Below are positions 1 through 64,000 of a DNA stretch of 64,000 bases, piece after piece. This stretch comes from Treponema sp. (GTDB lineage Bacteria; Spirochaetota; Spirochaetia; Treponematales; Breznakiellaceae): NCBI GenBank assembly GCA_009777535.1, contig WRLP01000002.1:1-64000 (forward strand), in the 5' to 3' direction. The position numbers were made by a program, and so were the translations under genes. The first letter of the stretch is position 1. Every line of letters begins with the position of its first letter. The notes under the pieces are model-generated. The model was not told where the DNA came from. It saw only the letters and a program-made list of their open reading frames with translations, and did not search any database.

Positions 1-19
1 TTTGTAAAGAGTGTTCTTC

Positions 20-54
20 CTCCGTGGTTCTCCGTGATCCCCGTGCCTCCGTGC
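20..54. repeat. Short CCGTG-rich tandem motif
   Basis: Four copies of (T/C)CCGTG occur at 21-26, 31-36, 40-45 and 48-53, spaced about 8-10 bases apart. The stretch 1-217 before the first gene holds no coding region I can support. The motif could be a degenerate interspersed repeat or part of the upstream neighbour's 3' region; I cannot tell which. Confidence 0.4.
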
Positions 55-217
55 GAGAAAAATAGCGAACAATCCTTTAGCACCCATGTAAAGAGGTTTT
101 TATGGGGTTTTCCTACAGACTCCCGTGCTCGCTGTGAGAGGCCTTTCCCATTAAATTTTCCCCGGTAAACACTGAATAAATCCCCAATTTACACCGATAA
201 TTGAATCGGAGGAATGT

Positions 218-703
218 ATGGCAAATAGGCTCCTGGTAGCCCTGTTTATCAGCACTTTACTTGTGTTTAATGCAGCGGCGGCGACCGTTTCTTTTTTGGT
301 AATTGAAACCGGTCTGGAAGCGGAAGAAGAGCTCAGGCAGCATTCCGATTTATGGGAAAGCGGGCTTTTGGATGTTTTTTTTGATTCCGGGCATATTGTA
401 AGTAATGCCCCGATTCTGCGGATTTATTCAAAATCAGCCGGTGACTTTCCCAACGAGGCCAGACCCGATTTTAATGATGCAATTGAAGGCGGAGTCGAAT
501 ATTTTATTACTGCGACCCTGGACTATGAAGCTGCACAAACATTGCCGGCAAATGTTGCCGTGCGAATATTCAGGGTGAGCCCCTACAGAAAAATACATGA
601 GCAGCAATACCGATCTTTAGGCCAGACATCTACCGTCCAGGAAGAATATGACAGCATAAAGGCAATTGTCAGGGGAATTGTACCCCATGTAAATAACCGT
701 TAG
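218..703 (+). CDS. Hypothetical secreted protein
   Basis: A 161-residue protein with a clear N-terminal signal peptide: about 22 residues, hydrophobic core LLVALFISTLLVFNA, then AAAA at the probable cleavage site. A strong ribosome-binding site (GGAGG) lies before the ATG. The mature part is acidic and mixed alpha/beta, with no motif I recognise. It ends 15 bases before the SPOR-domain gene and shares its strand, so the two probably form one transcript and the product probably acts in the periplasm or envelope. Function unknown. Confidence 0.75.
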   Translation: MANRLLVALFISTLLVFNAAAATVSFLVIETGLEAEEELRQHSDLWESGLLDVFFDSGHIVSNAPILRIYSKSAGDFPNEARPDFNDAIEGGVEYFITATLDYEAAQTLPANVAVRIFRVSPYRKIHEQQYRSLGQTSTVQEEYDSIKAIVRGIVPHVNNR

Positions 704-718
704 TTTAAGGAAGGAAGT

Positions 719-1810
719 ATGAAAATAAAAGTTAACCCCGTTAAATTATTTGTTGTGTGCATAACCATCATGTCATTTTTATTTATCAGTGCATCGGTTT
801 GGGAAGGAGCAGCGGCGATTGATCCGGGCAGCATCCTTCCTTCCAATGGATTGTATGCAGCTACAAATTCCTTTCCAAGAAATACCGTTGTTGATATTAT
901 TAATCTTGAAAATAACAGGACAGTCCGTGTCATAGTTGCCGGCGGACTTGAAACTCCTGGACTGCTGGCCCTTGTTTCCAGAGAAGTTGCGGACGCAATC
1001 GGCATATCCGACTTTTCTACAGGAAGAATCAGAATGATTCAACCATCTGATCCAATCGCTTTTTCCAGATTTACAAATGGTTATGCCGATGAAGCCTATG
1101 ATAATCCCGCTTACACAGATTATGAACCGGTTGAAGTTGAATATGATGAAATTGCCATGGCTGAACCGGTTGTAAATAATTCACCTGACACTCCGGCTGC
1201 TTCCGGCTATGGATTAGCGCGTGTTGCAGATGAATATAATTACTATGAAGCTGCCGATCCTGGTTTATATAATGCGTATATTATACCAGAAGAAACATCA
1301 GAAACAGCAGAAACAGAATCAGAATTAGACGAAGATTTGCCTTTGGTCGCGGACGCTGTTTCCGATCCGGATTTTTATGAAGCCGGCGATGATTATGAAT
1401 ATAGTCTTGTACCGGACATAGAGCGGCCTCCGGTTCTGCCAAGCATTTACGAAATTGATCCTGAGCATATCATACCGGGAATAACCAGTAGTATTGATCA
1501 TGACTATGAAAGTAATGTCATTGTTCCGCCGGTTGAACATTCCTCTCTAACATCAATTCCGGTAATTTCACGCCTTGAACATGGAAGCTATTATGTGCAA
1601 ATCGGCGCATACGGCAGAATTGAGACCATCGAAAGTGAAATAAACCGCATTGATTCGTATTACCCGCTGGCTGTTTTTAACGCCGGAAGTGATACAAATC
1701 CTTTATACAGAATACTCTTAGGTCCGTTAAACCACGGTGAAAGCGGCGCCATGCTGCGGCGCTTCAGGAGTATTGGCTATAGAGACGCATTCATTCGGCA
1801 GGGGAATTAG
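719..1810 (+). CDS. RlpA-like/SPOR domain envelope protein
   Basis: A 363-residue exported protein. After a signal segment (residues 8-30) comes an RlpA-like double-psi beta-barrel portion (about 40-100; YAATNSFPRNTVVDIINLEN followed by a RTVRV..VAGG strand). An acidic linker rich in Asp, Glu, Pro and Tyr spans about 110-285. The C-terminal SPOR domain runs from about 290 (SYYVQIGAYG) to the end (YRILLGPL, GYRDAFIRQ). SPOR domains bind denuded septal peptidoglycan, and RlpA proteins act on or locate to such glycan. The barrel is short and I do not see the usual lytic transglycosylase residues, so the role may be binding only. A ribosome-binding site (GGAAGG) precedes the ATG. Confidence 0.8.
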   Translation: MKIKVNPVKLFVVCITIMSFLFISASVWEGAAAIDPGSILPSNGLYAATNSFPRNTVVDIINLENNRTVRVIVAGGLETPGLLALVSREVADAIGISDFSTGRIRMIQPSDPIAFSRFTNGYADEAYDNPAYTDYEPVEVEYDEIAMAEPVVNNSPDTPAASGYGLARVADEYNYYEAADPGLYNAYIIPEETSETAETESELDEDLPLVADAVSDPDFYEAGDDYEYSLVPDIERPPVLPSIYEIDPEHIIPGITSSIDHDYESNVIVPPVEHSSLTSIPVISRLEHGSYYVQIGAYGRIETIESEINRIDSYYPLAVFNAGSDTNPLYRILLGPLNHGESGAMLRRFRSIGYRDAFIRQGN

Positions 1811-3084
1811 ATAGAAGGCGCATTCTCCAAAAGGTATTTTTCCGCTTCTTCATTCCATAGGCCCTTATGTCTGGTACATATTTCTGCCAGAACTGCAAAA
1901 AATGGTTCTTCCGTTCCCTTTGCTTGAAAATCTTCGATTGCGGTAAGTTCCATTTTTTTGTGAGTGTAAATTAATTTTTTTCCGCCCGGGATTTTATCAA
2001 GCTCGATAGTGCTCTTTGCGGCGGCATCCAGACCACCGATATGGGTAATCATGAATACCGGATTAAGCCCGCCATTTGCCATCATGGCAAGGGATTCCTT
2101 CATGTCATCGGTATTTCCTCCCGATGTTCCCACGATATGATGAGACTCATAGTGGACATTGTAAAAGTTAAATGCTGCTGAAAATGCCGGATCCGTCGGA
2201 CCCGCAAAGAAATTAAGACAGCCGTCGCGCCCCAATAAACTTCCGCCCATTTCAAGCAGCGGCCTGACCGGAGCAAAGACAAAAACATCGTCAAATAATT
2301 TTCCTTCGTTAAGATATTTTAGGTGTTCAACAGGATCGTCAATATTTTTTGTATTGATATATGAAAGCTCCACCCCGTTCTTTTTTGCCTCTTGCGGAGG
2401 TAATAACATTGCGGCACGTTCCAGACGCTTTTCGTCAACGTCAGTAACCACAAGCCTCGAAGGTTTGCGGGAGTTATGAATGGCGTAATCAATAGCGCCA
2501 AGCCCCATTGGCCCAGCGCCTGCCAGGAGAGCCATAGAGCCCCCTTCCGCAATTCCCATGCTATGAACATAACTCCCGTTTGATGTATGGTACTGTGCAT
2601 GGAATGCCCCGACAATACAGGATACAGGCTCAGCAAGGGACCCCATGTAAAAATTATTTGCCCTGTATTCCAAAAGGCAGTTCATTTCCATTACTTCTTT
2701 TGGAATAATGATATAGGTCGCGTTTCCGCCAATAAATTCAAATGAATAGCCGGGCGCCCAAAGAGCGGCAACACCGCTAGCATCGGGATAATTCAGCGCA
2801 GGTTGTATGGCGAATTTATCTCCAGCCCTGAATTGCCCAGCCCATTTCTTACCAGCTTTTTCGATCACGCCGCAGAATTCATGCCCAACGATGGGCTGTT
2901 TTTTGCCGAGATCATGGCGAACCCTCTTGTGTTTTGCACCCTGCAATGCTAGTTTGTGGCTGGACATACAGATGGAATCGGAAACTACCCTGGCCAGTAT
3001 TTCGTCTTCATTTATTTCAGGAAGCTCAAATTCTTCCAGCCTTAGATCATTTGCGCCATACAACCGTACAGCCTTTGTCTTCAT
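1807..3084 (-). CDS. Zinc-type alcohol dehydrogenase, L-sorbose-1-phosphate reductase-like
   Basis: A 425-residue medium-chain dehydrogenase. The N-terminal GroES-like part has Cys39 in DSICMSSH and the GHEFCG motif near residue 67 for catalytic zinc. The Rossmann part has GAGPMGLGAIDYA near 190 and an acidic VTDVD after it, which suggests NAD(H). The four-Cys structural zinc lobe of common alcohol dehydrogenases is absent. The size and the long insertions recall SorE, L-sorbose-1-phosphate reductase, but the substrate is inferred from overall resemblance only. AGGAG lies upstream of the ATG. Its 3' end overlaps the convergent SPOR gene by 4 bases, and it is divergent from the lipoate ligase gene. 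Confidence 0.75.
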   Translation of the reverse strand: MKTKAVRLYGANDLRLEEFELPEINEDEILARVVSDSICMSSHKLALQGAKHKRVRHDLGKKQPIVGHEFCGVIEKAGKKWAGQFRAGDKFAIQPALNYPDASGVAALWAPGYSFEFIGGNATYIIIPKEVMEMNCLLEYRANNFYMGSLAEPVSCIVGAFHAQYHTSNGSYVHSMGIAEGGSMALLAGAGPMGLGAIDYAIHNSRKPSRLVVTDVDEKRLERAAMLLPPQEAKKNGVELSYINTKNIDDPVEHLKYLNEGKLFDDVFVFAPVRPLLEMGGSLLGRDGCLNFFAGPTDPAFSAAFNFYNVHYESHHIVGTSGGNTDDMKESLAMMANGGLNPVFMITHIGGLDAAAKSTIELDKIPGGKKLIYTHKKMELTAIEDFQAKGTEEPFFAVLAEICTRHKGLWNEEAEKYLLENAPSI

Positions 3085-3105
3085 GTAATTCTCCTGATAA
3101 TATTA

Positions 3106-3111
3106 TATAAT
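3106..3111 (+). promoter_or_regulatory. -10 box of the lipoate ligase gene, leaderless layout
   Basis: TATAAT is followed by seven bases (AAAAATT) and then the lplA ATG. There is no Shine-Dalgarno sequence, and transcription starting 7 bases after the -10 box would begin at the start codon. The -35 region is weak (ATGTAA at a 17-base spacing). Confidence 0.55.
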
Positions 3112-3118
3112 AAAAATT

Positions 3119-4114
3119 ATGAATTTCTATATTGAAACCCTGAACACAGACCCCAGCTACAACCTGGCGCTGGAACAGTTTGTTTTCGATCATCTTGATC
3201 AAAGCCATGATTATTTTATGCTCTGGCAAAATGACCGCTCTGTTATTATTGGCAAAAACCAAAACACAATCGAGGAAATAAATCTTCCATACATAAAAGA
3301 GCATAATATGAATGTTGTCAGGCGTCTTTCCGGCGGCGGCGCCGTTTATCATGATTTGGGAAATATTAATTTTACATTTATAACAGACGCGGTTACAGAA
3401 AACCCTGTGGATTTCCATGCTTTTTGTGAACCAATTAAAAAAGCATTGATTTCTTTTGGCGTTCCAGTTGTGTTTAATGGACGCAATGACATGACCGTGA
3501 ATGAAAAAAAAATATCAGGTAATGCTCAATACAAAAAAAACAAAAGGGTAATGCACCATGGTACTTTATTATATGATGCAGATCTCGAAGCTCTTTCCAA
3601 AGCATTGAATGTGGCGAATGATAAAATTGAATCAAAGGGAATTAAATCCGTAAAAAGCCGGGTTACGAATATTCGCCCATACATGAAAACAGATATGCCG
3701 GTATCGGTTTTTTTTGAGGCCTTAAAAAATTATTTTATCAGTAACTTTAACATGAAGAAGTATCAACTTTCAGTAAATGATGAAACAGAAATCGAAAAAA
3801 TAAAAGATAAGGTCTATTCCCAATGGAGCTGGAACTACGGGGCTTCTCCTCCGTACAATATCCGCAAAGTCCGCAGAATTGACGGCTGCGGAAAAATTGA
3901 GGTTTTGCTTGATATGGGAAAAGACGGAGTAATATTAAACGCCGCCTTTTACGGAGATTTTTTCGGCGAAAATGACAACAGAGAACTCGCAGCCTTACTC
4001 ATTGGATGCCGCCTTGTTGAAAACGAGTTGAAAAATAAACTGAGAAAAATAGGTATTTCCCGTTATTTTAATAACCTTGATGCAGAAGGTTTAATTTCTA
4101 TGTTACTGGAATAA
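3119..4114 (+). CDS. lplA: Lipoate-protein ligase
   Basis: A 331-residue LplA-type enzyme. It activates lipoate with ATP and attaches it to lysines of E2 and H proteins of 2-oxoacid dehydrogenases and the glycine cleavage system, in the cytoplasm. The catalytic part shows RRLSGGGAVYHDLGNINFTF near residues 70-90, then the NGRNDMTVNEKKISGNAQYK segment near 120-138 and the MHHGTLLYDADL segment near 145. The C-terminal accessory domain includes WSWNYGASPPYN. The length is normal for bacterial LplA. No ribosome-binding site is visible, and the ATG sits 7 bases after a TATAAT box. Its end overlaps the convergent mutarotase gene by 17 bases. Confidence 0.92.
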   Translation: MNFYIETLNTDPSYNLALEQFVFDHLDQSHDYFMLWQNDRSVIIGKNQNTIEEINLPYIKEHNMNVVRRLSGGGAVYHDLGNINFTFITDAVTENPVDFHAFCEPIKKALISFGVPVVFNGRNDMTVNEKKISGNAQYKKNKRVMHHGTLLYDADLEALSKALNVANDKIESKGIKSVKSRVTNIRPYMKTDMPVSVFFEALKNYFISNFNMKKYQLSVNDETEIEKIKDKVYSQWSWNYGASPPYNIRKVRRIDGCGKIEVLLDMGKDGVILNAAFYGDFFGENDNRELAALLIGCRLVENELKNKLRKIGISRYFNNLDAEGLISMLLE

Positions 4115-4532
4115 CTCCCTTTTTAAGAATAATACAGCCGTATTTGACGGTTTCTCCTGTCATAAGCACGGCGAATGCCTTTTTGCTTCTTTCGTAAAAA
4201 GCAAAGCGTTCTATGCGCTCAATAGCCGGAGTTCCGGGCCAGCGGCCGTCTATTACCGCTCTGTAAGATCTTTCGATGGATTCGTCCACAGTGTCCGGTG
4301 GAACAGGCTGCATCATTGCAACCGGATGGGGAACAAAGGAATCCAGGTTTATCAGGGCAAGAATTCCATCCAAAAGAGCCGGAACCTTTATACCGTCCGC
4401 CCGGATTACACGGGAATTCATTGAATCGCCGGGGAAAAAAGCGTCTGCCAAGACGATATCATCTCCATGCCCCATGCGAAACAAAACATCGAGCAATTCA
4501 GGGCTTATAACCGGATTTATTCCAATCAGCAT
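4098..4532 (-). CDS. RbsD/FucU family sugar mutarotase
   Basis: A 144-residue protein of the RbsD/FucU family, which interconverts anomers of L-fucose or ribose in the cytoplasm. Family signatures seen: the N-terminal PVISPELLDVLFRMGHGDDIVLAD, where the HGD residues serve catalysis, and the C-terminal GETVKYGCIILKKGV. The length (about 140) and the sequence favour the FucU branch over RbsD. No fucose pathway genes lie beside it in this window. AAGGAG precedes the ATG, with a promoter just upstream. The gene converges on, and slightly overlaps, lplA. Confidence 0.85.
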   Translation of the reverse strand: MLIGINPVISPELLDVLFRMGHGDDIVLADAFFPGDSMNSRVIRADGIKVPALLDGILALINLDSFVPHPVAMMQPVPPDTVDESIERSYRAVIDGRWPGTPAIERIERFAFYERSKKAFAVLMTGETVKYGCIILKKGVIPVT

Positions 4533-4555
4533 ATGTTCATCTCCTTCTTTTCTTT

Positions 4556-4584
4556 ATAATCCGATAGAAATTTTGATTTGTCAA
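4556..4584 (-). promoter_or_regulatory. Promoter of the mutarotase gene
   Basis: On the minus strand TTGACA (4579-4584) is followed after 17 bases by GATTAT (4556-4561). An AAGGAG ribosome-binding site and the mutarotase ATG follow at a normal distance. Confidence 0.55.
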
Positions 4585-4615
4585 GAAAAAATACAATCAC
4601 CTTACATACGGCATA

Positions 4616-4645
4616 TTGCATTGATAATTCCCCTGCGATTATAAT
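4616..4645 (+). promoter_or_regulatory. Promoter of the mscS gene, near-leaderless
   Basis: TTGCAT (4616-4621), 18 bases, TATAAT (4640-4645), then nine bases to the mscS ATG. No Shine-Dalgarno sequence lies between. The predicted 5' leader is only two or three bases. Confidence 0.55.
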
Positions 4646-4654
4646 TTAATCAAT

Positions 4655-5485
4655 ATGTTGGAAAATTTGTACGGTATTTGGAATTCAAACAGCGCTTCCA
4701 TTTTGGGGCTTGCTAAAAATGTTGTCGCATCAGTATTGATTATAATTATTGGTGCGGTTCTTTCGAGGGTATTCAGAAGAATTATCGAGAAGGCATCATC
4801 CCAAAAGTTAAATGTTAACGAAAGTGTCGGCGCAATCCTCAGGCATATTGTGCGTTACGGTATATTTATTATCTGTGTGATAATGATACTCAATGTTTTT
4901 GGCGTAAATACATCGAGCCTCCTTGCCGTTCTTGGCGCGGCAGGATTGGCAGTCGGGCTTGCAATGAAGGATACGCTGGGTAATATTGCTGCCGGAATTA
5001 TTATCCTGCTTTTAGGAAGTTACCGCTGTGGTGAATTTATCGAATTTGGTTCATACAGCGGAACCGTGCGGGATATCAGCCTGTTTACCACTGTTCTCGA
5101 AACACCGGATGGAATCTACATTTCCGCTCCAAATTCAGCAATCTGGGGCAGTCCGCTGAAAAACTTTACCCGCAATGGCCGGCGCCGGATGGAGCTTTCT
5201 GTACGCATATCTTACTCCGATTCGCTGGAAACCGCTTTTCAGGTGATGCGGGACATTATAACTTCGGAAACCAGGTTTTTACAGGAGCCGGCCCCGCAGG
5301 TAATCCTGCAGGCAATGCAGGATAGTTATGTGACAATCACCATCCGCGCCTGGGCGTCTGTTCAGCTCTACTGGGACATCTACTGGCATCAGATGCGCAA
5401 CATGAAGGAAAAGATAGAAGAAGCCGGGCTGCATATTCCGTTCCCGCAGATGGATATGCATGTGCGGGCAATTTCACAGCTATGA
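4655..5485 (+). CDS. mscS: Small-conductance mechanosensitive channel, MscS family
   Basis: A 276-residue MscS-type channel that opens under membrane tension and releases solutes during osmotic downshock. Three transmembrane segments lie at about 18-40, 63-88 and 92-128. The last is the pore helix, with the Gly/Ala pattern AAGLAVGLAMKDTLGNIAAG. The beta domain follows (EFIEFGSYSGTVRDI, TPDGIYISAPNS), then the alpha/beta C-terminal domain. This is the minimal MscS length. The gene has no ribosome-binding site and a TATAAT box nine bases from its ATG. A repeat element begins about ten bases after its stop codon. Confidence 0.9.
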   Translation: MLENLYGIWNSNSASILGLAKNVVASVLIIIIGAVLSRVFRRIIEKASSQKLNVNESVGAILRHIVRYGIFIICVIMILNVFGVNTSSLLAVLGAAGLAVGLAMKDTLGNIAAGIIILLLGSYRCGEFIEFGSYSGTVRDISLFTTVLETPDGIYISAPNSAIWGSPLKNFTRNGRRRMELSVRISYSDSLETAFQVMRDIITSETRFLQEPAPQVILQAMQDSYVTITIRAWASVQLYWDIYWHQMRNMKEKIEEAGLHIPFPQMDMHVRAISQL

Positions 5486-5494
5486 TAGCAGCAT

Positions 5495-5667
5495 AAATAT
5501 ATGCCTGAAACTATAACATAAAGCGGCACGCCGTTAGCCCTGCCGGAGGCTGACGGCTGTGGCATTTTCTTACGGACGCTTTGGCGTCGCCTTAGGTGAA
5601 TCCACACCGATGCCTCCGGCAGGGCTAACGGCGTGCCGCTTACATTGTATTTTTTGGGCATATATTT
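5495..5667. mobile_element. MITE-like palindromic element, copy 1
   Basis: A 173-base non-coding element. The outer ends are inverted copies of AAATATATGCC (5495-5505 and 5657-5667). Inside lies a perfect 30-base inverted repeat (5522-5551 against 5612-5641), beginning AAGCGGCACGCCGTTAGCCC. The centre (GACGGCTGTGGCATT ... ACGGACGCTTTGGCGTCGCC) recurs in reverse orientation in the element at 7762-8001. No transposase is present, so it would be non-autonomous. The stretch from the mscS stop to 5813 holds nothing else I can name. Confidence 0.7.
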
Positions 5668-5813
5668 TAGCAATTGCCAAAGCAGTGAATCGCCGGCGGG
5701 GGCTTAATGTCCGAGTGCGGTTGAACCTGGCTTGTTTCCGGTTTCAGTGTGGTTTGCGTCTCAAACTTAAATTGTTACAGATTTGTCCTATTGTTTCCGT
5801 TCTTACTGACAAT

Positions 5814-6170
5814 TTATTTTCTATTTATTATTTCTAACAATCCAATATTACTATTTCTTAAATCTCCAATTTTTTCTTTTGCATTAATCAGTAATTCCAA
5901 AAGCGCCTGGCTACTGTTATTTCCAGTCCTTATCAAAACAACTTTTGGCGGAAATCCACAAATATCTAACAAATCTAAAAAATCATTATCTTTTGTTATT
6001 ATAATATAACCATTTTCAAGAGCATAATTCCAAATATCCATGTCATTAGCGGGAACATTAAGACCAATATGGTCCACATGTGCACATTCATCAAATATTG
6101 GGGTTAATTTACTTACCAACTTCCACGAAATGTTGGCATCAAGTATTATTTTCATTAAATTTTCAGGCAA
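5814..6170 (-). CDS. DUF5615 PIN-like toxin
   Basis: A 118-residue PIN-like protein of the DUF5615/Mut7-C type. Acidic residues typical of the metal site appear in IILDANIS (near the start), PANDMDIWNYA, and the IITKDNDFLDL motif. Members are predicted RNases that act as toxins beside DUF433 antitoxins, which is the arrangement here. The gene starts inside the end of the DUF433 gene (8-base overlap). The start could be the Met at residue 6 (MKIILDANIS, position 6155), where homologs usually begin. Both genes are AT-rich compared with the surrounding chromosome, consistent with transfer. Confidence 0.8.
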   Translation of the reverse strand: MPENLMKIILDANISWKLVSKLTPIFDECAHVDHIGLNVPANDMDIWNYALENGYIIITKDNDFLDLLDICGFPPKVVLIRTGNNSSQALLELLINAKEKIGDLRNSNIGLLEIINRK

Positions 6171-6414
6171 ATTCGACTACTTTCGTTATATCTTCTCGTC
6201 TTGCAGCAAAAGCCAATGCAGAATATATATGTATTTCTTGAAGTGGTGGATAATCATCCAATATTTCAGAAACAGAAATTCCTTCTGATAGCCACTGCAG
6301 AATATCCCCAACAGTTATTCGAGTTCCTTTAATACATGGTTTCCCAAAGCGAATACCCTGATCTATAACGATATATTTCGATAATTCTTCATTTCCCATA
6401 ATCTTACTATACAT
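6163..6414 (-). CDS. DUF433 antitoxin
   Basis: An 83-residue DUF433 protein: DQGIRFGKPCIKGTRITVGD near residue 20, then the helix LQWLSEGISVSEILDDYPPL. This is a compact winged-helix DNA-binding fold found as the antitoxin partner of DUF5615 PIN-like toxins. It is the first gene of the pair and overlaps the toxin gene, so the two are probably translationally coupled and autoregulated; the regulation is inferred from the family. Confidence 0.85.
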   Translation of the reverse strand: MYSKIMGNEELSKYIVIDQGIRFGKPCIKGTRITVGDILQWLSEGISVSEILDDYPPLQEIHIYSALAFAARREDITKVVEFA

Positions 6415-6530
6415 TAAATTTCTTTATTTTGTCTACGGTTATTAATTGTATGGTATTTTATACACTTAAAAACACAATTTTTTAATATTTTTCAATTTTT
6501 CACGTAATATGTTTGTAAACGCAAAGAAAC

Positions 6531-6600
6531 ATTCTTCTTCGTCCAGCAGGACTCGCCTGACAAGCCTCAGCTGGCGTCTCTCCGAGCCGCGAGCCGATGG
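6531..6600 (-). repeat. tRNA-Arg-derived 3'-end element, degenerate copy C
   Basis: Bases 6531-6555 match the 3' end and 3' flank of the tRNA-Arg gene at 7651-7679 with few mismatches, although no tRNA lies here. The next bases (6556-6595; CCTGACAAGCCTC...CTCCGAG) resemble the core that follows the tRNA fragments of copies A and B. Similarity fades after about 6600. The rest of 6415-6715 is G+C-rich and full of short inverted repeats, with no coding region I can support; it may be the decayed remainder of the element. Confidence 0.5.
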
Positions 6601-6715
6601 GAATTTATTTTTCGCACCGCCATGCTGTGGTGCAGCGCACTGCCAAGGCTTCGGGAGAAGGGGGCAGGTAGCAGCCTTTCGCCACTTGCCAATAAAAACC
6701 CCATCACAGATTTTC

Positions 6716-7003
6716 TTAACTGTTTTGTTTTTCCGTTAATCTTCCTGTTACATATTTGTGAATAATGCTGGCAACCAATGTTTGGTATGGCAGACCTTCT
6801 TCAGCAGCTCTTAGTTTTACACCGTCAAGATCATGTTTTGTTATGCGAATGTTCATACGTTGATCTTTTGTTAATGTATTGGTTGCTGTTTGGGATAATA
6901 GGGTTTTCCAGCTTTCTATATCCTTCGTTGGTTTCCAATTATCTTTTTCAAGCGACATTATGAGTTTTTTTTCTTCACCATCTAAATAATTCACCTTTTT
7001 CAT
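6716..7003 (-). CDS. BrnA-like antitoxin
   Basis: A 95-residue protein with a C-terminal ribbon-helix-helix-like part: KDQRMNIRITKHDLDGVKLRAAEEGLPYQTLVASIIHKYV near residues 46-88. This is the DNA-binding half of BrnA/CopG-type antitoxins. It overlaps the preceding BrnT-like gene by 4 bases. The toxin-then-antitoxin order is typical of brnTA operons. The antitoxin would neutralise the toxin and repress the promoter. Confidence 0.75.
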   Translation of the reverse strand: MKKVNYLDGEEKKLIMSLEKDNWKPTKDIESWKTLLSQTATNTLTKDQRMNIRITKHDLDGVKLRAAEEGLPYQTLVASIIHKYVTGRLTEKQNS

Positions 7004-7281
7004 TTCTTATCTCCTAAATACTTATTTGTATATTTACGGCTTGGATAAATTGTTATCAAATTACATTCTTCCCCTGAAGCTGAAATAGAAGCAGGAACAA
7101 TATAAACATAATTATTAATTTCAACAAGGATAAATATTTGCCCCTTATACTTTTTCTGATTTGGATGCTCCATTACATCTATTATTTTATTGTTTTCGAT
7201 AGATAAAACAATCTGTTCAAATGAGATTTCTCTATGTTGCTTTAGCAGGTCGTTTTTTTCTTCTTTCCATATAAATCGCAT
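7000..7281 (-). CDS. BrnT-like RNase toxin
   Basis: About 93 residues when started at the ATG at 7281 (MRFIWKEEKNDLLKQHREISF). BrnT proteins are small RelE-fold RNases with a similar start (M-F-W-E-K followed by H and a SFEQ/SFEEA motif). I chose this start over an in-frame ATG 36 bases upstream because a strong promoter (TTGACA, 17 bases, TAAAAT) overlaps the longer reading and places the transcription start at the 7281 ATG. The C-terminus lacks a strongly typical BrnT ending, so the family assignment is probable rather than certain. Confidence 0.7.
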   Translation of the reverse strand: MRFIWKEEKNDLLKQHREISFEQIVLSIENNKIIDVMEHPNQKKYKGQIFILVEINNYVYIVPASISASGEECNLITIYPSRKYTNKYLGDKK

Positions 7282-7288
7282 GTATTTT

Positions 7289-7317
7289 ATTTTAGTACAT
7301 TGTGTGCCTTTTGTCAA
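7289..7317 (-). promoter_or_regulatory. Promoter of the BrnT/BrnA-like operon, leaderless
   Basis: On the minus strand TTGACA (7312-7317), 17 bases, TAAAAT (7289-7294), seven bases, ATG at 7281. No Shine-Dalgarno sequence is present. The promoter begins 11 bases from the tRNA-Arg fragment of copy A. Confidence 0.65.
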
Positions 7318-7327
7318 TAATAATACT

Positions 7328-7598
7328 CTGCGTCCGGCAGGACTCGCCTTCCAAGCCTCGACATCGTGTCTCGGCTTGTCAGGCCGTCTTTTTTGCTAAA
7401 CGCACGTCCTTGTGCGTTTGCCTTGCGAAGCCTACCGACGGCGCGCTGCTCAGGCTTCGTATGCTCCGCATATGCGCCTTCGCGCATTTATTCAAAAATG
7501 ATGTTTTTCTCTGCGCCACGCCGTGTTGCATTGTTCATCTACACGGCTTTGCCGTGCATGTTCGGGCGTCCAGGTCGCAAAAAAGTTTCGAGTCCTGC
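7328..7598 (-). repeat. tRNA-Arg 3'-end-bearing hairpin element, copy A
   Basis: Bases 7328-7346 repeat exactly the last 19 bases (3' side) of the intact tRNA-Arg at 7660-7678, ending inside the T-loop. An 86-base core follows (7347-7432) that differs at only about four positions from the core of copy B. The far end (7574-7590) again matches copy B, and 7589-7598 is the exact inverse of 7337-7346 (GCAGGACTCG/CGAGTCCTGC). The element therefore closes with a 10-bp stem made of tRNA-Arg T-stem sequence. The interior is a chain of hairpins, e.g. AAACGCAC/GTGCGTTT and CACGGC/GCCGTG. Short open frames across it are not genes. Confidence 0.7.
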
Positions 7599-7660
7599 AA
7601 TATCACAAATATATTTCTTATGTCAGTCAACAAGACATTTTTTTTAAGTAAAAATTCTTC

Positions 7661-7734
7661 TGCGTCCGGCAGGACTCGAACCTGCTACCTCCAGATTCGA
7701 AGTCTGGCGCTCTATCCAGGTGAGCTACGAACGC
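7661..7734 (-). tRNA. tRNA-Arg (anticodon TCG)
   Basis: A 74-base cloverleaf on the minus strand. The acceptor stem GCGTTCG pairs with CGGACGC (one T-G pair). The anticodon stem CCAGA/TCTGG encloses a loop with TCG. The T-arm is GCAGG-TTCGAGT-CCTGC and the discriminator base is A. The gene is intact although the element downstream of it carries a second copy of its 3' end. Confidence 0.93.
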
Positions 7735-7761
7735 TAGTAATACTTCCTTTCCTCGTTATTT

Positions 7762-8001
7762 CAGAAACATATGCTAATACAGGCTCATCTAAGCGGTGCG
7801 CCGTTGCCTTGACGGAGGCATGCCTTCCTTCGGTCGGCGACCGTAAGGAAATTCATTAAATCGCCGCTAACGCGGCGTACGGTTACGGTTTGGATTCGCA
7901 TAAGGCGACGCCAAAGCGTCCGTAAATAAATGCCACAGCCGTCAGCCTCCGGAAGGGCAACGGCACATCGCTATAGAAATTGTTTTAAGCATATGTTTCT
8001 G
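7762..8001. mobile_element. MITE-like element, copy 2
   Basis: A 240-base non-coding element with perfect 14-base terminal inverted repeats CAGAAACATATGCT (7762-7775, 7988-8001). Inner arms (AAGCGGTGCGCCGTTG near 7791 and the inverse of AGCGATGTGCCGTTGCCC near 7955-7973) match copy 1, and the segment 7901-7960 is about 85-90% like copy 1 in reverse orientation. The terminal repeats also match those at 26.7 kb. It lies between tRNA-Arg and the tRNA-His 3'-end fragment and ends one base before the latter. Confidence 0.7.
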
Positions 8002-8002
8002 A

Positions 8003-8147
8003 GGGTGGATGACGGGTTTCGCCTTCCAAGCCTCGACATCGTGTCTCGGCTTTCCAGGCCGTCTTTTTTGCTAAACGCACATCCTTGTGCGTTTGCCTTA
8101 CGAAGCCATTCGGCTTCTTCAGGCCGCAAAAAAGTTTCGAAACCCGC
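8003..8147 (-). repeat. tRNA-His 3'-end-bearing hairpin element, copy B
   Basis: Bases 8003-8021 repeat exactly the 3'-terminal region of the intact tRNA-His (8170-8188), up to the T-loop. The same core as copy A follows (8022-8107). The closing sequence GCAAAAAAGTTTCG (8126-8139) is also shared. The outer arms 8013-8021 and 8138-8146 are inverse repeats of tRNA-His T-stem sequence (CGGGTTTCG/CGAAACCCG). Where copy A carries tRNA-Arg sequence, copy B carries tRNA-His sequence; the core is the same. Internal hairpins include GAAGCC-GAAT-GGCTTC and AAACGCAC/GTGCGTTT. Confidence 0.7.
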
Positions 8148-8170
8148 ATTTTCCCGTAGTAAAACATATG

Positions 8171-8243
8171 GGTGGATGACGGGTTTCGAACCCGCGACGA
8201 CAAGATCCACAATCTTGGACTCTACCCCTGAGCTACATCCACC
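8171..8243 (-). tRNA. tRNA-His (anticodon GTG)
   Basis: A cloverleaf on the minus strand with anticodon GTG in the loop TTGTGGA. It has the extra 5' G of tRNA-His (G-1 opposite C73): the 8-base end GGTGGATG pairs with CATCCACC. The T-arm is GCGGG-TTCGAAA-CCCGT. A promoter (TTGACA, 17 bases, CATAGT) lies upstream. Confidence 0.93.
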
Positions 8244-8257
8244 ATGTTGTTTTCTTA

Positions 8258-8286
8258 ACTATGCTTAATCAAGCCGGCTTTGTCAA
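8258..8286 (-). promoter_or_regulatory. Promoter of tRNA-His
   Basis: On the minus strand TTGACA (8281-8286), 17 bases, CATAGT (8258-8263), then 14 bases to the tRNA. The -35 box lies in the edge of the dispersed palindromic repeat at 8279-8323. Confidence 0.6.
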
Positions 8287-8323
8287 TGGACTTGTTCAGC
8301 AACCCGGTTGGTTGCCGAACAAG
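8279..8323. repeat. Dispersed palindromic repeat carrying a -35 box, copy 1
   Basis: TTTGTCAATGGAC followed by the near-palindrome TTGTTCAGCAACC/GGTTGCCGAACAA. The same sequence (TTTGTCAATAGACATGTTC, then GGCAACCCGGTTGGTTACC) occurs at 37117-37153. Read outward on the minus strand, both copies offer TTGACA as a -35 box. Confidence 0.6.
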
Positions 8324-8335
8324 GAATAATCTTCT

Positions 8336-8362
8336 TAACCATCATTTTGTTTACGCCGATAT
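8336..8362 (+). promoter_or_regulatory. Sigma-28-like promoter of the flagellar operon
   Basis: TAAC (8336-8339), 15 bases, GCCGATAT (8355-8362), close to the FliA consensus TAAA-N15-GCCGATAA with one mismatch in each box. It lies just before flgN-flgK-flgL, which are late flagellar genes usually controlled by FliA. Confidence 0.65.
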
Positions 8363-8380
8363 ATAAAATGAGGTGGTGTC

Positions 8381-8890
8381 ATGAGTTACGAAAAATGCAG
8401 GGAAATACTGCTTAAAGAGACGGAATTGATCCAAAACGCGACGGATCTTCAAAAGAAGATGCAGGATGCCGTGTCCAAAAGGGAATGGACCGATTTTGAA
8501 GGCCATTTTTCATCTATCAGCGCCATGGAAAGCGAAATCCTGGCTTTGGAAAAGGAACGGGAAGGGCTTTTTCACGATTTTAATACAGGCGACGGGAAAA
8601 AGAAAACCAACAGGATGCCCGATCCGAAGGGGCAATTCTATGCCATGACAGCGCTTCTCCCAGCCGAGCAGCGTAATGATCTAACCGACATTTACCGCAG
8701 CCTTAAACTCAAAGCGCTGAAAATGCGCCTTACAAACGACGCTTTTATGCATCACCTGATAAACATAAGGGAAAGTCTTTCTGAATTTTTCAAACTGGTT
8801 TTTCCGGACAGAAGCGGAAAAATGTATACATCCGATGGTACTCATTTATCCCACGATATGCGCAGCATTGTGCTTAACAAGCGCTTTTAA
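8381..8890 (+). CDS. flgN: FlgN-like flagellar chaperone
   Basis: A 169-residue, largely helical protein directly upstream of flgK. The FlgN family binds the C-termini of the hook-junction proteins FlgK and FlgL in the cytoplasm and guides them to the flagellar export gate. The sequence (long helices with KETELIQNATDLQKKMQDAV near the start, ALEKEREGLFHDF near residue 60) and the position fit; the primary sequence of the family is poorly conserved, so the name rests mainly on context. GAGGTGG lies before the ATG. Confidence 0.7.
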   Translation: MSYEKCREILLKETELIQNATDLQKKMQDAVSKREWTDFEGHFSSISAMESEILALEKEREGLFHDFNTGDGKKKTNRMPDPKGQFYAMTALLPAEQRNDLTDIYRSLKLKALKMRLTNDAFMHHLINIRESLSEFFKLVFPDRSGKMYTSDGTHLSHDMRSIVLNKRF

Positions 8891-8899
8891 GGAGAGGTT

Positions 8900-10789
8900 A
8901 TGACATCAACTTTTATGGGGCTGGAAATAGGCAGAAGGGGCTTGCATGCCCATCAGCAGGCGCAATACACCACCGGTCATAACCTGGATAATCTTAATAC
9001 TGAAGGGTACTCGAGACAGCGGGTTTTACTGGTGCCTTTTGAGCCGATTTATCTGCCAGGCCTGAACCGTGAGGAAACACCCGGGCAGATAGGGCAGGGT
9101 GTTGTAGTAAGCAGAATCGAGAGAATCCGCGACGAGCTTTTAGACAGAAGAATTGTTGCCCAGGCATCGGGGGAAGGATACTGGTCTGTAAGGGATCGTT
9201 ATATCCGCGAGATGGAGCAATTTTATCTTGAAACTGGCGATAACTCTGTTCGCAGCAAGATGGATACATTCTGGGATGCATGGCAGGAGCTTTCCAATCA
9301 TCCGGCGGATATGGAATTCAGAACTGCTGTTTTGGAGCGGGGAAAAACCCTTATTGACGGCATTCATAATCATTATCACAATCTTAAACGCCTGCAAACA
9401 CAGGTTGATTCTGATATTCAGATGACGGTAGCGACAGTAAATGAACTCTCCCGCCAGATTGCCGCCCTTAACGGTGATATTCAAAGAATAAAAGCACAGG
9501 GTGATAATCCGAATGATTTGATGGATCGCCGTGACCTTTTGGTTGACAAGCTGTCATCAATAATTGATGTTACGGTGGATCAAAGAGACCCGGACGAATT
9601 CATGGTTCATACATCAGGCCATATTCTTGTGCAGGGGCAAATCGGACGTCAATTTGATATGCACAAGGGAATTGATACCGAAGGTTATGCGCACATCTAT
9701 TGGCAGGATACAAGGCACAATATAGTTTTTACCAAGGGTTCCCTTGGAGCATTGATGGAACTGCGTGATGTTACCATTGAACATGAGGTTCAAACGCTTG
9801 ATAACATGACCATGAATTTTACTGATTTAGTCAACGAGATACACAGCGAGGCTCACGGAGCAAATGGAAGAACCGGTCTTAACTTTTTTTCTGAATATCC
9901 CTTTGTTACCAATGTTAACGGAAATTATGACCGTTCCGGCAACGGGGTTTTCGATTCCAGTTATATTTACCGGATAAACGGCCTGAATACCCTTGAATCA
10001 CAGGCGCAGCCGGGGCTGGAAGGGGTAATTACCCTTGCAGGTGCGGACGGTCAGGTTCAGGTTCCATATTATTCAACGGATACCGTAATTGATATTATAA
10101 CAAGAATGAATAATTCAGGAGCGGAAGTTGTAGCAAGACTGAACAGGGATGGAAATATTTCATTAAAGGCGACGCCTGCCCAGTCCATTAACGGAGTAAG
10201 GGAAAACCCTGATTTTGTTATCCGCCATGTTGAAGATTCCGGGCATTTCCTTGTAGGATACGCCGGGCTTCTTGAAGCCTCCGGCCCAGACGGAGCCTTT
10301 ACATGGGAGCAGGCAGATGCAGTAAACAGCCTTCGCGGCGGCGCCGAAGATTATGCTCTGGCTCCTGTTGCCCACCCATCAGGCTGGATAGAGGTTAACC
10401 CTGCATTAGTCAGGGATCCCAGCTCTGTGGCCGCGGGTTTTGGTTATAACGGAAACCCCGCCAATCCGGGCAACGGCGATGCCGCCGCTCAAATAGCGCT
10501 GATTAGAAACAGTCCTGTAATGGTTGGACAGCTTTCAACCTTCGATGATTATTTCGCCGATTCTGTGGGGCGCATTGCGCTTTTGGGTGAACAGTCGGGC
10601 AGGGCTCTTGAAACTGAAAACCGCATTATGAAGCAGTTGCATGATATGCGCCAGTCAATTTCCGGCGTAAATATGGACGAAGAACTGTCCAATATGCTCC
10701 GTTTTCAGCATGGATACAATGCCGCAGCTCGTTTTATTACAGTTGTAAATACCATGCTGGATACATTAATTAACCGTATGGGTGTTTAG
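8900..10789 (+). CDS. flgK: Flagellar hook-associated protein 1
   Basis: A 629-residue FlgK, the first hook-filament junction protein; in spirochaetes it is exported to the periplasmic flagellum. The N-terminal D0/D1 region has the axial-protein pattern LEIGRRGLHAHQQAQYTTGH..NLNTEGYSRQR. The FlgK-specific coiled segment follows (about 90-230, with IAALNGDIQRIKAQGDNPNDLMDRRDLL). The C-terminus has the conserved SGVNMDEELSNMLRFQHGYNAAARFI..MLDTLINRMGV. It is longer than enteric FlgK (about 550) because of a larger central domain. Ten bases separate it from flgN. Confidence 0.95.
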   Translation: MTSTFMGLEIGRRGLHAHQQAQYTTGHNLDNLNTEGYSRQRVLLVPFEPIYLPGLNREETPGQIGQGVVVSRIERIRDELLDRRIVAQASGEGYWSVRDRYIREMEQFYLETGDNSVRSKMDTFWDAWQELSNHPADMEFRTAVLERGKTLIDGIHNHYHNLKRLQTQVDSDIQMTVATVNELSRQIAALNGDIQRIKAQGDNPNDLMDRRDLLVDKLSSIIDVTVDQRDPDEFMVHTSGHILVQGQIGRQFDMHKGIDTEGYAHIYWQDTRHNIVFTKGSLGALMELRDVTIEHEVQTLDNMTMNFTDLVNEIHSEAHGANGRTGLNFFSEYPFVTNVNGNYDRSGNGVFDSSYIYRINGLNTLESQAQPGLEGVITLAGADGQVQVPYYSTDTVIDIITRMNNSGAEVVARLNRDGNISLKATPAQSINGVRENPDFVIRHVEDSGHFLVGYAGLLEASGPDGAFTWEQADAVNSLRGGAEDYALAPVAHPSGWIEVNPALVRDPSSVAAGFGYNGNPANPGNGDAAAQIALIRNSPVMVGQLSTFDDYFADSVGRIALLGEQSGRALETENRIMKQLHDMRQSISGVNMDEELSNMLRFQHGYNAAARFITVVNTMLDTLINRMGV

Positions 10790-10805
10790 GAAGTGAGGTA
10801 AAACC

Positions 10806-12056
10806 ATGAGAAGAATTTCCAGCGATATGCCAAATACTGATATTCAGTTTTATTTGCGCAGGCAGGAAGAGTCTGTCGCCAATATGCAGTCCAAGATTGC
10901 TGCTCAAAACAGACTCAATGAATTAAGGGACGATCCGATTGCCGCCTCTCATGCAGTGCGCTACGAATCATTTCTTGCACGGTTATACCGTTTCGAGAGC
11001 AATACCAAGTATGCGATGGATCATTATAATGTTACATACGATTACATGAACGAAGCCAATTCGATCATTCAAAGAATACGAGAGCTGGCTGTAACCGGAG
11101 CTAACGGCGTTTACACACCCGATGATCTAAAACTCATGGGAATCGAGATAAACGAACTGTTAAAAGAATTTGTGTCAATTTCCAACAAGACAGGGCCTGA
11201 TATAAAGCAGATGTTCGCGGGAGACAAGGTCTTTACAGAACCATTTCGCATAGTAGAAGGAACAGTCCAGGGCGGCGGTGATAACATGATTGTCCGTGTT
11301 GAATACCGCGGTGCCGGTGCGGCAAGGAGAACAGAAATTGGCGATCGTACATTTTTGGATTTGGATATAGGCGGAGGCGAAGCGTTTTGGGCCGAAAAAA
11401 TGCAGGTTTTTTCGCATGTTGATGCGACAGACTACAGGGTAAATGAACCAGGTGCGTTTTATATTGACGGTGTCGAAATAGCCGTTGCTGTAGGAGATAC
11501 GCTGCCGGCTATTGTGGCAAAGATAAATGATTCTTCGGCTCCTGTAAAAGCAAACATAGACCCAACAACGAGAGGCCTCGTTCTTGAAGGAACCACGCCG
11601 CATCTTATCCGTGCCGAAGACAAGGTGGGCGGTGCTACAATCCTGCGCGATCTTGGAATCATCAACGGGAATATGGAAAACAATGCTCCCAACTGGAGTA
11701 ATTCAGCCCGTGTTTTTGGCGGCTCGATGTTTGACATGGTATTGCGGTTGCGTGATGCGATGATGCGCGGCGATCAAGATTTTATCGGAAGCCAGGGAAT
11801 AGCGGGCATGGATTTGGCATTGAATAATCTTACCGCAAGAATGGCAGAAATAGGCAGCCGTCAGGAACGGGCTGAAATGGCGTGGCACAGGATTAACAGG
11901 GAAATCCCGGATGTAACAAGCATGCTTTCCAGAGAAACAGGAATTGATATGGCGGACGCTGCCACCGATCTCAAATGGATGCAGCTGGCTCATCAGGCTA
12001 CTTTGCAGACAGCGGCAAGAATCCTGCCACCGTCATTACTTGACTTTCTAAGATAA
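10806..12056 (+). CDS. flgL: Flagellar hook-associated protein 3
   Basis: A 416-residue FlgL, the second junction protein between hook and filament. The N-terminal flagellin-like helix (YLRRQEESVANMQSKIAAQNRLNELRDDPIAASHAVRYES) and the C-terminal helix (MAEIGSRQERAEMAWHRINREIPDV..DLKWMQLAHQATLQTAARI) fit the flagellin superfamily. The middle region (about 140-300) is an insertion larger than in enteric FlgL. It follows flgK by 16 bases, the order usual in spirochaetes and many other bacteria. Confidence 0.93.
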   Translation: MRRISSDMPNTDIQFYLRRQEESVANMQSKIAAQNRLNELRDDPIAASHAVRYESFLARLYRFESNTKYAMDHYNVTYDYMNEANSIIQRIRELAVTGANGVYTPDDLKLMGIEINELLKEFVSISNKTGPDIKQMFAGDKVFTEPFRIVEGTVQGGGDNMIVRVEYRGAGAARRTEIGDRTFLDLDIGGGEAFWAEKMQVFSHVDATDYRVNEPGAFYIDGVEIAVAVGDTLPAIVAKINDSSAPVKANIDPTTRGLVLEGTTPHLIRAEDKVGGATILRDLGIINGNMENNAPNWSNSARVFGGSMFDMVLRLRDAMMRGDQDFIGSQGIAGMDLALNNLTARMAEIGSRQERAEMAWHRINREIPDVTSMLSRETGIDMADAATDLKWMQLAHQATLQTAARILPPSLLDFLR

Positions 12057-12066
12057 GGAGATTGTT

Positions 12067-12507
12067 GTGAAACTGATGACCAAGGCTTATGGTCTTATCG
12101 ATGTCGATGAACGGCAAAAAATTATTTTTCCCCAGGGGCTTTTTGGATTCGAGAATTTAAGGGATTATGTATTATTGGATGCTGAGCAGCAGCCGTTTTA
12201 TTGGCTTCAATCAATGGATATGGAGCATGTAGCATTTGTTCTGATCAATCCATTTGTTTTCCGTCCTGATTATGAAGTAAATATACCAAACGAAGATATG
12301 GCAGAGATTAATATTCATTCACCTGAAAAAGCGCTCATTTTCTCGATTGTTACAATACCTGCTGACGGTAAAAATATAACTGCAAATCTTCAAGGCCCAT
12401 TGATTATTAATCGTGATAACAGAACAGGAAAGCAGGTTGTTCTTTCTGATGATCGATGGAACACAAAGCATGATATTTTAACTGAACTTGCCGGAGTGAG
12501 GAACTAA
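12067..12507 (+). CDS. fliW: Flagellar assembly factor FliW
   Basis: A 146-residue FliW starting at GTG behind AAGGAG. FliW binds flagellin and inhibits CsrA allosterically, so flagellin translation is matched to export. Family marks: [20 protein letters not shown] near residue 20, [18 protein letters not shown] near 55, and [20 protein letters not shown] near 115. Only one base separates it from csrA, the standard fliW-csrA pair. Confidence 0.93.
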
Positions 12508-12508
12508 T

Positions 12509-12745
12509 ATGCTCATTTTATCAAGGAAGGTAAACGAGAAAATCATGATCGGCGACAATATCGCCGTTTCAATTATCGAAATAAGAGGTGATCAAGTCCG
12601 TATTGGAGTTGATGCTCCCAAAAGCATTAAGGTATTCCGGCAGGAAGTGTACGAGGCCATCAAGGCGGAAAATAAAGCGGCTTCAGAGTCGACACCAGCG
12701 ATACCAAACGTAGATTTCGGCGGAGTACAAAGGGAAGTTATTTAG
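12509..12745 (+). CDS. csrA: Carbon storage regulator CsrA
   Basis: A 78-residue CsrA, an RNA-binding dimer that blocks translation by binding GGA motifs near ribosome-binding sites. It begins [20 protein letters not shown], with the conserved R6 (LSRK), and has [20 protein letters not shown] containing the functionally important R44-equivalent. The C-terminal tail (about 18 residues) is longer than in E. coli. It is last in the flagellar operon and antagonised by FliW from the adjacent gene. Confidence 0.95.
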
Positions 12746-12754
12746 TTATATTTT

Positions 12755-12827
12755 TCGGGGAGGGGGGATTTGAACCCCCGACCTTCTGCTCCCAAAGCAG
12801 ACGGAATAGCCGCTATCCAACCCCCCG
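12755..12827 (-). tRNA. tRNA-Pro (anticodon TGG)
   Basis: A minus-strand cloverleaf. The acceptor CGGGGGG pairs with CTCCCCG. The anticodon arm is TCTGC-TTTGGGA-GCAGA with TGG, the T-arm GGGGG-TTCAAAT-CCCCC, and the discriminator is A. It lies nine bases from the csrA stop on the opposite strand. Confidence 0.94.
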
Positions 12828-12834
12828 TTTCTAC

Positions 12835-12863
12835 ATCCTAGCTGATTTTACTTTGAGAATCAA
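12835..12863 (-). promoter_or_regulatory. Promoter of tRNA-Pro
   Basis: On the minus strand TTGATT (12858-12863), 17 bases, TAGGAT (12835-12840), then only seven bases (GTAGAAA) to tRNA position 1. The transcript would start at or within a base or two of the mature 5' end. Confidence 0.55.
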
Positions 12864-12890
12864 GCAGCGTAGATATTAAGGGTAATGATT

Positions 12891-13421
12891 TTATATTTTT
12901 AATTTTTCAGTGTCCTTGTGGTCTGCGCAGCTTCCATCACGCCCTGTCAAAATATCCAGTCCGTGCCCCAGTTCATCAATGATGTATTCGAGCGACTCAC
13001 GCACGGCCTTTGGGCTTCCCGGCAGGTTTACAATCAGGGTTTTTCCCCTAATGGCGGAAACAGCGCGGCTTAACATAGCGCGTTTGGTAATCGTCATGCT
13101 GTGCTGCCGTATCGCTTCCGCTATTCCGGGCGCAATCCGGTGTGCGACAGCCAGTGTAGCCTCGGGCGTACAATCCCGCGGGGAAAAACCCGTGCCGCCG
13201 GTTGTCAGTATCAAATCAACTTTCACTGTGTCGCACAGGCGCTCCAGTTCCTGTTCAATCAACTCTTGCTCGTCAGGTAAGATTGAATGGCTTTCCACCC
13301 GGCAGCCGTTGGAAATCACTATCTCTTTAATCACTTTTCCGCTGATGTCTTCGCGCTCTCCGGCGGCGCATGAATCGCTGCTGGTTATAATACCAACGCG
13401 GTAATTATTTTCTGGCGACAA
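12891..13421 (-). CDS. MogA/MoaB family molybdenum cofactor protein
   Basis: A 176-residue MoCF-domain protein. The family adenylylates molybdopterin so that molybdenum can be inserted. Seen: GIITSSDSCAAGEREDISG near residue 10, DLILTTGGTGFSPRDCTPEAT near 68-88, SRAVSAIRGKTLIVNLPGSPKAV near 117-138. The TGGTG and PGSP motifs form the molybdopterin site. It overlaps the upstream MOSC gene by 17 bases and is last of a cluster transcribed moaC-moaA-MOSC-mog. Confidence 0.9.
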   Translation of the reverse strand: MSPENNYRVGIITSSDSCAAGEREDISGKVIKEIVISNGCRVESHSILPDEQELIEQELERLCDTVKVDLILTTGGTGFSPRDCTPEATLAVAHRIAPGIAEAIRQHSMTITKRAMLSRAVSAIRGKTLIVNLPGSPKAVRESLEYIIDELGHGLDILTGRDGSCADHKDTEKLKI

Positions 13422-13839
13422 CTATTTCATCTCCTGTTTTTATTACGCCGCCGGCAAGGACTTTTGCAAACACTCCTTCACGCGGCATTATGCAGTCCCC
13501 CATGCGGTGAAAAATGTCGCAATGGTTATGACATTCCTTGCCTATCTGGGTAATTTCCAGGGCGACGCTGCCGCACTCCAGTACAGTACCTACGGACAGT
13601 GAGCTGAAATCTATGCCTTCGGCTGTTATGTTTTCACCAAACGCTCCGCTTTCAATTACTGCGCCCTGCGCCTGAAAACTTTTAATTTTTTCAGAAGAAA
13701 GCAGGCTAACCTGCCTGTTCCAGTTACCGGCATGAGCATCCCCCTTTATGCCGTGCCCTGCAACAAACTCCGCTTCGCCGATATTAATCTTTGGGGTACC
13801 TTTTTCGGCGCTTATACAAACCGCGATAATTTTACCCAT
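13405..13839 (-). CDS. MOSC domain protein
   Basis: A 144-residue stand-alone MOSC domain (the domain at the C-terminus of molybdenum cofactor sulfurases). Seen: HGIKGDAHAGNWNRQVSLLS near residue 29, GAFGENITAEGIDF near 66, and the Cys-His segment ITQIGKECHNHCDIFHRMGDC near 96-116. The Cys is the expected sulfur or persulfide carrier. In clusters of this type it probably handles sulfur for the molybdenum cofactor of a hydroxylase; the exact reaction is not established by sequence. Confidence 0.88.
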   Translation of the reverse strand: MGKIIAVCISAEKGTPKINIGEAEFVAGHGIKGDAHAGNWNRQVSLLSSEKIKSFQAQGAVIESGAFGENITAEGIDFSSLSVGTVLECGSVALEITQIGKECHNHCDIFHRMGDCIMPREGVFAKVLAGGVIKTGDEIVVARK

Positions 13840-13848
13840 GCCCTTTAA

Positions 13849-14817
13849 CTATCCCCCGATGCGGAACATTTCCTGTTGTCCGTTTTTATACGAATATTCA
13901 AACCCATGCCGTAATGGTTTTTCAGCGGCAAGTCCCTTCACTGCCAACACAATATCAGCATCTGACGCTCCGGTGCGCATCATGTTTTTCAAGTCTAATC
14001 CCGTGCCGGCGGCAAGGCAAGGCTTTAATATGCCCCCGGCTGTCAGACGCAGACGGTTGCAGCTTTTACAAAACTCATGGCTTAAAGCGCTGATAAATCC
14101 AAGTTTGCCGCGGAAGTTTTTCGCCTCGTAATAGACGGCAGGTCCGTTGCCCAGTCTGCCGGTAAAAGGCGTAAGCGTCCCGTATGCCTTTTCCAGCGCC
14201 GCCAAGACCTCATCGGCGGGAACTGCTTCAAAATCACCGCCGCAGCTCATTGGCATCAATTCAATGAACCGTACGGCTATGTTCCTGTCTTTTGCCAGGG
14301 CGGCAATTTGCACAATCTCTTGCTCGTTTATGTTTTGCAAAGGTACACAGTTTACCTTGACAGGAAGGCCGCTTGCTGCGGCGTGGTCGAGAGCAGCAAG
14401 CACTTTATGCAAACCTTCGCTTAGGGTAATGCGGCGAAAAGTTTCTTCGTTCAATGTATTCAAACTTATGTTAAGGGAATCCAATCCAGCATCTGTCAAT
14501 TCTTCAAGATGATCATACAAGAGGATGCCGTTAGAAGTCATCGCCACTTGTTGAATATTATTAACAGCTTTAAGTTTTCGTATCAGGTTTGCGGCGCCAT
14601 TACGCGCCATTGGTTCACCGCCGGTTACCCTGATATAGTTAATTCCCAATCCGGCAAATATGCCGCAAAGCCGCACGATTTCCTCGAATGTCAGTATCTG
14701 CTCGCGCGGAAAAAGCCGCACACCATCAGGTGGCATACAGTACACGCATCGTAGATTACACCGGTCTGTAATGGAGAGGCGCAGATAATTTATCGTTCTG
14801 CCGAATGAATCGGTCAT
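13849..14817 (-). CDS. moaA: GTP 3',8-cyclase
   Basis: A radical SAM enzyme that makes 3',8-cyclo-7,8-dihydro-GTP, the first step of molybdenum cofactor synthesis. The N-terminal cluster is CNLRCVYC in LRLSITDRCNLRCVYCMPPD. The C-terminal second cluster site is CKSCNRLRLTAGGILKPC, and the protein ends in the Gly-Gly tail (FRIGG) needed for activity. I start it at the ATG at 14817 (322 residues; MTDSFGRTINYLRLS), which overlaps the moaC stop as ATGA. A longer in-frame reading upstream lies wholly inside moaC and does not match the family. Confidence 0.93.
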   Translation of the reverse strand: MTDSFGRTINYLRLSITDRCNLRCVYCMPPDGVRLFPREQILTFEEIVRLCGIFAGLGINYIRVTGGEPMARNGAANLIRKLKAVNNIQQVAMTSNGILLYDHLEELTDAGLDSLNISLNTLNEETFRRITLSEGLHKVLAALDHAAASGLPVKVNCVPLQNINEQEIVQIAALAKDRNIAVRFIELMPMSCGGDFEAVPADEVLAALEKAYGTLTPFTGRLGNGPAVYYEAKNFRGKLGFISALSHEFCKSCNRLRLTAGGILKPCLAAGTGLDLKNMMRTGASDADIVLAVKGLAAEKPLRHGFEYSYKNGQQEMFRIGG

Positions 14818-15257
14818 TGCGCCTCTTTGTAAATGTAATGCCCGCTTTTTCCGCCGGATTTTTCCATCAACCTTACATTCCCGATAATAATGGAACGGTC
14901 GAGGTACTTGCACATATCATAAATCGTTAAAAGCGAAACAGCGGCGCCGGTAAGGGCTTCCATTTCAGCTCCTGTTTTGCCGGTAACCTTGACCGTGCAT
15001 CTTGTTTTTATGGTCAAGCTGTCTTCGACTGGCGTAAAACCAATAGAACAAAATTCCATAACAAGCGTATGGCAAAGCGGAATAAGGCCAGATGTTTTTT
15101 TTGCGGCTAAAATTCCCGCTATCCGGGCGGCACCGAAAACATCTCCTTTTTTTATATTCCCTTCGATTACGGCGCGGAATGCTTGCTCGTTCATCGTGAT
15201 CTCGCCCCCGGCAACAGCAGTTCGCAATGTCGTTTCCTTGTTCGATACATCAACCAT
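14814..15257 (-). CDS. moaC: Cyclic pyranopterin monophosphate synthase
   Basis: A 147-residue MoaC, which converts the MoaA product to cyclic pyranopterin monophosphate. Family marks: MVDVSNKETTLRTAVAGGEI at the start, KKTSGLIPLCHTLVMEFCSI near residue 53, and TGAEMEALTGAAVSLLTIYDMCKYLDR near 95-120. It is first of the minus-strand operon and is divergent from the yqeC-like gene, 40 bases away. MoaD and MoaE are not in this window. Confidence 0.95.
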   Translation of the reverse strand: MVDVSNKETTLRTAVAGGEITMNEQAFRAVIEGNIKKGDVFGAARIAGILAAKKTSGLIPLCHTLVMEFCSIGFTPVEDSLTIKTRCTVKVTGKTGAEMEALTGAAVSLLTIYDMCKYLDRSIIIGNVRLMEKSGGKSGHYIYKEAQ

Positions 15258-15297
15258 AATTGGCTCCCTATATTAAAGTATACACAACAAACAAGAT

Positions 15298-15981
15298 GTG
15301 CAAGAATGGAATTTAATGGCCATTGAAAATTTGTTGGATATATCTAAAGGCAGTATAGCCGCGGTTATCGGATGCGGCGGAAAAACTTCATTGATCGAGC
15401 TTCTCGCCATCCACTTGCGTGAGCAAAAGGTACTGGTAACGCCCACTGCCAGGATGTTTCCCTTGAATGTTGACGGTGTTTGCTGTACCGGCCGCTTGAA
15501 CTCAGAAACGGGTAAACTGGAAGCGCTTCCAGAAAAGGAGCTTGCCGCTTTATTACCTGAATATGACATTGTTATTTTTGAAGCTGATGGCTCGCGTTCC
15601 CTGCCCTGCAAGGGATGGCGGGAAAATGAGCCGGTCGTTCCTGCATTTTGTACACATACAATCGGAGTTGTAACGATGAACGCACTTGGCAGGGCAGCGG
15701 ATGCTTCTGTTGTTAACCATCTGCCGGAATTTTTATCGCTTACCGGCCTGAACGAGGGCGGCACGATAACGATGGAAGCGCTGGAAACAATGGTCTGCGC
15801 ACCGAGTGGAATGTTCAAAAACAGCGCTGGAAAATGTTATCTGCTAGTTAATCAGGTTGATGATGATCAGGGCGCCGGAGCTGCGCAGACTCTTTTACAG
15901 ACCATAAAACAAAAATACCCCTTGCGTTTTAACCGGTTGCTGTACGGAAGCGTTCACCGGAACATCTGGCAGGAGGTGTAA
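15298..15981 (+). CDS. yqeC: YqeC-like selenium-dependent hydroxylase accessory protein
   Basis: A 227-residue protein of the YqeC family, found with selenium-dependent molybdenum hydroxylases. The N-terminal nucleotide-binding loop is IAAVIGCGGKTSLIELLA (near residue 20). VIFEADGSRSLPCKGWRENEPVVP near 94-117 is a family hallmark. I follow the GTG at 15298; an ATG six codons downstream (15316) is an equally plausible start, and neither has a good ribosome-binding site. It lies two bases before the yqeB-like gene. Confidence 0.82.
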   Translation: MQEWNLMAIENLLDISKGSIAAVIGCGGKTSLIELLAIHLREQKVLVTPTARMFPLNVDGVCCTGRLNSETGKLEALPEKELAALLPEYDIVIFEADGSRSLPCKGWRENEPVVPAFCTHTIGVVTMNALGRAADASVVNHLPEFLSLTGLNEGGTITMEALETMVCAPSGMFKNSAGKCYLLVNQVDDDQGAGAAQTLLQTIKQKYPLRFNRLLYGSVHRNIWQEV

Positions 15982-15983
15982 GC

Positions 15984-16793
15984 GTGGAATTTACGCAGCG
16001 AATAGTAGTGCGCGGCGGCGGCGATCTTGCAACAGGCGTGGTTCAAAAGTTCCACCGCGCAGGGTTTCCCGTGGTGATACTGGAAACAGCAATCCCCACG
16101 GCGATTCGGCGAGGGGCGGCGCTTTGCGAAGCGGTGTATGACGGCGTTGCGCAGGTGGAAGACATTATGTGCCGTAAAATAAATAAAATTGATGAGATTG
16201 AAAGCTGCAGGCGGGCAGGGGAAGTTCCGCTGCTGATAGACCCGTTAGGTGAAACAATACGGAATATTGGGCCGTCTGCAGTAATAGACGCAATTCTGGC
16301 CAAGAGAAACCTCGGTACAAATATGGACATGGCCTGTATTACAATTGCACTGGGGCCGGGTTTTTGCGCCGGGGTTGACGTACATGCCGTAATAGAAACA
16401 ATGAGGGGCAATGACCTTGGCAGATTGATATTGAATGGTTGTGCTAAAGCTGATACAGGTATTCCCGGCGACATAGAAGGAAAAAACGCCGAGCGTGTTT
16501 TGCGCGCTCCGGTGAGCGGAACCATTGTGTGCCGCAAACAGATCGGCGATGTTGTAGAACATGGCGAAATTGTGTTTGCCGTATGTACAGAGGCCGTAAA
16601 AGCTCCGTTCACCGGCCTTCTGCGTGGATTGATCCGTGACGGAATTGATGTTCAAAAAGGAATGAAGGCCGCCGACATTGACCCGCGCACTGACGTGGAT
16701 TGGCGCGCGATTTCTGACAAGGCCCGCTGTATCGGCGGCGCCGCCCTGGAGACATATTTTTATTTACAAAACAAAAGGAGAGATTCCTTATGA
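15984..16793 (+). CDS. yqeB: YqeB-like selenium-dependent molybdenum hydroxylase maturation protein
   Basis: A 269-residue protein starting at GTG behind GGAGG. The N-terminus is Rossmann-like (RIVVRGGGDLATGVVQKFHRAGF), with ITIALGPGFCAGVDVHAVIETMRG near residue 118. The C-terminal half (about 165-230) is a biotinyl/lipoyl-like beta barrel (RVLRAPVSGTIVCRKQIGDVVEHGEIV). This is the EF2563/YqeB family encoded with selenium-dependent xanthine dehydrogenase or nicotinate hydroxylase systems. It overlaps the XdhC gene by 4 bases. Confidence 0.82.
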   Translation: MEFTQRIVVRGGGDLATGVVQKFHRAGFPVVILETAIPTAIRRGAALCEAVYDGVAQVEDIMCRKINKIDEIESCRRAGEVPLLIDPLGETIRNIGPSAVIDAILAKRNLGTNMDMACITIALGPGFCAGVDVHAVIETMRGNDLGRLILNGCAKADTGIPGDIEGKNAERVLRAPVSGTIVCRKQIGDVVEHGEIVFAVCTEAVKAPFTGLLRGLIRDGIDVQKGMKAADIDPRTDVDWRAISDKARCIGGAALETYFYLQNKRRDSL

Positions 16794-17590
16794 TTCAAGA
16801 TGTTCTCGCGTTTGCCGCGCGGCATACCGCTGATGGTAAAAAAGCCGCCCTGGTTACAGTTACTGCGACGCACGGCAGCTCTCCCGCCAGTCCCGGACAG
16901 GTTATGGCTGTATTGTCTGATGGTACAAGTGCCGGGACTGTCGGCGGCGGGGAGTCGGAACACCGTCTGATAAAACAGGCTGTTCAGGCAATAAAAAACG
17001 GTTCGGCCGTGTTCCGGTTTTCATTTGACCACGCCGAACATGGAATGTCATGCGGAGGCGGTATGGAAGGTTTTATAAATGTCCTGGGAAGTCAGGCGGG
17101 ACTGGCGATTTTCGGCGGCGGCCATATCGCGCAGAGCCTGGCAAAGATAGCGGCTCTTACCGGATTTTTCGTAACAGTAATCGAGGATCGCAGGGAATTT
17201 GCCGAATGTTTTGACAGCGCTCGGTTTGTTATTTGCAACCCGGAAGAATACGAAAAATCCGATCCGGTTGCCGGCTGCGATTATGCCGTTATTTGCACAA
17301 GGGGGCATGAGACTGATGCCGAGGCTCTGCGCTGGTGCCTGAAAAAGCCTCTTAAATACACCGGCATGATAGGAAGCGCCGCGAAGGTGAAAGAGGTTAT
17401 GGCAAAAATGCGCGGCGAAAGCGTTCCGCAGGAATTACTTGATAAAGTTTACGCCCCGATTGGATTGAACATAGCGGACGAGGCGCCGGCTGAAATTGCC
17501 GTTGCCATTCTTTCGGAAATTTTGCTTGTTAAAAATACCGGGACATTGGAGCACAAACGGACTCACTTGCCGAAGCCGCAGTTGGGGTAG
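16790..17590 (+). CDS. XdhC/CoxI family hydroxylase maturation factor
   Basis: A 266-residue XdhC. The N-terminal XdhC/CoxI domain has ALVTVTATHGSSPASPGQVM near residue 23, with HAEHGMSCGGGMEGFINVL near 83. The C-terminal Rossmann domain starts LAIFGGGHIAQSLAKIAALTGF near 105, and GMIGSAAKVKEVMAKMRGES lies near 193. XdhC proteins bind molybdenum cofactor, guard its sulfuration and insert it into xanthine dehydrogenase-type enzymes. No such enzyme is encoded in this window. The gene is third in the yqeC-yqeB-xdhC run and converges on the MoeA-like gene with a 28-base overlap. Confidence 0.9.
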   Translation: MIQDVLAFAARHTADGKKAALVTVTATHGSSPASPGQVMAVLSDGTSAGTVGGGESEHRLIKQAVQAIKNGSAVFRFSFDHAEHGMSCGGGMEGFINVLGSQAGLAIFGGGHIAQSLAKIAALTGFFVTVIEDRREFAECFDSARFVICNPEEYEKSDPVAGCDYAVICTRGHETDAEALRWCLKKPLKYTGMIGSAAKVKEVMAKMRGESVPQELLDKVYAPIGLNIADEAPAEIAVAILSEILLVKNTGTLEHKRTHLPKPQLG

Positions 17591-18582
17591 GTACAAGCCG
17601 CGCAATTCAGGCAAAGACCGCCGTGCCCCAACACGGCAAGATCATCGGCGGTAATTGGCACATCTGCCAACAATCTGGGAAGAACAATGTCAAAAATTGT
17701 CCGCCTGGCATACATAACGCAGCCAGGCAGTCCCATAACAGGAATTTTCCCATCAAAATAAGCAAGCATAAACATCGCTCCTGGCAATACAGGCGCGCCG
17801 TAACTTACAATGTTCGCTCCTGTATTTTTTATTGCCGCAGGTGTGCGGTCATCAGGGTCAACGCTCATGCCGCCTGTGCATATAACCATATCAGCGCCGT
17901 TTTGTATCATCGACAGGATACTTACCGTTATTTCTTCCGGTGCATCAGGTAAAATAATTTTTGATAAGACTGCCGCTCCGTATTCTTTCAATTTTTCCTC
18001 AACCACAGGAGAAAAGGAATCCAAGATTCGATTGTAAAAAACTTCATTGCCGGTGCTGATAATGCCAACCTTTTTCGGAATGAATTGACGCAGTGTAAAC
18101 AGCGGTACACCGCCGCCGATTGCCCGCGCTTCAGCCATTTTTTCCTTGCTGATAACCAGAGGAATGATCCTTGTGCCTGCCAGCTTATCTCCTTTTTGAA
18201 CAGGAAATCCGCTGTGGCGAGTTGCGATCATCATCTCTCCAAGGGCATTAATGGCGTGTAGACGAGAGGTGTCGACCAGGAAAACACCATCACAACCGGC
18301 GATGATATCAATTTTCCCCTCTTTTATTTCATTAGGGTGCATATTATCACCTGCGCAAAGTTTGTATAAAATCTCCGCAGCCTCGTTTTCGTGAAGCATA
18401 CCTTCCCGGGGTTCCCAGACAAACAGACTCTCCTTGCCCAGTGAAAGCAACACAGGAATGTCTTTTTCGCTAACCACATGTCCCTTGCGAAACGGAGTGT
18501 CCTTTGTAACGCCGCCGATTATGCGAGTAATATCATGACACAGTACATGCCCGACAGCGTCCGTTGTTTTTATCTGCTTCAA
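17563..18582 (-). CDS. MoeA-like molybdopterin-binding protein with a Cys-rich tail
   Basis: A 339-residue protein with MoeA-like N-terminal parts (DAVGHVLCHDITRI, FRKGHVVSEKDIPVLLSLGK) and a C-terminal MoCF domain (KVGIISTGNEVFYN near residue 172, MVICTGGMSVDPDDRTPAAI near 234, GAPVLPGAMFMLAYFDGKIPVMGLPGC near 260). The last 15 residues carry CLNCAACTYPNCGFG (C-x2-C-x2-C-x4-C), a likely metal or iron-sulfur site absent from MoeA itself. Proteins of this type accompany XdhC-type maturation clusters. It follows modB on the same strand and is probably in its operon. Confidence 0.82.
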   Translation of the reverse strand: MKQIKTTDAVGHVLCHDITRIIGGVTKDTPFRKGHVVSEKDIPVLLSLGKESLFVWEPREGMLHENEAAEILYKLCAGDNMHPNEIKEGKIDIIAGCDGVFLVDTSRLHAINALGEMMIATRHSGFPVQKGDKLAGTRIIPLVISKEKMAEARAIGGGVPLFTLRQFIPKKVGIISTGNEVFYNRILDSFSPVVEEKLKEYGAAVLSKIILPDAPEEITVSILSMIQNGADMVICTGGMSVDPDDRTPAAIKNTGANIVSYGAPVLPGAMFMLAYFDGKIPVMGLPGCVMYARRTIFDIVLPRLLADVPITADDLAVLGHGGLCLNCAACTYPNCGFGK

Positions 18583-18602
18583 GGTGATCTCCCTGTTATG
18601 AG

Positions 18603-19262
18603 CTACTGACGGCCTGGTTTCGGCTGCAATAAGTTAACCGCCACCAGCACCAGAGCGCTGATACTGATACTGACAAGCACCCATTTAAGCGCGGCGGAAT
18701 CGTTGCCTGTGCGCCAAAAATGATACACCGTGGTAGGTATGGTCGCCGTTCTCCTTGGCGTATACCCGATGAGCATACTCGTAGCTCCATACTCACCGAG
18801 GGCGCGGGCAAAAGCCAGAACGGTACCTGCCAACATTCCCTGACGGCATATCGGCATACGGATCCGCCAGAAAATTACAATATTGCCCACGCCAAGCGTT
18901 TTGGCGGCGTCTACAAGAGTTTCATCAAAACTTTCAAATGCGCCTCTCGCCGTGCGGTACATCAGCGGAAACGCGACTACAGCGGCGGTAAGTATGCCTC
19001 CGTACCATGTCATCACGAATCTAATACCGAACTGCGCCAGAAACATGCCCAGGGGGCGTCTGTTTCCAAAAAGCAAGAGTAAAAAGTAACCGCAAACTGT
19101 CGGAGGAAGTACCAGGGGAAGGGTGAATAACGCATCAATAATTCCCTTTATTATACGCGATAAACGCGACACATAATATGCGGCAAAAATACCGATGAAA
19201 AAAACAATAATCGTACTAACTACAGCAATGCGAAGTGAGTTCCAGAGCGGAAACAAATCCAT
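18603..19262 (-). CDS. modB: Molybdate ABC transporter permease
   Basis: A 219-residue ModB with about five transmembrane helices. The inner-membrane permease signature is EYGATSMLIGYTPRRTATIPTTVY near residue 158, following the EAA-type loop DAAKTLGVGNIVIFWRIRMPICR. It follows modA by seven bases. The ATPase ModC is not encoded next to it or anywhere in the window. Confidence 0.9.
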   Translation of the reverse strand: MDLFPLWNSLRIAVVSTIIVFFIGIFAAYYVSRLSRIIKGIIDALFTLPLVLPPTVCGYFLLLLFGNRRPLGMFLAQFGIRFVMTWYGGILTAAVVAFPLMYRTARGAFESFDETLVDAAKTLGVGNIVIFWRIRMPICRQGMLAGTVLAFARALGEYGATSMLIGYTPRRTATIPTTVYHFWRTGNDSAALKWVLVSISISALVLVAVNLLQPKPGRQ

Positions 19263-19269
19263 ATAGCCA

Positions 19270-20112
19270 TTACCTCTCCGTAAAGGCCGGAGAAAACCCC
19301 ACTTTTCTAAACACGGTTATTGCTTCGTCGCCTGTCAGATAATCGAGAAACGCCTGGGCTGCGCCGGAGTTTTTACTTGTTTTAAGAACAGCCGCAGGAT
19401 AGATTACCTGTCCGCACATTTCCAGGGTAGCGGTATCAATAATTTCCAGTCCGGCGCTGAATGCGTCGGTGCTGTACACAATGCCGCAGTCTACGCTGGC
19501 TTCCACAACCTGCGTGGTTACTTCTTTTACATTTGTACCGTATGTTAACACACCGGAAATTGAAAGGGCAACTTCATTTAACCGGAAGTATTCGAAAATC
19601 ATTTGCGTATACTGGCCTACAGGAACATCACTGTTACCCATTGCCATCAGGATACTTCCGCTTTTAAGTTTTTCCGCCAAATCATAAAAGCTGCCTACAC
19701 TCTTGGGGTTGCCCTCCGGAACAACCAGTGCTACCTTATTCTCCAGCAGATTGATCCGTGAGGCTTCAAGAATAAAATCCAATCCTTCCGTGTTTACGTT
19801 AGGTGATGAGGTGATATCAAGCTGATCCACCTGTCTTATTCCCGCCGAAATGAAAAGGTCGCAGTCCGCGCCTTCCTGGATTTGAGTTTTAAGCGTGCCC
19901 GAAGAGTCAAAATTGAACACCAGCGTTACATTAGGCGAGGCTTCCGCATACAGGCCTGATATTTCCTCCAGCGTTTCAGTCATTGAGGCGGCGGCAAAAA
20001 TGATAAGTTCGATGTTTCCCGCCGTTTTTGCAGCAGATTTTCTAGTGCAGGCTACCGCACTTAACAAAAGAATGGTTGTAAGTGTAAATATGATGATCTT
20101 TTTCATAGACAT
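19270..20112 (-). CDS. modA: Molybdate-binding lipoprotein/periplasmic protein ModA
   Basis: A 280-residue binding protein of the molybdate transporter. The signal sequence ends LLLSAVACTRKS, with a lipobox-like LSAVAC, so it is probably a lipoprotein, common in spirochaetes. Ligand-binding segments: ELIIFAAASMTETLEEISGLY near residue 35, FNFDSSGTLKTQIQEGADCDLFISAG near 66-91, NKVALVVPEGNP near 125, and VDCGIVYSTDA near 207. It precedes modB and follows a Gfo/Idh/MocA gene by nine bases. Confidence 0.9.
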   Translation of the reverse strand: MSMKKIIIFTLTTILLLSAVACTRKSAAKTAGNIELIIFAAASMTETLEEISGLYAEASPNVTLVFNFDSSGTLKTQIQEGADCDLFISAGIRQVDQLDITSSPNVNTEGLDFILEASRINLLENKVALVVPEGNPKSVGSFYDLAEKLKSGSILMAMGNSDVPVGQYTQMIFEYFRLNEVALSISGVLTYGTNVKEVTTQVVEASVDCGIVYSTDAFSAGLEIIDTATLEMCGQVIYPAAVLKTSKNSGAAQAFLDYLTGDEAITVFRKVGFSPAFTER

Positions 20113-20121
20113 ATCTCCTTA

Positions 20122-21141
20122 TTATTTCCATGCCCTTACGGCATTTAGATACTCGATTACACGCAATCCGTCTGCGGAGCTGGAGCGTGGTATGGTTCCC
20201 GGATTGCGGGCGCAAAAACATGCGTCTTTTATCATGTTGGAGAAATAACCCGTGGGGCCTGTGAAGGTTTCACCGTTTTTTTTAAGAGAGCGAAATTTTT
20301 CCGCATAGGGGCTGGGCAGGCTTTCCCAAATTTCAAATACATTGTTGCCAATATGCAGACGGCCTTTTTCGCAGGAGAACTCCATCTCGAAAACCAGGTG
20401 ATCGCGGCCGGCGCCGATTTCCATTATCACCGGAATTGGCATGGGGTTACAGCTGCCTGCATCAATTTTTTCTTTTAACAGATTGCCTTCCAGCCAGGCG
20501 GTTCCGGAAGTGGAATGTAATTTTGCACCCCATCTTTTTTTGTGTTTTAATACCGAATCTGTTAAAAACATAATCGCGTCTGCCAAATGTGTTCCGTCAT
20601 GCCAGAAAACATCGACAAGCCGTTTTTTGATGCCCATACAGAGCTTTGCATTTACGCACAAAAGCCTGCCCAGTTTTTCTTCGGCTAATACAGCTCGTGC
20701 TCTGATATAATCCTGCGAATAACGGCGCTCATGGTTTGTGATTATAACAGGGAAACCATTGTTTGAATTGGCCAGAGCCGCTATTTTCCGCGCTTCTTTT
20801 ATATTATCTGCCAGGGGTTTTTCGCAGATTATTACCGGAACTCCGTAATTTGCCGCCAGGCGGCAGTAATGATAATGGCTGTCGCCGTGGGTAGCAATTA
20901 CAAGTATCTGCGGAGCATGAGCGCTTATCATTTCAGCGGCATCGGCGTAAACGGGCACATTCCATTTTTCTGCAAAAAGACTGCAGCGTTCCGCGTCCAT
21001 ATCGCAGCCTGCGACAAGAATACAGTCAGGATCGGCGGCAATTGCTCCGGCGTGGGTACATGGTTTTTCCCTCAGCTTATCATCTTCAAGCAGGCTTGCG
21101 ATCCGGCCCAGGCCGATAATGGCGGCCTTCAGTTTTTCCAC
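20122..21141 (-). CDS. Gfo/Idh/MocA family oxidoreductase
   Basis: A 339-residue NAD(P)-dependent oxidoreductase. The Rossmann part begins KAAIIGLGRIASLLEDD, and the family motif EKPLADNIKEARKIA lies near residue 101. The substrate-binding domain has a catalytic-type His in FWHDGTHLADAIMFL near 178. The family acts on sugars, inositols and related compounds; the substrate cannot be read from the sequence. It lies between the RND efflux operon and modAB on one strand with very short gaps, so it may be transcribed with either. I see no molybdenum link in the protein itself. Confidence 0.85.
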   Translation of the reverse strand: MEKLKAAIIGLGRIASLLEDDKLREKPCTHAGAIAADPDCILVAGCDMDAERCSLFAEKWNVPVYADAAEMISAHAPQILVIATHGDSHYHYCRLAANYGVPVIICEKPLADNIKEARKIAALANSNNGFPVIITNHERRYSQDYIRARAVLAEEKLGRLLCVNAKLCMGIKKRLVDVFWHDGTHLADAIMFLTDSVLKHKKRWGAKLHSTSGTAWLEGNLLKEKIDAGSCNPMPIPVIMEIGAGRDHLVFEMEFSCEKGRLHIGNNVFEIWESLPSPYAEKFRSLKKNGETFTGPTGYFSNMIKDACFCARNPGTIPRSSSADGLRVIEYLNAVRAWK

Positions 21142-21143
21142 TG

Positions 21144-24100
21144 TTATTCCGCTGTATCCGGCATTTCTGTCAAAACGGCATTTTTCACTTTATTACGCCT
21201 GGAATTAAGAACCGAATACATAACAGGAACGATAAAAAGCGTCATAAAAGTACTGACGCCAAGGCCGCCGACAAAGGTTTTGCCGATGGGCTGAATTGTA
21301 TCGGCCCCTGCTCCCGGAAAAAAGGCGATGGGAACCATGCATAGGATTGTTGTAAAACTCGACATAAGAATTGGGCGCAGCCTCCTGCGGCCTGCTTCAA
21401 GACAGGCTTCATGGACCTTCATGCCGCGGGAGCGCAGAGTATTTGTATAGTCAACCAAAACAATTCCGCTGTTAACGACAACACCTATACAGGCAATAAT
21501 GCCGATAACAGAAAACATGGACATGGCCTGGCCGGTGAATTTGTATATCCATATAACGCCGATAAAAAGCATCGGAATGGTAAAAAAAATAATAAATGGG
21601 TCAACAAAGGATTCAAACTGGCTTGCCATGACTCCAAAAACAAGGAAGATGGCAACGGCGATAATTACCAAATACTGCCTGAAGTATGACTGAATTTCCT
21701 GAGCCTCTCCAAGGAAACGTACCGTTACGCCCTCACGGGGAATTAAGTTTTGTTTTATTGTTTCTTCAAGGCGCCCCTGCATTTCGGTCGCCGCGATTCC
21801 GGGCGCTAGATCACCTGTTACGCGAATAACGCGTGCCTGCTTTTCATGGCGGATTGAAGTTGGGGCGCGGCCTTCGACAATTCTGGCAACATTGGACAGT
21901 GGAACGCGCGTCCCCCCCCGGCTCATTACAAAAACAGCGTCAAGGTTTGGCAGGCTCATGCGATCTTCTGCACGCAGCCGCACCTGAACGTCCAACAGCC
22001 TGTCTCCGCGACTCATTGTGGTAACATTGTTCCCGTCCATTGCCGTACGAATTTCGTTCGCTATCGACGTAAGCGAAAGTCCAAAGCTCGCCGCCCTGTC
22101 CCTGTCAATTTCGATCCGTAACTGGGGCGCGCCTTCATCAATATTTATTGCCGGATTTTCTATTTCCGGCAGATTACGGGTAATTATCTGCAAAATTTCA
22201 TCGGCAGTGTCCATTATAGCGTCATAATTTCTGGAACTTACCGCGATATCTATGGGAGAGCCTGATCCCATGCCGCGCCCCGCCCTGAAACTTACCTGTG
22301 CGCCCGGGATCGTGTTTATAAAGGGAGTCAGTTTGCGGATTATTATGTCAGGAGTGTCTGTCTGCTGGGCCGGCGGAGGAAGCGTTATCTGAATAGAGCC
22401 CTGGTTTGTACCGCTGCGCTGTGCTGTCAGGATAATATTCCGGTATCCGTCTATTTCCTGCTTTATAACATCCTGTATATCAAAAAGCACCTGCTCGGTG
22501 ACATCAATTGCCGTTCCCCTTGGCATTGCCACATTAATGTTTACATTATCATCGGTACGCATTCGTGCGTACAAATTCATGCCGATGCCGCCGAACTGCA
22601 ACAGGGAATAAATTAAAACAAGAAGTATAAGAACAAGCAGTATAACCCTGTGCGAAAGGCAGTATTCAAGTGCAATACGGTATTTATTTTCAAGGGCGCA
22701 GAGAAAGTTTTCTATGCTGTCATCTATTTTTTTAATAAAACGATTTTTCAGGGGTTTCTGTTTGCGGGTATTAAGGGGAAGAATTGAACCGCAAAGACTG
22801 GGAACAAGGGTTACGGCAACAATGATTGATACAATCAGGGATATAACCACGGTAAAAATAAGATCGCTGAACAATAGCCCCATTTCACGCAGGTTATTTT
22901 TATAAATGATAAGCGGAATGAACACACAAACTGTTGTGGCGGTGGAAGCGGTAATGGCCCTGAGCATCTCACGGCTTCCAAGAATTGCCGCAACAGCGGA
23001 CTTGGCACCCCTTTCCCTGTACATATGAACGTTTTCCAGGATTACAATAGAGGCGTCTACGGTCATTCCCATTCCCATGATCAAGCCTGTCAGGGTAATC
23101 AGATTCAGTGTAAAGCCGAAAACTGACATGGACATCAATGTAAGAAGAAGTGAAATGGGAATTGAAAGGCCGACAATCAAAGTTCCCCTTATATTTCTTA
23201 AAAAAAGCAACAATATCAGCATTGCCATGAACGCGCCCTGGAATGCATTGGAATAAACCTGATCCATCGTCGCCCTGATCATTGAAGTGTTATCTGAAAG
23301 CACTTCCAGTGTTATGCCCTGGGGCAGGGAAGTGTTGATATCTTCGAGGGCAGCCCTTACGTTATCTGACACTTTTATCTGATTGCTGTCGCTTTCGCTG
23401 GTAACCTGAATGTATACGCCGCTTTGGTCGTTAACATGAACCCTGGAGGCGTTTTCGTTGTAGCCAATGCCCACATCGGCAACATCTTCCAGGCGCACTG
23501 TTTGTGAACGATTTGCCTGCCCTGCGCCTCCCGAAGAAGTGGTAACGGTTTTGACCACCAGCCGCTTTATCTGGTCGATGTTTACCAGTTCCTCGACTGT
23601 CATAATCTGATACTCACGGGTGCCGCGCCTGAGGTTTCCGCCGGAAGAAAGAATGCTCTGCCCTCTCAGCGAATTTGATATATCGTTTAATGTAAGGTCA
23701 AAGGCCGCCAGGCGGTTAAGGGAAACTTCCACCCTTACAATTTGTGTAGTACCGCCTGTAACATCGGCGGCGGCCACTCCTTCTATGCGTTCAATTGCGG
23801 ATTGGATTTCATCTTCTGCGAAAATCCGCAGTTGATCCGGCGGATAGTTGCCGCGTACAACAAGGCGCATAATCGGCATGGCGCTCATATCAAAGCGCCG
23901 CACTATGGGGGTTTGAACATCATCTGGCAGTGAGTTAACAAGGCGGTTCACAAGTATTTGGGCGTCGGCCACCGCCTTGTCCATGTCGGTACCGTAGGCA
24001 AACTCCAGGGAGATAACACTCATTTCAAACTGGGAATTGCTGGTCATGTTTACAAGCCCCCTGGAAGATGAGAGGGATCGCTCCAGCCGTTCAGTTACAT

Positions 24101-24284
24101 TGCGTTCAACGTCCGCGGGGCCGGCGCCCGGAAAGCGGGTAAACACAGAGCATACCGGACGCTGAACAGAAGGGTAAAGATCAACTGCCAGGTTTGGGAC
24201 AAGGGTTGCGGCGATGCCCAATGCCAGGCCGTACAGTATAACTATTGTAACCGGCCGCTTTACTGAATACCCGGATATATTCAT
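21144..24284 (-). CDS. RND efflux transporter permease (AcrB/MdtB type)
   Basis: A 1046-residue inner-membrane RND pump of the hydrophobe/amphiphile type. It has a first transmembrane helix at about 12-32, a large periplasmic loop, a TM2-6 group at about 340-550, a second loop, and a TM8-12 group at about 860-1030. TM4 shows the proton-relay region TLTGLIMGMGMTVDASIVILENV, but with a single Asp where AcrB has a DD pair. It exports amphiphilic compounds with the adaptor and outer-membrane genes that follow (upstream in transcription). It lacks the GAE..P-rich specificity loops I would need to name a substrate. Confidence 0.93.
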   Translation of the reverse strand: MNISGYSVKRPVTIVILYGLALGIAATLVPNLAVDLYPSVQRPVCSVFTRFPGAGPADVERNVTERLERSLSSSRGLVNMTSNSQFEMSVISLEFAYGTDMDKAVADAQILVNRLVNSLPDDVQTPIVRRFDMSAMPIMRLVVRGNYPPDQLRIFAEDEIQSAIERIEGVAAADVTGGTTQIVRVEVSLNRLAAFDLTLNDISNSLRGQSILSSGGNLRRGTREYQIMTVEELVNIDQIKRLVVKTVTTSSGGAGQANRSQTVRLEDVADVGIGYNENASRVHVNDQSGVYIQVTSESDSNQIKVSDNVRAALEDINTSLPQGITLEVLSDNTSMIRATMDQVYSNAFQGAFMAMLILLLFLRNIRGTLIVGLSIPISLLLTLMSMSVFGFTLNLITLTGLIMGMGMTVDASIVILENVHMYRERGAKSAVAAILGSREMLRAITASTATTVCVFIPLIIYKNNLREMGLLFSDLIFTVVISLIVSIIVAVTLVPSLCGSILPLNTRKQKPLKNRFIKKIDDSIENFLCALENKYRIALEYCLSHRVILLVLILLVLIYSLLQFGGIGMNLYARMRTDDNVNINVAMPRGTAIDVTEQVLFDIQDVIKQEIDGYRNIILTAQRSGTNQGSIQITLPPPAQQTDTPDIIIRKLTPFINTIPGAQVSFRAGRGMGSGSPIDIAVSSRNYDAIMDTADEILQIITRNLPEIENPAINIDEGAPQLRIEIDRDRAASFGLSLTSIANEIRTAMDGNNVTTMSRGDRLLDVQVRLRAEDRMSLPNLDAVFVMSRGGTRVPLSNVARIVEGRAPTSIRHEKQARVIRVTGDLAPGIAATEMQGRLEETIKQNLIPREGVTVRFLGEAQEIQSYFRQYLVIIAVAIFLVFGVMASQFESFVDPFIIFFTIPMLFIGVIWIYKFTGQAMSMFSVIGIIACIGVVVNSGIVLVDYTNTLRSRGMKVHEACLEAGRRRLRPILMSSFTTILCMVPIAFFPGAGADTIQPIGKTFVGGLGVSTFMTLFIVPVMYSVLNSRRNKVKNAVLTEMPDTAE

Positions 24285-24295
24285 CGGTATCTCCG

Positions 24296-25273
24296 CTATT
24301 CCACGATCCTGACAGGATCGCCGGTTGAAAGAAAGTTCTGTCCCACGCTTACAACCCTGTCTCCAAGATCAACTCCGCTTAACACTTCAAAAAAATCTTC
24401 GTTTTCTATTCCCAGTTCCACATTATGCCGCTGCGCAATATTGTCTTCATCGACGGTAAACACAAACCAGGAGCCGTAGGAGTTAATTGCCGATACCCTG
24501 GGAATCAGCGGCACATTATTTCTGCTGTTTGTAACCAGGGTGATGGTCGCGAACATACCCGCTTTAATCCGGGAATCCTGGCCGTTTTGCCCCTGATTTA
24601 TAAAACGAAGATGTATCCGCAGGGTACGGCTGGAAGGATCGAGCACAGGGCTTATTTCCACTACCTCGGCCAAAAATGTTTCGCCCGGTACGGCTTCCAG
24701 TTGAACCTGCGCCCTAAGACCCGGCCTTATGGTCGAGACAAATCGTTCCGGTACAAAGGTTTCCACAAGCAGGGAAGTAAGGTCTCCAACAACATAAACA
24801 GCCGACTGGGTAGTAAGGGTATCGCCGATATTAAAGGGCGCCTGCAGAACTGTTCCAGAAATGGTAGAAATAACCGGACTATGGGAATAAACCTCTCCCG
24901 GCCTGGAAGGATCCACCATTGCAACTGTCGAGCCGCCTGTTACACGATCTCCAATCCCAAGCCTGGCTTCTACAAGTTTCCCGCTTACGGAAGGAAATAT
25001 CGAAACCTGATTGCGGGCAAGCACATCGCCGTTTATTACAACGCTCTGTTCAATAGTGCCCTGTTCAACATTTGTAACCCTTACCACTGTTGCGTTACGC
25101 GCCGACTGCTGGGGGCGGGCTGCGCCCTGCGTTACCTGTCCGCCCTGGCCGGCGGGGGGGGCGGCAGTTTTCTCAGGACGCAATATTGTGAAAGCGATGA
25201 GAGCTGCAAACAAAACAACAAGACAAACTATTACCACGGTTACGTTTTTACCTTTTTTCACTTGAAACTCCAT
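24296..25273 (-). CDS. RND efflux periplasmic adaptor (HlyD/AcrA type)
   Basis: A 325-residue membrane fusion protein. It has an N-terminal membrane anchor (VTVVIVCLVVLFAALIAFTIL) and a linker rich in Gln/Ala/Pro, then barrel-sandwich halves (VNGDVLARNQVSIFPSVSGKL near residue 80; STISGTVLQAPFNIGDTL near 135) with almost no coiled-coil hairpin between them. Beta-barrel and membrane-proximal domains follow (VQLEAVPGETFLAEVVEISP). It would link the RND pump to the TolC-like channel in the periplasm. It overlaps the TolC-like gene by 26 bases. The missing hairpin makes it a short adaptor. Confidence 0.9.
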   Translation of the reverse strand: MEFQVKKGKNVTVVIVCLVVLFAALIAFTILRPEKTAAPPAGQGGQVTQGAARPQQSARNATVVRVTNVEQGTIEQSVVINGDVLARNQVSIFPSVSGKLVEARLGIGDRVTGGSTVAMVDPSRPGEVYSHSPVISTISGTVLQAPFNIGDTLTTQSAVYVVGDLTSLLVETFVPERFVSTIRPGLRAQVQLEAVPGETFLAEVVEISPVLDPSSRTLRIHLRFINQGQNGQDSRIKAGMFATITLVTNSRNNVPLIPRVSAINSYGSWFVFTVDEDNIAQRHNVELGIENEDFFEVLSGVDLGDRVVSVGQNFLSTGDPVRIVE

Positions 25274-26585
25274 AAGCCCTGGTTAATTCTTTCCAGTCCA
25301 TGTTCAGCGCCGCGCTTAGATCCAGGGTTAAATTTAAATAGTACAGCTCGCTCTGAAGCAGGCGCTGTCTGGCATTGGCATAATTATTGCGGGCGTCTTC
25401 CAGAACAAGCGACTCCACCGTTCCGTTTCTGAAACCCAGGTCTGTAAGCTGGTAATTCTGTTCGGCGATTCCGGCGCTGAATCTGGCGATCTCTACCGAA
25501 TCCCAGGAATTGTACAGGTTAGCTGTCAATGAGCGGATTTGTTTTATGGCGGCATCCTGTGCAATCTGAAGATCCAGCCTTGCCTTTTCCAGTGAATCCC
25601 GCGCGCCGCGTATTGTCTGACTTGCTCTTGTGCCGGGTATCCAGCGGTCAATTGGAATGCTGAGCGTGGCGGTTCCGGTAAGAGAATCGGCAAATGGATC
25701 AAAATTTGAACTTGACCAGGTTACTGATAAATCAAGGGAAGGAGCGCGGTTTGAAAGCGAAACCTGCTTTTCAATATTTTCCAACCTGTCGATTTCCTGC
25801 ATACGGCTTATAATATCGGGGCGTTGAGGCAGGTATTCGCTGATTAGCGCGTTTGCATCAGCTTCAATCCTGTCGATATTTATTTCTCCGGCAAGAAAAG
25901 CCGGATCATCGTGATGAATACCAAGCATGACCAAAAGCTCCCGAAAGCTGTCGGAATAGCTTGCACGGGCAATGCTGAGGTTGTAACGGGCGTTCTCGAC
26001 TCCAAGCCTGCTCTGAAGCACAACCAATTCCCTGACATAGCCGTTTCTGAATGAGATTTCATTTCTTTCAAGCTGCGTTTCAGCTAACCTGAAAATATCT
26101 TCAAGATAATCAAGATTGTTTTTTTCGGCTATTAAACCATAAAACATTTTTGTAATTTGAATTTCAAGCTGATTTCGCGCGTCTTCATACCGCAGCATAT
26201 TTATCTGATGAGCCAACCTGATATTTCTTACCGAGTATGGTATTCCAGCGTTCAGGCTCAAGTTTACGCCGAACCTGGCATTATTGGCCGCCTTGTTATC
26301 GAAGGAAAAGCCGTCCCCCGAAAAAAGAGGGCTGCCATAACTGGTTCCTACGCTCGCGTTTATTGTTGGAAAAACTTCCGACCAAAGACGTCCGGCCGAA
26401 TATTCTGCGCCGGAAAGGTCGATGAGGTTTTTCTTTAAGTTCAGGTTATTTTCCAAAGCAAGGCTAAGGGCATCATCAAGGGACAGGACGAGGCCTGCTT
26501 CTTCCGCAGAAGCTGCTGTAAGCCGGTACGGCATCAGCCAAAGGCCAATGCAAAATGAGAAGAAGATACAGAAAAAACGATGCAG
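25248..26585 (-). CDS. TolC-like outer membrane efflux protein, probable CTG start
   Basis: An outer-membrane factor with two repeats of the OEP domain (SLDDALSLALENNLNLK near the mature start; EIQITKMFYGLIAEKNNLDYL; the second copy ending LLQSELYYLNLTLDLSAALNMDW). The only ATG near the front (26534) falls inside what should be the signal peptide and has no ribosome-binding site. In frame, 17 codons earlier, a CTG at 26585 follows GAGGGGG by six bases. It gives LHRFFCIFFSFCIGLWLMPY then RLTAASA before the mature EEAG, a good signal peptide. No ATG, GTG or TTG lies between the upstream stop codon and 26534. I therefore extend the gene to CTG (445 residues). It is first of the RND operon. Confidence 0.82.
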   Translation of the reverse strand: MHRFFCIFFSFCIGLWLMPYRLTAASAEEAGLVLSLDDALSLALENNLNLKKNLIDLSGAEYSAGRLWSEVFPTINASVGTSYGSPLFSGDGFSFDNKAANNARFGVNLSLNAGIPYSVRNIRLAHQINMLRYEDARNQLEIQITKMFYGLIAEKNNLDYLEDIFRLAETQLERNEISFRNGYVRELVVLQSRLGVENARYNLSIARASYSDSFRELLVMLGIHHDDPAFLAGEINIDRIEADANALISEYLPQRPDIISRMQEIDRLENIEKQVSLSNRAPSLDLSVTWSSSNFDPFADSLTGTATLSIPIDRWIPGTRASQTIRGARDSLEKARLDLQIAQDAAIKQIRSLTANLYNSWDSVEIARFSAGIAEQNYQLTDLGFRNGTVESLVLEDARNNYANARQRLLQSELYYLNLTLDLSAALNMDWKELTRAYGVSSEKR

Positions 26586-26692
26586 AAATAGCCCCCTCTA
26601 TATTTTCGGCTTTTTCAAAACTAATGCCAATCGGTTTTTAGCCATCTTGAAACCAACGCCTTTTCCTAAGCAGAAAATAACTTTAACATATT

Positions 26693-26809
26693 CAGAAATG
26701 TATGCCAAAATAATGTAATTAGGGGTGGCAGAGGTAAAAGTGCCGTGCCCGCACGGTGCTTTTGGCCTCTGACAGGACCCCTATTGTATGTTTTAGGCAT
26801 ACATTTCTG
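26693..26809. mobile_element. MITE-like palindromic element, copy 3
   Basis: A 117-base element with perfect 14-base terminal inverted repeats CAGAAATGTATGCC (26693-26706 and 26796-26809), extended by imperfect AT-rich arms up to AGGGGT. The centre is a G+C-rich hairpin (GGCAGAGGTAAAAGTGCCGTGC against GCACGGTGCTTTTGGCCTCTG; arms given in part). The termini match those of copy 2 in 11 of 14 bases, but the centre differs. It fills most of the gap before the DUF4130 gene. It could also act as a bidirectional terminator. Confidence 0.65.
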
Positions 26810-26854
26810 CCGTTGTTATAGTTATGTAGTAATAATGAATGAAAAAAGCCTAAG

Positions 26855-27601
26855 TTACAATTCGGTAAGGTATTTCCAGTAGCGTTTGGGCATTAATTGC
26901 ATCTGCAAACCGGGGTTTTTCCTGCTCTCGTTGTTGATTGTTTTATGATACAGCCGCCAAAGCTCCTCCCACTCGTCCCTTCCGGCGGCGGCGGGCGGAT
27001 TTATACAACGAAGAATCGCCCCCTGGGGAGGCAGGCAAAAAAGACATATTTCACGCTTTTCGTCGACTATTGCCCACGGCCACTGCCCAAAACGGCGGGT
27101 AAAATGCTCCCCAAGAGCGGGAAGAATAAAATGATCCGGCGAACAGGGAGCTATATACATGCCCTCTTGATTAGGAGTAAAACGTAAAAGCCCCTGGAGC
27201 CTGTTTATTTCGTGATACACCTTGTTCGCCGCCTTTAATACCGTGTCTGTACCGGTATTGCCACGGTCGGTAGCCGCCCTGTCCGCCGCCTGGCGGTCTT
27301 TAGCGGCAAATACCCTGCGGCCAAAACATAATATTTCCCTTTCTATGGGCAGCTCGCTCATCCAGGAATAAACAAAGGCATCGAAGGCATTCACTGAAAG
27401 CTCAAAGAGCCGCAGTTGCGGCCCCTCCAATGAACGAGTACCAGAAATTAATTCGATGTCTTCCTGTTTGTAAGCAGTTGAAGGCTCACAGCCCCGTGCG
27501 GGCGCTGCCGCAGAGCCTGCGAATAATTCCCCTTCATCGGGTATGGGCGCCTCATCGTTATGCTCCAAAAGGGAAAATAATTCGCACAGGCCTGGTCGCA
27601 T
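26855..27601 (-). CDS. DUF4130 DNA metabolism protein (TIGR03915-type)
   Basis: About 248 residues, resembling the DUF4130 family described as the partner of a radical SAM/HhH protein in putative DNA modification or repair. Seen: ANKVYHEINRLQGLLRFTPN, then EGMYIAPCSPDHFILPALGEHFTRRFGQWPWAIVD in the C-terminal half, typical of this family. I start at the ATG at 27601 because a promoter (TTGAAA, 17 bases, TATAGT) ends seven bases before it. In-frame TTG codons at 27637 and 27730 lie in or before that promoter. Counter-evidence: homologs often begin with a strand like LYIY, which here lies just upstream of 27601. The radical SAM partner is at 35.8-37.1 kb. Confidence 0.78.
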   Translation of the reverse strand: MRPGLCELFSLLEHNDEAPIPDEGELFAGSAAAPARGCEPSTAYKQEDIELISGTRSLEGPQLRLFELSVNAFDAFVYSWMSELPIEREILCFGRRVFAAKDRQAADRAATDRGNTGTDTVLKAANKVYHEINRLQGLLRFTPNQEGMYIAPCSPDHFILPALGEHFTRRFGQWPWAIVDEKREICLFCLPPQGAILRCINPPAAAGRDEWEELWRLYHKTINNESRKNPGLQMQLMPKRYWKYLTEL

Positions 27602-27608
27602 GGTTGAT

Positions 27609-27637
27609 ACTATATAAATGTATAGTACTTTTTTCAA
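27609..27637 (-). promoter_or_regulatory. Leaderless promoter with palindrome, DUF4130 gene
   Basis: On the minus strand TTGAAA (27632-27637), 17 bases, TATAGT (27609-27614), seven bases, ATG. The -10 box is the right arm of a perfect ACTATA-N6-TATAGT palindrome (27609-27626). The 15-base string ACATTTRTATAGTAT also occurs at the promoter of the radical SAM partner. Confidence 0.65.
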
Positions 27638-27762
27638 GCAGGGGGCCGCAGAGAATTGAATATTTTTTTCAAAAACACTTTCACATTTCAATGAATACAA
27701 ACAGAATACTGAAAAAACAGCAGTGAACAAAACTCAATTTGCTCGCTGCTGACTTGTTGTTG

Positions 27763-30700
27763 TTATTCGTAACTTACCGCTCCCGGCGCTGCCGGGAATG
27801 TCCTTGTGTTCCCATAGAAGTCAACAACTGGAAAATCTGCCAAGGTAGAAGGCACGATGTTAAGGGCGCTGCTAACGGGTTTAAAATCGACATCAACAGG
27901 GTCACCAGAAATGCCCAAGGCTGAAAAGGTGGTGTCACCGGTTGCCGCTTCCCAGCCGCTTTGGTTGCTACCTCCTGTTCCATAGGGAACATTAACAACA
28001 TTGTAACCGTTAGAGATTATTATCCCCTGTCCCCCTGCCAATCTATCGTTATTGGTTATATTCCAGGTAAATAAGTTTCCCGCAAGAGTTAACCGTGTAC
28101 CATAAGTGACAGTGATACCGAAATCGCCAAAGAAAGTACAGCCGTTTACGGTTATAGAACCAGAAGAATAAATGGCACTGGTGTTATCAATATCGCTGAA
28201 TATGCATGATTCAAGGGTTAGATTCCCAGAGCTTAATAATGGATAAATCCTACCGCCTTTAAAGTGTACACGACTAATATCAGCATTAGCTCCGTTTATT
28301 ACTCCAATCAGTATGTTATTCGTTGAAGCGCTTCGGGTAAGTATAATGCCGTTCCCTTCTATGTTAATGTTTTGTGATGTTAATAACGAAGAGGCACCGA
28401 GTTCAATAGTAGTAACTCCCGGAGTTACCCCCATTAAACGGATAACATCTCCGCTTTGAGCATTGGTCACAGCATGGCGCAGGGTTCCCGGCGTGTTTTC
28501 GCTGTCTGCCTCATCGCTGAAATTACTCACGATTATTATTCTTCTGAATATTGCATGTACTGCAGTATGATCAGACATGGTAAGGCTCAGGGGGTTGGGG
28601 TTACCAGCATCAGCACTGTTCACCAGCCAGTACATAAACTCGCAACCTGCCGCCGGATTCGCAGTAAGCGTAATTGTACCGGAAACAATGCCATCGGCAT
28701 TGGGCTCGGGCAAAACCGTTACGTTACCATGTAATTTGTTGCTAACCGACAGGTCAAGATGGTAGCCAGATCCGCTTGCAGTGCTTTGCACCGCGCCGGC
28801 TGCGGCGCCTGCAGCTATGGGATTGCCGTAGAAATCCACTTTGGGATACCCGGCAGACAGGGTAGGAATAAGGTTAGCCGCACTGCTACCCGGAAGCAGT
28901 TTAAAGGAAGTTGGCGATACCGGAAGGGTACCGATGGTTTTATCTCCTGTTCCTGCTTCCCAGCCGCTCTGTGTATAACCTGTACCCAGGGGAACATCAA
29001 CCACATTATATATGCCGGAAACACTATACAAGTTGCTCCCCCCTACCACCGGGTATTGCTGGATTGCGGTGTTATTGAAAAACAGATTCCCTTCAAGGGT
29101 TAAATATCCATTTGTTATAATCGCTCCACCGCTATTAGAACTATTCCCGTAAAAGGTACAGCCTTTCAGTTCCAGGCTTGTTCCTTCACTGCGGATTGCA
29201 CTGCCATTATTGAGAGTTGAGTTGCCGCTGAATATACAGGATTCCAGCGCGAGAACTGCATTGCCGCCTGTATAAATCGCCGTAGCACTGGGAGACTTAA
29301 AATCCTTAAAGTGTACACGGCTTATTTTTGATTCTTTCTGTCTATCCGGCGCGTTAAACGACAGGCAGCGGTTGGGTTCTGTCCAGGAAACGTAAGGTGT
29401 AAGCGTAACGCCGTTCCCCTCAATGGTGATACTGCTGCTTATTGCCGGGAGCAGTCCGGTCAGTTCAATGCTTGTAATCCCGGGAGTAACCCCGCTGAAC
29501 CAGATATGATCCCCGTCCACTACATTGGTCAGAGCATGTCGCAAAGTTCCCGGCGTAGTTTCACTGCCGGCTGAGTCACTGAAATCGTTTACCACCATGC
29601 CGAATATTGCCTGTATAGTAACATTTGCCGTTACATTATGAGTCAGCGGATTGGATTCTCCGGCTTTAACGCCATTTACCAGCCAGTATAAAAAGTCATG
29701 GCCGGCATTAGCCTGTGCCGTAAGCGTAGCCGTACCGGAAACCACTCCATCTTCATTGGGCAGCGGTGATACACTGATGCTCCCGCCGTTATTAACCTTT
29801 AGGTCAAGATAATAGCCGCTCCCGCTTACTACCGTTTGTACTGCCCCGGCTGCCGCACCGCTTGTTATGGGGCTGTCGTAATAATCCTCTGCCGGGTAAG
29901 CTGCAGGCAGACTGGTAATGACATTCGCCGCTTCGCTCCCGGAAAGGAGCTTAAAGGAGCTTGGCGATACAGGAAGCATGCTTATGGTTTTATCTCCAGT
30001 AGCGGCAGTCCAACCACATTGATTTACACCAGTACCCAGGGGCGCATCAACCACATTATAGCCGCCGGAAGAGCCGCCCGAAACCACAGTTACGTTGTCT
30101 GAAATATTTCCGTAGAATATATTTCCGGTAAATAAATTTGACCCCCCGTATGAATAAATTGCACCACCGCGGCCATTACCTCCCGAAGAACTATTCATAT
30201 AAAAGGTACAGGCTTTGACGCTCAAAGATGCTCCTGAAGATCCACTTTTGTGAATAGCGCCGCCGCCGGAAATACCTTGACTTTGGTTGCCGGTAAAAAT
30301 ACAGGACTCCACAGTACTCTGTGCGACTGCATTTATATATATAGCGCCGCCTCCTCTATTGATATCTATATTGTCTTTGAACAGGCATTGAACCAGGTTC
30401 AGTTTTTTACCGGAAGCTGCAAAGCCTATAGCCCCGCCCCCATACTCAGCCAAATTTCCATTAAATGTACATTTTTTTGCCGTAAGGTTTCCCACACCAA
30501 CATAAATGGCGCCGCCTGTGCTTACCCTGGGTCCCAGACCGGACCAACCAGTAGTCTGGTTGTCACTGAAAATACAGGAGTCAAGAATAAGATCACCTCC
30601 CTCCTGGGAGATTGCAGCACCAAATGCATTGTTCTCCTCAAACAAAGGCCCAGTTACCTGAATTCTTCCACCTTTGAAGTGTATTCCACTGATGTTAACA

Positions 30701-33700
30701 ATACCTGTACTGCGTATTGAAAGCAGGCGTGATCCAGCATCAATAGTTGTCCATGCCGCGCTTCGGGTTAGGGTTATGCCGTTCCCCTCTATGCTTATGC
30801 TTTTTGTTACAATCGGGAGCGTACCGCTCAGTTCTACAGCGCTCAGTTCCGGCGTTACGCCGCTAAACTGGATCAAATCCCCGTCCTGGGCATTTGCCAG
30901 GGCATAACGGAAGGTAATGTCAGCGGCGCTGCCTTCGGTATCGCTGAAATTTGTAATGGTAATTACCCTGCCGAAAATGGCTTTTACAATGGTGTGATCT
31001 GTAAGGGTCAGGTTCATGGAGCTTGTATATCTGCCCATCTCACCGTTTACGAGCCAGTACCTGAAGTTATAGCCTGGCTCGGCGTTTGCGTTAAATGTAA
31101 CATTTCCTGTTACTAACCCGTCTGCATTGGGTTGGGGCGATACCGTTACACTGCCCCGTAATTTATCATTCACCGTAAGATCAAGGCAATAGCCTGACCC
31201 ACTTGCTGTACTTTGTACTGCTCCAGCTGCAGCGCCGGCAGCTATGGGATTGCCGTAGAAATCCACTGTGGGATACCCGGCAGGCAGGACGGTAATAACA
31301 TTAGCCGCACCGCTGCCGGAAAGCAGCTTAAAGGAAGTTGAAGATACCGGAAGGGCACTGATGGTTTTATCACTTAATGCTGCACTCCAGCCACTCCCTG
31401 TATCATCTACTAAATCAATGGGTACATCAACCACATTGTAGCCATTAGACATAATTTCAGGGAAGTAAGTTGTATTGTGTCCTATAACCGGATGCGATCT
31501 GTCGGCAGTATTCCCATAGAATATATTTCCGGTAAGCCATAAAAAACCGAATCTTTCGTTATAAACCGCTCCGCCATGACCACCGGCGGCATTTCCATAA
31601 AAGGTACAAGCGCTTATCGTAAGAGTGCCTTGATCGTTATAAATTGTACCGGCTGCAGTATTACCGCTTGAAAGGTTACCGCTGAATATACAAGATTCCA
31701 GATTAAGAACCCCTGAATTGTATATTGCAGAACCATCATATATCGCCCTGCCATCTTTAAAGTGCACCCTGTTGATGGTTACTTCTGCATTGCTAATGGC
31801 TAATAGCTGCGAATAATCATCAATCGTTGTCCAGGATGTGCTGCGGGTAAGGGTAATTCCGTTACCTTCTATGACCACACTTTTATTTATTGATGGCAGT
31901 GCGTCACTGAGCTCAATAACCGTAAGGCCGGGAGTAACCCCGCTAAACCGGATAATATCCCCATCCAGAGCATTGGTTAGTGCATAACGCAAGGTTCCGG
32001 GCGTACCGGTGCTACTTGGGCTGTCGCTAAAGTCGATAACATTCACAACTCGCTGAAAAACCGCCTGCACAAAGCTATGGTTTGCAGGAGTCAGTGTCAG
32101 GGGATTGGCATTGCCGGATTTAACCCCATTTACAAGCCAATAAGCAAGCGCGCAGTCCGCCTCTGCATTTGCGGTAATGGAAACTGCACCGGAAACAAAT
32201 CCGTCTACATCGAGCGGGGGACTTATGCTCACGCTGCCAAAAGCGCTGGTGTTCACCGTCAATTCCAGATAATAGCCGCTTCCGTTAAGGATTTCCTGTA
32301 TAGCCCCGGCAGCGGCATTATTGTTTATGGGATTGCCATAAAAATCTACAGTAGGATAACCCAAGGGCAAGATGTTAATAACATTTATTGCTCCTCCGCC
32401 TCCAATCGGTTTGAAATTAGAAAGCGATAAGGGCAGGCTGCTGGTTGATTTGTCAGTCGAAGCGCCCGTCCAGCCGCTTTGATCAGGGGCGGTTCCAAGA
32501 GGAACATCAACCACATTAAAGCCATTAGATGATACATCGTATCCCACATTATTCGCTATTGTGGCGGTGTTTCCATAAAATAAATTCCCGGTCAGTGTAG
32601 TAAAAGACAATTCATCATAAATTGCTCCCCCCCGGTTTTTTGCACTATTCCCATAAAAAGTACAAGCCCTTACGTTCATGATATTGCCATTTGCCAATGC
32701 ACCGCCATAAAAATCTGCATTGTTCCCGCTGAATATACAGGATTCAAGAGTCAAATTTCCCGCGTTGGTAATAGCACCGCCGTGATTTGCCGATCGTCCA
32801 TCCTTGAAGTGGATCTGACTGATAGTAACTACTGTTGATGTATTGTTAATTCCCATCAATCCTATAGAGAATGCTGACCAGGAAGCATTTGGGGTTATGG
32901 TTACACCATTCCCCCTGATGACAAGGTTTCTGTTAATTAGCAGCGGAGAATTCAGCCTGATAGTTTCCACACCATTTTCAATAAAAATCGTACTGTTGCT
33001 TACCGCGTTATCAATGGCATGCCGCAGACTCCCCGGCCCGTCATCCGCTTCGTTTGTTACCGAATACACCGTAAAATGATCTTGTGTAAAATTATAGTCA
33101 AACCGGCTTTCCATATTTTTGTAAATATGCAGATATTCTTCCATTCCGGTGTCATGTTTTCTGTTGCTCAGGTTGAACATAACCCGGTAAAAGCCGGTGT
33201 TTAGGATCAGCGGAGAAGCGGAGTTGTTCCTGTCAACAAGAGGCACACCGCCTATAAAATAAAGAAGCTGCTCCGGGGTTCCGGATTCAGTATCCAGCGG
33301 CGATATGGACATATATGCGCTGACAACATCAGCTGGATATCCTATGTTCCACCGGAATGTGCCACTCGCACCGGCTTCAATAATCGCCTTTAGTTCAAGG
33401 CTCCTGCTAACATTTGAACCGCTGCTTATTACTATCCCGGTGAGGCTTCCCTGGGCCGCTGGTTTGGTTTTTTCACTGTCCATATATGCAGTAACTGTCA
33501 GGTTCCAGGTTCCTGCAGGCAAGGTGATGGCATTGCTGAGATTATTGTTGGCTCTATCTACAGCTATATCTTCCATACCGTCTGCGGAAAAAACCAAAAG
33601 GTATAAGGCAAAATAGCTTTGTACAGTTGCCGGCAGTATTGTCCTGCCAGCGTACATGCCATCTACTATAAGGTTAAACGATCCTTCACCGGAAAGCGGC

Positions 33701-33819
33701 TTTTTAACATCCGTAAAATCCGGTTCAAACACGTTTGGGCACCCTGTCAGGAACAAAATTCCAATCAACGCTAAAACAAATATATATAAAAATATGTTTT
33801 TCCAAAAAGTTTTTTTCAT
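27763..33819 (-). CDS. Giant repeat lipoprotein with parallel beta-helix modules
   Basis: A 2018-residue surface or periplasmic lipoprotein. The signal peptide ends in lipobox LTGC (Cys27). After an N-terminal domain (about 40-250) come five modules of about 300-360 residues. Each starts like NFSDSAGSETTPGTLRHALT, followed by GDxIxFSGVTPG..IELS..LP..SITIEGNGVTLT. It continues with right-handed beta-helix turns (SCIFSGN, CTFYGN, GGAIYN, LTGNLFYGNTA) as in polymorphic outer-membrane/pectate-lyase-like folds. Four linkers (ELTVN..GSVSISP, YWLVNGVKSG, VQAVFQR) are InlB-B-like beta domains. The role is probably adhesion or glycan contact. The modules are alike enough to recombine. It lies 15 bases after the 530-residue lipoprotein gene, with GGAG before its ATG. 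Confidence 0.85.
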   Translation of the reverse strand: MKKTFWKNIFLYIFVLALIGILFLTGCPNVFEPDFTDVKKPLSGEGSFNLIVDGMYAGRTILPATVQSYFALYLLVFSADGMEDIAVDRANNNLSNAITLPAGTWNLTVTAYMDSEKTKPAAQGSLTGIVISSGSNVSRSLELKAIIEAGASGTFRWNIGYPADVVSAYMSISPLDTESGTPEQLLYFIGGVPLVDRNNSASPLILNTGFYRVMFNLSNRKHDTGMEEYLHIYKNMESRFDYNFTQDHFTVYSVTNEADDGPGSLRHAIDNAVSNSTIFIENGVETIRLNSPLLINRNLVIRGNGVTITPNASWSAFSIGLMGINNTSTVVTISQIHFKDGRSANHGGAITNAGNLTLESCIFSGNNADFYGGALANGNIMNVRACTFYGNSAKNRGGAIYDELSFTTLTGNLFYGNTATIANNVGYDVSSNGFNVVDVPLGTAPDQSGWTGASTDKSTSSLPLSLSNFKPIGGGGAINVINILPLGYPTVDFYGNPINNNAAAGAIQEILNGSGYYLELTVNTSAFGSVSISPPLDVDGFVSGAVSITANAEADCALAYWLVNGVKSGNANPLTLTPANHSFVQAVFQRVVNVIDFSDSPSSTGTPGTLRYALTNALDGDIIRFSGVTPGLTVIELSDALPSINKSVVIEGNGITLTRSTSWTTIDDYSQLLAISNAEVTINRVHFKDGRAIYDGSAIYNSGVLNLESCIFSGNLSSGNTAAGTIYNDQGTLTISACTFYGNAAGGHGGAVYNERFGFLWLTGNIFYGNTADRSHPVIGHNTTYFPEIMSNGYNVVDVPIDLVDDTGSGWSAALSDKTISALPVSSTSFKLLSGSGAANVITVLPAGYPTVDFYGNPIAAGAAAGAVQSTASGSGYCLDLTVNDKLRGSVTVSPQPNADGLVTGNVTFNANAEPGYNFRYWLVNGEMGRYTSSMNLTLTDHTIVKAIFGRVITITNFSDTEGSAADITFRYALANAQDGDLIQFSGVTPELSAVELSGTLPIVTKSISIEGNGITLTRSAAWTTIDAGSRLLSIRSTGIVNISGIHFKGGRIQVTGPLFEENNAFGAAISQEGGDLILDSCIFSDNQTTGWSGLGPRVSTGGAIYVGVGNLTAKKCTFNGNLAEYGGGAIGFAASGKKLNLVQCLFKDNIDINRGGGAIYINAVAQSTVESCIFTGNQSQGISGGGAIHKSGSSGASLSVKACTFYMNSSSGGNGRGGAIYSYGGSNLFTGNIFYGNISDNVTVVSGGSSGGYNVVDAPLGTGVNQCGWTAATGDKTISMLPVSPSSFKLLSGSEAANVITSLPAAYPAEDYYDSPITSGAAAGAVQTVVSGSGYYLDLKVNNGGSISVSPLPNEDGVVSGTATLTAQANAGHDFLYWLVNGVKAGESNPLTHNVTANVTIQAIFGMVVNDFSDSAGSETTPGTLRHALTNVVDGDHIWFSGVTPGITSIELTGLLPAISSSITIEGNGVTLTPYVSWTEPNRCLSFNAPDRQKESKISRVHFKDFKSPSATAIYTGGNAVLALESCIFSGNSTLNNGSAIRSEGTSLELKGCTFYGNSSNSGGAIITNGYLTLEGNLFFNNTAIQQYPVVGGSNLYSVSGIYNVVDVPLGTGYTQSGWEAGTGDKTIGTLPVSPTSFKLLPGSSAANLIPTLSAGYPKVDFYGNPIAAGAAAGAVQSTASGSGYHLDLSVSNKLHGNVTVLPEPNADGIVSGTITLTANPAAGCEFMYWLVNSADAGNPNPLSLTMSDHTAVHAIFRRIIIVSNFSDEADSENTPGTLRHAVTNAQSGDVIRLMGVTPGVTTIELGASSLLTSQNINIEGNGIILTRSASTNNILIGVINGANADISRVHFKGGRIYPLLSSGNLTLESCIFSDIDNTSAIYSSGSITVNGCTFFGDFGITVTYGTRLTLAGNLFTWNITNNDRLAGGQGIIISNGYNVVNVPYGTGGSNQSGWEAATGDTTFSALGISGDPVDVDFKPVSSALNIVPSTLADFPVVDFYGNTRTFPAAPGAVSYE

Positions 33820-33834
33820 AACCTGTACTCCTTT

Positions 33835-35427
33835 TTAATACTCAACTCTGAACGAAATGGCTTTACTGTAGGGAAAATTATTATACCACACTGTTACTGT
33901 TATAAAATGAAGTCCAATAAGGTTATATGCGCTGTTAGACGCATTAAGTGTAAATGAAGAACCGATTCCAGTTATGGCTGTGTTTTGAACCCTCCAGCTT
34001 ATACTAGTGTACTGTTCCGGGTTCTCCACTGTCAGAATTGAACTGGTCGGGCCGCCATTGCTAACCCGGTACAGAGTTGGGCCGGTAATTGACGGAGCAT
34101 TATCTGTAATTTGGGCATAGGTGATTGTTAAACCTAATTCTCCCCTTGGCCCCATGTAAACCATGACTTCTCTGGAATATGGCCAAATAGAATAATCATC
34201 CTTTTCCGGGGATACATAGATATATCCATCCCCTCCGCTTACATTGAGTATTTCAAGTTCATAAATACCCAGCGCGGTTCTGGTGAGGTCTCCTTTATTT
34301 ACTTCAACTCCCTCCCATGCATAAATGTTAATATCGTCTGCTATCAGATTAGCGATGTCCTTATCAAAGGTTATAGTTAGTTTGGTTGTCATTTCCGATT
34401 CGGAACCATTGGCAGTAACAGAAACAATGGTTACAGAAAACGGATCATAGTAATGCAACATTGCCTGCATGGGGCTGCCGTTGATTGTATAACCTGGTTT
34501 GCTCACATAAACGCTGACCGTCTGGCTCCATACGACGCTACTCAAAGATAATTCATAGACACCTGTTTCGATTTTGGTTAAAATTTCTTTATCACCCCAG
34601 GTTCCATAACCGGAATAAATTGTTATATCATCTGCTGTTAGATCGATTACATCTTTATTAAAAGTCAGTGTTAGCTTGGTAGTAGTCTCCGTGAAAGAAC
34701 CATTGGCATCAGCAGAAAGAAATAACACCAGGTAAGGATCCGAAAAGTACACATATACCTGTTTATAATCTTCGCTGATGTTATAGCCCTGTTTAGAAAC
34801 CGACATACTTACATATCCGTCACTGTAAATACCGTTTAGTGCAAGTTCATACACGCCGGTTCCGGCCAGCTTTATCAAAGCTCCTCTGGTTGCACCGGTA
34901 AAACCGCCGTCAAATATAATATCCCCAGCACTTAAACCATCAATGTCTTTGTCAAATTCCAATGTTAATGTAGTAGTTGTTTCCATTTCTGAACCGTTAG
35001 CTGTTAAACTGTTAAACAACACTTGAATGAACAATGAGTAAAACACCTGAACTTGTTTCGTATTACCACTGATGGCATAGCCAGTTTTTGCAACAGACAC
35101 ACCTACATTCCCGCTTGCATAAATGCCGCTTAACTCCAGTTCATAAATGCCGACATCGATTCTGTTTAGATTTCCTTTCACAGCGCCTGTGTAATTAGCC
35201 GTCAGGCTGATGTCTCCCGCTATCAAGCCATCAATATCTATGTTAAAATTCAAAATTAATTTTGTTGTGGTAAAGGTTCCATCCGAACCATTGGCGGTTA
35301 GGCTGATGAACGTCGCCGGTATACCACCCTCATTCTTTCCCCCTGAACTTGTAGGGCTATCACACCCCATCCACACCAAAACTACTACCGCACAAGACGC
35401 GGCAAACCACATGATATGTTTCTTCAT
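33835..35427 (-). CDS. Lipoprotein with four Ig-like repeats
   Basis: A 530-residue lipoprotein with a signal peptide ending VWMGC (Cys22). Four repeats of about 92 residues follow. Each has SLTANGSxxxTTTKLTLxFDKDIDxLxAGDI, then a GxLxKxxxGVYELxLxGI strand pair and a VSVSKxGYxISxxxKQVxVYF end. The C-terminus (about 420-530) has a different Ig-like domain (TGPTLYRVSNGGPTSSILTV). Such repeats occur in spirochaete surface proteins. It is co-oriented with the giant repeat lipoprotein and probably transcribed with it from a promoter near 35.64 kb, leaving a leader of about 190 bases. Confidence 0.8.
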   Translation of the reverse strand: MKKHIMWFAASCAVVVLVWMGCDSPTSSGGKNEGGIPATFISLTANGSDGTFTTTKLILNFNIDIDGLIAGDISLTANYTGAVKGNLNRIDVGIYELELSGIYASGNVGVSVAKTGYAISGNTKQVQVFYSLFIQVLFNSLTANGSEMETTTTLTLEFDKDIDGLSAGDIIFDGGFTGATRGALIKLAGTGVYELALNGIYSDGYVSMSVSKQGYNISEDYKQVYVYFSDPYLVLFLSADANGSFTETTTKLTLTFNKDVIDLTADDITIYSGYGTWGDKEILTKIETGVYELSLSSVVWSQTVSVYVSKPGYTINGSPMQAMLHYYDPFSVTIVSVTANGSESEMTTKLTITFDKDIANLIADDINIYAWEGVEVNKGDLTRTALGIYELEILNVSGGDGYIYVSPEKDDYSIWPYSREVMVYMGPRGELGLTITYAQITDNAPSITGPTLYRVSNGGPTSSILTVENPEQYTSISWRVQNTAITGIGSSFTLNASNSAYNLIGLHFITVTVWYNNFPYSKAISFRVEY

Positions 35428-35624
35428 TTGCTTCCCCCTTTTTCCAGGCAGACAGATACAGCCTGCAAAGTATTTATGATATAATTAGTAATATATAAGA
35501 TTAATAGATTCAGATGAGTTTTGTACACCATGTAGAGAGAGCAATTTCATCATTGTATTGGTCATGCACGGAAAGAGAGCAGAATAACTGTTTGCGTTTT
35601 TTATAACTGCCGACATTCATAATA

Positions 35625-35654
35625 ATAATATGTTAATAAAAGTAAATCTGTCAA
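35625..35654 (-). promoter_or_regulatory. Promoter of the repeat lipoprotein operon
   Basis: On the minus strand TTGACA (35649-35654), 18 bases, TATTAT (35625-35630). The gap 35428-35791 has no coding region I can support; besides this promoter it is AT-rich. The predicted leader is about 190 bases, and I see no riboswitch fold in it. Confidence 0.5.
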
Positions 35655-35791
35655 GGTCAAATATGCATTTTTCTAAAATTATTCCAGATTTAATGAGGTA
35701 AAAAAAACATCAAGTTTGCGGTTGTTAGTGAGGTTTGTGTTAAAAAAAATCTCTGTATTGTTACTCCGCAAGTGTTAATTATATCAACCCC

Positions 35792-37084
35792 CTAAAACTC
35801 AAACAAGGGGAGCTGTAATCCCGCGCCGTCGATGTCGCATAATAGGCGGTAAATTCGCCGCGGGTCATCGGGTCTTTCGATAAAGGAGCCGCCGCATGTA
35901 ATAAAATAGCGGGCCCTTTTAACAGCGGCGCCCATGCGGCGCAGAATGTCGAAGTCTATACTGCGGGAACGGCGGGTCTCTATAATGCGGCGCGCATTTT
36001 TTGCGCCGATGCCGGGAATGCGCAGCAGGGTTTCGTAGTCGGCGCGGTTTATTTCGACGGGGAAAAAATCAAGGTTCTTTAATGCCCATGCTGTTTTTGG
36101 ATCGATATGGGTATCAAGAAAGGGTTCGTCTTCATCGAGGATTTCACCGGCGGCGAAGTGATAAAACCGCAAGAGCCAGTCAGCCTGGTATAGCCGGTGC
36201 TCGCGAACCAGGGGAGGGGAGGGTATCTCCGGCAGGCGCGGATCCATAAAACGTGAACCGCCGCCGTTATGTGTAATATATGCGCCGGGGTGAATGAACG
36301 CGGAATAGTAAACGCGCCGCAGCGAAAATTTGCGGTAAAGTGAACTGGAAAGGCTGATTATCTGCCGGTCGTGTTCGCCGCTTGCTCCGACAATAAGCTG
36401 AGTACTCTGACCGGCAGGAGCGAAATCAACGGCCTGCATCCTGCCGCTTGCCGTAAATTTCGGCCTGCGCCCCGTCTGCTCGTATTCGCCGCTGAGGCAC
36501 GAAAAATCGTCCATCGCGCCGAGTATCTCTTTCCCCGATTTGTCGGGCGCAAGTATTTGCAGGCTTTTTTCGCTCGGTGTTTCAATGTTAACGCTAAGCC
36601 TGTCCGCCCACAGGCCGGCTTCGCGGATAAGTTTTTCCCCGGTACCAGGAATTATTTTAAGGTGAATGTAGCCGCCGTACCCTGAAACTGTACGCAGGGT
36701 TTTAGCGGTTTCGATAAGTTTTTCCATAACGATATCGGGGTCGGCGAAAATCCCCGATGAAAGAAAAAGCCCTTCGATATAGTTGCGCCTGTAAAATTCG
36801 CCTGTAAGGTCTACAAGTTCCTGAACGGTAAAACTACTGCGTTTAATATCTGCGGAACGGCGGTTAACGCAATAGGCGCAGTCATACCGGCATACATTTG
36901 AAAACAGTACTTTTAACAGGCTGACGCAGCGGCCGTCCTCGGTCCAGCTATGGCAGATGCCGGCCGGCTGGCTTGCACCGAATTTTTTACCGGTGGCGCT
37001 GCTCCCCGAAGATGCGCAAGAAGCATCATATTTTGCGGCGCCGGCAAGTATCGAGATTTTTTCGCTAAGGTCTTCCGCTCCCAT
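35792..37084 (-). CDS. Radical SAM/helix-hairpin-helix DNA metabolism protein (TIGR03916-type)
   Basis: About 430 residues when started at ATG 37084 (MGAEDLSEKISILAGAAKYDASC). Iron-sulfur cluster motif CRYDCAYC in LLKVLFSNVCRYDCAYCVNR near residue 65. The barrel continues with GLFLSSGIF and RLSVNIETPSEKSLQILAPDK. The C-terminal helix-hairpin-helix is LLRIPGIGAKNARRIIETRR. The family is described as a putative DNA modification or repair protein paired with DUF4130, which lies 8.2 kb away beyond two lipoprotein genes. An apparent upstream start (TTG at 37123) lies in the -35 box and is rejected. The ATG follows a strong promoter by ten bases, with no ribosome-binding site. Confidence 0.85.
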   Translation of the reverse strand: MGAEDLSEKISILAGAAKYDASCASSGSSATGKKFGASQPAGICHSWTEDGRCVSLLKVLFSNVCRYDCAYCVNRRSADIKRSSFTVQELVDLTGEFYRRNYIEGLFLSSGIFADPDIVMEKLIETAKTLRTVSGYGGYIHLKIIPGTGEKLIREAGLWADRLSVNIETPSEKSLQILAPDKSGKEILGAMDDFSCLSGEYEQTGRRPKFTASGRMQAVDFAPAGQSTQLIVGASGEHDRQIISLSSSLYRKFSLRRVYYSAFIHPGAYITHNGGGSRFMDPRLPEIPSPPLVREHRLYQADWLLRFYHFAAGEILDEDEPFLDTHIDPKTAWALKNLDFFPVEINRADYETLLRIPGIGAKNARRIIETRRSRSIDFDILRRMGAAVKRARYFITCGGSFIERPDDPRRIYRLLCDIDGAGLQLPLFEF

Positions 37085-37094
37085 GATTATAAAT

Positions 37095-37123
37095 ACTATA
37101 CAAATGTTTAGGTATTTTGTCAA
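37095..37123 (-). promoter_or_regulatory. Near-leaderless promoter of the radical SAM gene
   Basis: On the minus strand TTGACA (37118-37123), 17 bases, TATAGT (37095-37100), ten bases, ATG. ACATTTGTATAGTAT matches the promoter of the DUF4130 gene. The -35 box lies at the edge of the dispersed repeat at 37117-37153. Confidence 0.65.
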
Positions 37124-37153
37124 TAGACATGTTCGGCAACCCGGTTGGTTACC
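37117..37153. repeat. Dispersed palindromic repeat carrying a -35 box, copy 2
   Basis: TTTGTCAATAGACATGTTC, then GGCAACCCGGTTGGTTACC, matches 8279-8317 with few differences (A/G, A/T and G/A). The minus-strand TTGACA is the -35 box of the radical SAM promoter. The right end runs into the terminator of the meta-cleavage operon. Confidence 0.6.
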
Positions 37154-37154
37154 T

Positions 37155-37190
37155 CAAAAAAAAAACCGGCTGCATGAAAGCAGCCGGTTA
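37155..37190 (-). terminator. Rho-independent terminator of the meta-cleavage operon
   Basis: On the minus strand AACCGGCTGC-TTTCAT-GCAGCCGGTT is a 10-bp perfect stem followed by a run of about ten T. It starts 25 bases after the stop of the first catechol dioxygenase gene and ends the operon. Confidence 0.9.
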
Positions 37191-37214
37191 ATTAAGCCAA
37201 AAGCCCAGCGAAAA

Positions 37215-38141
37215 TTAGGTAACAACCTCGAGGAAGCTGGGGATAACTTCGCCTGAGAAGTAGAACAGGCCGCGTCCAAGCTGTGCTGCGTCCCATACCC
37301 TCTGCGGGCTGTCGGGATACGCGGTATAACCGCCGCAGTATGTCTCGATACGGTTGCCTGACGGCTCCCAGAAGTAAATTGAAAGGCCGCGTGTAATGGC
37401 ATGGCGGGTCGGGCCAATATCGAGTTTAAGATGGTTGATTGCGATAAGGTCTGCCGCATTAAGTACATCTTCCCAGGTGTTCAGGTAGAAGCCGACATGG
37501 TGCAGTGTATTGGGCTTTGGATATTCCACAAAGGCCAAATCGTGCGGTTTGTTGTTGCCGGTAATCCAGGTTGCAAGACGGCTGCCATCAGCATTGTTGC
37601 AAACTTCGGGGACGTACATGCCAAGAACTTCCCTGCAGAAACGCTCAGCTTCGGCAATACCGGGTCCGTAAAGAAGGAAGTGATCCAGCCGGACAGCCCT
37701 CATTCCGTGGGGAGTCTTGTTCCAAATGTCAGGATTCTTGATCTGCGGGTGCTCTTTCGCCATTTCAACATCACTGTAAATGTGGAATTCATGGCCGGTG
37801 CAGATGGTAAATTTGTACTGCTTGCCAAATCCAGGCTGCTCGGTATTGGGTGCAACCTCGCTTACCTTGTAACCGAATTTGTCGACTTTTGCTTTCATTG
37901 CCTCAAGTTCATCTTTGTTGATAACCTTGAAGGCGACATAATCCAGTCCGGCCTTATCAGCCTTGCGAAGCACCACGCTGTGATGATCGAATTCATCGTA
38001 AGCTTTGAGCATTACGCGACCATCGCTTGTTTTTCCAACTTCATCAAGACCAAGAACGTCTTTGTAGAAGTTGAGTGTTTTGTCTAGATCCAGTACACGA
38101 AGCTGAATTAGACCCGGCCTTAGAGTTGTGTTGAAACCCAT
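37215..38141 (-). CDS. Catechol 2,3-dioxygenase, copy 1
   Basis: A 308-residue extradiol dioxygenase of the XylE type. It cleaves catechol with O2 to 2-hydroxymuconate semialdehyde. Iron ligands by alignment with XylE (His153, His214, Glu265): His154 (RLDHFLLYGP), His215 (LHHVGFYL) and Glu266 (RIETYCGGY). Other active-site residues are conserved: His200, His247 and Tyr256. The length matches XylE (307). It is last of an operon with its own ferredoxin directly upstream and a strong terminator downstream. The enzyme needs oxygen, which is notable in an organism of this kind. Confidence 0.93.
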   Translation of the reverse strand: MGFNTTLRPGLIQLRVLDLDKTLNFYKDVLGLDEVGKTSDGRVMLKAYDEFDHHSVVLRKADKAGLDYVAFKVINKDELEAMKAKVDKFGYKVSEVAPNTEQPGFGKQYKFTICTGHEFHIYSDVEMAKEHPQIKNPDIWNKTPHGMRAVRLDHFLLYGPGIAEAERFCREVLGMYVPEVCNNADGSRLATWITGNNKPHDLAFVEYPKPNTLHHVGFYLNTWEDVLNAADLIAINHLKLDIGPTRHAITRGLSIYFWEPSGNRIETYCGGYTAYPDSPQRVWDAAQLGRGLFYFSGEVIPSFLEVVT

Positions 38142-38167
38142 AAATAACCTCCGAAAAAAATATTGTT

Positions 38168-38446
38168 TTACCTAACAGCGATAACCAAATCGCTGCGCGG
38201 CTGAACACAGCACAAAAGGGCAAAGCCCCCTTTTTTTTCCTCCGCATCAATATGAGCGGCGCTCATCGGCTTAAAAGCATAAAAATCACCGGAAATAATC
38301 CGTGCCTTACAGACACCGCAGCCTCCGCCGCAGCATCCATGTTTTACCGGCCCCTTTCCGTTCCTTATCATCGCATCCAGGACAGATACATTTTCTTCGC
38401 AGTCAAAAACGATATCAGTATCCTGAACAATGACTTTATGTTTCAT
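38168..38446 (-). CDS. XylT-type [2Fe-2S] ferredoxin
   Basis: A 92-residue plant-type ferredoxin with cluster ligands Cys38 or 39, Cys43, Cys46 and Cys79 or 80 (GCCGGGCGVCK; LLCCVQP). XylT ferredoxins reduce and so reactivate catechol 2,3-dioxygenase whose iron has been oxidised, and they are encoded next to it, as here. The gap to the dioxygenase gene is 26 bases. Degenerate remnants of a second copy lie before dioxygenase copy 2. Confidence 0.88.
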   Translation of the reverse strand: MKHKVIVQDTDIVFDCEENVSVLDAMIRNGKGPVKHGCCGGGCGVCKARIISGDFYAFKPMSAAHIDAEEKKGGFALLCCVQPRSDLVIAVR

Positions 38447-38460
38447 AAGCCTCTGGTTCC

Positions 38461-39468
38461 TTATTTTTTCTGACTCAACTCGTATGCAACATCAACGATC
38501 ATGTCTTCCTGTCCGCCTATCATGCAGCGGCGGCCAAGTTCAACAAGAATATCCCGTGCAGACAGTCCGAATTTTTCAGCGGCTTTGCGCGTATGGAGCA
38601 GGAAGCTCGAATAAACCCCGGCAAACCCAAGCATGAGTGAATCGGTTCTGATTGTCTGGGGGCGGATCATCAAGGGCTCAACTATGTCCTCGGCCACGTC
38701 CATCACGCGGTAAGCATCTGCACCTATGTTATAGCCCTGCCGTTTCAGAACAGCGCATAACACTTCAATCTGGGCATTGCCGGCGCCGGCGCCAAGGCCC
38801 CGGCATGTTCCGTCGATATAATCCACGCCGCATTCGATCGCCGTCAGGCTGTTGGCAACCGCCATTCCAAGATTATTGTGAGCGTGGAAACCTATAGGCA
38901 GATCGATTGCATTTTTAAGAGCCTCTATGCGAACCTTTACATCCGCCGGTGTCATATAACCGGAGGAGTCGGCCAGGTTGATGTAATCCGCGCCGGCATC
39001 AACGAATATTTTTGCCTGCTCGACAATTTTTTCCGGACTGCCGGTGTGTACCATCATTAAAAAGCCGCAGACGAACATGCCGTTCTGCTTTGCCCAGCCG
39101 ATGTGCTGAATTGCGATATCAGCTTCGGTAATATGAGTTGCAATCCTCACCGCATTGGCGCCGCGGTCTTTGGCGTTTTTAAGGTCTTCGATGGTGCCTA
39201 TGCCTGGCAACAGTAAAACTGCAAGTTTTGCTTTTTTTACAGCTTTACCGGCGGCCTCGATTAAGTCCATCTCTACTTCTTTTGTAAAACCGAAATTAAT
39301 TGACGAGCCAGAAATGCCGTCGCCGTGGCTTATTTCGATAATGTCAACACCTGCCTCATCGAGGCCGCCGGCGATAGCCGCAACCTGTTCCCTGGTGAAG
39401 GAATGGCTGACAGCGTGACTGCCGTCACGAAGCGTGGTGTCTATAATATTGATTTTGTCAGTTCGCAT
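38461..39468 (-). CDS. 4-hydroxy-2-oxovalerate aldolase
   Basis: A 335-residue class II aldolase of the HMG-CoA lyase-like fold. It splits 4-hydroxy-2-oxovalerate to pyruvate and acetaldehyde. Seen: IIDTTLRDGSHAVSHSFT at the start (Arg-Asp catalytic and metal residues), GADYINLADSSGYMTP near 153, and IGFHAHNNLGMAVANSLTAI near 192 (metal-binding HAH). It starts at the stop codon of the acetaldehyde dehydrogenase gene; the two proteins form a complex that channels acetaldehyde. Confidence 0.93.
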   Translation of the reverse strand: MRTDKINIIDTTLRDGSHAVSHSFTREQVAAIAGGLDEAGVDIIEISHGDGISGSSINFGFTKEVEMDLIEAAGKAVKKAKLAVLLLPGIGTIEDLKNAKDRGANAVRIATHITEADIAIQHIGWAKQNGMFVCGFLMMVHTGSPEKIVEQAKIFVDAGADYINLADSSGYMTPADVKVRIEALKNAIDLPIGFHAHNNLGMAVANSLTAIECGVDYIDGTCRGLGAGAGNAQIEVLCAVLKRQGYNIGADAYRVMDVAEDIVEPLMIRPQTIRTDSLMLGFAGVYSSFLLHTRKAAEKFGLSARDILVELGRRCMIGGQEDMIVDVAYELSQKK

Positions 39469-40340
39469 TATTTTCCTCCCAGCATTTTGGCAGCCAGTTT
39501 TTCGGCAACCGCTACCGCCGCCTGATTTATGATGTCCAAATTACCTGAGTATGAGGGAAGAAAATCCGCCGCTCCTTCGACCTCGACAATGACCGTAACC
39601 TTGTTACCGTCGATAATCGGGGGAACTCTCAGACGGTAGCCGGGTACATAGGCCTGCACATGCTGGATAATATCATCTACCGATTCGACGATTTTCTTCA
39701 TGTCAGGGTTCCGTACCAGCGAGTATATTGTATTTGTCATCATCAATGGGGGTTCAGCCGGATTGAGTATGATCAGAGCCTTGCCGCGATCAGCGCCGGC
39801 GACAATTTCCAGGGCCTTGGCCGTAGTTTCGGTAAATTCATCGATATTTGCCCTGGTACCGGGGCCAGCGCTTTTGGAAGCTATACAGGAGACAATCTCG
39901 CAGTATTCAGTGTCAGCGACACGGTTAACCGCATAAGCTATCGGCACCACTGCCTGTCCGCCGCAGGTAACCAGGTTAAAATTAGGCTCATCGGCGAGCG
40001 AATCCAGATTGACGCAGGGCACAACGTACGGGCCGACAGCCGCAGGTGTCATGTCTATTGCGATTTTTCCCGCTGCCTTTAGAATGACAGCAGCTTCTTC
40101 ATGCGCCTTGGCGCTTGTAGCGTCAAATACAATTTTAATTTCCGGGTCTCTGGCCAGGCCTTCCGCCCCATCTATAGTTGTTTGAAAACCCAAATCAGCG
40201 GCACGTTTTATCCCCTCGGATACCTTTCTGCCCGCCATGGTCTTCATCTGTAAATGTTTGCTTTTCATCACCTTGAACATCAGATCGCTGCCGATATTGC
40301 CCGGGCCGATGATTCCGACTTTAATTCTTTCGTTGCTCAT
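39468..40340 (-). CDS. Acylating acetaldehyde dehydrogenase
   Basis: A 290-residue enzyme, partner of the aldolase. It converts acetaldehyde, NAD+ and CoA to acetyl-CoA. Rossmann motif [16 protein letters not shown] near the start; catalytic Cys in [18 protein letters not shown] near residue 131; [19 protein letters not shown] near 158. It overlaps the hydratase gene by 4 bases and the aldolase gene by one. The length is slightly below MhpF (316), as in the shorter BphJ-type forms. Confidence 0.93.
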
Positions 40341-41116
40341 ATAAATTCCGCCTTAACCTCTCCAAATGTTGAAAACTCCGCTGTAAACTTATCTCCCTTT
40401 GCCGCCGGCGGCGCCGCCGAAAACGCGCCGGAAAGAATTACCTCGCCGGCTTTCAGGGTAACGCCGTAATGCCACAGCTTGTTGGCAAGCCATGCTACCG
40501 CAACGCTTGGGTCTCCCTGCACAGCCTCTCCGCTGCCTTCACCGGCAAGCTCTCCGTTTTTATAAATCTTCATTGTTACGGCGCTAAGATCGACGCCTTC
40601 AGGTTTTAACCTTTTGCTTCCAAGCACATAACGCCCGGACGATGCATTGTCCGCGACGGTGTCGGGAAGTTTTATCTTCCAGTCAGCGACGCGGCTGTCA
40701 ACTATTTCAAATGCGGCAACCACGTATTCAGTGTTTGTTATAACATCTTCCCTGGTAACCTTGCCGCCGGCGAGGTCTCCCTTCAGAATAAACGCCAGTT
40801 CACCCTCGATCCTGGGCTGCATAAGTTCATCAGCTTTGACTTTTCCGTCCTTGCAGTCCATTGCCGCGAAAAGATGGCCGTAGTCAGGCTCATGCACACC
40901 CATCTGCTTTTGAATCCCGGGCGAGGTAAGGCCGATCTTCTTCCCGGAAATGACGTGCCCCATACCTTCCGCCCGTTTGATATTTTCGAGCTGAATATGA
41001 TACGCGTCTTCCACAGTTATAGAAGCGTCCTGTTCTGTCAGCGGAGAGATTGCCTTGCGGCCGCGTTCCGCGTCAAAAAGCTGCTTTGCAAAATTGGCAA
41101 TCTTTTCAGCGTCCAT
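40337..41116 (-). CDS. 2-oxopent-4-enoate hydratase
   Basis: A 259-residue fumarylacetoacetase-fold hydratase of the MhpD/XylJ type. It adds water to 2-hydroxypenta-2,4-dienoate to give 4-hydroxy-2-oxovalerate. Family segments: [28 protein letters not shown] near residue 56, [12 protein letters not shown] near 104 (metal-binding Glu residues), and [27 protein letters not shown] near 131-157. Adjacent genes overlap by 1-4 bases, so this is a tight operon. Confidence 0.92.
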
Positions 41117-41943
41117 TATTGCCTCTTAAAAAACAGGCGGAGTTGATCCGCAAAACTCTGGGTATGCTCAATTTGAGTCCAGTGGCCGCATCGCCCAAAT
41201 ATATGCAATTCGGCATTTTTAATGAGCTGGAATATCTGCAGCGAATTGTCCATGGGGATTACCCTGTCTTCCCTGCCGTGAATGATCAGGGTTTCGTGCG
41301 GGATATCGCGGATATACTGCTGATCGGCCGCCATACTCTCCACTCCATCTTGCCGCGGTGCCGGGAACATTACACCGAAACTCTCCTGGAAACCTGGCTG
41401 TATGCTTGTTTCATAACGGGATTTAACAAGCGCGTCGTTTATTATGCTGTGATTGTAGGTAAAAAGTTCCAATAGCTCTTCCATTGCCTCCGGCGAAGGC
41501 TCGTAACCCCAGCCCTTATTCAGGCCGTGAGTAATGGGGAAACTAACCCCCATGGAGCCCATCAGAACCATCTTTTTGACCCTGTCCGGATGCCTGATAG
41601 CCAGTGCCATTGCCAGGGCGCCGCCAAAAGAGTTTCCAACCAGATTGGTTTTTTCGATTTTAAGAGCGTCCAGGAAGTCGACAGTCTGCCTGACCCAGTT
41701 GTTCATGTTGTTTATTTTGCCGGGAACGCGCTCGGTATAACCAAAACCGGACATATCCGGCGCCAGAATCCGAAAATCGTCTTTAAGAAGGGGAAATAAC
41801 CGCCCCCAGTTTGCCCAGGCGCTGACGCCCGGCCCCGAACCATGAATGAAGGTTATCAGATCTCCCTTTCCCAGATCGTGATAATTCGTTTTGAAATCGC
41901 CGGTTTGAATACTATTGGCTATTTCAGGTCTTTGCTCTGCCAT
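41116..41943 (-). CDS. 2-hydroxymuconate semialdehyde hydrolase
   Basis: A 275-residue alpha/beta hydrolase of the XylF/DmpD type. It cleaves the ring-fission product to formate and 2-hydroxypenta-2,4-dienoate. Oxyanion segment HGSGPGVSAWANWGRLFP near residue 34; nucleophile Ser in NLVGNSFGGALAMAL near 100-114; acid Asp in IIHGREDRVIP near 223; His in FGRCGHWTQIEH near 250. It is first of the operon behind GAGGAG. The alternative dehydrogenase branch (XylG, XylH, XylI) is absent, so only the hydrolytic route is encoded here. Confidence 0.9.
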   Translation of the reverse strand: MAEQRPEIANSIQTGDFKTNYHDLGKGDLITFIHGSGPGVSAWANWGRLFPLLKDDFRILAPDMSGFGYTERVPGKINNMNNWVRQTVDFLDALKIEKTNLVGNSFGGALAMALAIRHPDRVKKMVLMGSMGVSFPITHGLNKGWGYEPSPEAMEELLELFTYNHSIINDALVKSRYETSIQPGFQESFGVMFPAPRQDGVESMAADQQYIRDIPHETLIIHGREDRVIPMDNSLQIFQLIKNAELHIFGRCGHWTQIEHTQSFADQLRLFFKRQ

Positions 41944-42029
41944 ACTTTTCTCCTCGTTTAAAAAATCTTATTATTCAACTATAATCAAAAAAAACTGAAA
42001 ATAACTATATCCTTACTATTTAGATAATC

Positions 42030-42059
42030 ATTATGAACCCTGATATTTAGGGTTGTCAA
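42030..42059 (-). promoter_or_regulatory. Promoter and candidate operator of the meta-cleavage operon
   Basis: On the minus strand TTGACA (42054-42059), 18 bases, CATAAT (42030-42035). The spacer (42036-42054) is a 19-base palindrome of the form AACCCT-N7-AGGGTT. A repressor bound there would block RNA polymerase. The leader to the hydrolase ATG is about 80 bases. No regulator gene is adjacent. Confidence 0.65.
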
Positions 42060-42090
42060 GCAAATTTTTTTTATTTTTTAAAGATTTTTT

Positions 42091-42147
42091 TTAAGTAAAA
42101 GCCAGGCGGCAGAAGCCGGTATTTCTCCGTTCTGCCTTCCCGGCTTT
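42091..42147 (-). terminator. Probable terminator of dioxygenase copy 2
   Basis: On the minus strand an imperfect stem of about 17 bases (AAAGCCGGGAAGGCAGAA against TTCTGCCGCCTGGCTTTT) precedes TTTTACTT. It lies 28 bases after the stop of the second dioxygenase gene and would separate it from the operon promoter downstream. Confidence 0.65.
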
Positions 42148-42174
42148 AACTTTTTAACTTCTACCCTTTATTTT

Positions 42175-43104
42175 TTAGGTATAAACACCAAGGAAGCTGT
42201 CAATTAACACACCGGAGAAGTACTGAAGGCCTTTTCCGAGCATATCCAGGTCCCAAACACGCTGGGGGACGTCAGGATAGGCAAAATAGCCGTGACAGTA
42301 GGTCTCAATTCTGTTACCTGAGGGCTCCCAGAAGTAAATGGTAAGACCCCTGGTAATCGCATGCCTGGTCGGGCCAAGGTCAAGTTTTGTGTCCGGATTA
42401 ACGGCAATAAGATCGGCGGCATTCAGGATATCTTCCCATGTTTGCAGGTAGAAGCCCACATGGTGGAAGGAACCTGGTTTAGGGTTCTCGACAAAAGCTA
42501 CGTCGTGCGGTTTATTTGTGCCGCTGAGCCAGGTAGCAACACGGCTTCCGTCGGGTGCGTTGACAACCTCGGGTACAAACATGCCAAGAACGTCCTGGCA
42601 GAAGCGCTCGGCTTCGGCAATGCCCGGTCCGTACAATAAGAAGTGATCGAGCCTGGTCGGCCTCATGCCCTTGGGCGGCTTGTTCCAGAGATTGGGGTTT
42701 TTAATCTGGGGATGATCCTTGGCCAATTCGACATCGGCGTACAGGCGGAATTCATGTCCTGTACAAATGGTGAATTTATACATCTTACCGAAGCCGGGCT
42801 GATCCGTATTTGGGGGAACTTCGGTAACTTTATAACCGAATTTCTCGACATCTCCAACCATTGCCTCCAGTGTTTTCGGGCAGATGACCTTGAATGCGAC
42901 ATAGTCCAATCCGGCGGTATCAGCCTTGCGAAGCACAACACTGTGGTGGTCGAATTCGTCATAACACTTCAGCATGACGCGTCCGTCGCTGGTCTTGCCA
43001 ACCTCATCGAGACCAACTACGTCTCTGTAAACGGGGAGTGATTTGTCCATATCCAGAACTTTTAACTGGATTAGACCCGGGCGTGTAGTTTTGCTAATAG
43101 CCAT
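42175..43104 (-). CDS. Catechol 2,3-dioxygenase, copy 2
   Basis: A 309-residue XylE-type dioxygenase, aligned with copy 1 almost without gaps and by eye about three-quarters identical. Iron ligands His154, His215 and Glu267 are intact. I start it at ATG 43104 (MAISKTTRPG), which follows GGAGG by five bases; the longer reading to 43137 starts at TTG and lies in the ferredoxin remnant. It has its own promoter and terminator, so it is probably expressed independently of the operon, perhaps with different oxygen or substrate response. Confidence 0.92.
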   Translation of the reverse strand: MAISKTTRPGLIQLKVLDMDKSLPVYRDVVGLDEVGKTSDGRVMLKCYDEFDHHSVVLRKADTAGLDYVAFKVICPKTLEAMVGDVEKFGYKVTEVPPNTDQPGFGKMYKFTICTGHEFRLYADVELAKDHPQIKNPNLWNKPPKGMRPTRLDHFLLYGPGIAEAERFCQDVLGMFVPEVVNAPDGSRVATWLSGTNKPHDVAFVENPKPGSFHHVGFYLQTWEDILNAADLIAVNPDTKLDLGPTRHAITRGLTIYFWEPSGNRIETYCHGYFAYPDVPQRVWDLDMLGKGLQYFSGVLIDSFLGVYT

Positions 43105-43126
43105 AAGGGCCTCCAAAAAAAATATT

Positions 43127-43183
43127 TCACCTCGCAAACAGGATAAAACCGCTGCGTAGTTGAACTATGCTGGCTGTTTTTTC
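43127..43183 (-). pseudogene. Remnant of a XylT-type ferredoxin gene
   Basis: Between promoter and start codon of dioxygenase copy 2, one frame reads EKTASIVQLRSGFILFAR then stop. This aligns with the C-terminus of the intact ferredoxin (EKK..CVQPRSDLVIAVR then stop), and the following A/T-rich stretch and GGAGG also match. Only the last 18 or so codons remain; the cluster cysteines are gone. It indicates that the ferredoxin-dioxygenase pair was duplicated as a unit. Confidence 0.7.
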
Positions 43184-43236
43184 TATGCCACACCCTTTGG
43201 TTAATGTTGTTTTTAATTTTTTACTATTTTTGTGAG

Positions 43237-43265
43237 AAACTAATAGATTTTTATTCTGCCGTCAA
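43237..43265 (-). promoter_or_regulatory. Promoter of dioxygenase copy 2
   Basis: On the minus strand TTGACG (43260-43265), 17 bases, TAGTTT (43237-43242). The operator palindrome found at the other meta-cleavage promoter is not visible here. Confidence 0.5.
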
Positions 43266-43313
43266 GTAAATTCGTATAATTCTGATAATTTTTGCTGTTT
43301 TACGCCTAAAAGC

Positions 43314-44627
43314 TCATAAATCCTTGGGCCGCATATCTTTGACCCTGACTGCCTTGCCTTCGGAAACCGGCAAATAGCCGCTTTCATGAAGATCGACCTT
43401 GGGGTTTATGGATATGGAAAGCTGAAGAGTTTTCCTTATTTTTTCCTTTAGGGCATTAAGAGGGCGGGAATCGTCCATAAAGATTTCCGGCCTTACCTCG
43501 GTGTTTACTGTTAGCCGGTCAAGAGCTCCGTCTTTTTCAACAACAATCAGGTAATTGTTTCCGACTTCCTTCATTCCCATTATCACTTCTTCGATCTGGC
43601 TGGGGAAGATATTTACGCCGTTTATTATCAGCATATCGTCGCTGCGGCCCCTAATCCGGCGCAGACGGCGGTGGGTTCTGCCGCAGGGGCAGGGATCCGT
43701 ATAAAAACCGGTAAGGTCGCGGGTTCGGTAGCGAAGTATCGGCGTGGCCTCGCGGCAGAGGATTGTAAGCACAAGCTCGCCGATTTCGCCTTCTTTAACC
43801 GGCTGCATTGTATCCGGGTCGATGATCTCGGCAATGTAGCCGTCTTCCCATATATGCATTCCGGCCTTGCATTGACATTCAAAGGCCACGCCCGGGCCGT
43901 TCATTTCCGAAAGGCCGTAGGAATTATATACATCTACCTTCAGCAATTCTTCGATACGCTTCCTGGTATCTTCGGAGTATGGCTCGGCGCCGGCAAATGC
44001 CCTTTTCAGCTTCAGGCTTTCCCTTTTTACACCGGCTTCTTTCATTTTGGATTCAACATGCAAAAGAAAACTGGGGGTGGCGTGAACAACAGTTGTACCG
44101 AAATCCTGCATTAATTTGAATTGACGGTCGGTATTGCCGGCGCCGGAGGGGATTACCATCATTCCCACTTCCTCGCCGCCGTAATGGAAGCCAAGGCCGC
44201 CTGTGAAAAGGCCGTATGTGATCATGTTTTGAAACACATCGCTTTTGTTACAGCCGGTAGCGAAAATGCAGCGGGCGACATATCCACTCCAGCGCCTGAC
44301 ATCATCGCCGCTTAGATAGATGGTCGTAGGGACTCCGGTGGTTCCGCTGGAAGCGTGCAGCCTGATCACTTCTTCTTTTTGTGCGCTTAAAAAACCCCAG
44401 GGGAAGCCTTCCCGCAGATCGTGTTTTGTCGTAAAGGGTATTTTATCAAGGTCGCCGAGGGTTTTAATATCGTCGGGGGTATTTATACCGGCGCCTTCAA
44501 GTCTTTTTTTATAAAAGGTTGTTCTAAGGGCATAGCCGACTTCTTCTTTTAACTTTTGAAGCTGCAAAGCTTCAAGTTCACTCCTTGGCATTTTTTCTGT
44601 TTGCGGATGCCAATATTGAAAATTCAT
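43314..44627 (-). CDS. paaK: Phenylacetate-CoA ligase
   Basis: A 437-residue adenylate-forming enzyme that activates phenylacetate or a related arylacetate with ATP and CoA. Seen: the AMP-binding loop HASSGTTGVPTTIYLSGDD near residue 91, NSYGLSEMNGPG near 235, YRTRDLTGFYTDPCPCGRTHRR near 297, and RSDDMLIINGVNIFPSQIEEVI near 327. The length is typical of PaaK. It overlaps the IorB gene by 4 bases. With IorB it suggests fermentation of aromatic amino acids or salvage of aryl acids rather than aerobic phenylacetate breakdown, whose genes are absent. Confidence 0.92.
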   Translation of the reverse strand: MNFQYWHPQTEKMPRSELEALQLQKLKEEVGYALRTTFYKKRLEGAGINTPDDIKTLGDLDKIPFTTKHDLREGFPWGFLSAQKEEVIRLHASSGTTGVPTTIYLSGDDVRRWSGYVARCIFATGCNKSDVFQNMITYGLFTGGLGFHYGGEEVGMMVIPSGAGNTDRQFKLMQDFGTTVVHATPSFLLHVESKMKEAGVKRESLKLKRAFAGAEPYSEDTRKRIEELLKVDVYNSYGLSEMNGPGVAFECQCKAGMHIWEDGYIAEIIDPDTMQPVKEGEIGELVLTILCREATPILRYRTRDLTGFYTDPCPCGRTHRRLRRIRGRSDDMLIINGVNIFPSQIEEVIMGMKEVGNNYLIVVEKDGALDRLTVNTEVRPEIFMDDSRPLNALKEKIRKTLQLSISINPKVDLHESGYLPVSEGKAVRVKDMRPKDL

Positions 44628-45196
44628 TTTACGGACTCCATGCCCAGCTGAAAGGCCTTTTTATTCGCCTCGACAACAGAAGAGTCCTTTGAGCCGAAAG
44701 TCTGCTCGATAGTATTTTCCAGGCTTTTAATTTTAATCGGTAAAAAAGCTGATGAAGCCCCTACCATTACCATATTAACAGCCTTGGCATTGCCCGCTTC
44801 TTTCGCCAGAGCCTCGGCGTTAACAAGCCTTGAAAGGGGCAGGCTCATAACAGCCTTTTTTACTTCGTCCAGTTGGGGGTAATTGCCAATGTTAACAAGG
44901 GGATCGGCGGCCGAAACCATCGCGCCTGCGGGTTTCAGGTATGACACATAACGAAGGCTCTCCAGCGGTTCCATGGAGATAATGACATCCGCACGGCCCC
45001 TGGGTATAAGGTCACCGGCAATCTTTCCGTCGGATATGCGCAAATGGGCAAGGACAGCGCCGCCCCTCTGGGCCATGCCGTGCACTTCCGACTGACGCAC
45101 ATTAAACCCCTCGCTGACCGCCGCCTGGGCGATAATGGCCGCGATCGAAAGCACGCCCTGGCCCCCGACTCCGGCAAGAATTACATCACATTTCAT
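44624..45196 (-). CDS. iorB: Indolepyruvate ferredoxin oxidoreductase beta subunit
   Basis: A 190-residue gamma-domain-type subunit that oxidises aryl pyruvates to aryl-acetyl-CoA together with IorA. Seen: DVILAGVGGQGVLSIAAIIAQAAV at the start and VRQSEVHGMAQRGGAVLAHLRISD near residue 33. The thiamine-diphosphate-binding IorA is not next to it in this window. It is transcribed ahead of paaK. The subunit could pair with an IorA encoded elsewhere. Confidence 0.85.
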   Translation of the reverse strand: MKCDVILAGVGGQGVLSIAAIIAQAAVSEGFNVRQSEVHGMAQRGGAVLAHLRISDGKIAGDLIPRGRADVIISMEPLESLRYVSYLKPAGAMVSAADPLVNIGNYPQLDEVKKAVMSLPLSRLVNAEALAKEAGNAKAVNMVMVGASSAFLPIKIKSLENTIEQTFGSKDSSVVEANKKAFQLGMESVK

Positions 45197-45217
45197 ATAA
45201 CGTTCCTTTTGTATATA

Positions 45218-45886
45218 CTACCAGTTAAAATTTACCAACAGCCCCTGTTTCAGGTTGAATAAACTGTCAATTCCCATTGCAAGAGAAACCTTTTTCCCCG
45301 ATGAAACAATCTCCGTTTCCGCCGGCACTTCAATTAGACGGCCGTTAACATCTTCGATGTTTAATGCGGAATTTCCATCTGCACTGAAACTTAAATCAAG
45401 TTTGTAACCGGCTGATACCTGTTTTACCAGGGCAAGCAGGTCTTCATCTACCTGCTGCGGAATAGAATCCAAAATGGTAATTGTAAGTTTATTTGAATTG
45501 TTCTCCCTGATCAAGGAAGCGCGTCTGCCGGAAGGATCAAGAAAAAAAGTGAGCGCCTGCGGATTGCTGAATTCCATTTCAACCTTATTTACAATGTTTT
45601 TATTTTTTCCGTCCGGCGCCGTCTCTTCGCGCGAAGAAAACGAAACAAGGCGCATATCGGGTATTCTGGCAATGGTTCTTTCAAAATCGCGGCGGCCTGT
45701 TGGAATAACCGGCCATTGTTCGTTTCCGTCCAGTCTGCCGATATCTTCCGCCATTTGGGAAATACGGTACTCCAATGAAATTCTGCCGGAGCCGTCCCTT
45801 CGCATTGTTATATCCGCCGACAATCCAATGCATGAACCAAGAGCTAGACCCAAAAAAATGAGAAACAAGGTTTTATATATTTTCAA
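45218..45886 (-). CDS. Hypothetical lipoprotein
   Basis: A 222-residue lipoprotein with a TTG start behind GGAG and a signal peptide ending LGLALGSC (Cys19). The mature part reads ITMRRDGSGRISLEYRISQMAEDIG, with later beta-rich segments. It resembles the treponemal lipoproteins of unknown function that carry one beta domain with a charged helix. The gene follows the DUF503 gene by 19 bases on the same strand. Confidence 0.7.
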   Translation of the reverse strand: MKIYKTLFLIFLGLALGSCIGLSADITMRRDGSGRISLEYRISQMAEDIGRLDGNEQWPVIPTGRRDFERTIARIPDMRLVSFSSREETAPDGKNKNIVNKVEMEFSNPQALTFFLDPSGRRASLIRENNSNKLTITILDSIPQQVDEDLLALVKQVSAGYKLDLSFSADGNSALNIEDVNGRLIEVPAETEIVSSGKKVSLAMGIDSLFNLKQGLLVNFNW

Positions 45887-45905
45887 GATATCTCCATCCT
45901 TTAAG

Positions 45906-46193
45906 TTAAAACTCCTGTGAATATATATGCATATCCTGGATTCGCACCGGTATCTCTTCTTCTATTGTCTTGAATGCCTTTTGTAATACCTTTTCCCCAT
46001 GCGCCCTTGAATTGGAAACAAGCGCCCCGCCGATCTGTGCAAAGGAAATGGAGTCCAGCAGATCAACTTCGGCTGCGCTCATGCGAAACCTGCGCTGAAG
46101 TTTATCCGTTACGGATTTAACGATTCGCCTTTTATCCTTAATGCTGCTCGCCTCGGGAATTTCAAAAATTATCTTTATCATTGATAAAACCAT
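45906..46193 (-). CDS. DUF503 family protein
   Basis: A 95-residue protein of the DUF503 family (YlxP-like). The N-terminus IIFEIPEASSIKDKRRIVKSVTDKLQRRF matches the family pattern, in which about 15 residues precede the conserved Ser-(Leu/Ile)-Lys-Asp-Lys-Arg; this fits the first ATG (46193) rather than an ATG four codons later. VAEVD-type ending present as AAEVDLLDSISFAQIGGALVSN. Function uncertain; members in other bacteria are linked to ribosome maturation (rbfA-adjacent). Confidence 0.85.
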   Translation of the reverse strand: MVLSMIKIIFEIPEASSIKDKRRIVKSVTDKLQRRFRMSAAEVDLLDSISFAQIGGALVSNSRAHGEKVLQKAFKTIEEEIPVRIQDMHIYSQEF

Positions 46194-46232
46194 GGTTGTA
46201 CGCCTGATTATGCTGTATGATTATATCACAAA

Positions 46233-49200
46233 ATGCCTGTTTTGCGAAGTCCATTGCGCCCGGTATCAATATATACACATAGGCGTATTTTTTTTTGTCT
46301 TCTCCTTCTGTTTGGCCTGAGTGCTTTCGCCCAGGCCCAGGAGCAGGAAAACGCTCCTGACACTCCTGCCACAGAACTTAATGTAGAAGATTTAAGGCGT
46401 AGGATCACTGGCGAAGCGCCCCTGGAACTCATTGGCCTTACACTTGGTGACACTGATGTATCACTTTTTATGACCGGTTTCTGGGCGGGAACCTTACAGG
46501 GAAACCTGGGTTTTGCCAATGACCCGCTTGGAACCAGGCTTATATCGCCTGAAACGCCAGTTCTTTTTACTCAGGAAGCCGATCTTACACTGTCGCTGTG
46601 GATCAGGGAGCGATGGTTTGTTGAAGTTAATTTCCTGGACAATACAAGCCTTAATACCTACAGGGCGGGCTATCAGGGTTTGCCGGGCGAATATGTTCAG
46701 TACGCCGGAATTGGCAATACAGGGCTAGATTTTCCGGTATTTCCATACCTTGATCTGGGGGGAGACTCTCCTTCGTCTTTCGGCTTTTACAGCCGCCTTG
46801 GCAGCCAGGATCTTTCCGTTCACACATTGTTCCGTTATGACGCCGCCGCAAGGGAGGAGCGTGTCTTTGTAGGCGGAAGGGAGCGAACATACAGTTATGT
46901 TGAGCCGCAAAACTCTGTGCGCGGGATTTCTTTTGTACTGCCGGATATCAATATTGATTCCGATCCTCTTGTCTACATTGAGGATGAAAATGGCAGCCTT
47001 AGGGATAACAACGGGCGGCGGTGGCGGCTTGCCGGTTCGAGTGAATATGCGGCCGGCAGAAACATGGGATTGATGGAGCTGAACGTCAGGCCGCAGGGCA
47101 TGGTTGCGGTCTCTTACTCCAGGGGCGCTGACAACAGACCATGGAATACATCAATGGGGTATTATGATAATCCCGGGGTGCCTGGCATAAGCGATTTTCT
47201 TTATATCATTCAGCAGTGGTTTGACCCTTCAATGACAAATATTAAACTTGAAGATTTTCCCCAAAGCGGAAACGGCAGGGGTCTTTCTTCCCGGCCCGGT
47301 GAAGTTATCATAAACGGACTTCCCGCACTTGTTTTGCGAGAAGCCGGAACTTTCTCGCCCTTTGAGCGACAGAACCGTTATGAGGCGCCCTCAAGTTTTT
47401 CCGAACAGGCTGCCCTTGTATATCTTTCGTCGGGAAAAGAGTTTGCGGGTTATGAGCTTGTGCCGCTGGATGCCGGCGCGCTTAACGCCGACATTCCGCT
47501 TTATTCCGCTGCTGAAAGAAACCGTAACTTTTACGAACTGCTCATCGCAGGGAAGGGAGCAGACCGCCGTACTCCTGAAACACGCTGGCCGTTAGCCGAA
47601 CTTTATCCGCAAGCCTATATGCCCGGCAGCACAGCCTTTACAGGCGATTTGAGCCTTCGCTTTACAAACTACGGCAGTTCGCTTTCTTATTTAATTGGAA
47701 CGGATGTTGTTCCCGGTTCTGTGCTTGTATGGCGCAGCGGAATACAGGACCCCAATTTTACATACGATGCCTACGGCGGCACGGTGAGCCTTGCAACTCC
47801 GGCAGGAAACAGTGAGTTAATTCGCATAACGTACCTTAAAAGAAGCGATGAAACACGGCTTGGCAGCATTGCCGCAGGGTTAGGCGCAATATACAACAGG
47901 GAACACAGCCCGTTTAGTTCCGCAATTGCCCTGGGTATCCGCTGGAATCTGACAGCCGATAATTCCTATACCGAGGAAGGCGTTTCCAGCCCCGGTACTG
48001 TGGGCTTAAGCGCAAAAACAGCATGGGATTTTGATCACCTTAAAACACAGATTACAGCCGGAGTTGGCTTTGAACAGACCGACACCACAGGCCTTTACCG
48101 TGTTGAAGGAATGGAGGGCAATGAAGCAACTCTCTCTCTTTCACCGGAATCAGCCTTCATCTCTCATCCTCCTGAATCGGCTGATATTATAACCCCCAAT
48201 TTTACCGGCCTTACTGTTTCCAACCGCGCCGATCTTGTCTACCGCAACTACCGCGACAATGCCGCTTTCGGCTCCACTCTAATGCCAATAACATGGGGCG
48301 GTTCCAGCACTGTATCCGGTCAGAACAGGCCGTATCCGGCGAAAGACCCCAGGCTGGGAAGCGATACCCAGGTGCTGGTTGCCGAGTTTTCATTGAGTAA
48401 TGCCAGGAACTGGACAGGATTTCAGGTTCCCCTGGGCGATAATTCCGCCATTTTATCCCGCGCCGGTGAAATAGAAATTCCTTACAGGCTTTATGGTTTT
48501 AACAATGTATCTGTATCGGATTTTAAGCTGATATTACAGATAGGTTCTCTTTCAGGCGAAGATAATGCCATTAGGGAAAACCTTGAGCTAATTCTGGAAA
48601 AAGAACTTTTTTCGGCAGCCGCAGGCATTAACGAAAATCCAAGGATTGCACGTTTTGTAATATCCGATGAAGAAAGATTAAGACTGACGGATGTTAAGTT
48701 TTTACGCCTATTGGCTGTCTATGGCGGCACCGGCACAATACAGGGCAGGGTGTTACTCGCTCCGCCGATTGTTCGAAGCGCCGGTTTCAGGGCTGTAACC
48801 TACGATGGTAATACAGTAAAAGGTTCTTCTGACCTTTACGGAAGCGGGACAAATGCCGTGCGTGCGGTACAAATATATGAAACCGGCGCTTCTTCGCTTG
48901 GTTCTGCATACAGTGAAACGATAAACAGACTTCATCCGATTGGGGGCAGGCAGAGGGTGCTTGAAATTGGATGGGAAGGAATGCAGCAAAACATTTCCGC
49001 CGGTGCGGACGGAAGGGTAGGGGATCTTCCTCTTTTTAATTATTCTACTCTCTCTTTTTTTGTTAAAGGTCCTGCAATATCTCCGGCAGGAAGAAATTTG
49101 ATATTTTACATTGCCCCCGGCTCCGAAGCACTTTCCGATTACACCCTTATGGCGGAAATACCTTTAGGTGCTTTCAGAAGCGGACAGTGGTCAAAGGTAA

Positions 49201-51125
49201 CGATTAACTACAGGGGAGACAATCAGGGGATAACCGTGGACGGAGGAAATGCCGCCCCGGCCGTTTTGCGATACCGGCCTTCGACGCGTCTTTCACAGGA
49301 AAACGCCGGCTCCGGAAGAACCAATTATGTCGCTTTTCTGATTACACCACAAAACGGAACTTCTCTTGACGACGGAAGTATCTGCATAGACGAAATTATT
49401 CTTGAAGACGCCTCCCCTGTTTACCGGCTGAATTTTGGAATGGCAGCGGAATACAGCAGGCAGGGAAATCTGCTATCAATTGGGAATATGCCGGTATTTT
49501 CCGATTTGCTGGTTTCAAATGCCCTGGAATCAGAGACTCGGGGAGATCCTTTCACGGGAGATGAAGAAGTATCGGCGGGCATGGTAAACCGTTCAAGGGC
49601 GGAAATTTCCGTGTTTGACACAGAGCTTACAGGGAACTTCGCCTTTACCGCAGCAAAAGAAACATTTCTATGGAGCGCCGGCCACGGCGTATCCAGATCG
49701 TGGGGCCCGTTTTCCGCCGGGGAATCTTTTTTCACTTCACCGGGAGAAAACAGCGCCGGCCATAAAATTAATTTAGCATTTACGAACGATTTTTCAGCAA
49801 ATCTTGATGCTGAAGCAAGTTTTGATTTTTCAAAATTGGCCAGAAAGTGGGATTTGGACATGGGTTATAAAAATGCGAATGTTTATATACCCTCTACGGC
49901 AGTAACCGCACGGGCAATATGGACAGATAACAACGAGGAAATTGAAGAAAATGCAAGCTACGGCTGGGTGTGGCTGCGTTCGCTTCAGGAACTTGCACCT
50001 GACGCCGGCACCGGCGCGGATCTGAGACAAACCGTTACAAAAATCAGCGTTACCGAAGCAACCGTTCCTGTAGGCGCGACAGTTACTTTCGACGGTAGTA
50101 CAAATTATGTTAAAGCGAATAACCAGTTAAGCAGCGAGAGCGGAGCCGGTCTTGATGTGCCTGTCTTCCTTGGTCAAACTTCGCTTTTGTTTAATATGGG
50201 GCGCCGTTATAAGCGTAGTCTATGGATTTCGTCTGATGACGCGCTGAACGACGGAAATAAATTTTTTGAAAGCGTGAACGATTCACTTCAGCTCTGGACA
50301 GTGTTCCCTTTTTATTCGCTGTTTACTCCGGAACTGGACAAGGCGATGGACAGGAGTATCGAAGATTCGCCTTCTTTCGGAATAACAGATTATACGGTTT
50401 TTTATGACCGCTTTGGTTCATCACTGCGCCTTCCATCGCATTTTGATATAAAAGCCCTTGTAATCCCGTCCGGTGCAGGGCTGCGGTTGGAAAGGATGCT
50501 TGAACAAAAGCTGGACACAAGATTTGATATGCTGACGGTGGGCGGGAACCTGGTTTATTCGGCAATCAATCTGTTCGGCCTTTTGGGCTATTATCCTCTT
50601 TTTAAGTTTTATCAAGGCGATGAATTTTCACATGCGATGGATGTTGTTGTGGCCCTTCCAAAAAATGAAGACCTGTCATGGCGGTTTCAATCAACAGCCG
50701 CAGCTGGGTTTCACGGTTTTTCAGGAGGAATCTTAAGTTTTGGGAACACCCTTACTCTGTTATCCGGCGGGGGTTGGCTGGAAAGCCTTAAAATAGACTG
50801 GACAGTACCGACACAAAAGAGCCTGTTAAGCGTATTTTATACATGGGTTGCAAATGCCGCCAGAAGACAAAGCTCATGGCTCACTCTTTCTGCACTGCTG
50901 GATTCCGACTATGAACAATTCCGAAAGGAAAGCCTGGAATTGTCTTTTGATAACTCGGGTGATTATTTGTACTGGACATTATCCGTCGCCCATGAATCTA
51001 TCATCAGAATTTTGGGCAGGCTGAATTTTTCGGTTTTCGCAAAACTGGATTTAAGCAAAGAGAGCCAAACCAGTACCTTTTCATTCGCCGGTACCGTCGG
51101 AACCAGCCTCAGGCTCAGTTTCTAG
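46233..51125 (+). CDS. Very large predicted outer-membrane beta-barrel protein
   Basis: A 1630-residue exported protein. The signal peptide is RRIFFCLLLLFGLSAFAQA, cleaved near residue 36. The mature protein is beta-rich, with many alternating aromatic strands, and ends [15 protein letters not shown], with the C-terminal Phe of outer-membrane barrels. A carbohydrate-binding-like or jelly-roll insert seems to lie around 750-1050 (LKLILQIGSLSGEDN; SFFVKGPAISPAGRNLIFYI). The size and layout recall giant barrels such as SprA, but I see no motif that proves this. The ATG lacks a ribosome-binding site. It converges on the TPR lipoprotein gene, overlapping 45 bases. Confidence 0.75.
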   Translation: MPVLRSPLRPVSIYTHRRIFFCLLLLFGLSAFAQAQEQENAPDTPATELNVEDLRRRITGEAPLELIGLTLGDTDVSLFMTGFWAGTLQGNLGFANDPLGTRLISPETPVLFTQEADLTLSLWIRERWFVEVNFLDNTSLNTYRAGYQGLPGEYVQYAGIGNTGLDFPVFPYLDLGGDSPSSFGFYSRLGSQDLSVHTLFRYDAAAREERVFVGGRERTYSYVEPQNSVRGISFVLPDINIDSDPLVYIEDENGSLRDNNGRRWRLAGSSEYAAGRNMGLMELNVRPQGMVAVSYSRGADNRPWNTSMGYYDNPGVPGISDFLYIIQQWFDPSMTNIKLEDFPQSGNGRGLSSRPGEVIINGLPALVLREAGTFSPFERQNRYEAPSSFSEQAALVYLSSGKEFAGYELVPLDAGALNADIPLYSAAERNRNFYELLIAGKGADRRTPETRWPLAELYPQAYMPGSTAFTGDLSLRFTNYGSSLSYLIGTDVVPGSVLVWRSGIQDPNFTYDAYGGTVSLATPAGNSELIRITYLKRSDETRLGSIAAGLGAIYNREHSPFSSAIALGIRWNLTADNSYTEEGVSSPGTVGLSAKTAWDFDHLKTQITAGVGFEQTDTTGLYRVEGMEGNEATLSLSPESAFISHPPESADIITPNFTGLTVSNRADLVYRNYRDNAAFGSTLMPITWGGSSTVSGQNRPYPAKDPRLGSDTQVLVAEFSLSNARNWTGFQVPLGDNSAILSRAGEIEIPYRLYGFNNVSVSDFKLILQIGSLSGEDNAIRENLELILEKELFSAAAGINENPRIARFVISDEERLRLTDVKFLRLLAVYGGTGTIQGRVLLAPPIVRSAGFRAVTYDGNTVKGSSDLYGSGTNAVRAVQIYETGASSLGSAYSETINRLHPIGGRQRVLEIGWEGMQQNISAGADGRVGDLPLFNYSTLSFFVKGPAISPAGRNLIFYIAPGSEALSDYTLMAEIPLGAFRSGQWSKVTINYRGDNQGITVDGGNAAPAVLRYRPSTRLSQENAGSGRTNYVAFLITPQNGTSLDDGSICIDEIILEDASPVYRLNFGMAAEYSRQGNLLSIGNMPVFSDLLVSNALESETRGDPFTGDEEVSAGMVNRSRAEISVFDTELTGNFAFTAAKETFLWSAGHGVSRSWGPFSAGESFFTSPGENSAGHKINLAFTNDFSANLDAEASFDFSKLARKWDLDMGYKNANVYIPSTAVTARAIWTDNNEEIEENASYGWVWLRSLQELAPDAGTGADLRQTVTKISVTEATVPVGATVTFDGSTNYVKANNQLSSESGAGLDVPVFLGQTSLLFNMGRRYKRSLWISSDDALNDGNKFFESVNDSLQLWTVFPFYSLFTPELDKAMDRSIEDSPSFGITDYTVFYDRFGSSLRLPSHFDIKALVIPSGAGLRLERMLEQKLDTRFDMLTVGGNLVYSAINLFGLLGYYPLFKFYQGDEFSHAMDVVVALPKNEDLSWRFQSTAAAGFHGFSGGILSFGNTLTLLSGGGWLESLKIDWTVPTQKSLLSVFYTWVANAARRQSSWLTLSALLDSDYEQFRKESLELSFDNSGDYLYWTLSVAHESIIRILGRLNFSVFAKLDLSKESQTSTFSFAGTVGTSLRLSF

Positions 51126-52094
51126 TGAGCTTTCCTGTTCCAGCGCTTTTTCCTGTTCCTTCGCCCTTTCCAGGATCCGCTGCATTTCATTAACAATGTT
51201 TCTGATTTTATCCCTGTTTGCCGTGCTTAGGTTTGCGTTACTCTGCAATTCTTCAACCGCCTCGATATCGCTGAAACCGAGCTCTACAGCTGTTTCCAGT
51301 TCTGTGATTCCTTCCTCGCTTTCACTGTCGGCGATTAACAACAGTTCAGCCAGGGCGAAATGAATATCGCTTTTTTTCGGTTCTGCGGCATCTGCAGCTT
51401 CTTCAAGGCAAAGCCGGTATTCTTCCAGGGCCCTGGCGAATAATTCATGCTGTACAAGAATTTGCGCATATTCATAGCGAACCTTGGGATCTTTATTATC
51501 GGCCAGATAATTCGCGTAATAGTCGATTGACTCCACCCTGTCCAGTTCTTTCAGGCATCTGGCGTACAACAGTAAATTGGCGCTGTTATCGAGAAGGGTG
51601 TATTCATATCGGATTAAAACTTCCTCAGCTTCGCCGTAACGCTCCATGGCGAATAACACAAGAGCATGGTTATACCCGTCGTCGGAGCTTTCCGGAACAA
51701 GGGAAAGGAGCTTACTGTAGTGCTTTTCCGCAAGTTCAAGTTCCCCGGTTTTGATTCTTGTATAGGCGGCGGCTTTTAGGGCCAGTACATTATCAGGGTC
51801 TTTTTTTAATATGCCTTCAAAATAACCGGCCGCTTCATAAAACCTGTTTGTTTCAAATGCTATGCGCCCGAGGTTGTACTCGGAAGCTACCTTTGTTCTG
51901 TCGGCTGCTCTGGCGCGGTTCAGCCATTTTTCGGCTTCATCAAATCTCCCCATATCAAAATATGCCATGCCTATCGAATAATATTCCTGCGCGCTGGCGG
52001 CTGTTCCCGCGCATGAGTTAAGTGAAATATTTATAATTACGGACAAAAAGCACGTAAAAAAAACAAGTATGCGGCGTTTATATATTTTTATCAT
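51081..52094 (-). CDS. TPR lipoprotein
   Basis: A 337-residue lipoprotein with a signal peptide ending INISLNSC (Cys28). Tetratricopeptide repeats follow from about 37 to 260 ([69 protein letters not shown]). The C-terminal end is a charged helix rich in Glu and Gln ([19 protein letters not shown]). Such proteins are periplasmic scaffolds for envelope complexes. It follows the uracil phosphoribosyltransferase gene with a 4-base overlap, an unexpected operon partner. Its 3' end overlaps the large outer-membrane gene from the other strand. Confidence 0.82.
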
Positions 52095-53158
52095 TTTACT
52101 GTATTCAAAACCGTTTTCTCGATTTCCCTAAGCTGGTTGCGGTAAAGGTTGGCAATATTGCCTCCATAGTCGGCAATAAGCTGAATAATATTCCTGGGCT
52201 TGGACTCTGCGTCCCTTCCATTGATGCGGTCGCCGGCATCACCCAGACCGGGCATGATATATGCCTGTTCATTCAGTACAGGATCCATCCATAAAGTATA
52301 GACATCGCAGTTTTCCAGCGCCCGAACGACGCGTAACGCGCCCTTTAACGCTGCTATCACATTAAAGAACAATATCGAGCGCGGCTTAACCCCCGCGTCC
52401 AGAAGATATTTTACTACTGTTACAAGACTGCCGCCTGTCGCGTTCATTGGATCGGCAAAAACAAGATCTTTACCGTTAAGCGCATCCAGCTTAAAAAAAG
52501 AACGATCCAGATCAAGAATATACTCCATATTGTTTTCTTTCTTGCTGTCGTCTCTGCTAATTTTGAACAGGGCAAAGGGCGTTACATAGCTGTTGGATGA
52601 GTATTCCTCAATTTCCTTGCTCATGATCATGGACGGCAAAAGCGAACCTCTGAGCATGACACACATTACGGTATTTTCGATTTTTTTGTCGATATTGTTT
52701 ATTTTGTGGACGGCGTAATTTTGAACCGGATTGGTTACAGGTGTTTTAACGATAAGGTAATTTTTATTAAGGCCGTGAAGGCCGCTCCAGGCAAGTTTGA
52801 AAAGCATCTCGTATGCGCGCTGGGTGTAGTAAACAAATTCCTGGTTATCTGTACGGGGATCGCGAAGTTTAGCGATAAGATGAGATGCCTCGGGGTGGCT
52901 TTCCTGCGGTGCGATGAATGAATAAACATGTATATTTGGAATTTCGCGGCAAATTTCCTGCATCAAACCGCCCATATCGTTGTAAAGGGTGATAAGCCGG
53001 CCCTCCGCCTCATGCCTTTCAGCCTGATTATCGGTTGAAAGACGTGCAAAAACCGCCATTGCATTCGCATAAAGAGAGTCCATACGGCTTATTGAATCCC
53101 TGTCGCCGGCGCTCAAATAGCCGTCCAGATCTTCGGCTTTTAGTATGACCTTGTTCAC
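52091..53158 (-). CDS. upp: Uracil phosphoribosyltransferase with N-terminal extension
   Basis: A 355-residue protein. The C-terminal part (about 140-355) is an Upp domain: [14 protein letters not shown] near 170, the PRPP-binding loop [16 protein letters not shown] near 239-254, and the uracil-binding [15 protein letters not shown] near 305-319. It converts uracil and PRPP to UMP. The N-terminal 140 residues are extra compared with typical Upp (about 209 residues) and are helical, with no recognised motif ([40 protein letters not shown]). This extension might bind a regulator or partner. Confidence 0.85.
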
Positions 53159-53210
53159 TGTAGCCGATTATAGGCCAATTTCCGTAAACGTACAAGGCAG
53201 GCGCGTTGTA

Positions 53211-53239
53211 TTGCCTTATCAGCACTTTTTCTGTAAACT
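53211..53239 (+). promoter_or_regulatory. Promoter of tRNA-Lys
   Basis: TTGCCT (53211-53216), 17 bases, TAAACT (53234-53239), then 20 bases to the tRNA. Confidence 0.45.
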
Positions 53240-53259
53240 TATGAATGTTAACGCTGTAT

Positions 53260-53332
53260 GGGCCGCTAGCTCAGCTGGTAGAGCAGCAGACTCTTAATCT
53301 GCGGGTCGGAAGTTCGATCCTTCCGCGGCTCA
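53260..53332 (+). tRNA. tRNA-Lys (anticodon CTT)
   Basis: A 73-base cloverleaf. The acceptor GGGCCGC pairs with GCGGCTC (one G-T pair). The anticodon arm GCAGA-CTCTTAA-TCTGC has CTT, the T-arm is GGAAG-TTCGATC-CTTCC, and the discriminator is A. No element of the 7-8 kb type follows it. Confidence 0.95.
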
Positions 53333-53370
53333 GGAAAGACTACTATCCTTGACATACACCTCTTTATATT

Positions 53371-53407
53371 TTAAGCTATTTCCAAGTTGAACTTGGAAAT
53401 AGCTTAA
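53371..53407. promoter_or_regulatory. Long perfect palindrome before the ATPase gene
   Basis: Two 18-base arms (TTAAGCTATTTCCAAGTT and its inverse) around one central G, ending 19 bases before the ATPase ATG. It could be an operator, an RNA hairpin attenuating translation, or a terminator for tRNA-Lys; the downstream T-run (ATTTTAG) is weak for a terminator. Confidence 0.55.
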
Positions 53408-53426
53408 TTTTAGAAGGGGTCTTTTT

Positions 53427-54629
53427 ATGGCAATACAGAGAGATATATCAGGCCATATTCTAAGTATGGCAAGAGAGTACCCGGTTTTAACCATCATGGG
53501 GCCGCGCCAATCCGGGAAGACGACTTTGGCAAAAATGCTTTTTCAGGACTACAAATACGTCAATCTTGAAGAACCGGACAACAGGGAGTTTGCTCAAAAG
53601 CATCCACGAGACTTTCTTAAAAAATTTTCGGGAGACCTGATAATAGATGAGGTTCAGCATGTTCCCGATCTTTTAAGCTACATACAGGCTATTGCAGACG
53701 ACAAAAACAAAAAAGGGCAGTTTATTCTGACCGGTTCCCACCAACCGCAAATAAAAGCAGGCATCACTCAATCGCTTGCGGGGCGAACTTCTGTAATAAC
53801 CCTTTTGCCTCTTTCGATTAGTGAGTTAAAATCATCGGGGATTGTTCTTGAGCGTGATGAATACATCTACAGGGGATTTATGCCGCGCATTTACAGTGAA
53901 AATGCCACCCCCAGACATCTATATCAAAACTATTACGCCACTTATGTAGAGCGTGATGTCAGGCAATTGATAAATATAGGCAACCAAATCTTATTTGAGC
54001 GTTTTATCAAACTCTTGGCTGGAAGGATTGGACAAATAGTAAACCTTAATTCTCTTGCTGGTGATGTGGGCGTTTCACAAACAACGCTTACTTCGTGGCT
54101 CTCGGTGCTGGAGGCAAGTTTTATTGTTTTCAGACTTCCATGCTATTTTAACAATTTTGGAAAGCGGGTAATGAAAGCGCCAAAACTATATTTTACCGAT
54201 GTCGGCCTGGCAGCCAATCTGCTTGGGATTGAAGCGCCGGAACAGGTTTTCAGAGATCCGCTTTCGGGAGGTCTATTTGAAAACATGGTTATTGTGGACG
54301 TACTTAAAACCATGCGCAATCAAGGTAGATCTCCTGAACTCTATTACTTCCGCAACCAAAACGGTTTGGAGGTGGATTTGATTTTGTGCAAAGGGCGGGA
54401 TCTGATCCCCCTAGAGATTAAATCCGGCGCAACATTTGATTCATCGTTTTCCAAAAACATAAAACTATTCCAAAAATTATCGGAAGATATTAAAAACGGC
54501 TATGTTGTTTATGGGGGAGATAAGCAAGCCAATATAGAAGGTACGGAGTTTATAAATTTCAGGGAAGTGTCGGCAGCTCTTTTTAACAAAGGGAAGAGGG
54601 GAAAAGTGAATCGACAAAACGGTACATAA
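53427..54629 (+). CDS. AAA ATPase with DUF4143 domain
   Basis: A 400-residue P-loop ATPase. Walker A is GPRQSGKTTLAKML near residue 25, Walker B is DLIIDEVQHVPDLL near 73, and the sensor region is FILTGSHQPQIKAGITQSLAGR near 97-118. The C-terminal DUF4143 part has YATYVERDVRQLINIGN near 171, FTDVGLAANLLGI near 258, and YYFRNQNGLEVDLILCKGRDLIPLEIKSG near 306, whose ExD...ExK pattern is nuclease-like. This family is common in accessory DNA, with poorly known function, often in defence or transfer islands. It lies alone behind tRNA-Lys, and the tRNA-adjacent site suits acquired DNA. Confidence 0.88.
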   Translation: MAIQRDISGHILSMAREYPVLTIMGPRQSGKTTLAKMLFQDYKYVNLEEPDNREFAQKHPRDFLKKFSGDLIIDEVQHVPDLLSYIQAIADDKNKKGQFILTGSHQPQIKAGITQSLAGRTSVITLLPLSISELKSSGIVLERDEYIYRGFMPRIYSENATPRHLYQNYYATYVERDVRQLINIGNQILFERFIKLLAGRIGQIVNLNSLAGDVGVSQTTLTSWLSVLEASFIVFRLPCYFNNFGKRVMKAPKLYFTDVGLAANLLGIEAPEQVFRDPLSGGLFENMVIVDVLKTMRNQGRSPELYYFRNQNGLEVDLILCKGRDLIPLEIKSGATFDSSFSKNIKLFQKLSEDIKNGYVVYGGDKQANIEGTEFINFREVSAALFNKGKRGKVNRQNGT

Positions 54630-54686
54630 TCTTCAGTGACATTTTCGAAAAAATGTCAATTTGATTTTCACTTTTCCTTTTTACCT

Positions 54687-55580
54687 TTACTCTTTCCTTG
54701 CATATCTCTGCACCGAGGGAGCGAAGTTCTCCATCAACAGCGAGTGTGAAAAAAAGTCCGTACCGGAGGTTAGGTCAATGGTAATGGAATTAATCCCGTC
54801 CCTGGACGCCTGTTCAAGAAGCCGGCCAAGCAGGGCCTTGCCCAGTCCAAGGCCGCGGTATTCGGGAGCAACCTCCAGCACGCAGATATGCAGTACCGAA
54901 GATCCGTTACTATGTGAGCTGATATAACCGGCGAAGTCCCCGCTGTTGTTTTCAGCAATAAAACAAAGGCTCCCTGGAAATATCCATTTGTTCATCGATT
55001 CAAAAACTCTTCTGTCCGCCGCTTGCGCAGTGTCACCTTTTATAGCTTCAACACAGAGCTTGTGCAGGGCTTCCGCTTTAAAACGGTCGGTTTCATTTCC
55101 CGCTCGAATCCGAAAATCCTCCTGCAACAGGGCGGAAGTATCCTCAGGCTCATGGCCGATTTTTTCCATATTCGAAGTTTCCACAAGCGCGTTGTACCAG
55201 TAAATTACCGCATCTTTTATACCCTTGTCTTTGTATTTAAACCACAGTTTTTCAACTTCCGGATATTGGCCAATAACATCTTTGAATGCCCTGAAAACCC
55301 CTTTGCCGCGGTTCAGGGCGGCTGTCAGTTCTTCCCTGGCCACAGGATTTTTAAGCCCGGCGGTAAAATGCTCCATCAGGCGGTAACCGTCCTGCGGCTC
55401 CCAGTCGGGCAGCCCAATAAATCTATGTTCTTCATCCGCCTCTATTTCTTCTTCGGGGTAATCAGCGTCTTCAGCCCAAAGAACAATGCCTTCACGAGTA
55501 TCAAGAAGATATTCGCCTGCCTGGTTTTCCATGGCAAAGGCAATATCTTCTATCAGCGCTTCCGTCAGTTCAAATTTCAT
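54687..55580 (-). CDS. UPF0158 domain fused to GNAT acetyltransferase
   Basis: A 297-residue protein with two parts. The N-terminal region (1-135) resembles UPF0158: IAFAMENQAGEYLLDTREGIVLWAEDAD and HRFIGLPDWEPQDGYRLMEHF. The C-terminal GNAT fold (about 145-297) has FIAENNSGDFAGYISSH and acetyl-CoA motif A VAPEYRGLGLGKALLGRLLEQA near 243, ending DFFSHSLLMENFAPSVQRYAR. The acetyl acceptor is unknown. A fusion of this kind seems to join a predicted nucleic-acid or substrate recruiter to acetyl transfer; that reading is inference. Confidence 0.8.
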   Translation of the reverse strand: MKFELTEALIEDIAFAMENQAGEYLLDTREGIVLWAEDADYPEEEIEADEEHRFIGLPDWEPQDGYRLMEHFTAGLKNPVAREELTAALNRGKGVFRAFKDVIGQYPEVEKLWFKYKDKGIKDAVIYWYNALVETSNMEKIGHEPEDTSALLQEDFRIRAGNETDRFKAEALHKLCVEAIKGDTAQAADRRVFESMNKWIFPGSLCFIAENNSGDFAGYISSHSNGSSVLHICVLEVAPEYRGLGLGKALLGRLLEQASRDGINSITIDLTSGTDFFSHSLLMENFAPSVQRYARKE

Positions 55581-55624
55581 AATTCATTATAGGCAAAATT
55601 GAAAAAAAAGAATACCATTGTTAT

Positions 55625-57418
55625 ATGTTGTTAAAGAGAACTATAGACTGCGGCTCATTAAGAAAGAGCGATGTTGGTCGTAATGTAATATTAAACGGCT
55701 GGGTTAACCGCTGGCGTAACCACGGCGGCATTTTTTTTATAAATCTGCGGGATCGTTACGGCATTACCCAGGTGGTGGTAGATACGGAAACTGCTGAAGC
55801 GCCGGAGCTTGCGGCAATCTGTCTGCAATTACGGAATGAATTCTGCATTGCAGTAGAGGGCGCGGTAAGGCCGCGTCCGGCTGACATGGTGAATCCTTCG
55901 ATGGATACCGGCGAAATTGAAGTCCTTGCTTCACGCATTGAAATTTTCAATAAATCAGAAGTTCTGCCATTCCAGGTTGATGAAGAAAGCAATGCCAGCG
56001 AAGAGCTGCGCCTAAAATACCGTTATCTCGATCTTCGCTCCCAGGCAATGCAGGATCGCATAAAACTTCGCAGCGAGGTTACATTCGCCGTGCGCGAATG
56101 GATGACATCTAACGGTTTCTATGAAATTGAAACCCCCACATTTATCAGATCCACGCCGGAAGGAGCGCGGGATTTTCTTGTTCCTTCGCGGCTTTATCCG
56201 GGAAAATTCTACGCACTGCCCCAGTCGCCGCAGCTTTATAAACAGCTTTTGATGGTCTCCGGTTTTGACAAATACTTCCAGATAGCGCGCTGTTACCGTG
56301 ACGAGGATTCCAGGGGGGACAGGCAGCCGGAATTCACTCAAATCGACATTGAAATGTCCTTTGTGGACAGGGAAGACGTGCTTTCGATGACAGAGGGGCT
56401 TTTTAACTATATATTCAAAAAAACACTAAACCACGAATTGCCGCCGCAGTTTACCCGTCTTTCCTACGAACAAGCCATGGAACTGTACGGCACCGACAAG
56501 CCGGATCTGCGCTTTGAATTAAAAATGCAGGATTTTGCCCCATACGTTCAGGACGGGGATTTTCAGGCTTTTAAGGACGCCCTTGCTCATGAAGGCGGCG
56601 GCGTTAAGGCGCTGGTTGTAAAGGGCAGGGCGGATTATTCGCGCAAGCAGATTGAAGAGCTTGAAGCACAGGCAAAAATCTACAGGGCAAGGGGAATGGC
56701 CTGGATGAAGGTAGTTTCCGGCACGGCAATGGAGGGTGGCGTTTCAAAGTTTTTTGCAAATAACGCCGCGCAGATAATAAAAGGCCTTGAAGCAGGGCAG
56801 GGGGACCTAATCCTTGTCGTGGCGGACGTTAAGCGTTCGGTTGCAAATACAGCCCTTGGCGCGGTTCGTTCGAAGCTTGGCAGGGATTTGAACCTTTGCG
56901 ATCCAAAAAAGTTTGAGTTTGTATGGATAGTAGATTTCCCCATGTTTGAATTCAATGAAGATGAAAACCGGTGGGAAGCCGCACATCACATGTTCACCTG
57001 GCCGCAGGAAAAATATCACGCGACAATGGAGCAGGATCCCGGTTCGGTAAAAGGCGACCTATACGATTTGGTACTAAACGGCTTTGAGCTTGCTTCCGGC
57101 TCCATTCGTATTCATGATTGTGAATTGCAAAAACGGATATTCAACATCGTCGGCTTTGACAGCGATGAAGCTGAAAAAAAATTCGGCTTTCTTACCGGTG
57201 CGTTCAAATACGGCGCCCCTCCCCACGGAGGCATTGCCCCCGGCCTAGACCGCCTTGTTATGATAATGGCCGGCCTTAGCTCAATTAAAGATGTAATCGC
57301 CTTTCCGAAAAATTCTTTTGCATGCAGCCCCATGGACGACTGCCCGGGCGAGGTAGATCAAAAACAGCTTGACGAGTTAAATATCGTGATTAAGGCTGTT
57401 CCAAAAGATGTTCAGTAA
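55625..57418 (+). CDS. aspS: Aspartyl-tRNA synthetase
   Basis: A 597-residue bacterial-type class IIb enzyme. The N-terminal OB-fold anticodon-binding domain has VILNGWVNRWRNHGGIFFINLRDRYGITQVV near 23. Motif 1 lies near 155 (FYEIETPTFIRSTPEGARDFLVPSR), motif 2 near 220 (FQIARCYRDEDSRGDRQPEFTQID), and the bacterial insertion (about 290-420, with QDFAPYV). Motif 3 is GGIAPGLDRLVMIMAG near 537. No ribosome-binding site is visible before the ATG (TACCAT is the only -10 candidate), so it may be leaderless. It overlaps the convergent thioesterase gene by 29 bases. Confidence 0.95.
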   Translation: MLLKRTIDCGSLRKSDVGRNVILNGWVNRWRNHGGIFFINLRDRYGITQVVVDTETAEAPELAAICLQLRNEFCIAVEGAVRPRPADMVNPSMDTGEIEVLASRIEIFNKSEVLPFQVDEESNASEELRLKYRYLDLRSQAMQDRIKLRSEVTFAVREWMTSNGFYEIETPTFIRSTPEGARDFLVPSRLYPGKFYALPQSPQLYKQLLMVSGFDKYFQIARCYRDEDSRGDRQPEFTQIDIEMSFVDREDVLSMTEGLFNYIFKKTLNHELPPQFTRLSYEQAMELYGTDKPDLRFELKMQDFAPYVQDGDFQAFKDALAHEGGGVKALVVKGRADYSRKQIEELEAQAKIYRARGMAWMKVVSGTAMEGGVSKFFANNAAQIIKGLEAGQGDLILVVADVKRSVANTALGAVRSKLGRDLNLCDPKKFEFVWIVDFPMFEFNEDENRWEAAHHMFTWPQEKYHATMEQDPGSVKGDLYDLVLNGFELASGSIRIHDCELQKRIFNIVGFDSDEAEKKFGFLTGAFKYGAPPHGGIAPGLDRLVMIMAGLSSIKDVIAFPKNSFACSPMDDCPGEVDQKQLDELNIVIKAVPKDVQ

Positions 57419-57794
57419 GCAGTTTCTTTTTGTCTTCGGGGATTGGGGTGGTTTTTTGCCTGACAAAATCATAATGAACAACAACGGCATTGCCCTTTAC
57501 GCATAACCGCCCCTGCTGCCATGCCTCGTGGTGTACGGTAAAGGATTTGGTTCCAATCTTGGATATCCAGGTTCGTATTTCCACTTCATGTTGAAAGTAC
57601 AGCTGCTTTAAGTAGTCATAATCGGTATGTGCCATAATAAGGGAAAAATTTTCCTTGGCAAGTTCAAGTTTTGGATCGAATATCTTTATCAATGGATTTC
57701 TGGCAAGTTCAAACCAGACCACGGGTACGGTATTATTTATATGCCCCAGCATGTCCATATCTCCAAAACGCGGAGTTACGATAATTGTATACAT
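57390..57794 (-). CDS. 4-hydroxybenzoyl-CoA thioesterase-fold protein
   Basis: A 134-residue hotdog-fold acyl-CoA thioesterase. The active-site segment RFGDMDMLGHINNTVPVVWFE has the catalytic Asp and the Gly-His-x-Asn-Asn pattern of the YbgC/4HBT group. It hydrolyses an acyl-CoA, substrate unknown. It stands alone, converging on aspS. 57795-58143 has no supported coding region; it contains the elongation factor P promoter and a hairpin (AGCCCGAGAAAGGGCT near 58012-58027). Confidence 0.85.
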   Translation of the reverse strand: MYTIIVTPRFGDMDMLGHINNTVPVVWFELARNPLIKIFDPKLELAKENFSLIMAHTDYDYLKQLYFQHEVEIRTWISKIGTKSFTVHHEAWQQGRLCVKGNAVVVHYDFVRQKTTPIPEDKKKLLTEHLLEQP

Positions 57795-58143
57795 ATATTC
57801 AGTGTAATTGAAGTAAACAATTTATTCAATGAACAGATTCTTTACGATTGCTTTAGTAGATGCCCGAAATTGCATTGAAAGCAGTGAGCGGCTGCGCACA
57901 AGCCCTGCCGAGGGCATCGGCGTGGTTTAACAAAGCAAAATACACAATTATGAATTTAGATAATGGTTTATCTAGTTCTACAGAAAAAAAGTATGTCTAT
58001 CAGACCGTCAGCCCGAGAAAGGGCTTTGCGTAGCCGTTCACCGTTTTAATCTCCAGTTTCAGGCCACTTTCTGCTATAGCAATAGTTTTGAAAATAGTCT
58101 ATATTGTCTACATCAATCTTTATAAAATATAACGAGGGTTCAA

Positions 58144-58707
58144 ATGATTCGTGGCGGTGACATAGTAAAGGGTTCCTGTCTTTTGCAGAAGGGGCAGCCC
58201 TATCTGGTAGTTGAAAGGGAGTTCCACAACCCCGGTAAAGGAACAGCAGTAGCACGGGTAAAAATGAAAAGCATAAAGGACGGGTCCGTACTTTCCCTGA
58301 CCATTCCCACACAGCAGGAAGTAGAAGACGCCCAGGTTACCATTCATGCCTGTCAGTATCAATATTCCGATCCGGAGTTATATCATTTTATGGACAATGA
58401 AACATACGAGCAGTATGAAGTATCAATTGCCGATAATCCGGATAAAAAATTTTACCTTAAAGAAAGCGAAAACTACGAGCTTATCATCTGGGAAGGAAAG
58501 GTTATCGACATAAAGATACCCTACAAGGTGGTATTTACAGTAGCTGAAAGCGAGAACTACGTCAGGGGCGACACTGTTTCCGGTGCGACAAAACCTGTAA
58601 CAACCGAGACGGGCCTTGTTGTCCGTGTTCCCCTTTTCATAAAACAGGGCGAAAAAATTCTTGTTAATACTGAAACAAACGATTATGTAGAACGGGTGAA
58701 TACCTGA
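58144..58707 (+). CDS. efp: Elongation factor P
   Basis: A 187-residue EF-P, which rescues ribosomes stalled on polyproline. The KOW-like domain 1 reads [44 protein letters not shown]. The modified-residue loop is PGKGTA, with Lys38 at the position of E. coli Lys34. The OB domains end with [60 protein letters not shown] lies before the ATG. The 12-base gap to the phosphofructokinase gene suggests joint transcription. Confidence 0.95.
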
Positions 58708-58718
58708 AAGGAGTAGAT

Positions 58719-60377
58719 GTGAGTATTTCAGCGCTGCAAAACGCCCGTTATGCGTATAAACCAAAACTGCCTGCCTGTTTGAATTCTCCGGTAAACGAAA
58801 TCGCCGTTGAGATGGGGGAGCCGACAGAAGCGGTTGCAGACAGAAATGAGTTAAAGGAAATTTTCGCTCAATGTTACGGCAAGCCATTGGTAACATTTAT
58901 TAAAGGGAAAAATGATAAAATAGGCAGGGAATTAAAGGTCGGCGTAATACTTTCAGGCGGGCAGGCGCCGGGCGGGCACAATGTAATCGCCGGTTTGTTC
59001 GACGGCCTTAAAAAAGGCAATGCCGCATCGATTCTTTACGGTTTTAAGGGCGGGCCAAGCGGCTTAATCGATAACAAGGCAATTATTCTTACAGACGACA
59101 TCATTGACAAATACCGAAATACCGGCGGTTTTGACATAATCGGCTCCGGCCGGACAAAGATTGAAACACCGCAGCAGTTTGCATCTTCGCTGGAAACGGC
59201 GAAAAAGCTGGGGCTGGACGCCATTGTCATTATTGGCGGAGATGATTCCAATACAAACGCAGCGCTGCTGGCCGAATATTTTCTTACCAAGGGATCAAAA
59301 ATCCAGGTTATTGGCTGCCCGAAAACAATCGACGGCGACCTAAAGAACGAATACATCGAAACATCTTTTGGCTTTGACACCGCCTGTAAAACTTACAGCG
59401 AGCTTATAGGCAATATCTGCCGCGATACCAACAGCGCAAAAAAATACTGGCATTTTATAAAGCTGATGGGACGCGCCGCAAGCCACATTGCCCTTGAATG
59501 CGCTCTGCAATGCCGGCCGAATATTTGCCTTGTATCTGAAGAGATAGAAGCCAAAGGCTATTCCCTTGAAACAATTGTTGAACTGATTTGCGCTTCGGTT
59601 GTCAAGCGCGCCGGAAACAGTGAAAATTTCGGCGTTGTGCTTATCCCCGAAGGGCTGGTTGAATTTATCCCGGAAATAAAAAAACTGATAAGCGAATTAA
59701 ACGATGCCATTGCAGCCGATGAAAAAAACTTCGCTTCAATCAGTTCTTTTCTCGATCAAATTACATGGCTGTCCCGCCGTATTTCACAGCCTTCTTACAG
59801 CCTATTGTATACGCTGCCGCCGGATATTGCACAGCAGTTTCTTATGGACAGGGATCCACACGGCAATGTTCAGGTTTCCAGAATTGAAACTGAAAAACTT
59901 CTGGTAAGCATGGTGGAAAAAAAACTTCAGGGTCTGAAAGACATAAACCTCTACAAGGGCAGTTTCAGCGGCCTTACCCACTTCTTCGGTTATGAAGGCC
60001 GCTGCGCATTTCCATCCAATTTTGATGCGGATTATTGCTACAGCCTTGGCTTCAGCGCCTTTTTGCTTATAGCGTCGGGCCTTACGGGATATCTTTCCAG
60101 CGTTAGAAACCTTACCGCCCCGGCAGAGCAGTGGATTGCCGGAGGCATCCCGCTTACCATGATGATGAATATGGAGCAGCGCCACGGCTCAAAAAAACCC
60201 GTCATCAAAAAAGCGCTGATAGACCTTGATGGAAAACCATTTAAGGCCTTTAAGGCTGCAAGGGAAGAATGGGCGGAAAAAACCTGCTTCCTGTATCCCG
60301 GAGCTATTCAATACTTTGGCCCTGAGGAAGTTTGCGATCAAACAACCATAACACTTAAAATGGAACGCGGAAAGTAA
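58719..60377 (+). CDS. Pyrophosphate-dependent 6-phosphofructokinase
   Basis: A 552-residue long-form PFK starting at GTG behind GGAG. It phosphorylates fructose-6-phosphate with pyrophosphate, reversibly, in glycolysis. Sites: [23 protein letters not shown] near 77, [16 protein letters not shown] near 173 (the GGDD of PPi-dependent forms instead of GGDG), [25 protein letters not shown] near 198, and [19 protein letters not shown] near 249. Treponema and Borrelia are known to use this class. No ATP-type signature is seen. Confidence 0.94.
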
Positions 60378-60383
60378 TATAAT
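60355..60383 (+). promoter_or_regulatory. Promoter of the DUF2339 gene, leaderless layout
   Basis: TTAAAA (60355-60360), 17 bases, TATAAT (60378-60383), six bases, ATG at 60390. No ribosome-binding site. It overlaps the end of the phosphofructokinase gene. Confidence 0.5.
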
Positions 60384-60389
60384 TATACC

Positions 60390-63239
60390 ATGACCGCCTT
60401 AGTAGTTTTAATTTGCGCCGCTTTTCTTTTTGCGGTAATTGGCGTTATCGGCCTTATCGCAAAAACAGGCACTCTTTCCGAAGAAAATAAAAGGCTTTCC
60501 CGCCGTTTGAATGAATTGACAGAGATTGTTTCACATCTTTTACAAAAACAGGGAGTTTTTAGAACCAGCGTTCAGCCAGCGCAGACGCCTGTTGAACTTT
60601 ATGAGCCGCCAATTGAACCGGTGCCGGCCAGTATTCCGCCGGCTGTTGTAGCCGCTCCTGTTGAAGCCGGGCCGCCTGCCGAAACGGTTTTTACAGAGGT
60701 TGTAGAACAGGAACCTGTTAACCATGATGTTATCGAGGTTAACCTAGATACCCCTGCTGCAGATGAAAACCCGCCGCTCTTGTTTGAGCCGATTAAAAAA
60801 TTCATAAAAAGCGGCAATTATTGGGCCGCCGGCGGAATAATACTGCTTTTGGCCGGCTTTGCTACGCTTATTACCTATCTTGCCAGCCGGGGTTTCTTTA
60901 CCCTGGAAATGGGAATTATCGCCGCAGCAGCAAGCGGACTTGCGATGCTGACGGCTGGCTGGCTGTTGCGAAAAAAGAAACCAGGCTTCTGCCTGATCCT
61001 TCAGGGCGGTGGAATAGGGTTGCTCTATCTTTCGGTATTCGCTGCCCACAAACTTATTGCCCTGTTCGCACAGGTTACGACTCTCATTTTGCTTACGGCT
61101 CTTGTTCCGCCGGCTGTAAGCCTTGCCCTTCTTCAGGGTTCCCAGGCCCTGTCCTTTTTCGGTTTTTTGGGCGGGTTCGCCGCTCCGATTTTAATCAGTA
61201 CAGGTGAAGGAAACCATGTTTTTCTTTTTGCATTTTACACTGTATTAAGCCTGGGTGTTTTTGCCGTCAGTTTTTTCCGTTTCTGGCGGCAGCTTAATAT
61301 CCTGGCCTTTGTCTGCACTTTTGGCTCGGCATTATACTGGACTGTATCATCGTATAACCAGGAATTGTTTTGGACAGCACAGCCCTTTTTCCTTAGCTAC
61401 ATTGTAATTTTTACCGCACTGGGCATTCACTGTTTCGGGAAAAAAGCCCTAAAACGAGAAGCCTACTTTGACGGCATTTTACTGCTGGGAACCCCTCTTG
61501 CCGCCGCCATTTTGCAATGGAGAATTTTCAGTTTTATTCCACACGGCCATGCGATAGTCAGCGTTATATTTTCGGCGTTTTATCTGGGCCTTGCCGTATT
61601 TATATGGAAACGCAGGGGCGGGGCAATGCGGCTTTTTTCCGAGAGCTACCTTGGCCTTGCGGTAATGATGGCGAACCTTGCCGTTCCCCTGGAACTCGCC
61701 CCAGGAATTACCAGCGCTGTTTGGGCTGCCGAAGGAGTATTGTTTTTCTTCCTTGGACTCAGGTTAAAGAATCCCAAAGTTACGGTCACCGCTCTTTTAC
61801 TGCATATCGCGGCGGCAATTGCATTCGCCGTTGAATGTCTTGGAGAAAAAACCCTTGCATGGAACGAGACCTTTGTTTATTCAGGCTTTTTACGCAGCCC
61901 GGCGTTTACAGGCGCCCTGGTAGTCGCTTTGGCTGGAGCGGCGTTACTCATAATCACACAAAAATTCAGGGAACGAAATATTGAAGTTAAAACGGGATTT
62001 TTCTCGGAGAACGGCATATATCACAGAGCGTTTTTGATCTGTCTTGCGCTTTGGTTTTACGCATGGTGGTACGGCGGGTGGTTTGCTGAATTTTATAGAA
62101 CTTTCCCATATAGCCGCCAGGAATTTACCCATACCTACATGGAATTTTTCTTTCTTTTCTGTACCATTACCGCGCTGGCCGCTTTTTTATCTTCAATGCC
62201 TCTGCGCTGCAGGCCGCTGCTTTTTGCCCTTGCCCCGGCGGTTGTCCTTGCCTTCGCCCTTGCTATAACCGGCATATTCAGGGGAGCACTCGGTTACTAT
62301 GGCGGACGTCAGTCATTATTTGCACATAATTTTTTCCATGGGCTGTACTTGTGGGGCTGGATTGCCTTCTTTGCAGTCTATACGTTAGTCGCTGTTTTGT
62401 CCAAAAAACACCTGCACGAAGGAGTGCGGGCGACATTGGTATTCATTTTAGTTTTAATCGCCGCCGCTGTTTTTGGATCATCGCTTCGGGCGCTGACAAT
62501 TCATTTTGATCTCGCCCCATCCTGGCGCAGCCTTGCCGGGCTCCTGCCTGTCTTTGCATCAATGATAACTATTACGACGGTATACAGAAAAATTAACATT
62601 GATAGTTATGGGAAAATCAGCTCCAGGATTTTATTTTTTGTTCTGCCGTTGATATTTTCGCTAATCCTGGGGCTCTGGTTCCTGGCAACCATATTCCGTC
62701 CGGGCAATCCCGCGCCGTTGCCCCTGTACATTCCGTTGATAAATCCCCTGGACCTTCTTGAAGCCTTTTCGATTACACTCTTTATCTTCTGGCAAGCCTC
62801 GCTGATGAAAATAAGTGCGGACAGCCCTTTGCAAATTAAAAGCCTTGGCAGGGGGGCGCTTTTTGTAATTTCAGATATCGCGCTGTTTCTTTTTATCAGC
62901 GCCCTGCTGGCCAGAGCAGTGCATTTTTACAGGAATATACCATACGACACTCTTTTTGGCTCCGATGGATTCCAGCTCGGTCTGTTTATTATTTGGGCGC
63001 TATACGGCATTGCCCATATTGCCGCCGGTACAAAATTTGCCAGGCGCAAGATTTGGATAGCGGGGGCGATACTGACTATATGCGATATAGTTAAACTTCT
63101 TTTACTTGACCTGAAAGACGCCGGCACGGTAATAAGAATAATTTCCTTTTTCGCAGCGGGAATTGTCCTGCTATTTATCGGCTGGGTTTCCCCGCTGCCG
63201 CCCGCCGCAGGAAAATCCGCGATGGAGAAACAAGAATGA
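60390..63239 (+). CDS. DUF2339 polytopic membrane protein
   Basis: A 949-residue integral membrane protein. It has an N-terminal membrane helix (LVVLICAAFLFAVIGVIGLIA), a short coiled coil (about 27-50, EENKRLSRRLNELTEIV), a proline/glutamate-rich linker (60-130), and then a long run of about 25 membrane helices. This is the DUF2339 layout; the family is encoded with DUF3999 and has no known biochemical role. The gene overlaps the DUF3999 gene by 4 bases (ATGA). Confidence 0.88.
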   Translation: MTALVVLICAAFLFAVIGVIGLIAKTGTLSEENKRLSRRLNELTEIVSHLLQKQGVFRTSVQPAQTPVELYEPPIEPVPASIPPAVVAAPVEAGPPAETVFTEVVEQEPVNHDVIEVNLDTPAADENPPLLFEPIKKFIKSGNYWAAGGIILLLAGFATLITYLASRGFFTLEMGIIAAAASGLAMLTAGWLLRKKKPGFCLILQGGGIGLLYLSVFAAHKLIALFAQVTTLILLTALVPPAVSLALLQGSQALSFFGFLGGFAAPILISTGEGNHVFLFAFYTVLSLGVFAVSFFRFWRQLNILAFVCTFGSALYWTVSSYNQELFWTAQPFFLSYIVIFTALGIHCFGKKALKREAYFDGILLLGTPLAAAILQWRIFSFIPHGHAIVSVIFSAFYLGLAVFIWKRRGGAMRLFSESYLGLAVMMANLAVPLELAPGITSAVWAAEGVLFFFLGLRLKNPKVTVTALLLHIAAAIAFAVECLGEKTLAWNETFVYSGFLRSPAFTGALVVALAGAALLIITQKFRERNIEVKTGFFSENGIYHRAFLICLALWFYAWWYGGWFAEFYRTFPYSRQEFTHTYMEFFFLFCTITALAAFLSSMPLRCRPLLFALAPAVVLAFALAITGIFRGALGYYGGRQSLFAHNFFHGLYLWGWIAFFAVYTLVAVLSKKHLHEGVRATLVFILVLIAAAVFGSSLRALTIHFDLAPSWRSLAGLLPVFASMITITTVYRKINIDSYGKISSRILFFVLPLIFSLILGLWFLATIFRPGNPAPLPLYIPLINPLDLLEAFSITLFIFWQASLMKISADSPLQIKSLGRGALFVISDIALFLFISALLARAVHFYRNIPYDTLFGSDGFQLGLFIIWALYGIAHIAAGTKFARRKIWIAGAILTICDIVKLLLLDLKDAGTVIRIISFFAAGIVLLFIGWVSPLPPAAGKSAMEKQE

Positions 63240-64000
63240 AGCTGATACTGTCGCTGGTTTTATCGTTTTTCGCAGTTCACCTGTTCGCCGATACTCCGGT
63301 TCCAAAACCTGAAGATTTTGCCGGTTCCATCACACTGGAAGGCGAGGGCGGGCGGCTGCTGAAAATCGAGATACCAGAAGCTGTTTATTCAGGGCTCCTG
63401 CGCCCGGACAGGGGAGACATTCGCGTTTTTGATGTAAGCGGGGCGATTGTTCCCTTTACGGTGCTGCCCGCCGCAGACAGGACAGGAGAAAAAATCATTG
63501 CAGGGCAGTTAAGCCCCGACAGAAGGTCAATGGAATTTAACACTGAAGGATTTTATCCCCTGGTTTCCATAAATTTTTTGCTTGGTGAAAACGATACCAT
63601 TGATGTCCGTGTAAGAAACAAATACAATGCCGCATATAACTGGAATTCTGTTGATTCTATTACCCTGTACCGGCTTAACTCCGAAACGGAATACACCGTA
63701 AACACTCCTCTTGCGGTAAGGTCAAGCGCTCCTTTTTGGCGTATAGAGGCGCGGGGGGAGTTCTCTTTTTCTTCCCCTGTTGAATGCCAAATAAAATGGA
63801 CAGTACAAGACCTTATCTTTTTTGGGCGCGGCGGCGGCCCCTGGACATTGGCATACGGAAACAGTGAATTTTCCCCAATGGAAGGGTTAAGGCTGGACGA
63901 ATACCCTTCCGGCGAAAACAGCATTTTTCAGACGGCGGTTGCCGGCGAACCGCGCTACATTCCCAGGGAAGAACAAATACCCGAAACAAGCCGGGGACAA
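63236..64000 (+). CDS. DUF3999-like exported protein, truncated by window end
   Basis: The open frame starts at ATG 63236 and runs without a stop to the window end (255 codons visible). MKLILSLVLSFFAVHLFADTPVP is a signal peptide, followed by a beta-rich domain (FAGSITLEGEGGRLLKIEIPEAVYSGL; RPDRGDIRVFDVSGAIVPFTVLP; NWNSVDSITLYRLNSE). DUF3999 proteins are the usual partner of DUF2339, matching the overlap with the preceding gene. The C-terminus, which should carry the membrane anchor, lies outside the window. Confidence 0.85.
   Translation, partial: MKLILSLVLSFFAVHLFADTPVPKPEDFAGSITLEGEGGRLLKIEIPEAVYSGLLRPDRGDIRVFDVSGAIVPFTVLPAADRTGEKIIAGQLSPDRRSMEFNTEGFYPLVSINFLLGENDTIDVRVRNKYNAAYNWNSVDSITLYRLNSETEYTVNTPLAVRSSAPFWRIEARGEFSFSSPVECQIKWTVQDLIFFGRGGGPWTLAYGNSEFSPMEGLRLDEYPSGENSIFQTAVAGEPRYIPREEQIPETSRGQ

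Follow-up and report, generated by a model that had tools for sequence, protein, structure and literature searches.

Two tRNA genes in the window analysed here (64,000 nucleotides of the Treponema sp. contig WRLP01000002.1, assembly GCA_009777535.1) are each followed by a structured element that closes with a copy of the 3′ end of that same tRNA. What are these elements, and why do they repeat the end of the gene in front of them? The original prediction offered two readings: an element that inserts in the T-loop with repair that copies the tRNA 3′ half, or a family of RNAs with tRNA-like 3′ ends. The second proved to be the better supported, and it matches a known kind of element, the tRNA-linked repeats (TLRs) and RtT RNAs. 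TLRs were reported from E. coli by Egan and Landy (1978) and Rudd (1999), as described in PMC8144298. In each of the 22 E. coli TLRs, 18–19 bp repeat the 3′ end of the preceding gene exactly, and the function of the class, known since 1978, is a question without a settled answer (PMC8144298). The spirochaete elements lie 3′ of a tRNA on the same strand, carry an 18-nt identical tail and occur as single or tandem units; we regard them as very probably TLR-type elements. Our literature searches found nothing on the spirochaete family in Treponema and nothing on tRNA-linked repeats outside enterobacteria.

Both host genes, assigned by ARAGORN and Rfam, are on the minus strand, as are all parts of the two units: tRNA-Arg(TCG) at 7661–7734 and tRNA-His(GTG) at 8170/8171–8242. 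In each unit a 5′ arm is followed by hairpins, a common core and the tRNA 3′-end copy, which is the order of parts originally described. Copy 1 (Arg; 7335–7598), which scored 104.3 bits with our covariance model R1, has an insertion in hairpin P3 and is separated from its tRNA by a 62-nt spacer (7599–7660) of family-typical length and unconserved sequence. Copy 2 (His; 8010–8147; 149.1 bits) has helices P1–P6 and by itself folds into the family structure (minimum free energy −69.3 kcal/mol, z −8.5). The 5′ arm X′ of copy 1 (7589–7598) and that of copy 2 (8138–8146) are complements of the T-loop and the 3′ half of the T-stem of their own tRNAs, and the predicted inverse-repeat arms were found as GCAGGACTCG at 7337 and CGAGTCCTGC at 7589 in the Arg unit and as CGGGTTTCG at 8013 and CGAAACCCG at 8138 in the His unit. 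The copied tRNA end, expected to span about 19 bases, measures 20 nt for Arg (C56–N73 plus 2 nt; 7327–7346, equal to 7659–7678) and 19 nt for His (8003–8021, equal to 8170–8188). The Arg core (7344–7432) and the His core (8019–8107) are 96% identical over 89 nt, with four differences. The 86-base core proposed originally was therefore right as to sharing and the number of differences and too short as to extent, the conserved structure being the whole unit from arm to arm. A search of Rfam over the region returned the two tRNAs and otherwise weak, chance-level matches below the gathering score.

Other repeats and genes surround the two units. The P3 insertion of the Arg copy holds a REP-like hairpin repeat of 43 nt (7445–7487), an 84% copy of which lies at a tRNA-Ala array of the same genome (L003, 1644–1686). 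Between the His unit and tRNA-Arg, at 7761–8002, lies another repeat, whose ends are perfect 15-bp inverted copies (TCAGAAACATATGCT / AGCATATGTTTCTGA); stretches related to it occur at 5492–5609 and at other loci of the genome. Two small toxin–antitoxin-type gene pairs occupy 5814–7317 on the minus strand, one of them DUF5615/DUF433, the other a weak CopG-antitoxin match beside an ORF without a Pfam family. A flagellar cluster at 8381–12745 comprises an unassigned 169-aa ORF, FlgK, a flagellin/FlgL-like protein, FliW and CsrA. Beyond it, some 10 bp separate the csrA stop from the end of tRNA-Pro (12755–12827, minus strand), which leaves no room for a unit.

The two copies are members of a large family. 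The core was used as a blastn query against 60 genomes, the own genome included; 23 of them had copies, the own genome six good ones. A tRNA was nearby at almost all of these loci, and the named relatives carrying core copies are all Treponema MAGs. The model R1, built for the family and used to scan genomes, found 17 copies in the own genome, every one downstream of a tRNA gene and on the same strand. With just 46 tRNA genes in the genome, chance is excluded as the cause of the association. Matches were present in 47 of the 60 related spirochaetes and, under strict filters, in 42 of 296 genomes across the phylum; none was found in the 185 genomes of a gammaproteobacterial comparison group. 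One pattern match in Pseudomonas flavescens (L049) was rejected as a chance hit, because the matched sequence is a terminator that follows a fis-like gene and no tRNA is there. Phage, plasmid and viral collections were queried with one element of 187 nt and one pattern of 20 nt, and contained no match.

From fetched regions of further genomes and the own genome, 168 elements were tabulated. An intact tRNA or tmRNA gene lies upstream on the same strand of 153 of them, and these hosts comprise 31 tRNA species and tmRNA (seven elements); no spirochaete element was seen at 5S. The other 15 fall at contig edges, at tRNA or tmRNA remnants or at tRNAs missed by the program, with about one exception (L281). 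Core copies flanked by non-tRNA sequence, which the original prediction had set as its refuting test, are accordingly confined to that one case or so. At four elements (L172, L174, L177, L243) the adjoining tRNA gene seems broken or went unrecognised but retains an intact 3′ half, which could reflect assembly breaks or real tRNA losses. The gap between tRNA and element peaks at 55–66 nt and has no sequence signal. Neither did a positional −10/−35 signal appear among 119 spacers. An intrinsic terminator was detected between tRNA and element in 12–20 of the 119 spacers, and also at L298, too few for it to be the general reason for the spacer. Tandem arrays consist of two to five units with a period of about 185–220 nt; arrays of four to five units occur in the complete genomes at L297 (tRNA-Gln) and L298 (tRNA-Asn).

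The claim that a constant core is combined with ends tailored to the target held true across the 168 tabulated elements. The per-position identity between the distal copy and its own tRNA, in a profile that left out copies with long repeats, was 0.95–1.00 from C56 to N73. Position 55 gave 0.02 and position 74 gave 0.54, with about 0.35–0.45 beyond. All 18 positions were identical in 124 of the 153 elements. The right boundary of the copied block is the end of the mature tRNA, and CCA is absent at positions 74–76 of the spirochaete distal copies; a tail copied from mature tRNA is therefore ruled out. Since the trailer beside the distal copy has diverged, selection or conversion maintains the tail. 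The 5′ arm complements tRNA positions 57–65, with pairing at 57–62 in every aligned sequence, at 63 in nine of ten and at 64–65 less often. Tail positions 66–73 are unpaired within the element, yet 97–100% identical to the tRNA, a match that goes beyond the needs of a pure processing signal. Next to one tRNA-Gly gene that has no element (L157), the trailer is directly repeated in tandem, together with the final ~9 nt of the tRNA.

The six-helix structure was written for an alignment (A1) of 30 units in tRNA sense. P1 is formed by the arm and the tail, P2 encloses P3 and P4, and P5 and P6 follow. In this structure 89.9% of the cells are paired, and changes on both sides occur in 38 of the 50 pairs. 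The number of double-change cells was 265, as against 72 ± 7.5 after shuffling and 25–57 with the partners slid, and the covariation supporting the fold is strong. P2, for instance, reads CUUUUUUGC/GCAAAAAAG in most copies and GGGUUUUCGC/GCGAAAACCC in several Lys copies and is GC-rich in Ser copies; a GAAA tetraloop caps P3 in 11 of the 30 units. Mismatches in paired columns were far more often G·A (88) than T·C (7) and more often G·U (44) than A·C (24), which favours the tRNA-sense strand as the folding strand.

The loops of two hairpins resemble CsrA binding sites. SELEX gave RUACARGGAUGU as the CsrA consensus, its GGA being placed in a hairpin loop (PMC7652899), and Leptospira CsrA binds GGA-loop RNA (PMC8668096). 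Of 26 aligned elements, 25 have CA(N)GGANG as their P4 loop; the loop of P6 is mostly ACAGGAUGU or a close variant. CA(N)GGANG occurs in 184 of 190 distinct elements, and more than once in 136. An element has on average 1.75 copies of the motif, compared with 0.13 in shuffled sequences; these counts are not independent, because the elements are related. In the window, the P4 hairpin of copy 1 (7403–7414) reads CACAAGGACGUG as RNA and has a CsrA-type loop, and that of copy 2 (8078–8089) reads CACAAGGAUGUG, which includes ACAAGGAUGU, a part of the SELEX consensus. Both window copies have CGA instead of GGA in the P6 loop. The gammaproteobacterial RtT set showed a weaker excess of the motif (0.47 vs 0.12). 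One RtT unit by tmRNA in a gammaproteobacterium (L081, 1501–1639) carries GUACAGGGAUGU, a full match to the consensus, in contrast to the prediction that the E. coli tRNA-linked TLRs do not bind CsrA (PMC8144298).

The proposed binding partner is encoded in the window itself: csrA (12509–12745, plus strand), the sole CsrA match in this genome, follows the flgK, flgL-like and fliW genes. The gene is present in 48 of the 60 relatives. Within one family (f4), elements occurred in all three csrA-positive and in none of the five csrA-negative genomes, a small sample of eight genomes from six genera. Several csrA-positive genomes have no element. Seven draft genomes in the genus carry elements without csrA. 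Incompleteness would account for a number of this size, although one of the seven (G013) is 94% complete.

Position, tailoring, fold, loop motif and distribution are direct observations on the spirochaete genomes, and the explanation that we narrowly favour as a whole is a spirochaete TLR that would act as a co-transcribed RNA with tRNA-like processing and CsrA buffering. Its element RNA is probably expressed and functional. A structured RNA of about 120–140 nt would be made by read-through from the tRNA gene in front; its 3′ end, the last 18 nt of the tRNA (C56–N73), would lead the processing machinery to cut it like a tRNA, and the 5′ arm would pair with this tail and close the molecule as helix P1. 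The interior is predicted to form a three-way junction and two hairpins with CA(N)GGANG loops. Since two hairpin loops nearly always have this motif, the element may titrate CsrA, and the released RNA would most likely bind CsrA and buffer it in concert with tRNA synthesis. We give CsrA about even chances of being the partner. Transcription, processing and CsrA binding would follow, by analogy, the 5S-linked TLRs, which alone provide the E. coli precedent. Elements whose spacer holds a terminator would be expressed only by read-through, of the kind reported for E. coli rrB.

One alternative, which we consider rather doubtful, makes the element mobile. A non-autonomous element would target the T-loop of any tRNA-like gene, insertion would duplicate the tRNA 3′ end and the trailer (about 80 bp), the 5′ arm would arise by fold-back copying of the target, and the folded strand would be a DNA or RNA intermediate and not a regulator. 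Some copies indeed have direct repeats of 56–90 nt that span the tail and the whole trailer; in L250, L280, L257 and L184 the break of the long repeat falls at a similar position within the 5′ arm, and tail plus spacer measure about 80 nt in most copies. The tRNAs that have no distal copy mostly lack the arm too (54 of 64). The Arg and His cores, moreover, are 95–96% alike within G000 and, separately, within G016, with wholly different arms and tails; such pairs would also be explained by core exchange between existing elements. No protein partner was found, and the phage, plasmid and viral queries already mentioned gave no copy. The nearest neighbour of a core was at the same tRNA type in another genome for 41 of 164 elements (about 6 expected), as in long vertical descent, and at another tRNA of the same genome for 23 of 164 (about 5 expected); together the two excesses indicate long-term descent at a site combined with exchange within genomes. 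The decay of the trailer repeat while C56–N73 stays identical would require selection on the tail after insertion. The long repeats, the arm break points and the lack of arms would suit an insertion mechanism without demonstrating one, and the originally suggested T-loop insertion with copying repair stays a rather doubtful candidate. In their termini the elements do not fit an IS-derived MITE, since the terminal repeats vary with the tRNA and are not constant for the family. A broader and somewhat less probable conjecture combines mobility with regulation: TLRs might be self-dispersing, writing both ends from any adjoining tRNA-like gene including tmRNA, and their domestication in spirochaetes might have yielded a scattered store of about 20–40 CsrA sites per genome, coupled to growth rate, that replaces a CsrB-like RNA.

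It is unlikely that the distal copies serve mainly as spare tRNA 3′ ends, such that deletion or slippage between direct copies would leave the tRNA intact, the tails being selected to fit the 5′ strand of the tRNA body and the core being a passenger or a promoter of recombination. This would suit the identity of the unpaired positions 66–73, the loss of several tails by abrupt junctions near 65–67 and not by single changes, and the tandem arrays with truncated outer units, taken as expansion and contraction. However, the conserved fold, the covarying arm and the conserved loops would be left unexplained, and the selection would be weak and second-order. An ordinary attachment-site duplication left by tRNA-targeting integrases, already disfavoured in the original prediction, is most improbable: the direct repeat does begin in the T-loop, the usual crossover region of such integrases, but units of about 140–260 nt with a conserved fold and with tail and arm both tailored, spread over 31 tRNA species and tmRNA within one family, do not fit it, no integrase domain was found among nine neighbouring proteins, and the 138–264-nt units have no room to encode one.

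The co-transcribed TLR reading can finally be set against the known systems. Like the E. coli TLRs, the spirochaete elements immediately follow a stable RNA gene in its own orientation, reproduce 18–19 nt of its 3′ end, number one to five units per locus and include members with a link to CsrA, in their case a putative one, where some TLRs bind the protein. They differ in a core unrelated in sequence and fold, in the range of hosts (31 tRNA species and tmRNA, with none seen at 5S), in a tail that runs from C56 to N73 where CCA is not gene-encoded, and in having CsrA-type loops in almost all members, in contrast to the 5S-linked ones only in E. coli.

The elements also resemble RtT in plan. At E. 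coli tyrT/tyrV (L055), the site of rttR, the same arrangement of arm GGGGAAGGAU, core and AAUCCUUCCCCCACCACCA is repeated, and Rfam assigns it to RtT (RF00391). Gammaproteobacterial RtT loci are tailored to Gln, Tyr, Ser and tmRNA, and most of the 20 inspected have the same architecture: a 5′ arm complementary to the tail, a closed core, a tail reaching the tRNA 3′ end, tailoring to each tRNA and tandem units. Their tail identity is 0.89–1.00 at positions 59–76 and drops after 77, so that the block (A58–A76) ends at A76 and contains the gene-encoded CCA, and their period of about 178 bp compares with mostly 185–220 nt in spirochaetes. At the Rfam gathering score, RF00391 matched nothing in the own genome and nothing in six spirochaete loci. 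Since R1 and RF00391 do not cross-match in either direction, the two share an architecture and not a core, and we do not file the spirochaete element as RtT. A role of RtT in the stringent response was claimed first and later withdrawn by its authors (PMC8144298), and is set aside here.

The three 5S-linked TLRs of E. coli, RrA, RrB and RrF, owe their transcription to terminator read-through. They are processed at the repeat, RrB giving a 173-nt form that extends 3 nt beyond it, and bind CsrA in EMSA, whereas the 19 tRNA-linked TLRs are predicted not to (PMC8144298). A repeat of the 3′ end of a stable RNA, processing there, GGA loops and CsrA binding are the features of this group (PMC8144298) that the spirochaete elements recall, processing and binding being putative in their case; unlike them, the group is 5S-linked and lies between two terminators, and rrB has no complementary 5′ arm that is obvious by eye. 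With CsrB, CsrC and the Rsm RNAs the elements have GGA-loop hairpins in common (consensus ANGGA/ACARGGAUGU), CsrA binding in spirochaetes being putative; they offer two sites per unit across many tRNA loci, in contrast to many sites on one RNA.

What is new is thus a second TLR-like family, in another phylum and with a sequence-unrelated core, built on an architecture already known from E. coli. The comparison of two unrelated families brings out the features that matter, the exact tail of the tRNA 3′ end and the complementary 5′ arm, with the tail ending at N73 where CCA is not encoded and at A76 where it is; spirochaetes add two CsrA-type loops. If the CsrA reading is true, spirochaetes would link tRNA synthesis, by way of the tRNA tails, to CsrA, a regulator of motility and metabolism, and the two families side by side make the question of TLR function directly testable.
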